The notes below the pieces were generated by a model, which searched no databases, had not been told where the DNA came from, and worked only from the letters and a program-made list of their open reading frames with translations. A stretch of 41,641 nt of DNA, from positions 1-41,641 of the forward strand of contig VFZY01000032.1 of the NCBI GenBank assembly GCA_016870915.1, written 5' to 3'. This document shows, piece by piece, positions 1 through 41,641 of this stretch. The DNA is from Acidobacteriota bacterium (GTDB lineage Bacteria > Acidobacteriota > Terriglobia > Bryobacterales > Bryobacteraceae). Position 1 is the first letter of the stretch. Each line of letters begins with the position of its first letter. The translations under genes and the position numbers were made by a program.

Positions 1-119
1 AGTCGGGTCCGCAGAGCGCCTACTCGGCGGCCTCTTCTGTTTTACCGCAGGATTCTCAGGGGTCCCAAGTGGTGTCAGACCCGATCTATCGACCCGCTCA
101 ACTCGGCGGCGTGCATAGT

Positions 120-1415
120 TTAGGTGACATAGACCTGGGCGAGGGCGATCTTGGCAGGCAGGAAGTCGCTGCGCAGCTTCAGCACGTCATTCAACTGCTG
201 GCGCGCCGACTCCACTTCTCCCTTCGCCAGCAGGGCGCGAGCCAGATTGAAGCGGGCGAGGTGATTGTTCGGATTGCTGGTGACCACGGCCTGAAGGTCC
301 GAGATGGCGCTTTGTACCTGGCTGACGTCGCCGCTTGCCAGGGTGAGTGCGGCGCGAATGGCCAGTGCCTGTTCATCCGTGGCGTTCTCCTTCAGGATCT
401 CAGCCACCAGGTCACTCGCTTCCTTGCGCTTGTTCTGGTTGACGAAGATCTCAACCATGCGCTTCTGGTAAGCGGTCTTTTCCTTGGGCTCTTCCTTGAT
501 TCCCGTCTGGTAATACTGAATGGCGCGGTCGAAATCGCGGATGCGGAAGTGGAAGTCGCCGAGCAAGGCATTGGCGTGCTGGAACTGCGTGGGGTTCTTT
601 GAGATCTTGGCGAGTTCGGCGTCGCGCTCCGCCATCTTGCCGGCGGCGTGATAGTGCCCCGCCATCTGCAGGACAAACGTGCCGTTCTTGGGATTGGCGG
701 AAGTCTTGGCCTGCAGGATCTTTTCAGCTTCCTCGCGCCGGTTGGTGCGGATGTAGATGCCGTAGAGCAGATCGTAGAGAGCGTAGGCGTCCTTCTTTTT
801 CCCGATGAAGGCCTTCACCAACGTTTCGGCTTCGGCCACGCGGTTGTCGAGCATGTAGTTCTGGGCCAGCACGGAGATGATCCCGGGGTCTTCCGGCTTC
901 ACCTTATGCGCAGCCTCGAAATCCGCCAGGGCCTCGACGCGGCGGTTGCCGGTAAGGTGCCAGAAGCCGCGGAGGCGGAGGCCGTCGAACGAATTCGGGT
1001 TCCGCTTGAGAAGCTTGGCCGAGAGATCCTCCACTTCCTTGATGAACATCTTGGCGCCGGGGTTTTTCGAGGGGTCCGGGTTCTGGGTGTAGGCGAGCAG
1101 GTAGATTTCGGCCAGTTTGGCGGCCGCGTCTTCGTTGTTGGCGTCCAGCTCGACTGCGCGCCGAAGGGCGTTGACCGCTTCGCCGAACTTGCCGAGACGA
1201 AGCTCGGTAAGGCCCAGCTTGTAGTAGGCTTCGCCGAAGAGCCCGTCTCTTTGGATGGCCCGGCGGAACATGATGGAGGCTTCCTTCACTTTGTTCGACG
1301 TCAGGTAGCGGTTACCGCTTTCGACGTACTTGCGGGCCACCGTCTTAGGGTCGCGGTTGCAGGCCGCCGCCGCCAGCAGCAGCATCATCACGCCCAGCAA
1401 CTTGAGATGTTTCAT
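120..1415 (-). CDS. TPR-repeat lipoprotein
   Basis: The 431-residue product opens with a lipoprotein signal peptide: MKHLK, a hydrophobic run, then a lipobox ending AAAAC at about residue 20. The body is a series of tetratricopeptide repeats (for example AYYKLGLTELRLGKFGEAVNAL and ARFNLARALLAKGEVESARQ) covering nearly the whole chain. It resembles the long TPR lipoproteins linked to exopolysaccharide or PEP-CTERM export, but no such partner is visible here, so the role is open: probably a periplasmic scaffold. The start at 1415 is supported by GGAG eight bases upstream. The frame stays open to 2042, but that extension is antisense-free shadow of the upstream gene. It lies 148 bp downstream of the cytoplasmic-looking TPR gene and is probably its operon partner. 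The family call is firm; the partner is unknown. Confidence 0.85.
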   Translation of the reverse strand: MKHLKLLGVMMLLLAAAACNRDPKTVARKYVESGNRYLTSNKVKEASIMFRRAIQRDGLFGEAYYKLGLTELRLGKFGEAVNALRRAVELDANNEDAAAKLAEIYLLAYTQNPDPSKNPGAKMFIKEVEDLSAKLLKRNPNSFDGLRLRGFWHLTGNRRVEALADFEAAHKVKPEDPGIISVLAQNYMLDNRVAEAETLVKAFIGKKKDAYALYDLLYGIYIRTNRREEAEKILQAKTSANPKNGTFVLQMAGHYHAAGKMAERDAELAKISKNPTQFQHANALLGDFHFRIRDFDRAIQYYQTGIKEEPKEKTAYQKRMVEIFVNQNKRKEASDLVAEILKENATDEQALAIRAALTLASGDVSQVQSAISDLQAVVTSNPNNHLARFNLARALLAKGEVESARQQLNDVLKLRSDFLPAKIALAQVYVT

Positions 1416-1563
1416 GGCTTTTGCTCCAACTCTGAGGTAGATACAATTCAAATCCGGCGCGCCCTTGTCTCCGCAGCGCACCAGACACTCCACGTGCAGT
1501 TCCCTATTATCCCATGCACGAATCGAGGTATGCCGGACTTCATCACGGGAGATGGCGCCGGTT

Positions 1564-3186
1564 TCATGCCTGGCCTCCGAAGTAGCCCTGTGAGAACTCG
1601 GGCCGCAACTCGAGCGCCCGCCGCCAGCAGCGGCGCGCCTCCTCGGGTTCGCCTTCGGCCTCCAGGGCATGGCCCAGATTGAGAAGTGCCTCGGCGAACG
1701 CCTCGCGCTCCTCGAGTGCCTGGCGATACAGCTGGATGGCATCGGCAGGCCGGCCGGCATTCTGAAGCAGGAGTCCGGTGTTGTAGAAGAGTTCCGCGCT
1801 GCGCTCTCCCAGGTCGAGGAGCCGGGCCTGCCAGGCGAGCGCCTTTTCATGGTCCTGGCGTTCAATGGCCAGTGCAGCCAGGGCGCGCAGGGCGTCGACG
1901 GCGGAAGAGTCCAGTTCGACGACGGCGGCCAGAGCTTCCTCGGCCCGTTCCCGTTCGCCGCTCCGCCAGAAGGCAAGACCCAGGTTGAGCAGCGCTTCCG
2001 GCCAGCCGGGCCGCACGCGAAGGCAGGTTTCAAACGCCTCAATGGCGCCCCTCAGGTCGAGCTTTTCGAGACGAAGGTAACCCAGGCGGAACCAGACTTC
2101 ATCCCAGTCGGGCCGTTTCTGCACCAGGCGCGAATAGATGCGCTCGGCCTCCTCGCGCTGGTCCTGTTTTTCGAGAATGGCGGCCAGATTGTGCTGCGCC
2201 TCCACCAGATCCGGGGCCTGGCGGACGGCCTGCTCGTAATGCTCTCGCGCCGAGTCCAGGTGGCCGAGTTCGTGCTTTAGCAAGCCCAGTTGCATGCGCA
2301 CCGGTCCCGCCTCCGGCCGCAGATTCAATGCCTCTTCATACGCGCGGACCGCTTTTTCCGTCTGGCCGAGTCTCTGCAGGGCGACCGCCAGGTTGAACCA
2401 CGCTTCGAACTGCTCCGGCGATTCGTCCACCAGCTTGCCGCAGTATTGGACCGCCGCTTCATGATCGCCTTCGGCGAAGGCTGCCGCGGCGAAGGCCTCC
2501 AGGGCGGCCGGCGCTCCCGGCCGTTTTCCGGCCAGCCGGGCGGCGTGGGTGCGGGCTGAAGCGTAGTCCTTCTCCTGCATCGCCACGGCGATCAGATTGG
2601 CGAGGGTCTCTTCCGACTGGTCATTCCGGGCCAGCACCTTCTCATACGCCTGCCGCGCCTCATCGAGCCGCTTCAGCAACTGGAGGGCAACACCACGGGC
2701 GAAAAGGCCCGTCTCGTGATCCGGCTGTTGGGCCAAAAACTGGTCGAGTTCAGCCAGGGCTTCCTCGGCCCGCTCCTGATGCAGCAGGCAGATCGCCAGC
2801 CCAAGGCGGGTTTCGACGCGGGACGGCTGAAGCTTCAGGGCCCGTTCGAACTGTACGCCGGCTTCGGTCCAGCGGCCCAGACGCTCCAGGCAGACGCCCA
2901 GATTGAAGGCGCCGGCGGCGTGGCTGGGGTCCGCTTCGGCGAGACGGGTGTAGACTTCCGCCGCGGCTTCCAGTTGGTCCAGTTCGAAGAAGATGTGCGC
3001 TTTGGCCGCCAGCAGGTCCGGTTCCGTCTGGATGTTCTCCGGCGCCTCGACGATCACCTGAAGAGCTTCGGCCAGCTTCCCTTCCAGGTGCAGCGTGACC
3101 ACCCGTGCCAACACGGGACGGGTGCCAGCCGCCGGTACGCGGACGGACGGTTGCAGCCGGGGCGTTTCACGGCTTTTGAGGGTCAT
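1564..3186 (-). CDS. TPR-repeat protein (soluble)
   Basis: The 540-residue protein is built almost entirely of tetratricopeptide repeats (roughly 13 to 15 units), recognisable by the W/L-G-A-F-A-P pattern, for example AWFNLAVALQRLGQTEKAVRAYEEAL and VWFRLGYLRLEKLDLRGAIEAFE. There is no signal peptide or membrane helix, so it may act in the cytoplasm as a protein-interaction scaffold, unless the membrane-anchored upstream protein holds it. The start at 3186 is chosen because its ATG overlaps the upstream stop codon as ATGA, a classic translational-coupling arrangement; a start 36 bases further upstream would run into the preceding gene. The coupling implies stoichiometric production with the zinc-ribbon/LamG-like protein. 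No enzymatic motif is visible. Confidence 0.85.
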   Translation of the reverse strand: MTLKSRETPRLQPSVRVPAAGTRPVLARVVTLHLEGKLAEALQVIVEAPENIQTEPDLLAAKAHIFFELDQLEAAAEVYTRLAEADPSHAAGAFNLGVCLERLGRWTEAGVQFERALKLQPSRVETRLGLAICLLHQERAEEALAELDQFLAQQPDHETGLFARGVALQLLKRLDEARQAYEKVLARNDQSEETLANLIAVAMQEKDYASARTHAARLAGKRPGAPAALEAFAAAAFAEGDHEAAVQYCGKLVDESPEQFEAWFNLAVALQRLGQTEKAVRAYEEALNLRPEAGPVRMQLGLLKHELGHLDSAREHYEQAVRQAPDLVEAQHNLAAILEKQDQREEAERIYSRLVQKRPDWDEVWFRLGYLRLEKLDLRGAIEAFETCLRVRPGWPEALLNLGLAFWRSGERERAEEALAAVVELDSSAVDALRALAALAIERQDHEKALAWQARLLDLGERSAELFYNTGLLLQNAGRPADAIQLYRQALEEREAFAEALLNLGHALEAEGEPEEARRCWRRALELRPEFSQGYFGGQA

Positions 3187-5432
3187 GGCGCGGGCACTCC
3201 GGCCGGATGCTCCGGCAGCCATGCGGCGAGCCGGGCGCAGAACATTCCGGGAAGGTCGTTCTGGTGGGTGATGATGAGAGAACGGAGTCGCGCGCGCTCC
3301 CCCGCTTCCGAGAAGAAGCCGACACCGCCCGCCGCCAGACGGGCGTCTGTCCAGGTGTCAATGATCCGGTCTTGAATTCGTGTCACAAAGCTCGATCCCT
3401 CGATCGTCAGCCGGACGCGATACACAGTATCGGCTCGTGTCTGAAACGGAAACGGGAGTTCGACCTTCTCCATCATCCTTCCACTCAATACCGCATATCG
3501 GACAAATCCCAGCGAAGGCAGAGGACCGTCCTTCAGGACCACCAATTTCATCGCGTAATAGTTGTGATCATCGGGCGCCCGGAAGACCCAGCCGAGCGCC
3601 TTGGCTTCGATTTGCCCCTGAAACTCCACCACGTAGTCGCGCAAGCCAAGAGATGGGCGGAGAAGCGCCAGGGTGCGAGGGGTGGCGGCGCCGGACGTGT
3701 CCAGGCGCCAGGATTGCGCGCCCTCGGTCCAACGGTCGAGACCGCCCTGGAAATCCTCGCGCAGATCGATGGCGGCCCGGCTTACAATCTGCGCGCGCAG
3801 TTCGGGGGCGATGCCAGCCTTAAGATAGGCGGTGGCTTCGAGGCCAGTGGCGAGGACGGCGGGCAGCAGGACGCCCACCAGCTTGCGGGACATCGGGATC
3901 TCGGAGAGCCAGTCCATGACAGAGGGCTTGGGAGGCGCAGTGTGGAGACGCCAGAGTTCGATGCCTGCGAAGGGAAGCCGGGCGGGGCGGGGTTTTCGTT
4001 CGGGGTCCGCCGGGCGGAGTGCCAGGATCGCGGCGGCTTCGATGGGCCGGTATGGCCGGAGGGCCTGAAGTCGAGTGGCGCGTGGGGGTTGGCCGGGCGC
4101 GATACGGGGGGCGCGGGGGCGCGGGGCGAGTCCGGGCTCGCGGAATGGGACCGGGACGGGTTGGGCGGCCACGGGGCGGAGTGCCGCGGCGGCTGAGAGG
4201 ACCTGGATTGCCAGGGCGCCCTGCAGAGGCGGTGGTTCAAAGATCTCAGCCTGCGGGCGGCCGATCTGGAATCGGCCGCGAGGGAGGGCGGCGGTCCATG
4301 ACTTGGCGAGAGGCGTGGACCAAGCTTCCGTTAACCGTCCGGGGGTGCCCGGTGCCATGCCGCCCGATGCCAAGCCAATGGTGGGGTTCTGGCGGGCTCC
4401 GGCGGTCCTCAGGCGTCTGACGGCTGTCTGCGTGAGCGGGAGTGCGGGGATCCGGGCGGCTGGCGCGGCCCAGAAAGCTTTGGGAACGGCGGAGTCGCAC
4501 CGGAGCGGCGGACGGATAGAGATGGGAAGGCGGGTCCAGCCGCGACGGTTGAGAGCGCGAGCCGAGGGCCGCGAGGACGCGCCTGGGATCCTGAGTCCTG
4601 AACCACCGAATGCAATGGCTGCTACCGCGAAAGGGCGTAGCGGGCCTGGCGCCACGGCCGGAGGGGGCGCGAGCGCCCAGGCTACGCCGGCGGGCAGCCG
4701 CCCCCGGGTTCGTTCCTTCGGAGTGGCCGGGGCATGCACCTCGACCCGCTCCAACGGCCGGGCGGCTCCCAGGGGCATGGCGGCTGAGGGCGCCGCCGGC
4801 TCCCAGCGCAACTCCGTCGAGTCCTGCAGAGCGGCCGCCGGTCGCGGTGAAGGGCTGGTGCGTCCCGCCCAACGGCCCCAGTACACCTCGATGGTCTGGT
4901 CGTTGTAGGCGAAAGAATCCGGCAGGAACGCCGAGATGTGATGCTCTTCGTCGGCGGGCGGAAGAGCGGGGGCGAAGGGCTCTTCCGGGGCGTATTCGAG
5001 GATAGCCGCGCCGGGGCGGGGCGCACTCCAGGCAGGGGGCGCGGGCGTGCGCGGCTGGATCGAGATCCGTGCGGTGAGCAGTTCCTCCGGAACCCAGGCG
5101 GTCAGGCCCGGTGGTATCCGGGGTCCAACCGGGTGGGCGAGGAACGGAGCCTGCGCCGGGGCAGATTCGGCGGGGCCGGGGCCGGATTCCGGTTCCGGGG
5201 CGATGGGGGGCGGCACCCTTGGATCCAGTTCGACCGGGGGGGCTGGTACGGCCGGCAGACCTTGGCCCAGCAAGATTGCCCGCAGCCGTTCTCCCGATCT
5301 GTTAAGCCGTTCGAGGGCCGTGGAGTCCAGCGCGGAGAGAAAATCGCGCCGGTGCTCGTCCGAGCAGAAATCCGCCCCTTTCCGCAGAAGCGAGATCTTG
5401 CCACCGCAATGCAGGCAGACTATTCCCGGCAC
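3183..5432 (-). CDS. Zinc-ribbon / Pro-Ala-rich linker / LamG-like membrane protein
   Basis: A 749-residue composite protein. Residues 5-25 hold a CxxC followed by a third Cys and a His (CLHCGGK, then FCSDEHR), as in a small zinc ribbon. Residues 60-480 are a low-complexity Pro/Ala/Arg-rich stretch. A hydrophobic segment near residue 520 (KLVGVLLPAVLATGL) could cross the membrane once. The last 190 residues, with LREDFQGGLDRW, WVFRAPDDHNYYAMK and VRLTIEGSSFVTRI, resemble a concanavalin-like (LamG/DUF1080-type) fold. The predicted topology is cytoplasmic zinc ribbon, disordered spacer, one helix, external lectin-like domain. The GTG start is forced by an in-frame stop 18 bases upstream; a GGGA lies a few bases before it. 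It sits 44 bp after the CarD-like gene and overlaps the next TPR gene by 4 bp. I do not recognise this architecture. Confidence 0.75.
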   Translation of the reverse strand: MPGIVCLHCGGKISLLRKGADFCSDEHRRDFLSALDSTALERLNRSGERLRAILLGQGLPAVPAPPVELDPRVPPPIAPEPESGPGPAESAPAQAPFLAHPVGPRIPPGLTAWVPEELLTARISIQPRTPAPPAWSAPRPGAAILEYAPEEPFAPALPPADEEHHISAFLPDSFAYNDQTIEVYWGRWAGRTSPSPRPAAALQDSTELRWEPAAPSAAMPLGAARPLERVEVHAPATPKERTRGRLPAGVAWALAPPPAVAPGPLRPFAVAAIAFGGSGLRIPGASSRPSARALNRRGWTRLPISIRPPLRCDSAVPKAFWAAPAARIPALPLTQTAVRRLRTAGARQNPTIGLASGGMAPGTPGRLTEAWSTPLAKSWTAALPRGRFQIGRPQAEIFEPPPLQGALAIQVLSAAAALRPVAAQPVPVPFREPGLAPRPRAPRIAPGQPPRATRLQALRPYRPIEAAAILALRPADPERKPRPARLPFAGIELWRLHTAPPKPSVMDWLSEIPMSRKLVGVLLPAVLATGLEATAYLKAGIAPELRAQIVSRAAIDLREDFQGGLDRWTEGAQSWRLDTSGAATPRTLALLRPSLGLRDYVVEFQGQIEAKALGWVFRAPDDHNYYAMKLVVLKDGPLPSLGFVRYAVLSGRMMEKVELPFPFQTRADTVYRVRLTIEGSSFVTRIQDRIIDTWTDARLAAGGVGFFSEAGERARLRSLIITHQNDLPGMFCARLAAWLPEHPAGVPAP

Positions 5433-5476
5433 ACGTTCCCAGATGCCTTATCGGCACGCGGGGACCAGGGGAAGAA

Positions 5477-5992
5477 CTACATTGGCTCGGGGAACTTGAG
5501 GGCGGACTTGGCGACGGTGCGGGTGAGCAGGTCGACGGCGTCGGGTTCGGCGAGGCTGCGGGCGATGGCTACTTCGGAGATGAGGAGTTGCCGGGCGCGG
5601 TCGAGCATTTTCTTTTCCCGAAACGACAAGGGCTTTTCCTTGTTGAGGATGAGGAGGGTCTTAAAAACCTCGGCCACCTCGGTGAGGGTGCCCACGCGCA
5701 TGCGTTCCGAGTTCTCGCGGAAGCGATTCTTCCAATCCGGGCAGGTTTTGCACTTCACCTCAGCCAGAAAATTGAGGACGCGGTTCACCTCGGCCGATTT
5801 GGTCACCCGCCGCAAGCCGAGGTCGCCGACATGCGAGAACGGCACCATGACGGTCATGCTTCTGTAGGCCAGGCGGAGCAGATAAAACGGCTCGAACTGG
5901 GCCCCGAACGCCCGGGTTCTGATGTTCTCGATCGTTCCCACTCCGTAGTTCGGATAGACAACCTTCTCTCCGATGTGGAAGTTGATGATCAC
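5477..5992 (-). CDS. CarD-like transcriptional regulator
   Basis: The 171-residue product has the CarD/TRCF-type RNA-polymerase-interaction domain at its N-terminus: FHIGEKVVYPNYGVGTIE, followed by YLLRL, MTVMVPF and the linker into a helical C-terminal part (KTLLILNKEKPLSFREKKMLDRARQLL). CarD proteins bind the RNA polymerase beta subunit and stabilise open promoter complexes, with wide effects on rRNA and housekeeping transcription. The GTG start at 5992 is chosen because GAGG lies 7-8 bases upstream and the CarD domain begins directly after it. A longer TTG reading at 6073 falls inside the predicted -35 box, so it would not be transcribed. CKTC at about residue 92 is a minor oddity. It heads the minus-strand run down to 120. 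Confidence 0.9.
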   Translation of the reverse strand: MIINFHIGEKVVYPNYGVGTIENIRTRAFGAQFEPFYLLRLAYRSMTVMVPFSHVGDLGLRRVTKSAEVNRVLNFLAEVKCKTCPDWKNRFRENSERMRVGTLTEVAEVFKTLLILNKEKPLSFREKKMLDRARQLLISEVAIARSLAEPDAVDLLTRTVAKSALKFPEPM

Positions 5993-6044
5993 TGGAGTGC
6001 ACCTCACGCGAGTTGTAGATCCATCGCCCTTGCGGGTATACAGG

Positions 6045-6073
6045 ATGTTAGCCGGATTCCGGCACAAAGTCAA
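6045..6073 (-). promoter_or_regulatory. Sigma70-type promoter for the CarD-like operon
   Basis: Read on the minus strand, TTGACT (6068-6073) and TAACAT (6045-6050) are separated by exactly 17 bases. The -35 box matches consensus at 5 of 6 positions and the -10 box at 4 of 6. Transcription would start near 6038, giving a leader of about 45 bases to the GTG at 5992. This is a sequence match only. Confidence 0.6.
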
Positions 6074-6109
6074 CGATAAAATGATATTTCAGTGACTGTA
6101 GTATGTTGT

Positions 6110-6141
6110 TTTTCATATGGCTTTTCATATGGCTTTTCATA
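6110..6141. repeat. 12-bp tandem repeat, about 2.7 copies
   Basis: The unit ttttcatatggc occurs at 6110-6121 and 6122-6133, followed by ttttcata at 6134-6141. It contains the 6-bp palindrome CATATG and lies about 40 bp upstream of the CarD promoter -35 box. The stretch 5993-6309 contains no gene; it holds this repeat, the promoter and an inverted-repeat structure. Confidence 0.8.
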
Positions 6142-6158
6142 GATCCTGCGAGATCGTG

Positions 6159-6220
6159 TAGGCCTGACGGGCTGACGGTGTACTCTTGGAAGTATACACC
6201 TCGTCGGGGTGCTGCCTACC
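6159..6220. other. Nested inverted repeat in the gap before the CarD operon
   Basis: The outer arms gtaggc (6159-6164) and gcctac (6215-6220) enclose inner arms ggtgta (6177-6182) and tacacc (6195-6200), with extra GAC/GTC pairing across a small bulge. There is no T-run on either side. It lies between the 3' end of the DUF1501 gene and the CarD promoter, so it could terminate or process the upstream transcript, or be a protein-binding site. Confidence 0.35.
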
Positions 6221-6309
6221 TGAAATGCTGCAAGGGCGGGATTTAGGGGTCGAAGGCGGCCCGGGAGCGGGGACTGGGCGCCTGGGTTCAGTTAACGATA
6301 ACTAAGGAC

Positions 6310-7683
6310 TTAACTCCACAGCTCCTGAATGGGCCCGTAGAGGTCCTGGGCGGCGGAGGGGACGTATTCGAAGCCGCGGCCGGCGGGGTCATCGCGGCGG
6401 ATGGTGGTCCAATCGATGCCGAGGGCGGAGTAGATGGTGGCGGCGAGGTCTTCGCCGCGGATCTCGCGGCTCCTGGACCAGCCCGGGTCCGCGACATTGC
6501 GGCCGAGTTCATCGGAGGAGCCGATGGCGCGGCCTCCGCGAACCCTGGCGCCTGAAACCAGGACGGCCTGCTGCAGAAAATGGTCGCGCCCGGCCTGGGC
6601 ATTGACGGGGCCGATGGTGCGGCCGAACTCGCCGAGGGCGACGACGAGGGTCTCCTCCGCGTGCCCGCCGGACTTGAGATCGGCGAGGAGGGCGCCCAGG
6701 GCGGTGTCGAACTGCCGCCCCAGGGAGTTCGGGTTGGCGGCGTTGAAGGGACCGCCATAGATGTTGGCATGGTTGTCCCAGCCGCCCACGGTGATCTGAA
6801 CGAACCGGGTTCCGAGGTTACCGCGCACCAGGTTGCGGGCGGCGATGCAGGCGTTTCCGAACGCGGTGTTGCCGTAGCGGTTGCGCTCCGCCGCGTCCCA
6901 GGTAAAGACCGTGTTGACGGCGGTGCTAGACATGAGGGCGGTGGCGCGTTCGCGGAATGCCCGGACTTCAGCGGCCGAGGCGGTGATATTCAGGCCTTCG
7001 GGGCTTTCCGGTTCGAGCGAGCGGAGCAGTCCGAGCCGCCGTTCGTAGGCTGCGGCGCCATCGCGATGCCCGGCATTCGGCAGACCGCCGCCCCCCGGAT
7101 TGACGTAGAACGGCGCGTTTTCCGGCGGCAGGAAGCCAGATCCGGGTCCATTATTCGTGTTCAGCGACAGGAACGCGGGCAGCGGGCTCTCCTTACGGCC
7201 GAGTTCCACCGCCACGACGCTGCCGATATGGGGCGCGATCCGGGCGGCGGCGGGCGCCGGGTTGCGCCCGATCATCAGCCAGTTCCGGGCAAGGTCATGA
7301 ACCGCGGCCCAAGCCCTGACGCTGCGGACCAGTGCGATGGATTCCATCTGCTCGGCCAGGCGGGGCATGAGGCCGGCCGGCCAGCGGATGTCGCCGAACG
7401 AAGCCGGCTGGAAACCGGCCGGGGTCCAGGGACCTTCCTTGAGATCGAACGTGTCGATATGGCTGGGGCCCCCTGCCATCATGATCAAAATACAGGACTT
7501 GGCGGTAGCAATGGGGCTCACCGCCGCCCGGGCGACCGTCTCCAGGGGACGGCTGGGCGCCAGGTAGTAGCCGCCGATTCCCGACGCAAGATGCCGGAAA
7601 AACACGCGGCGGCTCCAGTGCGGCGCGCGGAGAAAGGGCTGTCCGGTGATTCCCGACCAATCGAAGCCAAAACGGTTTTTCAT
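6310..7683 (-). CDS. DUF1501 family exported protein
   Basis: The 457-residue protein has the DUF1501 hallmarks: a twin-arginine-like leader near the N-terminus (SRRVFFRHLASG, about residues 24-35), AGGPSHIDTFDLK near residue 72, WDNHANIYGG in the middle, and LGEFGRT followed by GRDHF near residues 350-375. DUF1501 proteins share the alkaline phosphatase/sulfatase fold and are often encoded beside DUF1549/DUF1553 cytochrome-like proteins, as here. The actual substrate is unknown for most members. ATG at 7683 is preceded by GGAGG, and the gene starts 12 bp after the DUF1549/1553 stop, so both are one transcription unit. The Tat-like leader suggests the protein folds in the cytoplasm before export. 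Confidence 0.9.
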   Translation of the reverse strand: MKNRFGFDWSGITGQPFLRAPHWSRRVFFRHLASGIGGYYLAPSRPLETVARAAVSPIATAKSCILIMMAGGPSHIDTFDLKEGPWTPAGFQPASFGDIRWPAGLMPRLAEQMESIALVRSVRAWAAVHDLARNWLMIGRNPAPAAARIAPHIGSVVAVELGRKESPLPAFLSLNTNNGPGSGFLPPENAPFYVNPGGGGLPNAGHRDGAAAYERRLGLLRSLEPESPEGLNITASAAEVRAFRERATALMSSTAVNTVFTWDAAERNRYGNTAFGNACIAARNLVRGNLGTRFVQITVGGWDNHANIYGGPFNAANPNSLGRQFDTALGALLADLKSGGHAEETLVVALGEFGRTIGPVNAQAGRDHFLQQAVLVSGARVRGGRAIGSSDELGRNVADPGWSRSREIRGEDLAATIYSALGIDWTTIRRDDPAGRGFEYVPSAAQDLYGPIQELWS

Positions 7684-7695
7684 TGCGACCTCCGG

Positions 7696-9534
7696 TCAGT
7701 AGCTGAATGCAAAGTCGGTTCGGTTCACCAGGGCCCAGGCGAGGTCCTCGAGTGCCGCCGTGCGGGCCGCCGTGGTGGTGGCGCGGCCCAGGTGTCCGGC
7801 CGCCACCCGCCGCTCTTCGGCGGTGGGCGTGCGGGCGAGGAAGGCGAGGAAGAGTTCTTCGGTGGCGGCGCCGGGGTCCTGGAGGCGAAGGATGGCTCCC
7901 AGGACGGGCGAACTGGAGGCGCGGATGCGGTTCAGAACGAACGGGTCATTCATCAGGTAGAGCTGCTGGACGATGGAACTGGCCTGGGAACGTTCCAACG
8001 ATTCGCGGTCGCCACGGAGAAAGGAGTTCAGGAAGTTGGCCACGGCGCCGTTGGAGCGCGGTTCGGCGGTGTCCGGAAAATCGACGGCCCAGCGCATGGG
8101 CTCCGCCCACCCGCCGATGGGATAGGACGCCACGACGCCGGTGGCCTGCTGGATGGTGTCGTGGATCTCTTCGGCCTCCAGCCGGCGGGGGTAGTGGCGG
8201 GCGAAGAGGCCGGCGTCATCGGGACGCCAGGGCCCCTCATAGCCGGAACTCAGTTGATAGGCCGAGGACTGAACCAGGGTCCGGACGAAGCTCTTCAGTC
8301 CGAATCCGGAACGGGTGAGTTCGGCGGCGAGTTCCTCCAGGAGTTCGGGGTTGGCGGCCTGGAGGCGCCAGGGAGCCGGGGGCGGGTTCCTGGGGTCGAG
8401 GCGGGCCGGATCCAACTGATTCACCGGCTCCACCAGGCCGAGACTGAACAGTTGCTTCCAGACGCGATTGGCCAGGTTGCGGGCAAACATCGGATCGTCA
8501 ACGAGGTAGCCGGCGAAAGCGGCACGCCAGTTGGCGCCCGGGGACGGGGTCTGGCCCAGGCGGTAGCCGGGCATCACGGTGCGCAGTTCCGGGGATCCCA
8601 CGCGAGCCGGCCGGTTTCCGAAGTTGGTGTTCAGGTCATACGCCCCGGCCGGGGCATCCGAGATGTCCCAACTTTGGAAAGCTGGATTTGTCCGGTCATT
8701 GCTGACGAGCGTGTAGCGGATGCGTGAGAAGAAGGCCGCCATGCGCCAGGCTTCCATGCGCGTGGCGGAGCGTCCCCAGACGCTCAGGTCATCCATGCGG
8801 CGGCGGCCGTCGTGGCAGACAATGCAGTCGTAGTGGCCGATCCCGAGGAAGGTGCTGGCGGTTCGCGACAGCAGGTCATCGAACTTGTCCTGGTTGGGGC
8901 CGGTGGGTACGCGCGACCGTAAGATATAGTTGGTGCCGGCGCGATCCGTGTCGAACGTGCTTCCCTGCGCGGTGAGCACTTCGATGGCGATATCGCGCAG
9001 GGACTTTCCGGTGGCGAGGGCGGCGGTGATCCAGGTGTGGAAGGCGTTGCGGCCGTCGATCTGCGAGGACTGAGTGGAGGCAACGGCGGAGTTCTGGAGG
9101 AGATCGCCGAGCCAGAGGGTCCAGCGGGCGTCGAAATCGGGGGAGTAGATCAGCCGCTCGATGAGCCGGTCCCGTTTGGTGGCTCCCTGATCGGCGACGA
9201 ACTCCCGGATGGCCGCTGGGGAGGGCAGGTGGCCTGTGAGATCCAGGTGAATGCGGCGGACAAACTCCTCATCGGTGGTGAGGCGGGCGGCGGGGACGTT
9301 CAGGCGCTGGAGCCGGTCGAAAACAGCCCGGTCGATGAAATTGCGCCTTGGAATCGCCGAAGCGGGCACATTCCGGGAGGCAGCCGCGAATGCCGGTGAT
9401 TTTGCCATGCGGCCAGCCGCTTCCTCCACACGGCGCAGAGCGCGCGTGGGCGCTTCACGATCGCCATCGAAACGGCAGTCCGGCTGGCCGGCGAGCAGAC
9501 CGGCGGCGAGCACTCCCCACAAAGCCATCCTCAT
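7696..9534 (-). CDS. DUF1549/DUF1553 domain exported protein
   Basis: The 612-residue protein starts with a signal peptide (MRMALWGVLAAGLLAG). The DUF1549 half spans about residues 60-260: FIDRAVFDRLQRLNVPAA, DEEFVRRIHLDLTGHLPSP, FVADQGATKRDRLIERLI, then YDCIVCHDG, which holds a CxxCH haem-attachment-type motif. The DUF1553 half covers about residues 330-610 (FARNLANRVWKQLFSLGLV, SGFGLKSFVRTLVQSSAYQLS, LARTPTAEERRVAAGHL). These pairs are typical of Planctomycetes, Verrucomicrobia and Acidobacteria and are thought to act in periplasmic degradation of complex organic matter, though the reaction is undefined. GGAGG five bases before the ATG at 9534 fixes the start; a reading 48 bases longer lacks the signal peptide at its N-terminus. 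It is divergent from the sigma-factor operon. Confidence 0.9.
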   Translation of the reverse strand: MRMALWGVLAAGLLAGQPDCRFDGDREAPTRALRRVEEAAGRMAKSPAFAAASRNVPASAIPRRNFIDRAVFDRLQRLNVPAARLTTDEEFVRRIHLDLTGHLPSPAAIREFVADQGATKRDRLIERLIYSPDFDARWTLWLGDLLQNSAVASTQSSQIDGRNAFHTWITAALATGKSLRDIAIEVLTAQGSTFDTDRAGTNYILRSRVPTGPNQDKFDDLLSRTASTFLGIGHYDCIVCHDGRRRMDDLSVWGRSATRMEAWRMAAFFSRIRYTLVSNDRTNPAFQSWDISDAPAGAYDLNTNFGNRPARVGSPELRTVMPGYRLGQTPSPGANWRAAFAGYLVDDPMFARNLANRVWKQLFSLGLVEPVNQLDPARLDPRNPPPAPWRLQAANPELLEELAAELTRSGFGLKSFVRTLVQSSAYQLSSGYEGPWRPDDAGLFARHYPRRLEAEEIHDTIQQATGVVASYPIGGWAEPMRWAVDFPDTAEPRSNGAVANFLNSFLRGDRESLERSQASSIVQQLYLMNDPFVLNRIRASSSPVLGAILRLQDPGAATEELFLAFLARTPTAEERRVAAGHLGRATTTAARTAALEDLAWALVNRTDFAFSY

Positions 9535-9725
9535 GGTTCCTCCCCGAGTTTCGGCGTGCCTGTTCCACACCCGCACACCCAACGGAATTGCTGGTAAGAG
9601 TATAGCGGCCTTTTTTCCTTTTTTCGATAGTCCTCCTTACCTTTCTTCCCCCGGTGCGTCTATTCTGGGTGTTGGATGGGAACCCCCAAGCCGTGCGAGC
9701 ATACGCCATTCAGACGGCGGCCGGG

Positions 9726-10295
9726 ATGGACGAGTCAGATCTGATCCGGGCTGCCCAGAAGGGGGATCGGGACGCTTTTGAGCGTTTGATCCGTGGTTAC
9801 GACCAAAGTGTGCTCAGACTGGCATACAATCTGCTTCGGAACGAAGAAGACGCCGCCGATATCTACCAGGAAGCGTTCCTTCGGGTTCACAAGAACCTGA
9901 ACAGCTTCCGTTTCGACTGTTCGTTTCACACCTGGCTGTATCGCATTGTGACCAATCTATGTCTCGACCAGCTTCGAAAGAAGAAGGTTCGCCGGGAAGA
10001 ACCGTCGGTGGTGGAGACCTCGGACGGGACGCGGGACCGGCTGGACATGGTGCATGAGGAGAGGGCGGCGAGCGATCCGCAGCGCAACGTCCTTTCGGGC
10101 CAATTGCGGGACCGCATTCAGAACGTGCTGGGCAGCCTGACGGTGCGTGAGCGGATGGTTTTCGAAATGCGCCATTATCACGGGATGCGGCTGCGTGCCA
10201 TCGGCGAAATGCTGGGCACGACGGAAGAGGCTGCCAAGAATTGCCTGTTTCGCGCCACGCAGAAGATGCGGGTGGCGTTGGGAGATTTTGTATGA
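9726..10295 (+). CDS. ECF-type RNA polymerase sigma factor
   Basis: A 189-residue extracytoplasmic-function sigma-70 factor. Region 2 is clear: GDRDAFERLIRGYD, LRNEEDAADIYQEAFLRVHKNL and FHTWLYRIVTNLCLDQLRK. Region 4 follows after a short acidic linker: LTVRERMVFEMRHYHGMRLRAIGEML with TTEEAAKNCLFRATQKMR as the recognition helix. It would direct polymerase to a dedicated set of promoters when released by the anti-sigma factor encoded next. The ATG at 9726 is chosen because the family conservation begins there (DESDLIRAAQKGD); the frame opens earlier at a GTG (9654), with no conservation in the extra part. The stop codon overlaps the next start as ATGA. Confidence 0.93.
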   Translation: MDESDLIRAAQKGDRDAFERLIRGYDQSVLRLAYNLLRNEEDAADIYQEAFLRVHKNLNSFRFDCSFHTWLYRIVTNLCLDQLRKKKVRREEPSVVETSDGTRDRLDMVHEERAASDPQRNVLSGQLRDRIQNVLGSLTVRERMVFEMRHYHGMRLRAIGEMLGTTEEAAKNCLFRATQKMRVALGDFV

Positions 10296-11236
10296 GCCTT
10301 CGCGAGGGATCGAACATGAACTGCGAAGAAGCGCGCACGCAGCTTTCCCTGTATCTGTTGAGCGAGCTGGATTTCAGCCGGGAAGAGCTCCTGGAACAGC
10401 ATCTGGACGGGTGTCCGGCCTGCCGTGAGGAGTTGGCCCGGGAGAAAGCTTTGAACGCGCTGCTGCAGACGGAAGATGCGCGCTTGGAAGTGCCGGCCGG
10501 ATTGCTCAGCCGGTGCCGCGCGGATTTCGCGGCACAGCTTGCGCCGGGGGCGCCCGAGGCCGGAAACGCTTTTGTTCGCTGGTGGAACCGGCTGGGCGAC
10601 ATCGTGATTCCGCCGGCGGCGCTGTTCAAGGCGGCGGGTGTGGCGGCGCTGGTGGCGGCGGGATTCTTCGCGGGCCGTTCGCAGCAGAGATTTTCCGAAC
10701 CGCCGGGCTGGACCGCCGCGCGGGTGAAGTCGGTGGAAGCGGCGGGGGACGGGCAGATTCGCGTGGTGCTGGATGAGACCCGCCAGCGCGAGGTATCGGG
10801 TGCGCCGGAAGAGGAGCAGATTCAGCGGTTGCTTCTGGCGGCGGTGAAGGATCCGACGGATCCGGGTTTGCGTGTGGAGTCCGTGCAGATGCTGCGCGGC
10901 CGGAGCGAGTCTTCGGAAGTGCGCCAGGCGTTGATCCATGCGCTTGAGAACGACGAGAACGACGGCGTGCGGCTGAAAGCGATTGAGGGCCTGAACCGGT
11001 TCGCCCGCGAGTTGGATACGCGGCGGGCGCTGACGAGGGTGCTGCTCCGCGACGCCAACCCTGGCATCCGGACGCAGGCGGTGGATCTGCTGATGCAGAA
11101 CATGGCGCCGGCGGGGCTGGAGCAGGAGACCGTGGGCGCGATGCAGGAAGTTCTGCTGCGCGAAGAGAACGGCTATATCCGGCTGCGGTGCCAGAAGGCG
11201 CTGGCTGAGATGAAGGCCTCGCCGGGGACCTTTTAG
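10292..11236 (+). CDS. Zinc-finger anti-sigma factor with HEAT-like periplasmic extension
   Basis: The 314-residue protein carries a zinc-binding anti-sigma (ZAS) motif near the N-terminus: Cys11, His37, Cys41 and Cys44 (NCEE, then QHLDGCPAC). A membrane segment follows at about residues 104-126 (IVIPPAALFKAAGVAALVAAGFF). The C-terminal 120 residues are helical repeats like HEAT units (VRLKAIEGLNRFARELDTRRAL, IRTQAVDLLMQN). The cytoplasmic half should hold the sigma factor; the outer half would be the sensor. Two starts are plausible: 10292 (ATGA overlap, GGAG seven bases before) and 10316 (GAGGG seven bases before, directly at MNCEE). The coupled start is listed. A HEAT-like sensor domain is unusual for this family. 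Confidence 0.88.
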   Translation: MSLREGSNMNCEEARTQLSLYLLSELDFSREELLEQHLDGCPACREELAREKALNALLQTEDARLEVPAGLLSRCRADFAAQLAPGAPEAGNAFVRWWNRLGDIVIPPAALFKAAGVAALVAAGFFAGRSQQRFSEPPGWTAARVKSVEAAGDGQIRVVLDETRQREVSGAPEEEQIQRLLLAAVKDPTDPGLRVESVQMLRGRSESSEVRQALIHALENDENDGVRLKAIEGLNRFARELDTRRALTRVLLRDANPGIRTQAVDLLMQNMAPAGLEQETVGAMQEVLLREENGYIRLRCQKALAEMKASPGTF

Positions 11237-11238
11237 CC

Positions 11239-12354
11239 ATGCGGCGCCTGGCTCTTCTCAGCCTGGCCGCCGCGGCAGCAAACCAACTCTTGAGTGGCCA
11301 GACTCCCCGCTCTGGGATGTTCCAGGAGGGCGGCTTCTGGGTGGAGACGGAAGCGGGCACGCTGACGGCTCCGCACAACGCCCGCTTGCGCATTGAGGTG
11401 CCTGGGCACTTGGTGGTGCGGGCGGGCACAGGCCCCGCGGTGACCTATCAATACGTGAAGCGGGTGCGGGGTGCAAGCGCCGAACGCGCGCGCCGGATGA
11501 TGGAGGCGGCGGCGCTTCGAGCGCACATTCAGCCGCATCTCGCCATTCTGACGGCGCCGGGGTTCGACGAGAGGCTGACGGCCGAACTGCGGATCTACCT
11601 GCCGGCTCCCGTGGCGGCGGTCAGTCTGTTCAGCGAGGCGGGGGATATTGACGCCCGGGGGCTTCGGGCGGCGGTGGAAGCCCGGACGCTGGGCGGGATG
11701 ATCGAGCTGGATCGAATCGAGGGGGCGGCGGAGGCCCGGACGGCGGGCGGGGAGATCCGGATGGGGGCGATAGACGGCGCGCTGCGAGCATTCTCCGGCG
11801 GCGGGACCATCCGGTTGAGGCGTGCCACGCGCGATGCGGAGTTCGAATCGGCGGGCGGCGAGATCTTTGTGCGCGAGGCGCTGGGGCGGGTGCGGGCGAA
11901 GACGGCGGGCGGCAACATCCACATTGATCATGCCGGGGCGACGGTGGAGGCGGACACGGGCAGCGGGTCGATTGTGGTGGGTTCGTCGGGTGGGGCGGAT
12001 TGCCAGACCGGTTCCGGGGCCATCCGGCTCAACAGCGTGCGCGGCGTGTTCCGGGCGCTCACCGGACTGGGGCAGGTGATGGCGGAGTTGGACGGCCCGG
12101 TGATTTCCGATTCATTTCTTGGCACCGGCGATGGTGACGTTGTTGTGTTTCTGCCGTCCAACCTTGCAGTCAGGGTGGAGGCGAGGAACCTGACGCCGGG
12201 ACGCGGACGGATCTCTTCGGAGTTCCCCGAGATCCAGGTGAAGGGAACCACGCCGGTGGTGGCCGCGGGCGCTTTGAATGGCGGCGGTCCACTGCTGAGA
12301 ATCGACGCCATGCGTGGCGTGATTCAGATCCGGCGCAAATCAAATTCCAGATGA
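11239..12354 (+). CDS. DUF4097-like exported beta-strand repeat protein
   Basis: The 371-residue product has a signal peptide (MRRLALLSLAAAAANQLLSG). The rest is a repetitive beta-rich domain of the DUF4097 (putative adhesin) type, with units such as GDIDARG, GGMIELDRIEG, GGEIRMGAIDG, GGNIHID and GSGAIRLNSVRG spaced about 18-20 residues apart, as in a right-handed beta-helix. It starts two bases after the anti-sigma stop codon. Its place in the sigma operon suggests an envelope-facing role, possibly an envelope-stress factor or a matrix component; the function is not established. It ends in KSNSR and its stop overlaps or abuts the next start. Confidence 0.8.
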   Translation: MRRLALLSLAAAAANQLLSGQTPRSGMFQEGGFWVETEAGTLTAPHNARLRIEVPGHLVVRAGTGPAVTYQYVKRVRGASAERARRMMEAAALRAHIQPHLAILTAPGFDERLTAELRIYLPAPVAAVSLFSEAGDIDARGLRAAVEARTLGGMIELDRIEGAAEARTAGGEIRMGAIDGALRAFSGGGTIRLRRATRDAEFESAGGEIFVREALGRVRAKTAGGNIHIDHAGATVEADTGSGSIVVGSSGGADCQTGSGAIRLNSVRGVFRALTGLGQVMAELDGPVISDSFLGTGDGDVVVFLPSNLAVRVEARNLTPGRGRISSEFPEIQVKGTTPVVAAGALNGGGPLLRIDAMRGVIQIRRKSNSR

Positions 12355-12362
12355 GGTTGATC

Positions 12363-13244
12363 ATGAGAACGATGCAGATGAGTCCGATGGCACGCAGAGC
12401 GTTGCTGGTGGCGGTGGCCGCCGCGTTGCCCGCCTTGGCGCAGCCCGCGCAGGCGCCGCCGCCTCCGGAGCCCCCGGAGCCGCCGCAGGTTCACATCCTG
12501 ACCTCGAGCGGAGGCAGCTTCCTGGGCGTGGGCGTGACGGAGATCACGGCGGAGCGGGCCAAAGCGCTCAGCCTGCGCGAGGAGCGGGGGGTTGAGATCA
12601 CCAAGGTGGATGACGACAGCCCGGCGTCCAAGGGTGGATTGAAGGCGGGTGACGTGGTGCTGGAATACAACGGCCAGCGCATTGAAGGCACCGACCAGTT
12701 TGTGCGCATGGTACGCGAGACGCCGGCCGGGCGTGAAGTGAAGATGACGGTATCGCGCGGGGGCCAGCCGCAGACGGTGGCCGTGAAGACGGCGCCCCGC
12801 ACATCGCGAACCTATGCGATGAACAAGACGTTCCCGGTGCGGGTGCCTGAGGTGAGGATCCCGGAGATCCGGATGCCGGAGATCGTGATTCCCGATATTC
12901 CGCGCGCGTCGATGTACTGGAGAAACGGTGTGCTGGGTGTTGAGGCTGAGAGTCTGGAGCCGCAGCTTGCTTCGTACTTCGGCGTTTCGGAAGGCGTGCT
13001 GGTGCGGTCGGTGAACAAGGACACGCCGGCCGAGAAGGCGGGGCTGAAGGCGGGTGATGTGATCCTGAAGGTGGATGACACCAAGGTGACGAGCCCGCGG
13101 GATGTGACGCGGATCATCCGTGACGGGAAGACGGGCAAACGGACGCTGGCCCTGGCCCTGATGCGCGACCGTAAGGAGACCTCCGTGAGTGTGACGATCG
13201 AGGATCCGGATACCAAGCCCAGAGGCCGAGTGGTTCGCCAGTAG
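12363..13244 (+). CDS. Exported tandem-PDZ protein
   Basis: The 293-residue protein has a signal peptide (RRALLVAVAAALPALAQ), a Pro-rich spacer and two PDZ domains. The first is at about residues 45-125 (GSFLGVGVTEITAERAK, then SPASKGGLKAGDVVLEYNGQRI). The second is at about 190-285 (GVLGVEAESLEPQLASYFG, TPAEKAGLKAGDVILKVDDTKV). No trypsin-like HtrA domain is present, so it is not DegP/DegS itself. It may bind misfolded envelope proteins or help regulated proteolysis, like the PDZ half of a sigmaE-type system. The linker repeats VPEVRIPEIRMPEIVIPDIP. ATG at 12363 follows GAGG by six bases; an alternative ATG at 12351 overlaps the previous stop as ATGA but has no ribosome site. Confidence 0.85.
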   Translation: MRTMQMSPMARRALLVAVAAALPALAQPAQAPPPPEPPEPPQVHILTSSGGSFLGVGVTEITAERAKALSLREERGVEITKVDDDSPASKGGLKAGDVVLEYNGQRIEGTDQFVRMVRETPAGREVKMTVSRGGQPQTVAVKTAPRTSRTYAMNKTFPVRVPEVRIPEIRMPEIVIPDIPRASMYWRNGVLGVEAESLEPQLASYFGVSEGVLVRSVNKDTPAEKAGLKAGDVILKVDDTKVTSPRDVTRIIRDGKTGKRTLALALMRDRKETSVSVTIEDPDTKPRGRVVRQ

Positions 13245-13270
13245 CGGTTTCTCCAGTTGGTTCCTTCCTC

Positions 13271-13330
13271 ACGGCGCGGGGGGCGGGATTCCTGAGACGG
13301 AATCCTTCCCGCCGCGCCGTATTGTTGTTT
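13271..13330 (+). terminator. Intrinsic terminator of the sigma-factor operon
   Basis: A long hairpin has outer arms ACGGCGCGG (13271-13279) and CCGCGCCGT (13312-13320), inner arms ending GGATTCC / GGAATCC around a TGAGAC loop, and the T-rich tail attgttgttt (13321-13330). It closes the four-gene operon. Confidence 0.85.
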
Positions 13331-13354
13331 AGAGACCCTTTTGTGAGTGAAGCC

Positions 13355-13389
13355 CTACCTGATCGGGTAGGAACATCGTTTCCTACCTG
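13355..13389. promoter_or_regulatory. Candidate operator, three CTACC heptamers
   Basis: CTACCTGATCGGGTAG (13355-13370) is a 7-2-7 inverted repeat, CTACCTG with two bases between it and CGGGTAG. A third half-site CTACCTG lies at 13383-13389, and GGTAGGAA (13366-13373) pairs with TTCCTACC (13380-13387) as a second, overlapping palindrome. It sits 70-105 bp before the ATPase regulator start. The same palindrome recurs at 16967. Confidence 0.6.
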
Positions 13390-13459
13390 CCATTCCGCCC
13401 CTGCCTGCGAGATACTGAGCCCAGCCGGGTGCCAGCAAGGGCCCCGCCCAGAGGTGCAT

Positions 13460-16288
13460 GTGCCCAGTCCCAGCAGCCCTGAGCAGGCCGCGAAACAGCT
13501 TGAAATCATCCTGAAGCACCCGATCTTTGCGAGGTCTCCGAGAGTGGCCAGCCTTTTGCGGTACGTCGCGGGGCGCACGCTCGAGGGGAGTTCCGACCTC
13601 AAGGAGTATGTGATCGGGACCGAGGTATTCGGGCGCGACGCGAGTTACAATCCGCAAGACGACCCGACGGTCCGGATCATGGCCGGCCGGCTGCGGGCCA
13701 AGCTGGCGGAATACTATCACGGCCCCGGCCGCGAGGATGCGGTGCTGATTGAGTTGCCGCGGGGCGGCTACCAGACAACGTTCACGGTGCGCCGGGAGGC
13801 TGCGGCGGCGCCGGTGCGGATGGAGCGGCCGAGGGCCCTGGCTGTGGGACGTTCCGCCGAGGCCGGACGCCTGGCGGCGATTTATCAGGACGTCCTGCGA
13901 GGCGCGGGTTACGTGGTCTGTATTGCCGCTGAAGCCGGCATGGGCAAGACAACGTTCGCCGAGGAGTTTCTCGCCGGGATCGCCGGCGCCGATGTGTTGA
14001 TCGCGCGAGGACGATGCTCCGAGCGGCTGGCTGAAGCGGCGGCGTTCGGCCCGGTGCTTGAGGCGTTGGACGAACTGCGCCGAGGGAGCCCGGATGCAGC
14101 TCAACTGATGGAGGAACTGGCTCCCAGTTGGCACGATCAACTGGTTCCGCGGGGGGGCGGCGGGTTGCGCACGCCATCCTATGAAAGGACGCGGCGGGAG
14201 TTCGCGACGTTCCTGGAGGGCCTGGCGGCGCGGCGGCCCGTGGTGCTGCTGTTCGATGACATGCATTGGGCGGATGCATCAACGTGCGATCTGCTGGCTC
14301 ACCTGAGCCAGCGCCTGAAGAGCATGCGGCTGCTGATTGTGGCCACGTTTCGCTCTGGCGCCCTGCAGGCCCCGGGGCAGCCTTTCCTTCCGGTGAAGCT
14401 GAGGCTGGAACGCGAGGGATTGAGCCGCGAGATCGTGTTGCCGCTGCTGGCCGCGGGCGACGTGGTGCAGTTCATCGATTTGCGGTTTCCCGAGAATTTC
14501 TTTCCGCCGGAGTTTTCCGCCATCGTTTGGGAGCGCACGGAAGGCCACCCGCTCTTCCTGAGTGACCTGTTGCGGTTTCTGGAGGACACGCAGGCGGTGG
14601 CGCGCGATGGGCGCGGCTGGCGTCTGGTTCGTGGTACGGGTGAGGTGCGCCGGCGGATCCCCACCGGCACGCAGGCCATGATCACTGCCAAGTTGAGTCA
14701 TCTGGATGAGCAGGATCAGGCCATCCTGCTGCGGGCGGCGGTGCAGGGGCTGGTCTTCGATTCAGCCGTTGTGGCGGAGGCTCTGCAACTCGACCCGGCG
14801 CTGGTGGAGGAGCGGCTCCGCAGGCTGGAGGAGGTCCATCGTTTGATCACGATGGTGGAGGAACAGGAACGCCCGGGGTTGACGCTATCGGTGCGGTACC
14901 GCTTCACTCATGTGCTGTACCAGAATTCGCTGTATCAATCGCTGACCCCGACGCGCCGCGCGGTTGAGAGCCTTCAGGTGGCGAGTGCGCTGGCTCGCGC
15001 GGCCGGGGAGACGGCCGGCGGCATGGCGGCCGAACTGGCACTGCTCTACGAAACGGGCCGGGACGCGGTGAAGGCCTCGCAGCACTTTCTGCAAGCGGCC
15101 CGCAATGCGGCCCGTGTGTTTGCTTATCCCGAGACCGCGCTGCTGTGTGAACGCGGGCAGCGAAGCCTTCTGGCGCTTCCCGCTTCGCGGCAGCGCGACG
15201 AGCAGGAGTTGATGTTCGCGTTGACCATGGGGATGGCACTGATGTCGACCCGGGGATTTGCCGCTCCCGAAGTGGAGACCACCTATCGAAGGGCGCGCGA
15301 ACTTTGCCTTGGGCTGCATGAGACCCGCCGGTTGATCACGGTGTTATGGGCTCTGCACACCGGCCAGACCAATGCCGGCAACCTGACGGAGTCGTTGAAG
15401 CTGGCTCTGGAGATGCAGGAAGCGGCCACCGAAATGGGCACGGTGGACGGGCTGGTCCAATCGCTGCACGCCACAGGCACCACACTGGCATTCATGGGCC
15501 GGCTGACTGAGGCGCGGAAGCCGCTGGAGCGCATCCTGGAGGTGGCTCCTCCCAGCCGCCACGAGTTCCGGCCGGCCATCTATGTGCTGGATCCGATGGT
15601 CACATCGCTCAGCATGCTGGGCCGGACGCAGACCCTGATGGGCGACTACGAAGCCGGCATGGCGACGGCTCGCGCGGCGCTTGACCTGGCCACTCGGCTG
15701 GGCCACCCGCACAGCCAGGCCTACGCGGTGTTCTGGATCGGCTGGATTCTGCAGACGCGCGGCGATTGGCAGGGTGCGTTGCCGCATCTTGAGACCGCGA
15801 TGGGCATGGGACGGGCGCAGGGCATGCCGTCGATTGTGGAATGGGGGCGGGTGGTGCATGGGTCGGCGCTGGCGCATCTGGGCCGACTGGAGGAAGGGAT
15901 CGCGGCGATACGGCTCAGCATTGAGCGGCAGGACATGTTGGGCGCCCGGCTGGAGCGGCCCTACTGCCTGGTTTTGCTGGCCGATGCCTTGCTGGCCGCC
16001 GGCCAGACCGGGGAGGCCTTGCGCCATTGCGTCCGGGCTGTGGAACTTGGGGAGGCGACGGGCGCCCGGAGCTTTGAAGCGGAAGCGCACCGTTTGCGCG
16101 CCGAGGCGCTGCTGGCCGAGGACAACCGCCTGGAAGGCGAGCGGGCCATTGTGCTGGCGATGGAACTGGCCAGGGCCCAGGGATGCCGCCTGCTGGAAGA
16201 CCGGGTCGCGCGCAGTGTGGAGCGCACCTTCCGCGGCGTTGGGATGCTGGAACGGCGGCACCGTTCAGCGCAGCAGTCCCTGACGTAG
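13460..16288 (+). CDS. ATPase/TPR regulator with acidobacterial winged-helix-like N-terminus
   Basis: A 942-residue regulator. Residues 1-110 match a winged-helix-like domain common in acidobacterial signalling proteins (RSPRVASLLRYVAGRTLEG, LKEYVIGTEVFGRDASYNPQDDPTVRI, LRAKLAEYY, ELPRGGYQTTF). An AAA-type NTPase follows, with Walker A EAGMGKTTF near residue 160 and Walker B VVLLFDDMHWAD near 260. The C-terminal 500 residues are TPR-like (MSTRGFAAPEVETTYRRA, LHATGTTLAFMGRLTEA). The layout recalls MalT/LAL regulators, but the DNA-binding part is at the front. The start is GTG at 13460, with GAGG six bases before it; the earlier TTG at 13322 lies in the terminator of the preceding operon. Its 3' end overlaps the convergent response regulator by 24 bp. 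Its ligand is unknown. Confidence 0.85.
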   Translation: MPSPSSPEQAAKQLEIILKHPIFARSPRVASLLRYVAGRTLEGSSDLKEYVIGTEVFGRDASYNPQDDPTVRIMAGRLRAKLAEYYHGPGREDAVLIELPRGGYQTTFTVRREAAAAPVRMERPRALAVGRSAEAGRLAAIYQDVLRGAGYVVCIAAEAGMGKTTFAEEFLAGIAGADVLIARGRCSERLAEAAAFGPVLEALDELRRGSPDAAQLMEELAPSWHDQLVPRGGGGLRTPSYERTRREFATFLEGLAARRPVVLLFDDMHWADASTCDLLAHLSQRLKSMRLLIVATFRSGALQAPGQPFLPVKLRLEREGLSREIVLPLLAAGDVVQFIDLRFPENFFPPEFSAIVWERTEGHPLFLSDLLRFLEDTQAVARDGRGWRLVRGTGEVRRRIPTGTQAMITAKLSHLDEQDQAILLRAAVQGLVFDSAVVAEALQLDPALVEERLRRLEEVHRLITMVEEQERPGLTLSVRYRFTHVLYQNSLYQSLTPTRRAVESLQVASALARAAGETAGGMAAELALLYETGRDAVKASQHFLQAARNAARVFAYPETALLCERGQRSLLALPASRQRDEQELMFALTMGMALMSTRGFAAPEVETTYRRARELCLGLHETRRLITVLWALHTGQTNAGNLTESLKLALEMQEAATEMGTVDGLVQSLHATGTTLAFMGRLTEARKPLERILEVAPPSRHEFRPAIYVLDPMVTSLSMLGRTQTLMGDYEAGMATARAALDLATRLGHPHSQAYAVFWIGWILQTRGDWQGALPHLETAMGMGRAQGMPSIVEWGRVVHGSALAHLGRLEEGIAAIRLSIERQDMLGARLERPYCLVLLADALLAAGQTGEALRHCVRAVELGEATGARSFEAEAHRLRAEALLAEDNRLEGERAIVLAMELARAQGCRLLEDRVARSVERTFRGVGMLERRHRSAQQSLT

Positions 16289-16939
16289 CGCCTTGGCGAC
16301 AGCCTCCGCCTTCGAGTGCACCTGAAGCTTTTCGTAGATCCGCTTCATGTGGTAGGCAACGGTGTTGGCCGTGACCCCGAGTTTCTTAGCCGCGGTTTTC
16401 AGATTGTCGCCCTCGGCCATCATCTTCAACACACGCAGTTCGTGGGGCGTGAGATTGTGGGCGGCGGTCTCCGGGGGTTGAAAGCGGCGGAACAACTCCA
16501 TCACACGGCGTGCAATGGCGGGTGACATGGGTGCGCCGCCGTCGACAATCTCGCGGATGCCGTCGAGGATCGCCGAAGGAGGCGAGTTTTTCAGCAGATA
16601 GCCTTCGGCGCCGGCGCAGATGGCTTCGAAGATTCGCTGGTCGTCGTCGAACACCGTGAGAACGATCATGGCCAGGCGCGGGTAGCGTTCACGCAGCAGG
16701 CGGATACCATCAATGCCGCTCATGCCGGGCAGGCCAAGGTCGATGACAACGACATCCGGGAGGTTGGCCTCCAGGCCCGGCAGCGCATCTTCCATGGAGC
16801 CGTAGGCGCCCAGGCAGGCAAAGCCATCGGTTCCACCGATGAGCGCACGGAGGCTTTCGCGGACCACCGTGCGGTCTTCGACGAGGGAGACTGTGATTGT
16901 GCGCAGGCCGGATACGGCGGGAGTCCTCCGTAGGTTCAT
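16265..16939 (-). CDS. NarL/FixJ family response regulator
   Basis: The 224-residue protein has a receiver domain (SLVEDRTVV, phospho-acceptor Asp in VVVIDLGLPGMSG near residue 67, Thr in MIVLTVF, Lys in GYLLKNS near 116) and a C-terminal LuxR-type HTH (LTPHELRVLKMMAEGDNLKTAAKKLGVTANTVAYHMKRIYEKL). The first acidic pair is ED where many members have DD. It is expected to bind DNA as a dimer once phosphorylated. The palindrome CTACCTGTTTGGGTAG lies 28 bases before the ATG. Its proper partner should be the kinase encoded immediately upstream, but that gene is truncated. Its 3' end overlaps the convergent regulator gene. No clear ribosome site is visible. Confidence 0.9.
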   Translation of the reverse strand: MNLRRTPAVSGLRTITVSLVEDRTVVRESLRALIGGTDGFACLGAYGSMEDALPGLEANLPDVVVIDLGLPGMSGIDGIRLLRERYPRLAMIVLTVFDDDQRIFEAICAGAEGYLLKNSPPSAILDGIREIVDGGAPMSPAIARRVMELFRRFQPPETAAHNLTPHELRVLKMMAEGDNLKTAAKKLGVTANTVAYHMKRIYEKLQVHSKAEAVAKALRQGLLR

Positions 16940-16966
16940 GGTAACGTCGGGGGCGAATGGGGCGCA

Positions 16967-16982
16967 CTACCTGTTTGGGTAG
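16967..16982. promoter_or_regulatory. Candidate operator before the response regulator
   Basis: CTACCTGTTTGGGTAG is a 16-bp inverted repeat that differs from the one at 13355-13370 at only three central bases. It lies in the 49-bp gap between the kinase remnant and the response-regulator start, where an autoregulatory site would fit. The 7-2-7 geometry is that of NarL-type sites. Confidence 0.6.
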
Positions 16983-16988
16983 CTTTGT

Positions 16989-17462
16989 TCATTGCCGTCC
17001 GGCCGGGAGACGGCAGAGAATTCGAGTTCCGCGAGGCTCGACCGGACTCAACTCGAAGTGCCCGCCAAGCTTTGCGGCCCGTGCGCGCATGGAGCGGAGG
17101 CCGGTGCCGGCGGACAAGCGGGCGTGGCCGCTCAGCCCGCACCCGTCATCTTCGACGGTCAACTCGACCGATCCCCCTGAGATCGCAAGGCGAGCGGCGA
17201 CGCGTGAACAGCCGGAGTGCCGCGCGGCGTTGTGGACGCTTTCCTTGAAAATCAGCAGCAGGTCGCGCCGGGTCTCAAGCGGCAAGAGACGCGTCTCGTC
17301 CGAGGGTACGTGGAACTCAAAGTCGATGTCACGGGCCGCGAAAAGGTCCGATCCGAAGCGCCGCATGCGCAGGGCCAGATCGCTCAGCCGGTCATTGTGG
17401 GGATGGATGGACCAGACGATATCGCTCATTGAGGAGATGACCTCGCGGCTGGCCGAGGACAT
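16989..17462 (-). CDS. Truncated sensor histidine kinase (ATPase domain only)
   Basis: The 157 residues match the C-terminal part of a NarX/LiaS-type histidine kinase: the end of the dimerisation helices (SREVISSMSDIVWSIHPHNDRLSDLALRM), an N-box (IFKESVHNAARHSGC), a G1-type DDGCGL, and GTGLRSMRARAAKLGG. The phospho-acceptor His and any sensor or membrane part are missing. The frame upstream of the ATG reads TEASGLIER before a stop at 17490-17492, continuing the kinase homology, so the coding sequence was once longer. Intact kinases of this family usually exceed 350 residues. It may still bind ATP, but self-phosphorylation looks impossible. It probably once partnered the response regulator encoded 49 bp downstream. 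Confidence 0.7.
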   Translation of the reverse strand: MSSASREVISSMSDIVWSIHPHNDRLSDLALRMRRFGSDLFAARDIDFEFHVPSDETRLLPLETRRDLLLIFKESVHNAARHSGCSRVAARLAISGGSVELTVEDDGCGLSGHARLSAGTGLRSMRARAAKLGGHFELSPVEPRGTRILCRLPAGRQ

Positions 17463-17489
17463 CCGTTCAATGAGGCCCGAGGCTTCCGT

Positions 17490-17563
17490 TTAATGGGCAG
17501 TCGTTCGGCGAACAGGCCCATGGCCGCCGCCACGCAGAAGGTTGGAAAGAAACCCCACCGCAT
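17490..17563 (-). pseudogene. Possible 5' remnant of the sensor kinase
   Basis: In the adjacent reading frame an ATG at 17561-17563 opens a short hydrophobic stretch (WGFFPTFCVAAAMGLFAERL) that looks like a membrane segment followed by a charged linker, as at a sensor kinase N-terminus. It is out of frame with the ATPase part and is separated from it by the stop at 17490. A deletion plus a frameshift would explain the pattern, but the stretch is too short for certainty. Confidence 0.3.
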
Positions 17564-17662
17564 CAGGTAACCCCGCTCAACGCCGGATCTTGATTATAGC
17601 CCTGGTGCGGACCACCACCCTGGGCGCGGGGGACATATACTGGACTCGGAGACCAACCAGCC

Positions 17663-20600
17663 ATGCGACTGATCTTTCTGATTCTACTGACCACCGCGGC
17701 GGCCTTCGGCCAAGCCGTTACCGCCTCACTTGTGGGAGCCATCACGGATTCGTCGGGTGGAGCGGTGCCCGAAGCCACGGTGCGCATCACCGAAACGCAG
17801 ACCGGCGTGGCTCGTCAGCTCACAACCAGCGCGGAAGGACTGTTCAGCCAGCCCTATCTTCCGCCGGGTGTGTATACGGTGGAGGTGGAGCGGGCAGGCT
17901 TCAAGAAGGTGTCGCGGAGCAACATCCAGCTTCAGGTGGCGACCACGGTACGCGTGGATTTCACGCTGGAGCCCGGCATGGTGACGGAGACGGTTCAGGT
18001 GACCGCCGAATCGCCGCTGTTGCAGACGGATCGCAGTGACGTGAGCCGCACGGTGACGTCGCAGGCCGTGAGGGAACTGCCGGTGGCCAACCGGAGCTTT
18101 CAGGCACTGGCGGGATTGATGCCGGGAGTCACACCGCCGATCGCCAATTTCACTGCGCTTGAAGATCCGCAGCGCACGTCTTTCTTCCAGGCCAACGGGC
18201 AGGGGAACTCGGCGAACAACGTGCAGGTGGATGGTGTGGACAATAACAACGTGACGCTGGGGCTGACGATCTACATTCCGCCGGCGGAAGGCGTGCAGGA
18301 GGTGAGCATCAGCACGTCGAACTTCAACGCGGAGTTCGGGCGGGCGGGCGGCGCGGTGCTGAACGTGATCACGCGCGGCGGCACCAATCAGTTGCATGGA
18401 AGCCTCTTCCACTTTCACCGGAACGCCTCCTTGCGGGCGCGCAACTTCTTCAACTTCGTACCGCAGCCGAAGCCGGCGTTCGTGCGCAACCAGTACGGAG
18501 GCACGGTGGGCGGACCCATCCGGCGCAATAAGACGTTCTTCTTCGGGTCCGTGCAGGCCACCAGCGAACACCGCGCCACCACGCAGTTCAACACGATTCC
18601 CGTGGCCGCATGGCGCACCGGCGATTTCAACGGCGTGCCGGGCTTGAATCTGTATGATCCGCGCACGGGGACGGCGACGGGCGCGGGCCGGACGCCGTTC
18701 GCGGAAGGCCGGATCCCCTCAAGCAGGATTCACCCGATCGCATCGCGGCTGGCGTCGTTCCTGCCGGCGACGAACCAGGCGGGGCTGGCCAACAATATTG
18801 TGGGGAACGTGCCGTTCAAGCTGGATACCTACACCTACGACGCACGAGTCGACCACAACTTCAACGAGCGCAACAGCATGTTTCTGAAGTATGCCTATGT
18901 GCCGTCGGACGTGGCGCAGGATGCACTGCTGGGGCTTAAGATCGGCGATGGCGTGGCCAGCACGGGCGCCAACCATACCGTCGCTCTGAACTACAACCGC
19001 CAGTGGAGCCCGACGCTGCTGATGGAATCGCGCTTTGGCTACAACCGGTACTTTGTGAACGTGAACGGCAACAACGTGGACGACCCGCTGGCAAAGGAAT
19101 TGGGATTCCGCAATCCATTCCCGGACCCGATCAGTGCGCGCGGCCTGCCCCGTTTCGACGTCTCGGGCATGCCGGGTATCGGGGTGCCGGTGGTGTATCC
19201 CTTGGTCAACGCCGACAATCTGTTCAACGCGGTGAACACGTGGAGCAAGAATGTCAACCGGCACACCATGAAGTGGGGCGCCGATGTGCGCCGCATCCGC
19301 GCGGACCGCTTCCAGCCGCAGGGGCTCAACTTCGGCCCCCGGGGCCGCTTCCAGTTCAACCCGGGAACGGCGGCGCTGCCAGGCGCGCCGCTGGGCGCTT
19401 TCGGCACGCTGGGCAACTCATTCGCGGCGTTTCTGATCAACGCTCCGGACGTTTCTTCCCGGACGTTCCAGACGGTCACTCCCACCAACCGCCTGACGCA
19501 GCTTTTCTTCTTCTTCCATGACTCGTGGCAGGTGACATCGCGCCTCACCCTGGATCTGGGCTTGCGATACGAGGCCCATTCGACGGTGAAGCCGCGCTAC
19601 GCCGGCGGGGCGTCGAACTACGACATTTCGAACAACAGCCTGGTGGTGGCGGGCGTGGGCGGCATCGGCCTGAGCACCAACGTCGACTTCGACCGGAACA
19701 ACTGGGCGCCGCGGGTGGGGTTTGCCTACAAGGTATCGCCGAAGGCAGTGCTGCGCGGCGGCTATGGCACCAGCTATTACACCGGGAGGTTCGGGTTCAC
19801 GGGCGGCACGCTTTCCACACAGTTCCCGGTGATCTACAACGTGCAGAACGGGGTGGCGAACGACTTCCGGATCGACGGGAGCATGGATACGATTGAGCCG
19901 GTTCCGGTGGTGCCCATTCCGTCGAGCGGCGTGATCAACCCGGCGCCCAACCAGGGCTTTTTCACGATTCCCCGCAAGACCCCCATCCCGTTTGTGCACA
20001 GCTACAGCCTGACCTATCAGCGGGAGTTGGGGCTGGGTGTGGTGATGGACGCCGCTTACGTGGGATCGCTGGGGCGGCGCCTGCCCAGCCAGCGCGAGCT
20101 GAACCACGCCTTGCCAGGGCAGGGCGCGGCCGGGCTGCGGTTCAATCAGCTCTTCGGCCGGACGGCGAGTGTCGCCGAGCGCGCCAATGCCTACAACAAC
20201 AACTACAACTCCCTGCAGGCGAATTTTCAGAAGCGCTTCTCGAATGGCTTGCAGTTCGGTCTGGCATACACGTGGAGCAAGGTGTTGAGCGTGCAGGACG
20301 ATCAGGGCGGCTTCGTGATCACGGCGATTGTCCGCCGCAACTACGGGCCCACGTCGTTTGACCGGAATCAGATGATGGTGTTCAACCACCTGTGGGAACT
20401 GCCGTTCGGCAAGGGGAAGCCATTTGCGAATACCGGCGCCATGCGGCATGTGGCGGGCGGGTGGCAGGTGAACGGAATCTACCGGGCGGTGAGCGGATCG
20501 CCGTTCAATATCTCGGCGGATGCGGGACCGTGCAACTGTCCAGGCAATGGGCAGTTCGCCGACGTGGTGGGCAAGTACAAGATTTTGGGCGGCGTGGGCC

Positions 20601-20905
20601 CGGGGCAGCGCTTCTTCGATGTCTCGGCATTCGCCGCGCCGGGCGCCAACCGCTTCGGGAACGCGGGGCGCAATGTCGGCCGGGGTCCGAATCTGTTCAA
20701 CTACGACTTTTCAGTGTTCCGGAATTTCGATCTCCGGGAAGGGTGGAAGCTGGAGTTCCGCACGGAGTTCTACAATCTGACGAATACGCCGCAGTTCGCT
20801 AATCCGGTGGGCAACGTGAACGCCGGGAACTTCAGCCAGATCACGGGGACCATCGCAGGCGCCGGTGAGCGCGAGGTGCAGTTTGCGCTGCGTCTGCGAT
20901 TTTGA
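17663..20905 (+). CDS. TonB-dependent receptor, Oar-like, with carboxypeptidase-regulatory domain
   Basis: A 1080-residue outer-membrane receptor of the acidobacterial Oar-like type. A signal peptide (MRLIFLILLTTAAAFGQA) leads into a carboxypeptidase-regulatory-like beta sandwich (residues 20-110: ASLVGAITDSSGGAVPEATVRI, YTVEVERAGFKK). A plug region follows at about 120-260 (RELPVANRSFQALAGLMPGVT, VQVDGVDNNNVT, FNAEFGRAGGAVLNVITRGGTN). The remainder is a beta barrel ending RLRF; a terminal Phe is the usual outer-membrane assembly signal. Such receptors import large substrates, often carbohydrates or peptides, with energy from TonB/ExbBD; the substrate here is unknown. CGGAG lies about 11 bases before the ATG. 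It is a single gene, convergent with the NYN gene. Confidence 0.93.
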   Translation: MRLIFLILLTTAAAFGQAVTASLVGAITDSSGGAVPEATVRITETQTGVARQLTTSAEGLFSQPYLPPGVYTVEVERAGFKKVSRSNIQLQVATTVRVDFTLEPGMVTETVQVTAESPLLQTDRSDVSRTVTSQAVRELPVANRSFQALAGLMPGVTPPIANFTALEDPQRTSFFQANGQGNSANNVQVDGVDNNNVTLGLTIYIPPAEGVQEVSISTSNFNAEFGRAGGAVLNVITRGGTNQLHGSLFHFHRNASLRARNFFNFVPQPKPAFVRNQYGGTVGGPIRRNKTFFFGSVQATSEHRATTQFNTIPVAAWRTGDFNGVPGLNLYDPRTGTATGAGRTPFAEGRIPSSRIHPIASRLASFLPATNQAGLANNIVGNVPFKLDTYTYDARVDHNFNERNSMFLKYAYVPSDVAQDALLGLKIGDGVASTGANHTVALNYNRQWSPTLLMESRFGYNRYFVNVNGNNVDDPLAKELGFRNPFPDPISARGLPRFDVSGMPGIGVPVVYPLVNADNLFNAVNTWSKNVNRHTMKWGADVRRIRADRFQPQGLNFGPRGRFQFNPGTAALPGAPLGAFGTLGNSFAAFLINAPDVSSRTFQTVTPTNRLTQLFFFFHDSWQVTSRLTLDLGLRYEAHSTVKPRYAGGASNYDISNNSLVVAGVGGIGLSTNVDFDRNNWAPRVGFAYKVSPKAVLRGGYGTSYYTGRFGFTGGTLSTQFPVIYNVQNGVANDFRIDGSMDTIEPVPVVPIPSSGVINPAPNQGFFTIPRKTPIPFVHSYSLTYQRELGLGVVMDAAYVGSLGRRLPSQRELNHALPGQGAAGLRFNQLFGRTASVAERANAYNNNYNSLQANFQKRFSNGLQFGLAYTWSKVLSVQDDQGGFVITAIVRRNYGPTSFDRNQMMVFNHLWELPFGKGKPFANTGAMRHVAGGWQVNGIYRAVSGSPFNISADAGPCNCPGNGQFADVVGKYKILGGVGPGQRFFDVSAFAAPGANRFGNAGRNVGRGPNLFNYDFSVFRNFDLREGWKLEFRTEFYNLTNTPQFANPVGNVNAGNFSQITGTIAGAGEREVQFALRLRF

Positions 20906-20944
20906 GCCAATGCGGTTCAGGCAAGGCCAGCGGGCCGATTGTCT

Positions 20945-20961
20945 GGCTCAGCGATTGAGCC
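20945..20961. other. Short hairpin between convergent genes
   Basis: GGCTCA (20945-20950) and TGAGCC (20956-20961) form a perfect 6-bp stem around GCGAT between the receptor gene and the NYN gene. There is no T-run, so a terminator role is weakly supported. Confidence 0.35.
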
Positions 20962-21000
20962 TTGGGACTCTGGATTTGGCGCGCGGCCCCGCTCCACCAG

Positions 21001-21618
21001 CTAGGCCATCGTTGCCGGTTGCGGAGCCGCCTCAAGCGGCCATTCAATCGGCCGCTTGAAATCACAATGCGCCAGGAGCTCTGGAGCGGGCGTGCATCCG
21101 GGAATGCAGACGAGCGCAACCTGAATACCAGTCCGTCGAACCAGCTTCATCGCCGGGACACAATCAGTGTCGTTAGTCATGAGGGCGATTAGATCAACGG
21201 AGCGGTTGGCAGCGATCGTTGCCATGTCGAGTCCGATCCGCATGTCCACTCCTTTCTGTTCGAACTTCGGAATGAAGTCGGAATCCACCGGAGGATTCGA
21301 GGGCCGGTGACCTCGCCGGATCACATACCCGCGAAACTTAAGCACGCCGCGTCGAACGGCGAAAAGATCCTTACGGGCAAGATCGTTGAGGTAGGGCGTT
21401 GTCTGGTTGAATGTCTGAACCGCTCGCGACACGGGCAGCTTAGTCTGGCCGTTGAAAAGGGCGCAGTCGTAGTAGAGAATTCGAATGATCTCTTCCGTGC
21501 CGAGACCACAGGACAGCCCTACCTTTTCGATGTAGTCTGCATCGATCACCTTCTTTGCCCGCTTGAGATAGCTGCGTAGGTGGCCGCCGTCGATAAGGAC
21601 GGTAATCTTCTTGTCCAA
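21001..21618 (-). CDS. NYN-domain (LabA/DUF88-type) putative nuclease
   Basis: The 205-residue protein has the PIN-like NYN fold: KITVLIDGGHLRSYLK at the start, ILYYDCALF near residue 50, KGVDMRIGLDMATIAA near 125, then IALMTNDTDCVPAMKLVRRTGIQVALV. Asp residues in LIDGG, KGVDM and NDTD are those that bind metal in this family, which cleaves RNA in characterised members. No OST-HTH or other extra domain is present. The TTG start is forced by a stop nine bases upstream. A hand count over 21301-21600 gives about 57% GC, below the surrounding genes, which hints at transfer. A strong hairpin sits 17 bases before the start. The biological role is unknown. Confidence 0.8.
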   Translation of the reverse strand: MDKKITVLIDGGHLRSYLKRAKKVIDADYIEKVGLSCGLGTEEIIRILYYDCALFNGQTKLPVSRAVQTFNQTTPYLNDLARKDLFAVRRGVLKFRGYVIRRGHRPSNPPVDSDFIPKFEQKGVDMRIGLDMATIAANRSVDLIALMTNDTDCVPAMKLVRRTGIQVALVCIPGCTPAPELLAHCDFKRPIEWPLEAAPQPATMA

Positions 21619-21635
21619 TGTGGCTCACATGAGGT

Positions 21636-21661
21636 GAGGCCCGCAGTTTCCTGCGGGCCTC
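21636..21661 (-). promoter_or_regulatory. Strong leader hairpin before the NYN gene
   Basis: GAGGCCCGCAG (21636-21646) and CTGCGGGCCTC (21651-21661) form a perfect 11-bp stem with a four-base loop, ending 17 bases upstream of the TTG start. There is no T-run. It could control translation or RNA stability of the NYN messenger, or terminate read-through. Confidence 0.5.
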
Positions 21662-21806
21662 GGATTGTTGCTCGCCATACGAGCGTAACGGAAATTGGAC
21701 GTCATTGCACTGAAGGCATCGCCATCCAGAACAAGAATAGCAAACACGGCAGACTATCTCAAGGGTAGTTCCCATTGCAGAAATAGAACACCACCATCTC
21801 AAGAGC

Positions 21807-21825
21807 GATCGGAAGCTTTCCGATC
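21807..21825. terminator. Hairpin downstream of the sugar cassette
   Basis: GATCGGAA (21807-21814) and TTCCGATC (21818-21825) form an 8-bp stem with a GCT loop 22 bp after the SIS gene stop. A five-T run follows on the plus strand; the minus-strand side, which matters for the cassette, has only a weak CTCTT. It may act in either direction. Confidence 0.45.
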
Positions 21826-21846
21826 AGAGGTTTTTCAGAGGACTCT

Positions 21847-22416
21847 TCACGCGCTGGGAGCGGCCTGCTGATCCATGAAGTAGTAGCCGATCATGTGGCA
21901 CACAATCATGTGGGCGTCTTCAATGCGGCCCATGTGGGGGACCGGCGCCTGAATGTTGAGCTGGGCGAGACCCGCCAGTTTGCCCCCGTCGCGGCCCGTC
22001 AGGGCGAGCGTGCGGCAGCCGATGGAGTTGGCGTACTCAAACACCCGCAGGACATTGGGTGAGTTGCCGGAGCCGCTGATGCCCATCACCAGGTCGCCTG
22101 GCTGCGCGAAGTTCTTGAGCTGTTCGACAAAGGCCTGCTCGTAGGCGACATCGTTCGAATAGGCGGTGAGGGTGGGCAGCGAGTCCGTGAGGGCCATGAT
22201 GCGGAAGCGCTTGGCGTAGCCGAAGCTGGCTCCCTTGACGATATCGCAGGCGAAGTGGGAGGCTGTGGAGGCGCTGCCGCCGTTGCCGCAGACAAAGATG
22301 GTGCGGCCCTGATCGCGAGCCTCTTCAAACCAGCCGATGGCCTGGTTGACGCGTTCGAGATCGAGTGAGTCGATGGTCTTGAGCAGTTCGGTCTTGTATT
22401 GTTCAGCGAAGTTCAT
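21847..22416 (-). CDS. SIS-domain phosphosugar isomerase, GmhA-like
   Basis: A 189-residue single SIS domain close to sedoheptulose-7-phosphate isomerase (GmhA) in size and motifs: FVCGNGGSASTASHFACDI near residue 42, YSNDVAYEQAFVEQLKNF near 87, GISGSGNSPNVLRVFEYA near 112, and the C-terminal VPHMGRIEDAHMIVCHMIGYYF. GmhA converts sedoheptulose-7-phosphate to D-glycero-D-manno-heptose-7-phosphate, the first step to LPS or S-layer heptose. The context (kinase plus HAD phosphatase) fits a heptose pathway, but no nucleotidyltransferase is present, so another phosphosugar is possible. Its ATG overlaps the ROK stop codon by 4 bp. It is the last gene of the cassette. Confidence 0.85.
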   Translation of the reverse strand: MNFAEQYKTELLKTIDSLDLERVNQAIGWFEEARDQGRTIFVCGNGGSASTASHFACDIVKGASFGYAKRFRIMALTDSLPTLTAYSNDVAYEQAFVEQLKNFAQPGDLVMGISGSGNSPNVLRVFEYANSIGCRTLALTGRDGGKLAGLAQLNIQAPVPHMGRIEDAHMIVCHMIGYYFMDQQAAPSA

Positions 22417-23252
22417 GAGATTTCTTCCGTGAGTGCGAGCGCGCCGTGGAGCACGCTGTCATCGGCGAGCGCGGCGGGAACCACATCGATGCGCGCGCGC
22501 GACCAGGAGGTGATCTGGCGCCGGAGTTCGGCGCGCAGAGGATCAAAGAGAGCGGGTCCTGCCTTGCCGATGCCGCCGCCCACGACAAGGCGGGCCGGGT
22601 TGAGCAGCATGATGATGGTCTTGAGACCACGCGCCAGCAGGACGACGTACCGTTCGACGAATGACGGGTCCGTCAGGAGTTCGCGCGCGGGAATGCCGTG
22701 GTCGCGCTCCAGCCAGAGGCCGCAGCACATGCGCTCCAGGCAGCCGCGGGCGCCGCAAAGGCACTCAGGACCATCGGGCACCACGGTGGTGTGGCCGATT
22801 TCGCCGGCATAGGAGTCCGCCCCGCGATAGATGCGGCCTTGGGAGACGATACCGCCGCCGATGCCGGTGGAGAGGGTCATGTAGAAGACCGGGTCAAGCC
22901 CGCGGGCGGCGCCGGCGCGGGCTTCCCCAAGGGCGCCCACGTTGGCGTCGTTATCGATGATGACCGGTACTTTGAGGCGGTCCCTGAGCACAGCGCCCAG
23001 TTCGAATCCGGACCAGCCGCCAACGTGCGTGGAAAGTGCAACGCGTTGGGCGTCAAACAGCACCGGCCCTCCAAATCCCACGCCACAGCGGTCAAAGCGC
23101 CAGGATTCGGCGATGGCCGCGACGCGGCCGAGCATCCAATCGGGCCCGCCATCGCGGTTGGTGGCTTCGGAAACGCGTTGGATCATCCGCTCGCCATCGA
23201 AGAGGGCGATGGTGAACTTCGTGCCGCCGATGTCGATGGCAAGGGTCCTCAT
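22413..23252 (-). CDS. ROK family sugar kinase
   Basis: The 279-residue protein is a ROK-type kinase: N-terminal phosphate-binding TLAIDIGGTKFTIAL, VIIDNDANVGALGEARAG near residue 100 with the catalytic Asp in NDAN, LSTGIGGGIV, and the zinc-binding stretch GHTTVVPDGPECLCGARGCLE near 160. There is no N-terminal HTH, so it is an enzyme and not a NagC/XylR-type repressor. Most ROK kinases phosphorylate glucose, N-acetylmannosamine, N-acetylglucosamine or fructose; the substrate here is unknown. It overlaps both neighbours by 4 bp (ATGA), which implies coupled expression with the PfkB-type kinase and the isomerase. Two different sugar kinases in one cassette is unusual. Confidence 0.87.
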   Translation of the reverse strand: MRTLAIDIGGTKFTIALFDGERMIQRVSEATNRDGGPDWMLGRVAAIAESWRFDRCGVGFGGPVLFDAQRVALSTHVGGWSGFELGAVLRDRLKVPVIIDNDANVGALGEARAGAARGLDPVFYMTLSTGIGGGIVSQGRIYRGADSYAGEIGHTTVVPDGPECLCGARGCLERMCCGLWLERDHGIPARELLTDPSFVERYVVLLARGLKTIIMLLNPARLVVGGGIGKAGPALFDPLRAELRRQITSWSRARIDVVPAALADDSVLHGALALTEEIS

Positions 23253-24220
23253 GGCTCGGCCAGCTCCTGTGGGGAGGCAGTTCCGGTGCCTTTCTTCATG
23301 ATGGTCACGGATGCCACGCGGTGGCCGAAGAGGGCGGCGGCGCGAGCGGGCGCCCCGGCGGCAAGCGCCATGGCGGCTCCGGCGGAGAAGCTGTCACCCG
23401 CGCCGCAGATATCCACGGGGTTGGCTACGCGCGTGGTCTCGACGAAATCGCGGCCGGCGGCGGTTTCGATGGTGATGCCCGCGCCGCCGTGGGTGACGAA
23501 CAGGGCCGGCGCATTGCCGTGGGCCCGCAGGCTGGCCAGGGTGGCGCCGGCGCCCAGGCGAGCCAGCGCCTCGGCGGCCTCGTCTTCATTGGGCTTGATG
23601 TGGATGCCGCGAAAGTGCTCGATGCGGCGCCTTGAATCGGCCCAGATGATCGTGCCGGGGTGGGATTGGGCGAGTTCAGCGATTGCCTCGCGCACGGCAG
23701 GCGTCACAACGCCGCCGCAGCCGGTTTCAGCCTGGTCTGAGATGAGGACGGCGTCGAACCCGGTGAAGCTCTCGCGGATCAGTTCGATGAACTGCTCTTC
23801 GTCCCGGCGCGGCAGCGGCTGTGTGTTGATGAAGTCGACCCGGGGCAGATCCTCCTGACCCGTGGCCTGGTTCAGCAGCTTGGTGTAGGTGAAGGTGTGA
23901 ACGCGCGGCGACACCACCACCAGGTCGCTTGAGATGCGGCGTCTGTTGAGTGCGTGCCTCAGTTCGTAGCCGAAGCCGTCATCGCCGATGACACCGGCGA
24001 CGGCCACCTCGCCCACGCCGAGCGCCGCCAGGTTGTTGGCCACGGTGCCGCCGGCGCCGGGCGTGACTTCCGTGGCGGTGACCGCCGTGCGCGGGATGCC
24101 GGTCTCGCGGGATGGTTCGGCCAGCGAGGGATCGTAGCGGCACCACCGGTCCAGGCAAATATCGCCGATGACGAGGGCCCGCAGGGAGGGCAGTTGAGCC
24201 AGGATGCGGTCCGTGGTCAT
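23249..24220 (-). CDS. PfkB-family kinase resembling HldE/RfaE N-terminal domain
   Basis: The 323-residue protein is a PfkB-type carbohydrate kinase similar to the HldE/RfaE kinase domain: ALVIGDICLDRWCRYDPSLAEPSRETG at the N-terminus, GAGGTVANNLAALGV near residue 55, FINTQPLPRRDEEQF, IKPNEDEA, and the ATP/catalytic signature VDICGAGDSFSAGAAMALAAG near 275 with the GAGD base. HldE phosphorylates D-glycero-D-manno-heptose-7-phosphate at C1. The nucleotidyltransferase half of bifunctional HldE is missing here. The start at 24220 gives an ATGA overlap with the preceding gene; a start 15 bases earlier is possible. Substrate assignment to heptose is inference from resemblance and the GmhA-like neighbour. 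Confidence 0.82.
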   Translation of the reverse strand: MTTDRILAQLPSLRALVIGDICLDRWCRYDPSLAEPSRETGIPRTAVTATEVTPGAGGTVANNLAALGVGEVAVAGVIGDDGFGYELRHALNRRRISSDLVVVSPRVHTFTYTKLLNQATGQEDLPRVDFINTQPLPRRDEEQFIELIRESFTGFDAVLISDQAETGCGGVVTPAVREAIAELAQSHPGTIIWADSRRRIEHFRGIHIKPNEDEAAEALARLGAGATLASLRAHGNAPALFVTHGGAGITIETAAGRDFVETTRVANPVDICGAGDSFSAGAAMALAAGAPARAAALFGHRVASVTIMKKGTGTASPQELAEP

Positions 24221-25176
24221 GCCAGTGCGCGCCAAAGGGCAGGGACCGTGGCGCGATGATCACCCTGCACGTAGAAGCTCTCGCCGCCATCGGCCACGGT
24301 GCGGACCAGCATTGTCTTGTGGGGGCGGAAGTAGTAGCCGGGGTCGGTCTTGGGGAGTTCGGCGCGCGGGTCGCCGAGGATGGGAACGATGTCAAAGACC
24401 GCGGTGGTGAAGTGGCGGATCTCGCGTCCTTCCTGGTGCGCCACATTGCGAGCCATGGCCAGCGCCTTGAGGTACACCTCGGGAGCCATGATGGCGGAAC
24501 CGAAGCCCAGCAGCACGCCACCCTCCAGGTTCTCAACGCTCCGGGCGAAGATCAGGAAATCGCGGTAACTGGCGGAACCGAGCGCGGCGCCGTTGCAGTT
24601 CGGGTGCTGGTGAAGGATGTCGTAGCCGATGCCGGCATGGGAGGTGACGGGGATCCCAAGGCGGTACGCCTGAGCCAGCACGCTGAACCGGCGATGCGGA
24701 TAATCGCTTGCCAGGATGCGCCGGCCCGCATTCTCACCCAGCCCGAGCTCACGAACCGCGGCCTCCTCCACCCAATCGTTGAGCTCGCCGGTTTCGCGCC
24801 ACAGGCCGAATTCGCCGGTGCGGATGTAGCGGGCCACGCTTTCGGTGGTGGCGCCGATGCGGGCCAACTCGTAATCGTGGATCACACCCGCGCCGTTCAT
24901 GGCGATGTGCGTAAGGAGTCCGCGTTCCAGCAGATCGATGAGATGAAGGTTGACTCCCGCGCGAAGCACGTGAGCACCCATCATCAGGATGACGGCGGAG
25001 CCGCGGGCGCGGGCGGCGCGGATCCGTTCGGCCACCGTGGCCAGATGCGGATGTTCGAACGCGGGCGCGGCGCTGGTGAGTTCCAGCCAGCGGTCCAGGT
25101 GAAGATCGTGCGTGCGCTCGGCGAGCGGTTTGATCAGCAGCCGCGACCGGTCGAACTGCGGATAGCGTGAGGCCAT
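24217..25176 (-). CDS. Deoxyhypusine-synthase-like conserved protein of uncertain function
   Basis: A 319-residue protein I cannot assign firmly. The region at residues 55-125 (VILMMGAHVLRAGVNLHLIDLLERG, then HIAMNGAGVIHDYELARIGATTESVARYI) reads like a dinucleotide-binding fold, loosely like the NAD site of deoxyhypusine synthase, with Gly-rich MGAH and NGAG. Later come VTSHAGIGYDILHQHPNCNGAALGSASYRDF, with three His residues, and LEGGVLLGFGSAIMAPEVYLKAL. No signal peptide is present. The ATG at 25176 is two bases after the HAD stop codon and its own stop overlaps the kinase start by 4 bp, so it belongs to the same sugar pathway unit. It could be an NAD-dependent enzyme acting on a sugar phosphate. 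That is a guess. Confidence 0.7.
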   Translation of the reverse strand: MASRYPQFDRSRLLIKPLAERTHDLHLDRWLELTSAAPAFEHPHLATVAERIRAARARGSAVILMMGAHVLRAGVNLHLIDLLERGLLTHIAMNGAGVIHDYELARIGATTESVARYIRTGEFGLWRETGELNDWVEEAAVRELGLGENAGRRILASDYPHRRFSVLAQAYRLGIPVTSHAGIGYDILHQHPNCNGAALGSASYRDFLIFARSVENLEGGVLLGFGSAIMAPEVYLKALAMARNVAHQEGREIRHFTTAVFDIVPILGDPRAELPKTDPGYYFRPHKTMLVRTVADGGESFYVQGDHRATVPALWRALA

Positions 25177-25178
25177 GG

Positions 25179-25988
25179 TCAGGCGGCGGGGAAGAGCACG
25201 CCCATCAGGTCGGCGTGGCAGTTGTAGTTGGGGACGATGAAGTCCGCCCCGACGCCCACCAGGCGCTTGCGTTTCCACTCGTCGACCGAGGAGCACTCAG
25301 GCTCCTGGCTGGCCACGCCGACGGCAACGCCGCCCACCTGCTTGATGTTTTCGATCTCGACGTAACCGTCGCCAAAGCCGAGGAACTCCTCGCCTTTGCA
25401 CTCGGCGCGGGCCAGCACGCGCTGGATGAGGATGGCCTTCGAAAAGCTCTTGTAGTCGTCGAGCGCGCCAAATACGCCGCCGTCGAAGTACCGGGTTACG
25501 TTCAAAAGCTCCGCTTCCGCCTTCATGTAGGCTTCGTCGGTCCCGCTGGCCAGATACATGCGCAGGCCGCGCTCGCGCAACGATTCCAGAAGCTGGCGCG
25601 CCCCTGGCACCATGTATTTCTCAGGGCTGGCGTGGCCGCGGCGCAGCTCGTCGACGCGGCTTTCAATGCGGGTCCAGAGTCGGTCGAGGTAGATCTTCTT
25701 GTAGACCAGGGGGTCCTGGGGCGTGCCGCCCCGGGCCGTGATCTGATCGGCAAGTTCGATCATCTGATAGATAGTGTCTTTTCCGGTAAGCCGGCCCACA
25801 AAGTCATCCACCAGCGCGGTGAGTGACGCCTCGGATTCGCCGGTGTTGAGTTCAGCCAGAAACTCCACCATCATCGGCACCATGGTTTCCACCCATCCGG
25901 ATCGGATGAGGGAGATGGTTCCATCAAAGTCAAAAAGCACCACCCGCGCGTTCGCGGCCGACGCGCCGGGGCGGATGTGTTCGATCAT
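25179..25988 (-). CDS. HAD-superfamily phosphatase
   Basis: The 269-residue protein has HAD motif I VVLFDFDGTISL (nucleophile and acid Asp in DFDGT), motif II Ser/Thr in YLASGTDEAY near residue 160, Lys in DYKSFSKA near 190 and motif IV FGFGDGYVEIENI near 215. The helical cap between motifs I and II is of the beta-phosphoglucomutase/phosphatase type (SLTALVDDFVGRLTGKDT). Its likely role is to dephosphorylate a sugar-phosphate intermediate, as GmhB does in the heptose pathway, although it does not look like GmhB itself. CGGAG lies five bases before the ATG at 25988. It heads the five-gene cassette; 67 bp separate it from the upstream hydrolase gene. Confidence 0.82.
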   Translation of the reverse strand: MIEHIRPGASAANARVVLFDFDGTISLIRSGWVETMVPMMVEFLAELNTGESEASLTALVDDFVGRLTGKDTIYQMIELADQITARGGTPQDPLVYKKIYLDRLWTRIESRVDELRRGHASPEKYMVPGARQLLESLRERGLRMYLASGTDEAYMKAEAELLNVTRYFDGGVFGALDDYKSFSKAILIQRVLARAECKGEEFLGFGDGYVEIENIKQVGGVAVGVASQEPECSSVDEWKRKRLVGVGADFIVPNYNCHADLMGVLFPAA

Positions 25989-26055
25989 CAAGTCTCCGGA
26001 AAGGGGATTCGGGAACAGGAAGTGCCCTGGTCCCATTGTCCCACTAGTGGAGCGT

Positions 26056-26946
26056 TTAGCGGCGGCCCAGGCCCAGCCCGCCCAGGAATGCCGTGATCTC
26101 GCCGAAGGCCCGCAGTTGCTCGGCGTTGCTGAAACCGCCGTGTTTGCCGCCGGGAATGGTGACCAGTTTGTTCTTCACCCCGGCTTTGTCCAGCGCCTGG
26201 TGCAGGCGAACGCCATGCTGATAGGGCACCGTGGGGTCGGCGTCGCCATGAATGGTGATGACGGGCGGCTGGCCGGCGCGAACGTATTCAAGCGGTGAAA
26301 CCGAGCGGGCGATGTCGTTGCGATTCGGCATGCTGGCCAGCCAGGCGACCGCGTAGGCTTTTTGGTTGGGCCCATCCAGCAGATCCACCACATCGGTGAT
26401 GCCGTACCAGTTGACGATGGCGGCCACCTTGAGAGGGACGTTTCCGGGGCACTGGCGATGGAAGCTGGTGTCGCCAAGCATGCCCGTGGTGAGCGAAAGA
26501 TGGCCGCCCGCTGAGTGTCCGGTGACCACCAGTTTTGAGGTATCGAAATTGTAGTTCTTGGCGTTGTTGATCACCCATTTGAGGGCGCACAGGCAATCCT
26601 CAACGGCCGCGGGAGCGAGCGAAACAGGGCCCAGCCGGTATTGCACGTTGACGACGGCCCAGCCCATTTCCAGATAGGGCATGGCATTGAAAAAGGCCGT
26701 CTCCTTGTTGCCGCCAACCCAGCCGCCGCCGTGGATGTAGATCAGCGTGGGGGTGGGCGCGGAGGCCGCGCGCGGGCGGTAGACATCCACCTTGGCTTCA
26801 AAGTTGTTGGCTTTGAGATAGGTGATGCCGGGCACGATCATGAATTCACTGGAGAGAGTGGCGGCCCAGTTCGCGGTGGGGGACTGAGCGTGGCCCAGGA
26901 GCGCGCCGGCGAGGGCGGCGGCTGAGAGAACGGCGGAAATGCGCAT
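26056..26946 (-). CDS. Exported alpha/beta hydrolase (HSL/BD-FAE-like esterase)
   Basis: The 296-residue product starts with a signal peptide (MRISAVLSAAALAGALLG HAQ) and carries a full catalytic set: oxyanion-hole HGGGWVGG near residue 70, nucleophile GHSAGGH near 143, Asp in HGDADPTVPY near 235 and His in GGKHGGF near 265. This is the pattern of the hormone-sensitive-lipase group and of feruloyl or acetyl esterases such as BD-FAE. It would act in the periplasm or outside on ester substituents, perhaps of plant polysaccharide. An ATG 18 bases earlier (26964) is an alternative. It is 67 bp from the sugar cassette and could be co-transcribed with it. Confidence 0.86.
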   Translation of the reverse strand: MRISAVLSAAALAGALLGHAQSPTANWAATLSSEFMIVPGITYLKANNFEAKVDVYRPRAASAPTPTLIYIHGGGWVGGNKETAFFNAMPYLEMGWAVVNVQYRLGPVSLAPAAVEDCLCALKWVINNAKNYNFDTSKLVVTGHSAGGHLSLTTGMLGDTSFHRQCPGNVPLKVAAIVNWYGITDVVDLLDGPNQKAYAVAWLASMPNRNDIARSVSPLEYVRAGQPPVITIHGDADPTVPYQHGVRLHQALDKAGVKNKLVTIPGGKHGGFSNAEQLRAFGEITAFLGGLGLGRR

Positions 26947-27050
26947 GGATCGATTGTGCAACATCCCCGTGGGGGCTTGCGCCGAGGTGTGTGGGGCCGA
27001 GGCGTGGACACGCTCGTGCCGGCATCAAGCCCGGTACAATTGAGATCGCG

Positions 27051-27569
27051 ATGCCGGCCTTCAGTTACGCACAAGCCGCGGTGCTCGCCGTTCTGGTGGC
27101 GGTGGCGGCCGTCTACGATGTGCGCGAGCGCCGCATTCCGAACTGGTTATGCCTGGCCGGCTTCGCGGCCGCGTTCGCGGTGAACCTGGGCTGGGACCTT
27201 GCCCGGGGCGCGGGGCTGGCGCTGTCTGTCTACCTGGCCCTCTTTCTGATTCGGGCGATGGGCGGTGGCGACCTGAAGCTGATGGTGGCGGCGGGGGCGC
27301 TGGCGGGCCCGTCACGGTGGCTGCTGATCTTTTGCCTGGCGTCGATTCTGGGGGGCATCGTGGCGCTGGCCATGATCGCGATGCGGCGCCGTCTGCCGGG
27401 CACGCTGGAAAACATCGTAGTGATTCTGGGCCGCCTGGCTCGCGGCCGTGCGCCCCATGAGGGGCGGCCGGATCTTGATGTGCGCACCGGAGCGGGGCTG
27501 CGGCTTCCCCATGGAGTACCCATCGCGGTGGGGACGTGGCTGGCGCTGGCGGCGGCCGGTGTCCGGTGA
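27051..27569 (+). CDS. Prepilin peptidase (A24 family, CpaA-like)
   Basis: The 172-residue membrane protein has two aspartates expected of A24 prepilin peptidases: VAAVYDVRERRIPNWL near residue 20 and MGGGDLKLMVAAG near 68 (the GGGD motif). Four or so hydrophobic helices are visible. It lacks the N-terminal methyltransferase domain of PilD and is the short CpaA/TadV type, which matures Flp-type pilins. No other pilus gene lies in the window, so the pilin it serves is elsewhere. The start at 27051 is chosen because the domain begins there; an earlier GTG at 26991 adds non-conserved residues. A weak TTGAGAT lies before it. Confidence 0.87.
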   Translation: MPAFSYAQAAVLAVLVAVAAVYDVRERRIPNWLCLAGFAAAFAVNLGWDLARGAGLALSVYLALFLIRAMGGGDLKLMVAAGALAGPSRWLLIFCLASILGGIVALAMIAMRRRLPGTLENIVVILGRLARGRAPHEGRPDLDVRTGAGLRLPHGVPIAVGTWLALAAAGVR

Positions 27570-27625
27570 GTGTGTGCGGTGAGATGACGGCGAAGAACGT
27601 GATTGACATGATCAAGGAAGGCGTC

Positions 27626-28522
27626 ATGAGTTGCACGGGTGGTAAGACGGAAGCGGCCGGCCAGGGCCGTGCGTTCACCAGGCGCCAGGGTGCCTGGCAG
27701 ACCATGTGGGGCTTGCTGGTGCTTTGCGCGGTGGCCGCGCTCGCTGGACAGAAGGAGAATCCTTACGGTGAGCCTCCGCGCATTCCGCGCCTTCGCGCCG
27801 CGCCAGCCATGGATGGTGATCTGGGCGAATGGCGCGGCCGGGCGCATTCCGATGGCGTGTGGGACCTGTCGCGGTTGCGCGAGACCCCGTGGTATGACCC
27901 GAAGATCAACCGGCTCACGCTGCACCCGGGAGAGAAGGGTGGGCCGGAGGAGGACCTTCAGGCGCGCTACTACATCGCCTGGGACGCCGAGTACCTGTAC
28001 CTGGGCGCGGAAGTACGTGACAACGTGAACGACGTGGCGGACCCCGCGCATCAGCCGAAGCGCTGGTACTTCAAGGATGCGATCTGCTGGTTCATCGAGG
28101 CTCCGCGAACCGAAGTCCCAAAGAAGTTCGGCGAAGGCGACAATGCGTTCTGTTTCGTCATCGACCCCTCCAAGCCGCCGCATGGCGCCTGGTGGCGGCA
28201 CGGGGCGCCCGGACGCACCTATCTGGAAGAGCCCCTGCCCAGGGATGCCGTGGATTACGCCATCCGCATGACCCGCCCGGGGTCAGGCGATTTCGTGTTG
28301 GAGGCACGGGTCAGGATGGGGCCGACGCTCGGCCGTTCTGTCGCCTCGTGGCGGCCGCCGGCGGAAGGCGATCGCTGGGGGATCGAGATTGTCCACACGG
28401 ATCCCGATGGCGGGGCCTACGGAGGCCATTTTCTGATCTACGGCCGCGGTGACGACGACGCCACCTGGGGTCCGGTTGTGCTGTCCGGACCCGTTGAGCC
28501 GGTGGACCGGAAGCCGGATTAG
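27626..28522 (+). CDS. Exported CBM9-like (DOMON-type) protein
   Basis: The 298-residue protein has a long N-terminal leader with a twin-arginine-like RR and a hydrophobic run (TRRQGAWQTMWGLLVLCAVAALAG). The rest reads as a carbohydrate-binding module family 9-like beta sandwich: AMDGDLGEWRGRA, YYIAWDAEYLYLGAEVRDN, FKDAICWFIEA and FVLEARVRMG. Proteins of this kind bind sugars or act as haem-linked redox modules in the periplasm; no catalytic residues are obvious. AAGGAAGG five bases before ATG 27626 fixes the start; ATG 27704, just at the hydrophobic run, is another option. The pilus-type peptidase gene ends 57 bp upstream. The gene is convergent with the VWFA gene, with seven bases between stops. 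Confidence 0.78.
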   Translation: MSCTGGKTEAAGQGRAFTRRQGAWQTMWGLLVLCAVAALAGQKENPYGEPPRIPRLRAAPAMDGDLGEWRGRAHSDGVWDLSRLRETPWYDPKINRLTLHPGEKGGPEEDLQARYYIAWDAEYLYLGAEVRDNVNDVADPAHQPKRWYFKDAICWFIEAPRTEVPKKFGEGDNAFCFVIDPSKPPHGAWWRHGAPGRTYLEEPLPRDAVDYAIRMTRPGSGDFVLEARVRMGPTLGRSVASWRPPAEGDRWGIEIVHTDPDGGAYGGHFLIYGRGDDDATWGPVVLSGPVEPVDRKPD

Positions 28523-28529
28523 AAGCGCA

Positions 28530-29525
28530 TCAGAATCCGCGCTGCGGCCGGTATCCGGGGCGGTATCGCAGGCGGAACTTCTTGCCCGCGTCCGAAACAA
28601 TCTCAACGGAGATTTTGCGGAATCCCTCATTGGGATTCGACTGCGGGTAATAGGTCACCGTGTAGGAGTTGCCCAGATCCTCGCGGATGGATTCGAAGGC
28701 TTCCACCTGCTTCTGCCAGGTCTTGGCGAAGTAGGCCTTGCCGCCCGTGCGGCCGGCGATGCGGCGGAAGACCGCGCTCGAGATGGGGTCGCGATTGACC
28801 TCGGATGTGGAGATCACGTAGATCGGGATGCCTTCGTCCTCCGCTACCGCGCGCACATCGTCGGGAGCCACCATGCTGCCGTTGTCGGGACCGTTCGAGA
28901 ACACAATCACAACCTTGCGGCCGGGCACCTTGGCGGCGTCGCGAAGGGCCAGCAGCAGGGCATTGTAGAGGGCGGCATCGTCGCCGGCGACGGCTTTGCG
29001 GAGCCCGGAGATGGCGTCATTGCGAGCCTTGCTCAGGTCCGCGGCGCGGGTGAGGTTGCGGCTGAACGTGTAGACCGCCACCGAGTCGGCACGGTCCAGG
29101 CCGCGGATGAAGTCGGCGATGGCGTCTGAGGCGTAGACGAAGCCCCGGTACATGTAGTTGCTGGTGTCGAACAGGACAAACACGTTGGTGCCGACGAAGG
29201 CATCGGAACGGGAGTCGCCTTTGCCCTCCGCATCGCCGCCTCCGCCGATGATCGCCTGCGTGGTGCCGTCTTCCATGATGCGGATGGGCGGCTTGTTGCC
29301 TTCGGCGAAGGTGGCGATTCTCTGGGCGATGCCGTCCTCGGTGATCTTGAAGTCGGTGTGTTTCAGGTCATTGATGTACTTGCCCTTGCTGTCGGTGACG
29401 GTGAAGCTCAGCACCACCATGTCCACCTTGATGCGGAAGGTGGGCAACTCTTGGGCAAACATCCAGAGTCCGCCGGTGAGCACGGCGGCGAATCCACCGA
29501 AAAGTGCGATCTTGGGAATCGTCAA
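28530..29525 (-). CDS. Exported VWFA-domain protein (acidobacterial type)
   Basis: The 331-residue protein has a signal-type N-terminus (PKIALFGGFAAVLTGGLWMFAQ), then FRIKVDMVVLSFTVTDSKGKYINDL and DFKITEDGIAQRI, the prelude of acidobacterial VWFA proteins. The A-domain starts with VFVLFDTSNYMYRG near residue 118, a degenerate MIDAS (DxSxS) in which the third position is Asn. Further conserved parts are DSVAVYTFS and RKVVIVFSNGPDNGS. The A-domain may bind protein partners through a divalent metal. It begins 12 bp after the stop of the 1123-residue secreted protein and is probably co-expressed with it. It ends RPGYRPQRGF. Confidence 0.88.
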   Translation of the reverse strand: MTIPKIALFGGFAAVLTGGLWMFAQELPTFRIKVDMVVLSFTVTDSKGKYINDLKHTDFKITEDGIAQRIATFAEGNKPPIRIMEDGTTQAIIGGGGDAEGKGDSRSDAFVGTNVFVLFDTSNYMYRGFVYASDAIADFIRGLDRADSVAVYTFSRNLTRAADLSKARNDAISGLRKAVAGDDAALYNALLLALRDAAKVPGRKVVIVFSNGPDNGSMVAPDDVRAVAEDEGIPIYVISTSEVNRDPISSAVFRRIAGRTGGKAYFAKTWQKQVEAFESIREDLGNSYTVTYYPQSNPNEGFRKISVEIVSDAGKKFRLRYRPGYRPQRGF

Positions 29526-29537
29526 GGGGTCATCCTC

Positions 29538-32500
29538 CTAGTTCACCGACGCCTGCTGGCCGGCTTCGATCTGCTTACGCGCGGCGGAACGAACATCATC
29601 GCCTACCATGCGCATGGACCGCAACAGCGCCGGCCAGTCCTCAAGGTGCGTGGCGAAGATGCGCTCCACGGTTTTCTGGGTCCACTGGGGCACCGTGACG
29701 TTCATCTGGCTGGGCAACAGGTAGGTTTCATCGGCCAGCGCCGCGTAGAACAGAAGATTCGATTCCCAGCTTTCAGCGAGGATGCGGCTTGAGTATCCCA
29801 TGAGGGTGGGGAACGTGCGCAGATTGAGCAGTTCCGGCTGATACGAATTGGCGAGCGTCGGCTTGGGCGTGCCGAACGCGCGGGACACGGAGGGATAGCT
29901 TGCCTGATTCGGCAGTTCCAGGGCCATGCGCTTGATCTCCGCGGCGGCCGGGCCGGCCACACTTGCGTTGCGGGCCAGCACGTCGGCGGCCAGCAGGAAG
30001 AGTTCAGCCGGGGTGATGTTGTCGATGGCGTCTCGGATGTTGGCGTTCTCAAGCAATCCGGCCACGGTCTTCACCCGGGCCGGCGCCATCTGCTTGCTCA
30101 GCGATTCCACCACCTCACCGCGGCGGGTTCCGTGCAGAGCGGCTTCGGCCAGCAAGGCTTCCGCCGCGCGCATGTGCAGGCCCACCCAGTGAAGCTGCGC
30201 CGGCGAGACGTTCCACCAGCGGGGGATCTTCGCGGCCAGAATCATCTGCGGCACAAGGTCACCCCAGATGAGAGCCTGTTCGCGGCTGGGGATCATGAAG
30301 TTCTGTTCGGCCTCGGCCAAAGCATACGGCAGTCCCGCCAGCGACCCCACCAGACGCCCGCCGGCGCTGGACGGCCAGCCCGTGCCCAGCACCTCCGTGT
30401 TGCGCCAGGTCTGATTCGCGCCCTGCACGCCGACGAAGTCATGGCTGCGAACGAAAACGGGGTTCGTGTAAAGAATCTGAGCCCCCGGCGGCGCGTAGTG
30501 CACATAGTTCAGGCCCACCAGCGTGTCGCGCAGGAAGGGCGCCAGTTGGCCGCGTGCGTCAGCCAGCTTCTGCGGGTCATTCGCGCTGCGGTCGGCCAGG
30601 GCTTTCAGGTTGACCTTGCGCTGCGTGTCGATGTGCTTCTCGGTCCAGTAGCCGAAAGAGAGCGCGTTCTTTTCCACGCCCGTGAGGCTGACGCGCGGCG
30701 GCTGAATTTCGCTGATGCGTGAGGCCAGCCGGCCCACCAGCTGCGTGTTGAGCTTTTCGCCCTTGGCGGCCGCTTCCAGGTGGTCCGCCAGATCGAACAG
30801 GGTCTTGAGCGACACCAGCCGCTGTGTCTCGAAGATGCGGATCATCTCCTGCACAAGGGCTTGATGCGACTCCGAGTCCCGCACCTTGGCGGCGCCCACC
30901 AGAAGATCCACCATCGACGAATGGGGATCGGCGCCCTGGGCCACACCCGCGGACTTCAGCAGCAGGCGCGTGCCGGCGCGGCCGGCGTCGAACAGGTCGC
31001 GGTTGTTCCTTGTCTTGGCGAATGCCCCGGTGATCTCGGCCAGCACGGTGTCGGCGTCTCCCGCGGAAACGATGCCCTGGCGGACGAAGATCTGCCACAG
31101 TCCCACCAGGCCCTGCATGCTGCCCACGATATCGGCGCGAAGTTGCATGTCGCGCACCTGATTGATGGCAGCCGCGGTGTCCAGGTAAGCCACGATGGTC
31201 TTGTCGCTCAGGTTGGGCGATTCGGAAAAAATGGGCAATTGCGAACTGAAGTTGCGATAGTCGCGCAGAATGCGGCTCACCGTCGCCGGGGCCAGGGGCT
31301 GCGCGCGGCGGCGGTTCAGATCCGAAAGCGCCATGAACATCTTGAGTGGCTCATTCTCCACGGCCTTTCTGGACAGACCAAAGAGGGCTTCCAGCACCTC
31401 ATCGGCATCCTTCCAGGCGGTGGCGCTCTTGGTGAGCTTGCCGTCGTACTTTCCGTGCGGGTGCTCAACGAACAGTTGCCGCCACACCTCCACTCCGCCC
31501 GGGATGTGCACACGCCCGTCGGACTCCATGCGGAGCCGCGTGGTGAGCAGCAGCATGTCGGTGTTCGAACGGAACACGGGCCTGGCCGGGCCGGGGCTGG
31601 TGACACGTCCGCGGATCGCGGTGTAGAAGCGCTTCAGGCGTTCCGGTTCCAGAAGATAATCCTGCGCCCGGCCGTTCAGCCGCAGCAGGGCGTCGAAGTA
31701 GCTGGCCAGCCAGCCGTCGTCCTTGGAAATCAGCTTCTCCAGGAACGCCGATCCCTGGTCCGGGGAAGCGCCGGCCAGTTCGGTCCACATAGCCGTGGTT
31801 TTCGGAGCACCGGGCACAATGGCCTTGCCGCCGCGAATCTGGAACATGCCGCCGAAGAAATCCAGAACGTGAGAGTAGGCCCGGATGCGGTTGGCGGGCA
31901 TCGCCTTGCGCAACTCGTCCGCCGTCTCGCGGTCCAGCTTGGACATGCCTAGATAGAGGCGGCACAACGATGGGTCTCCCAGGAAGTAGTCGATGAACTC
32001 ATACTTGTCGCTCGGTTTCTCGCGCGATGAGAGCCAGTACTCAGGACCATAGAGCACCGGGACCACCGTGGGCTTGTAATCCAGCTTGAACGGGCGGTTG
32101 GTGCGCAGTGCCTGCTCGAGTTCGGCCAACGGGAAGCCGGAATCGATGGTGAGGAAGGCGCGGGTGGCGTTCACCGTCTCCAGCACCACTTCGCTGCCAC
32201 AGGCGCCGCGCATGCGGTAGCCCAGCACCTTGAGAAGATCGGCCGTTTGCGTCGATTCGCAGTTTTCAATGTTGATGGCGTGCCCTTCGCCCGCCAGCTT
32301 GGTGAGCTCGCGAGCCTGCGAGAGATAGCGAACCACCAGCTTCAGGTATTCCGTCTGTTCCAGCGCTTCGTTGCTCGAGGCGGCCTGGTAGCCGTTGGTC
32401 ACCACGTTGCGCGCCAGGGCGCCCAGCACGTCGGCGGGGTTCAGGTCGGGCGAGAGCGCGGCCATGCGCGCAAAAGAACGAAGCGGTCCCGGGATTTCGA

Positions 32501-32909
32501 CACTGGGCGGAGCCTCCGGAGCCTTGATCGCCGGAAGTGTCAAATCGTTTCCGCCGGCGGCGCGATAATCCGCCAGATGCTTCTCGGCCGCGGTGCGGTC
32601 ATTCTCAAGAACGTCCAGCAAAACAAGGCGGCGCGCGGTTTCACGCCGCAGGTCGGCATTGCCCCCGCCGGAGAGGCGCTCCAGAAGTTTGGCGTAGGCG
32701 GCGCGGGCCCCCGGCTCCTTGCGGCGCTCCTGGAACTCCGCCCAGTCACGCAAGGCGTCAATGGACGCGTTGGCGCCGTCCGCGGCACGTTTCAACCGGG
32801 CACGGGCCTGTGCGCCATCGCCGGCCAGCTCCAGCTTGCGAGACGCCTCATCGGCTAATCCAATGACCCCGAAACCCAAGGAAAGCAGGAATAAAAATCC
32901 GGTCTTCAT
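29538..32909 (-). CDS. Large exported protein of unknown function
   Basis: A 1123-residue protein I do not recognise. It has a signal peptide (MKTGFLFLLSLGFGVIGLA), a coiled or helical N-terminal part rich in Lys/Glu/Ala (residues 20-130), and a long, mainly helical body with no obvious catalytic motif. Isolated features are NIENCESTQTADLLKVLGYRMRGACGSE (two Cys, about residue 200), FFGGMFQIRGGKAIV and WWNVSPAQLHWVGLHMRA. AAGGAG nine bases before the ATG at 32909 fixes the start; the frame is open farther upstream but without a signal peptide. It is followed after 12 bp by the VWFA gene, which implies a two-protein unit. Comparable large proteins occur in Acidobacteriota but, as far as I know, lack a function. 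Confidence 0.8.
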   Translation of the reverse strand: MKTGFLFLLSLGFGVIGLADEASRKLELAGDGAQARARLKRAADGANASIDALRDWAEFQERRKEPGARAAYAKLLERLSGGGNADLRRETARRLVLLDVLENDRTAAEKHLADYRAAGGNDLTLPAIKAPEAPPSVEIPGPLRSFARMAALSPDLNPADVLGALARNVVTNGYQAASSNEALEQTEYLKLVVRYLSQARELTKLAGEGHAINIENCESTQTADLLKVLGYRMRGACGSEVVLETVNATRAFLTIDSGFPLAELEQALRTNRPFKLDYKPTVVPVLYGPEYWLSSREKPSDKYEFIDYFLGDPSLCRLYLGMSKLDRETADELRKAMPANRIRAYSHVLDFFGGMFQIRGGKAIVPGAPKTTAMWTELAGASPDQGSAFLEKLISKDDGWLASYFDALLRLNGRAQDYLLEPERLKRFYTAIRGRVTSPGPARPVFRSNTDMLLLTTRLRMESDGRVHIPGGVEVWRQLFVEHPHGKYDGKLTKSATAWKDADEVLEALFGLSRKAVENEPLKMFMALSDLNRRRAQPLAPATVSRILRDYRNFSSQLPIFSESPNLSDKTIVAYLDTAAAINQVRDMQLRADIVGSMQGLVGLWQIFVRQGIVSAGDADTVLAEITGAFAKTRNNRDLFDAGRAGTRLLLKSAGVAQGADPHSSMVDLLVGAAKVRDSESHQALVQEMIRIFETQRLVSLKTLFDLADHLEAAAKGEKLNTQLVGRLASRISEIQPPRVSLTGVEKNALSFGYWTEKHIDTQRKVNLKALADRSANDPQKLADARGQLAPFLRDTLVGLNYVHYAPPGAQILYTNPVFVRSHDFVGVQGANQTWRNTEVLGTGWPSSAGGRLVGSLAGLPYALAEAEQNFMIPSREQALIWGDLVPQMILAAKIPRWWNVSPAQLHWVGLHMRAAEALLAEAALHGTRRGEVVESLSKQMAPARVKTVAGLLENANIRDAIDNITPAELFLLAADVLARNASVAGPAAAEIKRMALELPNQASYPSVSRAFGTPKPTLANSYQPELLNLRTFPTLMGYSSRILAESWESNLLFYAALADETYLLPSQMNVTVPQWTQKTVERIFATHLEDWPALLRSMRMVGDDVRSAARKQIEAGQQASVN

Positions 32910-33087
32910 CGAGCCAAACTCCTTCCGGCGGCCCGCCCCGCCACTTGAATGATAGTGCGTGCGTGCCGTCCGTTCTCTCTGGGAACCTAATATACACACT
33001 TTTGCCCCGGCCCAGTCCGTTGCCCGGTTTACAGGCCCCGGCGCTTCCCCTGGGGCGCCGGTGTGATTTGATGCTAAGGTTGTGGCG

Positions 33088-34164
33088 ATGACACCCGCCC
33101 GCATCACCGCCCTGATCGCCGCCACGGCCCTGCCGGGGCTTCCGGCCGAGCCCACCATTGCCGTGGTGGGCCTGGTTCATTCCCACGTGTGGGGACACCT
33201 GGGCAAGATGATCGCGAACCGGCCGGCGCGCCTGGTGGGGATCGCAGAGACGCGCGAGGATCTGATCGCCGAAGCCCGGAAGCGCGGCGCCGCCCAGGAA
33301 CTGTTCCATGCCGATTACAAGGCAATGCTCGACACCGTGAAGCCCGCGATCGTCTGGGCGTTTGTCGAAAACAACCGCCACCTGGAGATTGTGGAGGCCT
33401 GCGCGCCGCGCGGCATTCACGTCATTTTCGAAAAGCCGCTGGCCTCCTCCTACGGCGACGCCCTGGCCATTCAGCGGGTGGCGAGGAAGCACCGCATCCA
33501 GGTGATGACGAATTATCAGATGGTCTGGTGGCCGGCCAACTACACCGCCAAGCGGCTGGTGGATTCGGGAGCGCTGGGGAAGGTATGGCGGCTTCGTGGC
33601 ATCGTGGGTCATGGAGGCCCCGGCGGGGCCACCGGCCTCAATCGCCACTTCTTCGAGTGGCTGACGGATCCGGAGAAGAACGGCGCCGGGGCTCTGATGG
33701 ACTTCGGCTGCTACAACGCTCTCTGGAGCCTTTGGTACATGGGACGGCCGGAGCGTGTCTACGCTCACGTAAATCATTTACGGCCGGAAACGTTTCCGAA
33801 GGTGGAGGACAACTCAACCATGATTCTGTCCTATCCCAACGGCGTGGGGCTGTTTGAGGGAAGCTGGGACCTCCCCCGCGGCTTCCAGGACCTGGAGATC
33901 TACGGTTTGGGCGGTTCCGTGTACATGAAAAACGGCAAGGTGACACGCCAGCCGGGGCGCGAGGCCGAGGTGGATGTGCCTCTGGACCCGCTGCCGCCGG
34001 AAAAGACGGAGCCGATTGCCTACATGGTGGATGTTCTGGGGCGCGGCGCCGCCGTGGAGGGTCTGGCCGCGCTGGATATCAACGTGGGAGTGGTGGAGAT
34101 CATCGAAGCGGCCAAGCAGTCCATTCGCACCGGAGAGGCAGTCCGGTTGCCGCTCACCCGGTAG
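33088..34164 (+). CDS. Exported Gfo/Idh/MocA-type oxidoreductase
   Basis: The 358-residue protein has a short signal peptide (MTPARITALIAATALPGLPA) before a Rossmann fold: TIAVVGLVHSHVWGHL near residue 25, then VIFEKPLASSYGDA with the family EKP motif near 115 and the conserved DFGCYNALW near 205. Gfo/Idh/MocA enzymes oxidise or reduce sugars with NAD(P). Export of such an enzyme implies a tightly bound cofactor and Sec or Tat delivery, as in glucose-fructose oxidoreductase. AAGG lies about nine bases before the ATG at 33088; a GTG six bases earlier is a less likely start. It is divergent from the 1123-residue protein gene and convergent with an esterase gene (11 bp overlap). Confidence 0.84.
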   Translation: MTPARITALIAATALPGLPAEPTIAVVGLVHSHVWGHLGKMIANRPARLVGIAETREDLIAEARKRGAAQELFHADYKAMLDTVKPAIVWAFVENNRHLEIVEACAPRGIHVIFEKPLASSYGDALAIQRVARKHRIQVMTNYQMVWWPANYTAKRLVDSGALGKVWRLRGIVGHGGPGGATGLNRHFFEWLTDPEKNGAGALMDFGCYNALWSLWYMGRPERVYAHVNHLRPETFPKVEDNSTMILSYPNGVGLFEGSWDLPRGFQDLEIYGLGGSVYMKNGKVTRQPGREAEVDVPLDPLPPEKTEPIAYMVDVLGRGAAVEGLAALDINVGVVEIIEAAKQSIRTGEAVRLPLTR

Positions 34165-35212
34165 CGCGTCTACCGCCCTCGCCCGGGCCTAGCCACCGTT
34201 CAAACCACGCAATCGCCTGATCCAGCGACTCCGCGTTCACCCTGTGCCCGGTGCGCGGCTGAAGAATGGAAGAAAACTTCTCCCCGGCCCCGAGTGTGGC
34301 ATAGGCGCGGCCGGCGGCGTCCAGGCATTCCCGCAGGCCAGGCAGCGGCGTGCGTGCGTCGGAGTCGCCGTTGATCACCAGCAGCGGCCGCGGCGCGATC
34401 AGCGGCAGCATGGCCGGGCCGTCGAACTCGCCGTAGACGCCCGGCGCCACCTTGTCATAGAAAGTGCGGAGAAAGGCGCTATCCACGCTCCGCCCCGCAT
34501 CCCTGGCCGCATGGTCCACGGCCGCCTGAAAGGTCCCCACGCGCGACTGCCAGGCGTTGTGATCCAGCGCCCAGCGGAAACTCTGCACGCCGATGCAGGG
34601 AATCACAGCGGCGATGCGCTCATCGGCGGCGGCAGCCAGATACAACTCCATGCCGCCCTTCGAGAAGCCCGTCATCCCAATGCGCCGGGAATCGATATCG
34701 GGCCGGGTGGCCAGATAATCCAACAGACGCAGGATGTCCCAGACCGTGTCATAGAGGAACGGCTTCTCGCCGGACCCGCGCCAGGCCCTGAGAATCGCAT
34801 CGACATACTCCCCGGAGCCCCTGCCGCTCCTGGTCCGCTCGCCGTGGTAACGGCCGTCGATGGCAATAGCGGCAAAGCCGCGTCCCGCCAGCCGTTCAAG
34901 CAGTGGTACCTGGCCCTCTTTGTTTCCCCCGGTGCCGTGCAAGACCACCACCGCGGGCAGCCGCTGCCCGGAGCGGTGCGGCTTCACCAGAAGCCCGGGC
35001 ACACGTTGCGAACCGTCCGAGCCAAAGGAGAAATGAAGGCGTTCAAGCGAACCCGCCCCCTCCACCTTCCGTTCGGCAGGCGACAGCGGAACCCGCGGCC
35101 GGTCAATCAGGCGAAGAAACGCCTCCCGTTTCCCCGTTGCGCCCGCCTTGGCCGTGAAGGCCCCGGTCCAAGGCCACAGCGCGGGGGTGAGCAGAATACT
35201 ACGGCGAGTCAA
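34154..35212 (-). CDS. Exported alpha/beta hydrolase (acetyl xylan esterase-like)
   Basis: The 352-residue protein has a twin-arginine-like leader (MTRRSILLTPALWPWTGA) and an alpha/beta hydrolase core: PAVVVLHGTGGNKEGQ near residue 90, nucleophile TGFSKGGMELY near 185, Asp in INGDSDARTPL near 285 and His in RTGHRVNAE near 320. The FSKGG nucleophile elbow resembles acetyl xylan esterase/dienelactone hydrolase-like families acting on carbohydrate esters. The start is TTG with GGAAG about six bases upstream. Its 3' end overlaps the convergent oxidoreductase gene by 11 bp. The substrate is not known; a polysaccharide ester is likely from family precedent. Confidence 0.83.
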   Translation of the reverse strand: MTRRSILLTPALWPWTGAFTAKAGATGKREAFLRLIDRPRVPLSPAERKVEGAGSLERLHFSFGSDGSQRVPGLLVKPHRSGQRLPAVVVLHGTGGNKEGQVPLLERLAGRGFAAIAIDGRYHGERTRSGRGSGEYVDAILRAWRGSGEKPFLYDTVWDILRLLDYLATRPDIDSRRIGMTGFSKGGMELYLAAAADERIAAVIPCIGVQSFRWALDHNAWQSRVGTFQAAVDHAARDAGRSVDSAFLRTFYDKVAPGVYGEFDGPAMLPLIAPRPLLVINGDSDARTPLPGLRECLDAAGRAYATLGAGEKFSSILQPRTGHRVNAESLDQAIAWFERWLGPGEGGRRATG

Positions 35213-35271
35213 GGTGGCTTCCTTTCGGAAGGTCCATCATACATCACGCTGCCGGAGATGGCTCTTAATAA

Positions 35272-36909
35272 TCAGACGCTCCCTGAGCGAATCTGCTCCG
35301 CCAGATAATCGGATGATCGCCAGGCGAGCGCCAGAATCGTCAGCGTTGGGTTCTTCTCGGTGGCCGTCGTAAAGGCGGCTCCGTCCACCACGAAGACATT
35401 CTTCACCTCGTGCATCTGGCAGAAGCCGTTGAGGGCGCTCCGCTTGGGGTCGGCCCCCATGCGAACCGTGGCGTGCTCATGAATCGCCGCGCCGTTCGGG
35501 TCCACCGCACCACGCTGGAAAGGCAGAATCTCCGCCTTGGCGGCCCGGAAGATGGATTCCGCCGTGTCGTACATCTCAGCCACCATCTTGCGCTCGTTCT
35601 CGCCGGTGCGATACTCGATCCTGGCAATCGGCAGCCCATACTGGTCCGCCCCGGTGCCCTCCACCGTCACCCGGTTGTGGCGGTACGGCAGCACCTCGCC
35701 ATACGGATGGATCGCCACCAGTGCCGGGTACCGCTTCTTCACTTCCGCCTTGAACCCGGCGCCGAAGCCCGGCAGCAGCTTGGCGTACTGCGGGTTCGGC
35801 TGCGCGCCCGTGTTCCAGAACTGGGCCCCGTAGCCGCGCAGGTAGTCGCGCTTGGGCCCGCGGTGGTTGAATCGCGGCATGTAGATGTGCTCACCGCCGA
35901 TGCCGTCGTCGTTCTGCGTCCTGCCGCCCAACAGCTCCGGCATGAAGGCATACATGTGGAAGCGGACCTGCTCTGAAAGGTAGCGGCCAATCACGTCGTT
36001 CGAGTTGCCGATTCCGTTGGGATATCTCCCGGATTTCGAGTTGAGCAGAATGCGCGTCGAGTCGATGCAGGAGGCAGCCACCACGATCCGCTTGCCCAGC
36101 ACCGTCCGCTCCTGGCGCGTGTAGCGGTCGAAGTACTGCACGCCGCGAGCCAGGCCGCGGTCATCCACCAGGATCCGCCCCACCACCGCGTTGTCCACCA
36201 CCGTCAGCCGCTTGGAAAGCAGGGCGGGCTCGATCAGATAGTCCGACGAGTTGAAGAACGCGGAAATGTCGCAGCCCTTTCCGCAGGCGCCGCAAAAATG
36301 GCACTGGGCGCGGCCGTTGTGGGGCTTGGTCAACACGGCGCGCCGGCCGTTGACGATGCTGATGCCGATGCTCCTGGCGGCCTTCTGCATCAGCCGCTCG
36401 CCGCACCGGGGCGCCGCGGCCGGCAGATGGAAACGGCTGCCCGGCAGCGTGTCCTGATCGTCGGGGCCGCCACACACCCCGATCAACTGTTCCACCTGGT
36501 CATAGTAGGGAGCAATGTCCTTGTAGCGGATGGGCCAGGGGATCTCCCAGCCATCCTTGGCGGGCCCCTCGAAATCGACATCGCCGTAGCGGAGCGAAAC
36601 GCGGCCCCAGATGTTGGTCTTGCCGCCCCGGCCCCACACACGGATCAGGTCGAAATAGGGGTCCGATTGGTAAGGCTGCTCCTTGAGATCAACGTGGAAG
36701 GCAGGCGGGCGCTGCCCGCTCTCCAGCTTCCCGCGTGTCTCCCACGGCTTCACGTGCGACCAGAAACCGCCGCGATTGAACTTCGCCCCCGCGTCCAGCA
36801 TCAGGACCCGGATGCCCTTCCGCGTCAGGTTCCAGGCAACCATCCCGCCGCTGGCGCCGCTTCCGATCACGATCACATCGTGGACTTCAGGACTCTTCAC
36901 CACCTGCAT
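35272..36909 (-). CDS. GMC-family oxidoreductase (gluconate 2-dehydrogenase-type large subunit)
   Basis: The 545-residue protein has an N-terminal FAD-binding loop [15 protein letters not shown] near residue 12, a further [15 protein letters not shown] near 100, a Cys cluster [14 protein letters not shown] near 205 and a C-terminal [14 protein letters not shown]. The size and cluster fit the catalytic subunit of gluconate 2-dehydrogenase-like GMC enzymes, which oxidise alcohol groups of sugars in the periplasm. It has no signal peptide and probably exits with the Tat-bearing small subunit encoded two bases upstream. The ATG at 36909 is chosen for that spacing. The preceding 82 codons of open frame belong to the small-subunit region. 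Substrate unknown; a sugar or polyol is likely. Confidence 0.88.
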
Positions 36910-36911
36910 AA

Positions 36912-37415
36912 CTAAACCTGATGCTCCGGATGGGTGCAACCCTTGAACTCGGGAAGAAACGTGTTGGCGTTCCAGCCAAGCTCGGTTTGAAGGCCGTCGC
37001 GCGTGGAGTAGTAGTAGTCGATGGTGGCGTCTTTCAGCAGCTTGAAGTGCCGGGCCGCCTCCGTGCCGGTTTCCCGGCTCCCCCGGGTGAGGGCCGCCTC
37101 CCATTCGGCGGCGCTGGAACCCTGGCTTTGGAACCAGGCAAGCGTTTCCTTCCAACGCTTGCCCAGCGCGGCGTTGCGGGCCGCGTCGGCATCAGCCAGC
37201 CAATGGGCGCGGGCGTCGGAGGCCCCTGGCGTGGCTGTCCGCGGAATGATCAGGTCCATCAACGCGCCCAGGCGTGTGTGCTCCTCGCGGGTGAAGAATC
37301 TGAGTGCCGGCGCGGCGGCAATCTGAAGCAACGGCTCGGTGTGCTGGTGCTGAGCCAGAACAGGGGCGGCGGTTGCGGCGGAGAGAACCTGAAGGGCTTT
37401 TCTTCGGCTGGGCAT
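36912..37415 (-). CDS. Gluconate 2-dehydrogenase subunit 3-like protein
   Basis: The 167-residue protein begins with a Tat signal ([21 protein letters not shown]), then [26 protein letters not shown], the core of gluconate 2-dehydrogenase subunit 3, and ends [22 protein letters not shown]. Subunit 3 accompanies GMC-type large subunits and supplies the Tat export signal. The large subunit starts two bases after this stop, so they form one transcript and probably one complex. The ATG at 37415 puts the twin arginine at the usual place; the frame opens earlier at 37457. AAAGG lies before it. Confidence 0.86.
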
Positions 37416-37475
37416 TCCGCCTTTCAGGATACCGGACCCGTGTCTCCCCGGACGCACGGCTGTCCGTACTGCGTC

Positions 37476-38324
37476 TTAGATCGTGTCCCGTTTAATCTGC
37501 ACGCCGCCGTTGGTGGTGGTGAGCCTGATCGGCGCACCGCCTGTCCCCAGCTTCAGGTCGATTGTCTTGTTCCGGCGGCCCTCAAGCGCGGCGGGCAGTT
37601 CGCTGTGAATGCCTCCGTTCACCGTGCTGGCCGAGACCATGGCATTGTAGTTCCCCGGAACGCGCATGTGGACCCCGCCGTTGGTGGTCTGCACGTCGAG
37701 CCCCGCGCCGTTCCAGCGGTCGCCGGCAAGCTGCACGGTCAAGCCTCCGTTCACCGTCTTGCCCCGCACATCACCCGCCACACGGTTGAGGTTGACACCC
37801 CCGTTCAGAGTGGGAAAGCCGATCTTGCCTTCAATGCCGTCAATGTTGATGCCGCCGTTGAACGCCTTCAGCTCAAGCCCGGTTTTGCGCGGCAGGAAGA
37901 TTTCGAACGAAGTGGACCACCAGCTGTTCTCACCGTTCCTGTTCTTTGAGGACAGGTCGGGGCCGACCGGGCGGACGCGGCCGCCCGCGGCCTCCACCTT
38001 GACCTGGCGAACGAGTTGCTCGGCGTCCTGGCGGGTGGGGGCGTTGGCATCCACCCGGCTGCGCACCAGGATATCGGCGCGGTCCCAGCCTTTCACGGTG
38101 ATACCCCCGTTGATGCCGGCATCCACATCAAGCGTCGCGCTGGCGGCCAGGGTCTGCTCACGCATCTCGCAAAACCGCTCCCGGTCGGACGAACCGGTAC
38201 GATCCGAGCACTTCAAGGACGGGGAAGGGTTTTGCCGGGTCTGCGCCGGCAGGCGGCCTTCACCCAAAATGGCGGCAGCCACGATGGGAAAGCCGAGCGT
38301 CGGGAAGAGGGACTTGATGCGCAT
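37476..38324 (-). CDS. Exported NGG-repeat beta-helix protein (DUF4097-like)
   Basis: The 282-residue protein has a signal peptide (MRIKSLFPTLGFPIVAAAIL). Its C-terminal 190 residues contain a repeated Asn-Gly-Gly motif: INGGI, FNGGINIDG, LNGGVNL, VNGGLTV, TNGGVHM, VNGGIHS and TNGGVQI, spaced roughly 20-30 residues. This suggests a right-handed beta-helix with NGG turns, as in DUF4097 putative adhesins. The N-terminal half contains two Cys residues (LKCSD and RFCEM) that could form a disulfide. GGAG five bases before ATG 38324 supports the start; the longer frame to 38402 lacks this. It is divergent from the phosphoesterase gene. Another DUF4097-like protein is encoded in the sigma operon at 11239. 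Confidence 0.78.
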   Translation of the reverse strand: MRIKSLFPTLGFPIVAAAILGEGRLPAQTRQNPSPSLKCSDRTGSSDRERFCEMREQTLAASATLDVDAGINGGITVKGWDRADILVRSRVDANAPTRQDAEQLVRQVKVEAAGGRVRPVGPDLSSKNRNGENSWWSTSFEIFLPRKTGLELKAFNGGINIDGIEGKIGFPTLNGGVNLNRVAGDVRGKTVNGGLTVQLAGDRWNGAGLDVQTTNGGVHMRVPGNYNAMVSASTVNGGIHSELPAALEGRRNKTIDLKLGTGGAPIRLTTTNGGVQIKRDTI

Positions 38325-38423
38325 GCTTGCTCCTTGTTTCCGGGTTAGACGTATCGCTGCGAAAAAGGTTCTCGGAAAATGAGCGGTTCGGCGCGTTACC
38401 ATGTGTTAACCCGAGGAGAGACG

Positions 38424-40991
38424 ATGAACTATCTGGTACCGTTTCTGGCAGCAGCGGCGGCGGGCGCGGCGCAGACCATTGAGCGACCGGTGCGCGCGGT
38501 CACCGATCCGGGTGTCGTCACCACGCGCCAGAACATTACCCCGGCAGGCGTCCCCACCGTGTTCGAGGGGCGTACGTACGGGGTGGCCTTCGGCCGGTCC
38601 GCGGCCGAACTGTGGGTGCTCAACGCTACCCAGCTGTACCAGATGGATTGGAAAGAGAACCGTGTTCTGGCCCGCCTGCCGCATGAGATGTCGCCCGGTT
38701 TGCAGGGCGTGGCCTTTGATGCCGCCTCCGGCGCCGTCCTGTTCAGTGGAGCTTCCCGGAACGCCAAGCGCGGCAAGAAAGTGGACCTGGTCCGGGCGCA
38801 GGATGCCAGGCTGGCGGCCCTGGCATCCGACCTGGGAACCAATATCGCCGGAGCCCTGGCGGTCTCGGCCGGCAAGAATGAGAAGGGCCAGCGCCTGGCC
38901 GTCCTTCCGCTCACCTTCGATAACAAGCTGGCCGTATTCGATATGGCGTCCGGTAAGCTGGTGGGCGCCGCCGAAACAGGCATTGCACCCTTCGCCGCGG
39001 TGATCGATTCGAAGAGCACCTATGCCTACGTCTCGAACTGGGGCGGGCTGAAACCGCAGCCGGGCCAGCCGTCCGCGCCAACCGGGCTTGCGCCGAACGC
39101 GGATCAGGTGATTGTGGATTCGCGCGGCGTGGCTGCCTCGGGAACCATCAACCGGATCGATCTTCTCACCATGAAGTCCAGCCCATTGAGCGTGGAACTG
39201 CACCCCACGGGCATGGCGCTGGATGAGAAGAACCAGCGGCTGTACGTGGCCCAGAGCAACAGCGATTCGGTGGTGACCTACGACTTGGTCAGCGGTAGGG
39301 CCCGTTCCTTGCGGCTGCAACTGTTCGCCGACCCTGTCCGCGGCATCTCCCCCAACGCCATCGTGGTCTCCCCCGACGGCGCCCGGATCTATGTCGCCTG
39401 CGGCGGCGTCAACGCCATCGCCGTGATGAACACCGCCACGGGGCAGGTGGAGGGCATGATTCCCACCGCGTGGTACCCGAATGCGCTGGCCATGAGCGGC
39501 GATGGGCGGTACCTGGCGGTTTCGGCGATGCTGGGCTCAGGCTCCGGCTGGCGTGAAGCGCCCAACAAGCGGTTCGTGCATTCCAATCGCGGCGCCGTAG
39601 CCGTCATCGACGTTCCCGATGCCGCTCAACTGGCCAACTACACCACTGCCGCGCTGGAGAACAACCACATGCGCGCGCCCGGCAGCTTCGCCCGTCCGTT
39701 GCTGCCGGATCGTACACCCCGCCCCGTGCCGCGCCGCGCCGGGGATCCCTCGCCCATCGAACACGTCGTCTTCATCGTCAAGGAGAACCGCACCTATGAT
39801 CAGGTGCTGGGAGATCTCCCGCGCGGCAACGGCGACCCCTCCCTCGTCATGTTCGGCGAGGACATCACTCCCAATCAGCACAAGCTGGCGCGGGATTTCG
39901 TTACCCTCGACAACTTCTACGCAACCGGCGGCAATAGCGCCGACGGGCACCAGTGGCTCACCCAGGCCAATGAGACTGCTTATGCCCTGTGGCCCGGGTA
40001 CACCGGCCGCAGCTATCCGTTCGATGGCACCGATCCCATCGCGTATTCCAGCGGCGGCTTCATCTGGGACGCTGCTCTAGCCCGGCGAAAGACCGTCCGG
40101 ATCTTTGGCGAATACGCCGGGCGCCTGCCGGAACCCGCCAAGGAGCGCCTGGAGCACCTGAAGCGCTGGAAGGCCGGCGAGGACTACACCGCGCGCTTCA
40201 AGACCGTGGCGCCCATCAAAGGGTTGAACGCGATTCTGGCGGCCAACTACCCGCCCTACTGCATCGCGATTCCGGATCTGGTGCGGGCCCAGATCTTCCT
40301 CAAGGAACTTGAACAGTGGAAGAAGGATGGCGCCATGCCGAATCTCACCATCCTTCAGCTTCCCTCGAACCATACCTACGGCACCTCCCCCGGGGCGTCC
40401 ACACCGGCCGCCATGGTGGCCGACAACGACTGGGCGCTGGGGAAGATCGTCGAGGCCCTGACGGTGACCCAGTTCTGGCCCAAGATGGCGATCTTCGTCG
40501 TCGAGGACGATGCCCAGAACGGCGTCGATCACGTCGACGGCCATCGCACCGTCGCCCTGCTGGTGAGCCCGTTCGCCAAACGCGGACACGTGGATTCCAC
40601 GTTCTATTCGCATCAAAGCATTCTGAAGACCATCGAGCTGATTCTGGGCCTGCCCACCCTCTCCCTCTTCGACCTCATCGCCCACGACATGCGCAACAGT
40701 TTCACCGAAACGCCGGAGTTGGGCGCCTATCTGGCCATCGAGCCCAAGCAGGACCTGTTCGCCGTGAATCCACCCGCGTCGGCACTCAAAGGCGAGGAAC
40801 GCCGGGCCGCCGTGGCCTCGGCCAGGATGCGCTGGGATGTGCCCGATGCGGCTCCGTTTGCACGGTTGAACCGCATCCTGTGGCACAACCGGCGCGGCTG
40901 GAACACGGCGTACCCCGGGGTTCGGAACGGAGTGTTCGTTCCCCTTGTGGTGGAAGAAGAGGAAGATGACGACGATGATCGCGGCCGGTGA
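38424..40991 (+). CDS. Exported YVTN beta-propeller / phosphoesterase fusion
   Basis: The 855-residue protein has a signal peptide (MNYLVPFLAAAAAGAAQ), then a seven-bladed YVTN-type propeller (residues 40-430: LAVFDMASGKLVGAA, TYAYVSNWGG, RIYVACGGVNAIAVMN, YPNALAMSGDGRYLAV) and a C-terminal phosphoesterase of the acid phosphatase/phospholipase C group (ENRTYDQVLGD near 460, NSADGHQWLTQAN, SNHTYGTSPG, VVEDDAQNGVDHVDGHR). It would act in the periplasm or outside on phosphate esters; the metal-binding signature fits the alkaline-phosphatase-like superfamily. A perfect GAGGAG six bases before ATG 38424 fixes the start. The C-terminus is an acidic tail of consecutive Glu and Asp residues, which is unusual. 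Confidence 0.87.
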   Translation: MNYLVPFLAAAAAGAAQTIERPVRAVTDPGVVTTRQNITPAGVPTVFEGRTYGVAFGRSAAELWVLNATQLYQMDWKENRVLARLPHEMSPGLQGVAFDAASGAVLFSGASRNAKRGKKVDLVRAQDARLAALASDLGTNIAGALAVSAGKNEKGQRLAVLPLTFDNKLAVFDMASGKLVGAAETGIAPFAAVIDSKSTYAYVSNWGGLKPQPGQPSAPTGLAPNADQVIVDSRGVAASGTINRIDLLTMKSSPLSVELHPTGMALDEKNQRLYVAQSNSDSVVTYDLVSGRARSLRLQLFADPVRGISPNAIVVSPDGARIYVACGGVNAIAVMNTATGQVEGMIPTAWYPNALAMSGDGRYLAVSAMLGSGSGWREAPNKRFVHSNRGAVAVIDVPDAAQLANYTTAALENNHMRAPGSFARPLLPDRTPRPVPRRAGDPSPIEHVVFIVKENRTYDQVLGDLPRGNGDPSLVMFGEDITPNQHKLARDFVTLDNFYATGGNSADGHQWLTQANETAYALWPGYTGRSYPFDGTDPIAYSSGGFIWDAALARRKTVRIFGEYAGRLPEPAKERLEHLKRWKAGEDYTARFKTVAPIKGLNAILAANYPPYCIAIPDLVRAQIFLKELEQWKKDGAMPNLTILQLPSNHTYGTSPGASTPAAMVADNDWALGKIVEALTVTQFWPKMAIFVVEDDAQNGVDHVDGHRTVALLVSPFAKRGHVDSTFYSHQSILKTIELILGLPTLSLFDLIAHDMRNSFTETPELGAYLAIEPKQDLFAVNPPASALKGEERRAAVASARMRWDVPDAAPFARLNRILWHNRRGWNTAYPGVRNGVFVPLVVEEEEDDDDDRGR

Positions 40992-41020
40992 TCATCGCGG
41001 AGCACCCCACGGCATAGCAT

Positions 41021-41050
41021 TTGACACCGCGTCACGGGGCTTGAGAGAAT
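41021..41050 (+). promoter_or_regulatory. Promoter for tRNA-Gly
   Basis: TTGACA (41021-41026, perfect -35) and GAGAAT (41045-41050, 4 of 6 to the -10 consensus) are separated by 18 bases, placing a transcription start near 41057, about 13 bases before the tRNA. Confidence 0.6.
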
Positions 41051-41069
41051 AGTGCTTGACACTCCCTGA

Positions 41070-41145
<76 letters not shown>

Positions 41146-41173
41146 TTCTTCCCCCCGGATCAACCAGCCTCGG

Positions 41174-41641
41174 TCAACGGTCTTCTTTCCTCCACGCATC
41201 TCCCGGCATGATGCGCTCCATAAACTCGTCAAAAAGGGGCACTGTGAACGCGGTGTCTCCGTGCGTCGGGCTCCAGATCATTCCTTTGGCGATGAGATTG
41301 GCACGGGTCGGGCCTAGCCCGCTTTTCTCACGGCATCTGATCGCAGCCCAAACTGACGCCGCGGACAAGCTCGAAATGACTCGTGCGGATCCTCCGCGGG
41401 TGTCTCGGTCAGAAATTTGCGGCAAAATGGCTGCCGCATACCGTCGCTCCGAGCACCCGAAGGGTGAAAATGGGCCGTCCATACGCGCTTCTCCGGTCCG
41501 CTGCAAAAATGCGGAATGAATAAGTCCGGTGTTTGCTTCACGCAGTTTTTTCAGCAGCGCAGGTTCGCGTGAACTTGCGCAAACTGGGCCTGCCAGGGGT
41601 AGCTCGTCGCCAGTGACAAAACGATCCGGCGCACACTGACA
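41174..41641 (-). CDS. AAA-type ATPase, C-terminal part (runs off window)
   Basis: The frame is open from the right window edge to a stop at 41174, so only the C-terminal 155 residues are seen. ERRYAAAIL, then LGPTRANLIAKGMIWSPTHGDTAFTVPLFDEFMERIMPG, match the C-terminal winged-helix region of AAA ATPases of the Orc/ORC1-like or archaeal-ATPase type. The central ILPQISDRDTRGGSARV region is unlike the family and may have decayed. The base composition is lower in GC than the rest of the window. The gene starts beyond the edge, so whether it is intact or a fragment cannot be told. It lies directly beside the tRNA-Gly gene. Confidence 0.55.
   Translation of the reverse strand, partial: CQCAPDRFVTGDELPLAGPVCASSREPALLKKLREANTGLIHSAFLQRTGEARMDGPFSPFGCSERRYAAAILPQISDRDTRGGSARVISSLSAASVWAAIRCREKSGLGPTRANLIAKGMIWSPTHGDTAFTVPLFDEFMERIMPGDAWRKEDR

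Follow-up and report, generated by a model that had tools for sequence, protein, structure and literature searches.

The closest described system is the ADP-heptose pathway, which comprises GmhA, HldE, GmhB and HldD. GmhB is a protein of HAD subclass III (the GmhB/HisB type), and HldD, the ADP-heptose 6-epimerase, is an SDR-type protein with a bound nicotinamide cofactor. A second point of reference is the gene trio GSU2085–2087 of Geobacter sulfurreducens, in which the protein that gives the GSU2086 family its name is encoded between the heptose kinase gene hldE and the isomerase gene gmhA. In an electrode-growth transposon screen, the three genes have a common growth defect, with values of -3.1 for hldE, -3.2 for GSU2086 and -3.7 for gmhA (PMC5585712). 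An abstract-level search of the PMC literature returned nothing beyond this screen on the cassette described below or on a substitute for HldD.

The whole stretch of DNA analysed (the window; 41,641 nucleotides from an Acidobacteriota bacterium) carries five minus-strand genes with reading frames open throughout. The first encodes a HAD phosphatase or phosphosugar hydrolase of 269 residues (P0001, 25179–25988; PF00702, 52.6 bits), and is separated by a 2-base gap (25178–25177) from the gene for P0002 (24217–25176), a 319-residue member of group B of the GSU2086 family with an NAD-type deoxyhypusine-synthase/ArgZ fold. The remaining junctions are three 4-base overlaps that lead in turn into a PfkB sugar kinase whose nearest counterpart is the heptose-7-phosphate kinase domain of HldE (P0003, 323 residues, 23249–24220; PF00294, 98.4 bits), a ROK sugar kinase (P0004, 279 residues, 22413–23252), and a GmhA-like SIS sugar-phosphate isomerase (P0005, 189 residues, 21847–22416; PF13580 (SIS_2), 68.4 bits). 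The minus-strand letters of the overlap at 24217–24220 read ATGA. The five-gene set of the original prediction, with its gap and overlaps, is thus borne out by the coordinates and by the Pfam and NCBIfam families; the overlaps are real, but the wording that the proteins must be made together goes beyond what they show. Promoter and terminator scans gave signals at or below shuffle level, and no tandem repeats were found. On the reading that we tentatively favour, the product of this translationally coupled cassette is a sugar 1-phosphate, heptose-type or close to it, whose route runs parallel to the ADP-heptose pathway and includes an NAD-dependent, epimerase-like step.

Comparison with the ADP-heptose pathway

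The cassette is analogous to the ADP-heptose pathway in its SIS_2 isomerase, in a PfkB kinase nearest to rfaE_dom_I and in a HAD phosphatase, and relatives of its GSU2086-family protein adjoin GmhA and HldE. Judged by its sequences, however, it is not the textbook heptose set: the kinase and the isomerase fall under the curated cut-offs, three isomerase active-site residues differ, the HAD protein is of another class, a nucleotidyltransferase is missing, and the ROK kinase and the GSU2086-family protein are additional. Nor was HldD found in the genome that bears the cassette (TIGR02197, no match at E ≤ 1e-50; completeness 96.89%).

The best NCBIfam match of the PfkB kinase is rfaE_dom_I (TIGR02198), with 146.4 bits against a cut-off of 345, and it matches PDB entry 4e84 with an E-value of 4.8e-16. 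The best match of the SIS protein is gmhA (TIGR00441), with 113.3 bits against a cut-off of 209.45; three SIS genes beside group A members of the GSU2086 family reach 200.9, 182.9 and 180.4 bits, likewise under the cut-off. The window SIS retains His54 and His174, and Asp58, Gly62 and Glu166 replace the Glu, Arg and Gln of GmhA-type proteins, which belong to the GmhA active site together with the two His. The replacements are present in all 27 cassette SIS proteins that score above 200 bits to that of the window, while five weaker SIS proteins in group B loci are mixed (Asp in three and Glu in two; Glu166 in three and Gln in two). By contrast, where a locus has no group B member (33 SIS rows), the residues are Glu in 33, Arg in 30 and Gln in 33. 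Based on these three differences, the substrate may not be heptose.

The HAD protein is also assigned to HAD_2 by Pfam, and its AF2 model has a pLDDT of 95.1. Its HAD motifs DFDGT, ASGT, K184 and GDGxxE are intact and invariant in 35 aligned cassette HAD proteins, that of the window included. Its nearest folds, in the first Foldseek rows, are AlnB and beta-phosphoglucomutase; its 18 NCBIfam matches at E ≤ 0.1 include no GmhB model, and the HAD-IIIA model scores 13.5 against 44.6 bits. By these comparisons the protein is not of the GmhB type. The second kinase of the original prediction is confirmed as a ROK protein, which passes the PF00480 gathering score (183.3 versus 22.9 bits), has the glucokinase 3vov as its closest PDB entry (E 4.2e-39), and contains the zinc motif CLCGARGCLE.

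The prediction also held that the nucleotidyltransferase is missing. The cassette indeed has no match to the HldE/HldC adenylyltransferase model TIGR02199, but a stand-alone HldC-like gene elsewhere in the genome had been overlooked (C26:37115–37528, the sole match at E ≤ 0.001; 180.4 bits, cut-off 181.5). As proof of an ADP-heptose route this gene was rejected: an HldC-like match occurs in 373 of the 396 Acidobacteriota genomes, and the gene therefore says little about the cassette. Of four Chloroflexota genomes searched, three (those of loci L128, L144 and L146, and not that of L138) have no rfaE_dom_II match.

Alternatively, the cassette could be a diverged form of the ADP-heptose pathway that serves the cell envelope in this lineage, with the SIS protein acting as GmhA, PfkB as HldA, the HAD protein in place of GmhB, the C26 gene as HldC and the GSU2086-family protein as an accessory, which we regard as somewhat unlikely. 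The genome itself is consistent with it, as it holds the HldC-like gene and, at E ≤ 0.001, neither a second GmhA match nor a kinase nearer to HldA (the runner-up scores 44.2 bits); a second full heptose pathway, whose presence the original prediction had wanted checked, was not found. The scores far under the cut-offs, the Glu-to-Asp, Arg-to-Gly and Gln-to-Glu changes, a HAD fold unlike GmhB, the occurrence of the cassette in Chloroflexota genomes that have no rfaE_dom_II match, the unspecific spread of HldC-like genes, and a group A copy of the GSU2086 family in the same genome all argue against it.

Conservation and gene neighbourhoods

The HAD–GSU2086–PfkB core of the cassette is shared by members of Acidobacteriota, Planctomycetota, Armatimonadota, Chloroflexota and Omnitrophota, and since the HAD gene, the gene with the deoxyhypusine-synthase-like product and PfkB are found together in several phyla, their grouping is not a matter of chance. 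Conservation in relatives is thereby established for the core; across the three groups in which conserved gene order was to be sought, the core was found in Acidobacteriota and Planctomycetota, but Verrucomicrobia are absent from the best 80 of 577 loci. The ROK and SIS genes are joined to the core mainly in Bryobacterales. Within 3.5 kb and on the same strand, the 90 group B rows have a HAD gene in 67, PfkB in 71, both in 60, ROK in 33 and SIS in 30; all four partners accompany 21 rows, and 11 rows, some at contig ends, have none. In the phylum of L138 (Chloroflexi), group B is present in two of 61 genomes surveyed, the centre genome included, and the second case, L182, has HAD, deoxyhypusine-synthase-like and PfkB genes on a short contig. 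The best named relatives, among the best 80 of 577 loci, are from Candidatus Sulfopaludibacter (81%).

Elsewhere, members of group B, or resembling it, adjoin fused HldE-like proteins, a second type of setting seen for example in L185, where the fusion consists of rfaE II and I (98 and 111 bits, respectively). Several such loci also contain a weak GmhA-like SIS gene, an SDR epimerase or a split transketolase. A survey of flanking genes at 90 loci, in which annotation covers some clusters only, revealed no other cluster in more than 15 loci, apart from a 119-residue frame and antisense or overlapping frames of the cassette. The 119-residue frame, which carries no annotation, lies at the cassette in 19 loci; a cluster read by eye as ABC ATPases occurs in 15 of the 90, with no fixed distance or strand.

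A catabolic operon, in which an imported sugar would be phosphorylated by the ROK kinase, isomerised, epimerised and phosphorylated again on its way to central metabolism, is unlikely. Sugar-transporter-like ABC genes adjoin the cassette in two Chloroflexota loci, which suits catabolism; L128 has a sugar-binding ABC protein and a ROK-type regulator beside the cassette, and has permease-like clusters c261 and c263 (named by eye) in common with L138. At L037, a PPi-phosphofructokinase gene is inserted between the ROK and HAD genes. However, the flanking survey showed no recurrent sugar transporter outside these three loci, the scan of nine window neighbours revealed no ABC-type transporter, the HAD phosphatase would reverse the phosphorylation, and the setting of the HldE-like fusions and transketolase, a glycan cluster, appears to be biosynthetic.

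The GSU2086 family and its relation to HldD

P0002 belongs to the NCBIfam GSU2086 family (NF052581; 381.9 bits, cut-off 250). The entry gives a name only and no function, and yet this place-holder family is frequent in two phyla, with members over the cut-off in 129 of 396 sampled Acidobacteriota genomes and in 94 of 148 genomes of the phylum of L132 (Deltaproteobacteria). The AF2 model of P0002 (pLDDT 92.8) has a DHS/ArgZ NAD-binding fold (Foldseek E 3.2e-08, probability 1.00), and superimposes to AgrE with a Z-score of 19.1 (rmsd 3.3 over 217 residues) and to the deoxyhypusine synthase of Pyrococcus horikoshii with a Z-score of 18.6 (rmsd 3.7 over 250 residues). It is thus similar in fold to the C-terminal NAD domain of ArgZ/AgrE and to deoxyhypusine synthase, but differs from ArgZ/AgrE in a sequence match below the gathering score (Pfam ArgZ domain, 16.1 bits versus 27) and in its sugar-phosphate gene neighbours. 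The earlier description as deoxyhypusine-synthase-like holds for the fold of the model but not for the sequence, which has no deoxyhypusine synthase match in Pfam at E ≤ 1. Membership of that family was rejected, as PF01916 matches another locus only, C53, in the same genome; a profile comparison with the C53 protein gave a probability of 10 over 79 columns only. It is very improbable, despite the common fold, that P0002 is a polyamine or protein-modifying enzyme of the deoxyhypusine or homospermidine synthase type that merely accompanies the operon, given these sequence results, the separate C53 protein and the recurrent linkage of both clades to sugar-phosphate genes.

The family consists of two clades, A and B (split support of 99–100 in a FastTree tree). 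Group B, to which the window protein belongs, is found in the cassette or beside HldE-like fusions, and group A is often beside GmhA or HldE; the genome of the window carries a copy of each. Twelve charged residues are invariant in all 64 group A and 90 group B rows. Lys287 is present in 90 of 90 group B and 0 of 64 group A rows, and may correspond, as a guess by eye, to the lysine that is catalytic in deoxyhypusine synthase. We infer NAD use and epimerase chemistry for the family.

A SIS gene adjoins group A in 18 of 20 short loci of the phylum of L132, and HldE does so in L189 and L190. The linkage of group A to GmhA is weaker in Acidobacteriota, with SIS beside group A in 8 of 44 rows (many of these loci extend only 1.5 kb to each side) and SIS anywhere in 9 of 20 long stretches (L052–L071); among the 129 acidobacterial genomes with a member over the cut-off, at least 16 have GmhA within 516 bases of the family gene, as read by eye. 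Ornatilinea has a member, assigned to neither group, that carries a fused GmhA-like domain. The Geobacter protein is presumed to be of group A, whereas P0002 of the window is of group B and is accompanied by separate HAD, PfkB and ROK genes; conclusions on group A do not necessarily carry over to group B.

HldD has neighbours of the same kind as the GSU2086 family, as in family f2, where it adjoins HldE, but belongs to a different protein family, and the occurrence of the two is anti-correlated. They are found together in 3 of 396 Acidobacteriota genomes versus 29.6 expected, and in 8 of 148 genomes of the phylum of L132 versus 19.7 expected, in genome counts uncorrected for ancestry; at least three of the eight are of group A (L162, L164 and L172). 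Counted by acidobacterial family, both occur in 3 of 87 families versus 5.6 expected (p 0.09). As this overlap is only mildly low, the pattern within families carries the weight: the two are mutually exclusive in the 27 genomes of family f22, and exactly one of them is present in 26 of these and in 4 of 4 of f35. GSU2086-family members thus tend to be found in the absence of the standard heptose epimerase.

Proposed route

In the favoured route, for which we infer substrate, step order and direction, the ROK kinase, where present, would place a phosphate on the terminal hydroxyl of a free sugar, and the SIS protein would interconvert ketose and aldose phosphates. The GSU2086-family enzyme would epimerise the sugar phosphate through a transient NAD-dependent oxidation, the HldA-like PfkB kinase would phosphorylate C1, and the HAD protein would remove the distal phosphate. 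Activation of the product could be achieved by a nucleotidyltransferase from elsewhere, such as the stand-alone HldC-like protein. The points in favour are the recurrence of the core, the HldE-fusion context, the GmhA/HldE linkage, the NAD-type fold, the invariant charged residues, the HldD anti-correlation and the Geobacter screen. Against it are the SIS residue changes, the lack of an activating enzyme in the cassette, the Chloroflexota genomes that have no rfaE_dom_II match, the Chloroflexota ABC genes, the weaker acidobacterial group A–GmhA linkage, the HldD co-occurrences and the group B rows with no partner. The variant or new heptose-like sugar route of the original prediction therefore stands as the best reading of a conserved sugar-phosphate cassette with an extra protein of DHS fold, and its interpretation overall is supported in part.

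A wider scheme would make group A a second, unrelated solution to heptose 6-epimerisation, a DHS-fold NAD enzyme that replaces HldD beside GmhA and HldE, and group B its paralogue in an undescribed parallel pathway, the present cassette, whose product in several phyla, including Chloroflexota with no detectable HldC, would be a different heptose-like sugar 1-phosphate. Taken jointly, these proposals are improbable. Through linkage, fold and anti-correlation with HldD, an unnamed protein becomes an enzyme that can be put to the test; the epimerase reading, if true, would account for the ability of many bacteria that carry GmhA and HldE to manage without HldD, and would point to an undescribed sugar of Acidobacteriota and others. 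According to the record titles, most of what is known of these organisms comes from metagenomes of soil, bog, groundwater and lakes.

The cassette and its conserved core

The cassette is real and conserved. Re-reading of the window sequence bore out the open frames of all five genes, with their strands and junctions, as given in the original prediction (minus strand, 25988–21847), and a Pfam search of the gene products placed four of them in PF00702/HAD_2, PfkB, ROK and SIS_2. For HAD, a start at 25988 (MIEHIRPG) was chosen rather than a longer frame from 26036, since relatives, for example at the acidobacterial locus L037 (MIEMIRPG), are alike from this point. Downstream of the cassette is a NYN-domain gene (21001–21618); positions 17663–20905 encode a large outer-membrane beta-barrel protein.

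The family profile NF052581 scored above cut-off in 129 of 396 genomes drawn from the phylum of the window. Named genomes were also scanned with a profile built from nine proteins resembling that of the window, which yielded at least 577 relatives; the record titles of the best 80, which were kept, name Acidobacteria, Bryobacterales, Planctomycetota/Gemmataceae, Armatimonadetes, Chloroflexi, Latescibacteria, Omnitrophota and one Deltaproteobacterium. A FastTree tree of 155 members splits cleanly into group A (64 rows) and group B (90 rows: the 80 from the scan, 9 others and the window), with support of 99–100 and one fusion row in between. Within 3.5 kb and on the same strand, group B members are accompanied by HAD (67/90), PfkB (71/90), both (60/90), ROK (33/90), SIS (30/90), all four (21/90) or none (11/90), and no cassette-type HAD or PfkB was found within this distance of any of the 64 group A rows. 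These counts define a HAD-GSU2086-PfkB core, the recurrent part of the predicted gene order, to which ROK and SIS were added mainly in Bryobacterales; SIS-ROK also lies just upstream of the core in the Chloroflexota locus L138 and in L037. SIS is near 26/64 group A rows (18/20 from the second phylum, that of the deltaproteobacterial locus L132, and 8/44 from Acidobacteriota), many of these loci reaching only 1.5 kb to each side; among 20 longer acidobacterial stretches (L052–L071), nine have a SIS gene. The window's own genome carries a second, group A copy (G000:C35:3174-4091), with no SIS, HAD, PfkB or ROK neighbour found in a 20 kb stretch.

Some loci hold additional genes. In Ornatilinea apprima, PfkB and ROK flank a gene for a LarC nickel-insertion protein (PF01969, 205.6 bits; L128:12057-13241); in two other cassettes, ROK and HAD are separated by an adenosine deaminase (512.5 bits, L138:8012-9007) or a PPi-dependent phosphofructokinase (579.6 bits, L037:7637-8917).

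Fold and conserved residues of the GSU2086-family protein

The family itself is the most interesting lead. The uncertain protein (25176–24217, minus strand) has no Pfam family above threshold (ArgZ-like domain, 16.1 bits; cut-off 27) and belongs to the NCBIfam family NF052581 'GSU2086 family protein' (381.9 bits; cut-off 250). Foldseek and VIA-align group its AlphaFold2 model (49-row alignment; pLDDT 92.8, pTM 0.91) with the AgrE/ArgZ C-terminal domain (6lrf_B; Z 19.1, rmsd 3.3, 217 residues), deoxyhypusine synthases (7cmc_A; Z 18.6, rmsd 3.7, 250 residues) and an archaeal LOR/SDH protein (3c2q; Z 18.3). ArgZ was also the top match of a profile search of PDB sequences (E 0.00085), and the NAD complex 6lrg is among the structural matches; judging from the fold, the protein may bind NAD. 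Twelve charged residues (H69, H100, D101, E103, E112, E128, D186, D206, E233, K237, R243 and D262) are invariant in 64/64 group A and 90/90 group B rows, and K287 is present in 90/90 group B and 0/64 group A rows. A separate PF01916 deoxyhypusine-synthase-like protein of the window's own genome (G000:C53:25851-26783; 442 aa, 116.6 bits) carries an AEAVTWGK motif.

Relation to the ADP-heptose pathway

The cassette resembles the heptose pathway, yet its PfkB scores 146 bits against the HldE kinase domain (cut-off 345) and its SIS 113 bits against GmhA (cut-off 209). In 27/27 SIS proteins close to that of the window, D58, G62 and E166 replace the GmhA-type E, R and Q, which are kept in 33, 30 and 33 of 33 SIS rows from loci lacking group B; at group B loci, five weaker SIS show a mixture. 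The E, R and Q belong to the active site of GmhA; both histidines, His54 and His174, are retained. The HAD, with intact catalytic motifs, resembles AlnB and beta-phosphoglucomutase. As predicted, the cassette contains no nucleotidyltransferase. A stand-alone HldC-like gene lies on contig C26 of the window's own genome, adjoining a 1155-residue gene (mfd by eye), but 373/396 genomes of the phylum have an HldC-like match. The nucleotidyltransferase profile rfaE_dom_II matched in 45 of 50 group B genomes searched (one weakly) and not in the other five (L088, L116, L128, L144, L146), three of which are Chloroflexota; L138, the fourth genome of that phylum, does have a match.

The family is also linked to GmhA and HldE at other loci. 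Against gmhA, three SIS genes adjoining group A members reach 200.9, 182.9 and 180.4 bits. Read by eye, GmhA lies within 516 bases of a family member in at least 16 of the 129 genomes from Acidobacteriota, and as close to one fragment. HldE in the usual domain order adjoins group A in G349 and G176 (474.6 and 451.4 bits; cut-off 521), with rfaE_dom_II above cut-off. A single 566-residue protein of Ornatilinea combines a GmhA-like domain with a family member that falls outside both groups. A Geobacter sulfurreducens electrode-growth transposon screen gives -3.1 for GSU2085 (hldE), -3.2 for GSU2086 and -3.7 for GSU2087 (gmhA) (PMC5585712).

We regard the cassette as a variant form of an established pathway type. 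Observed families, coupling, conservation and linkage underlie a tentative sugar-phosphate route, somewhat short of an even chance and conjectural in substrate, order and direction: ROK would phosphorylate a free sugar, SIS would isomerise it, the GSU2086 enzyme would catalyse an NAD-mediated epimerisation, PfkB would phosphorylate C1 and HAD would remove the distal phosphate. A less likely alternative is that the cassette is the heptose pathway of this lineage in diverged form: in a search of its own genome, gmhA matched nowhere else, and rfaE_dom_I scored far higher in the cassette than at any other place (146 against 44 bits). A catabolic reading, which the ABC genes in L128 and L138 favour, must account for the phosphatase and for the relatives in glycan clusters.

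HldE-like fusions in reversed order (rfaE II, then I) occur at L132, L183 and L185 (checked) and at L036, L184, L186 and L187 (by eye). The family member is group B at L132 and group-B-like by profile score at L183 and L185. Part of the fusion loci have partners: a weak SIS gene, an SDR or, in several, a split transketolase. The fusions possibly belong to a further undescribed nucleotide-heptose route.

Occurrence of the family and HldD

HldD, the ADP-heptose 6-epimerase, was sought in the same 396 genomes (TIGR02197, E<=1e-50, every match above cut-off) and found in 91. Only three genomes, all of one genus (G024, G050, G298), hold both HldD and the family, against 29.6 expected (Fisher p 3e-14, kinship ignored); the loci read there are group B cassettes (L045, L047, L051), and G298 has one further divergent copy (L046). 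Among the 27 genomes of family f22, HldD alone is present in 15, the GSU2086 family alone in 11, neither in one and both in none (p 9e-7, kinship ignored), and its genus g47 holds both states (13 and 2 genomes, 1 neither); family f35 divides into 2 and 2. Counted by family, both occur in 3/87 (5.6 expected, p 0.09, kinship ignored). Of 148 genomes in the second phylum, 94 have the family, 31 HldD and 8 both (19.7 expected, p 1.8e-6, kinship ignored). Since three or more of these eight belong to group A (L162, L164, L172), exclusion is incomplete.

Where family f2 genomes have HldD, the gene can directly adjoin HldE (e.g. G321:C16, G094:C1), the position taken by group A in G176 and G349. The data suggest, short of proof, that group A acts as a substitute for HldD. 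In family f24, eight HldD matches (G174, G150, G106, G087, G384, G205, G053, G027) read through one in-frame TAG/TGA, which could reflect overrun of the match at the C-terminus or readthrough.
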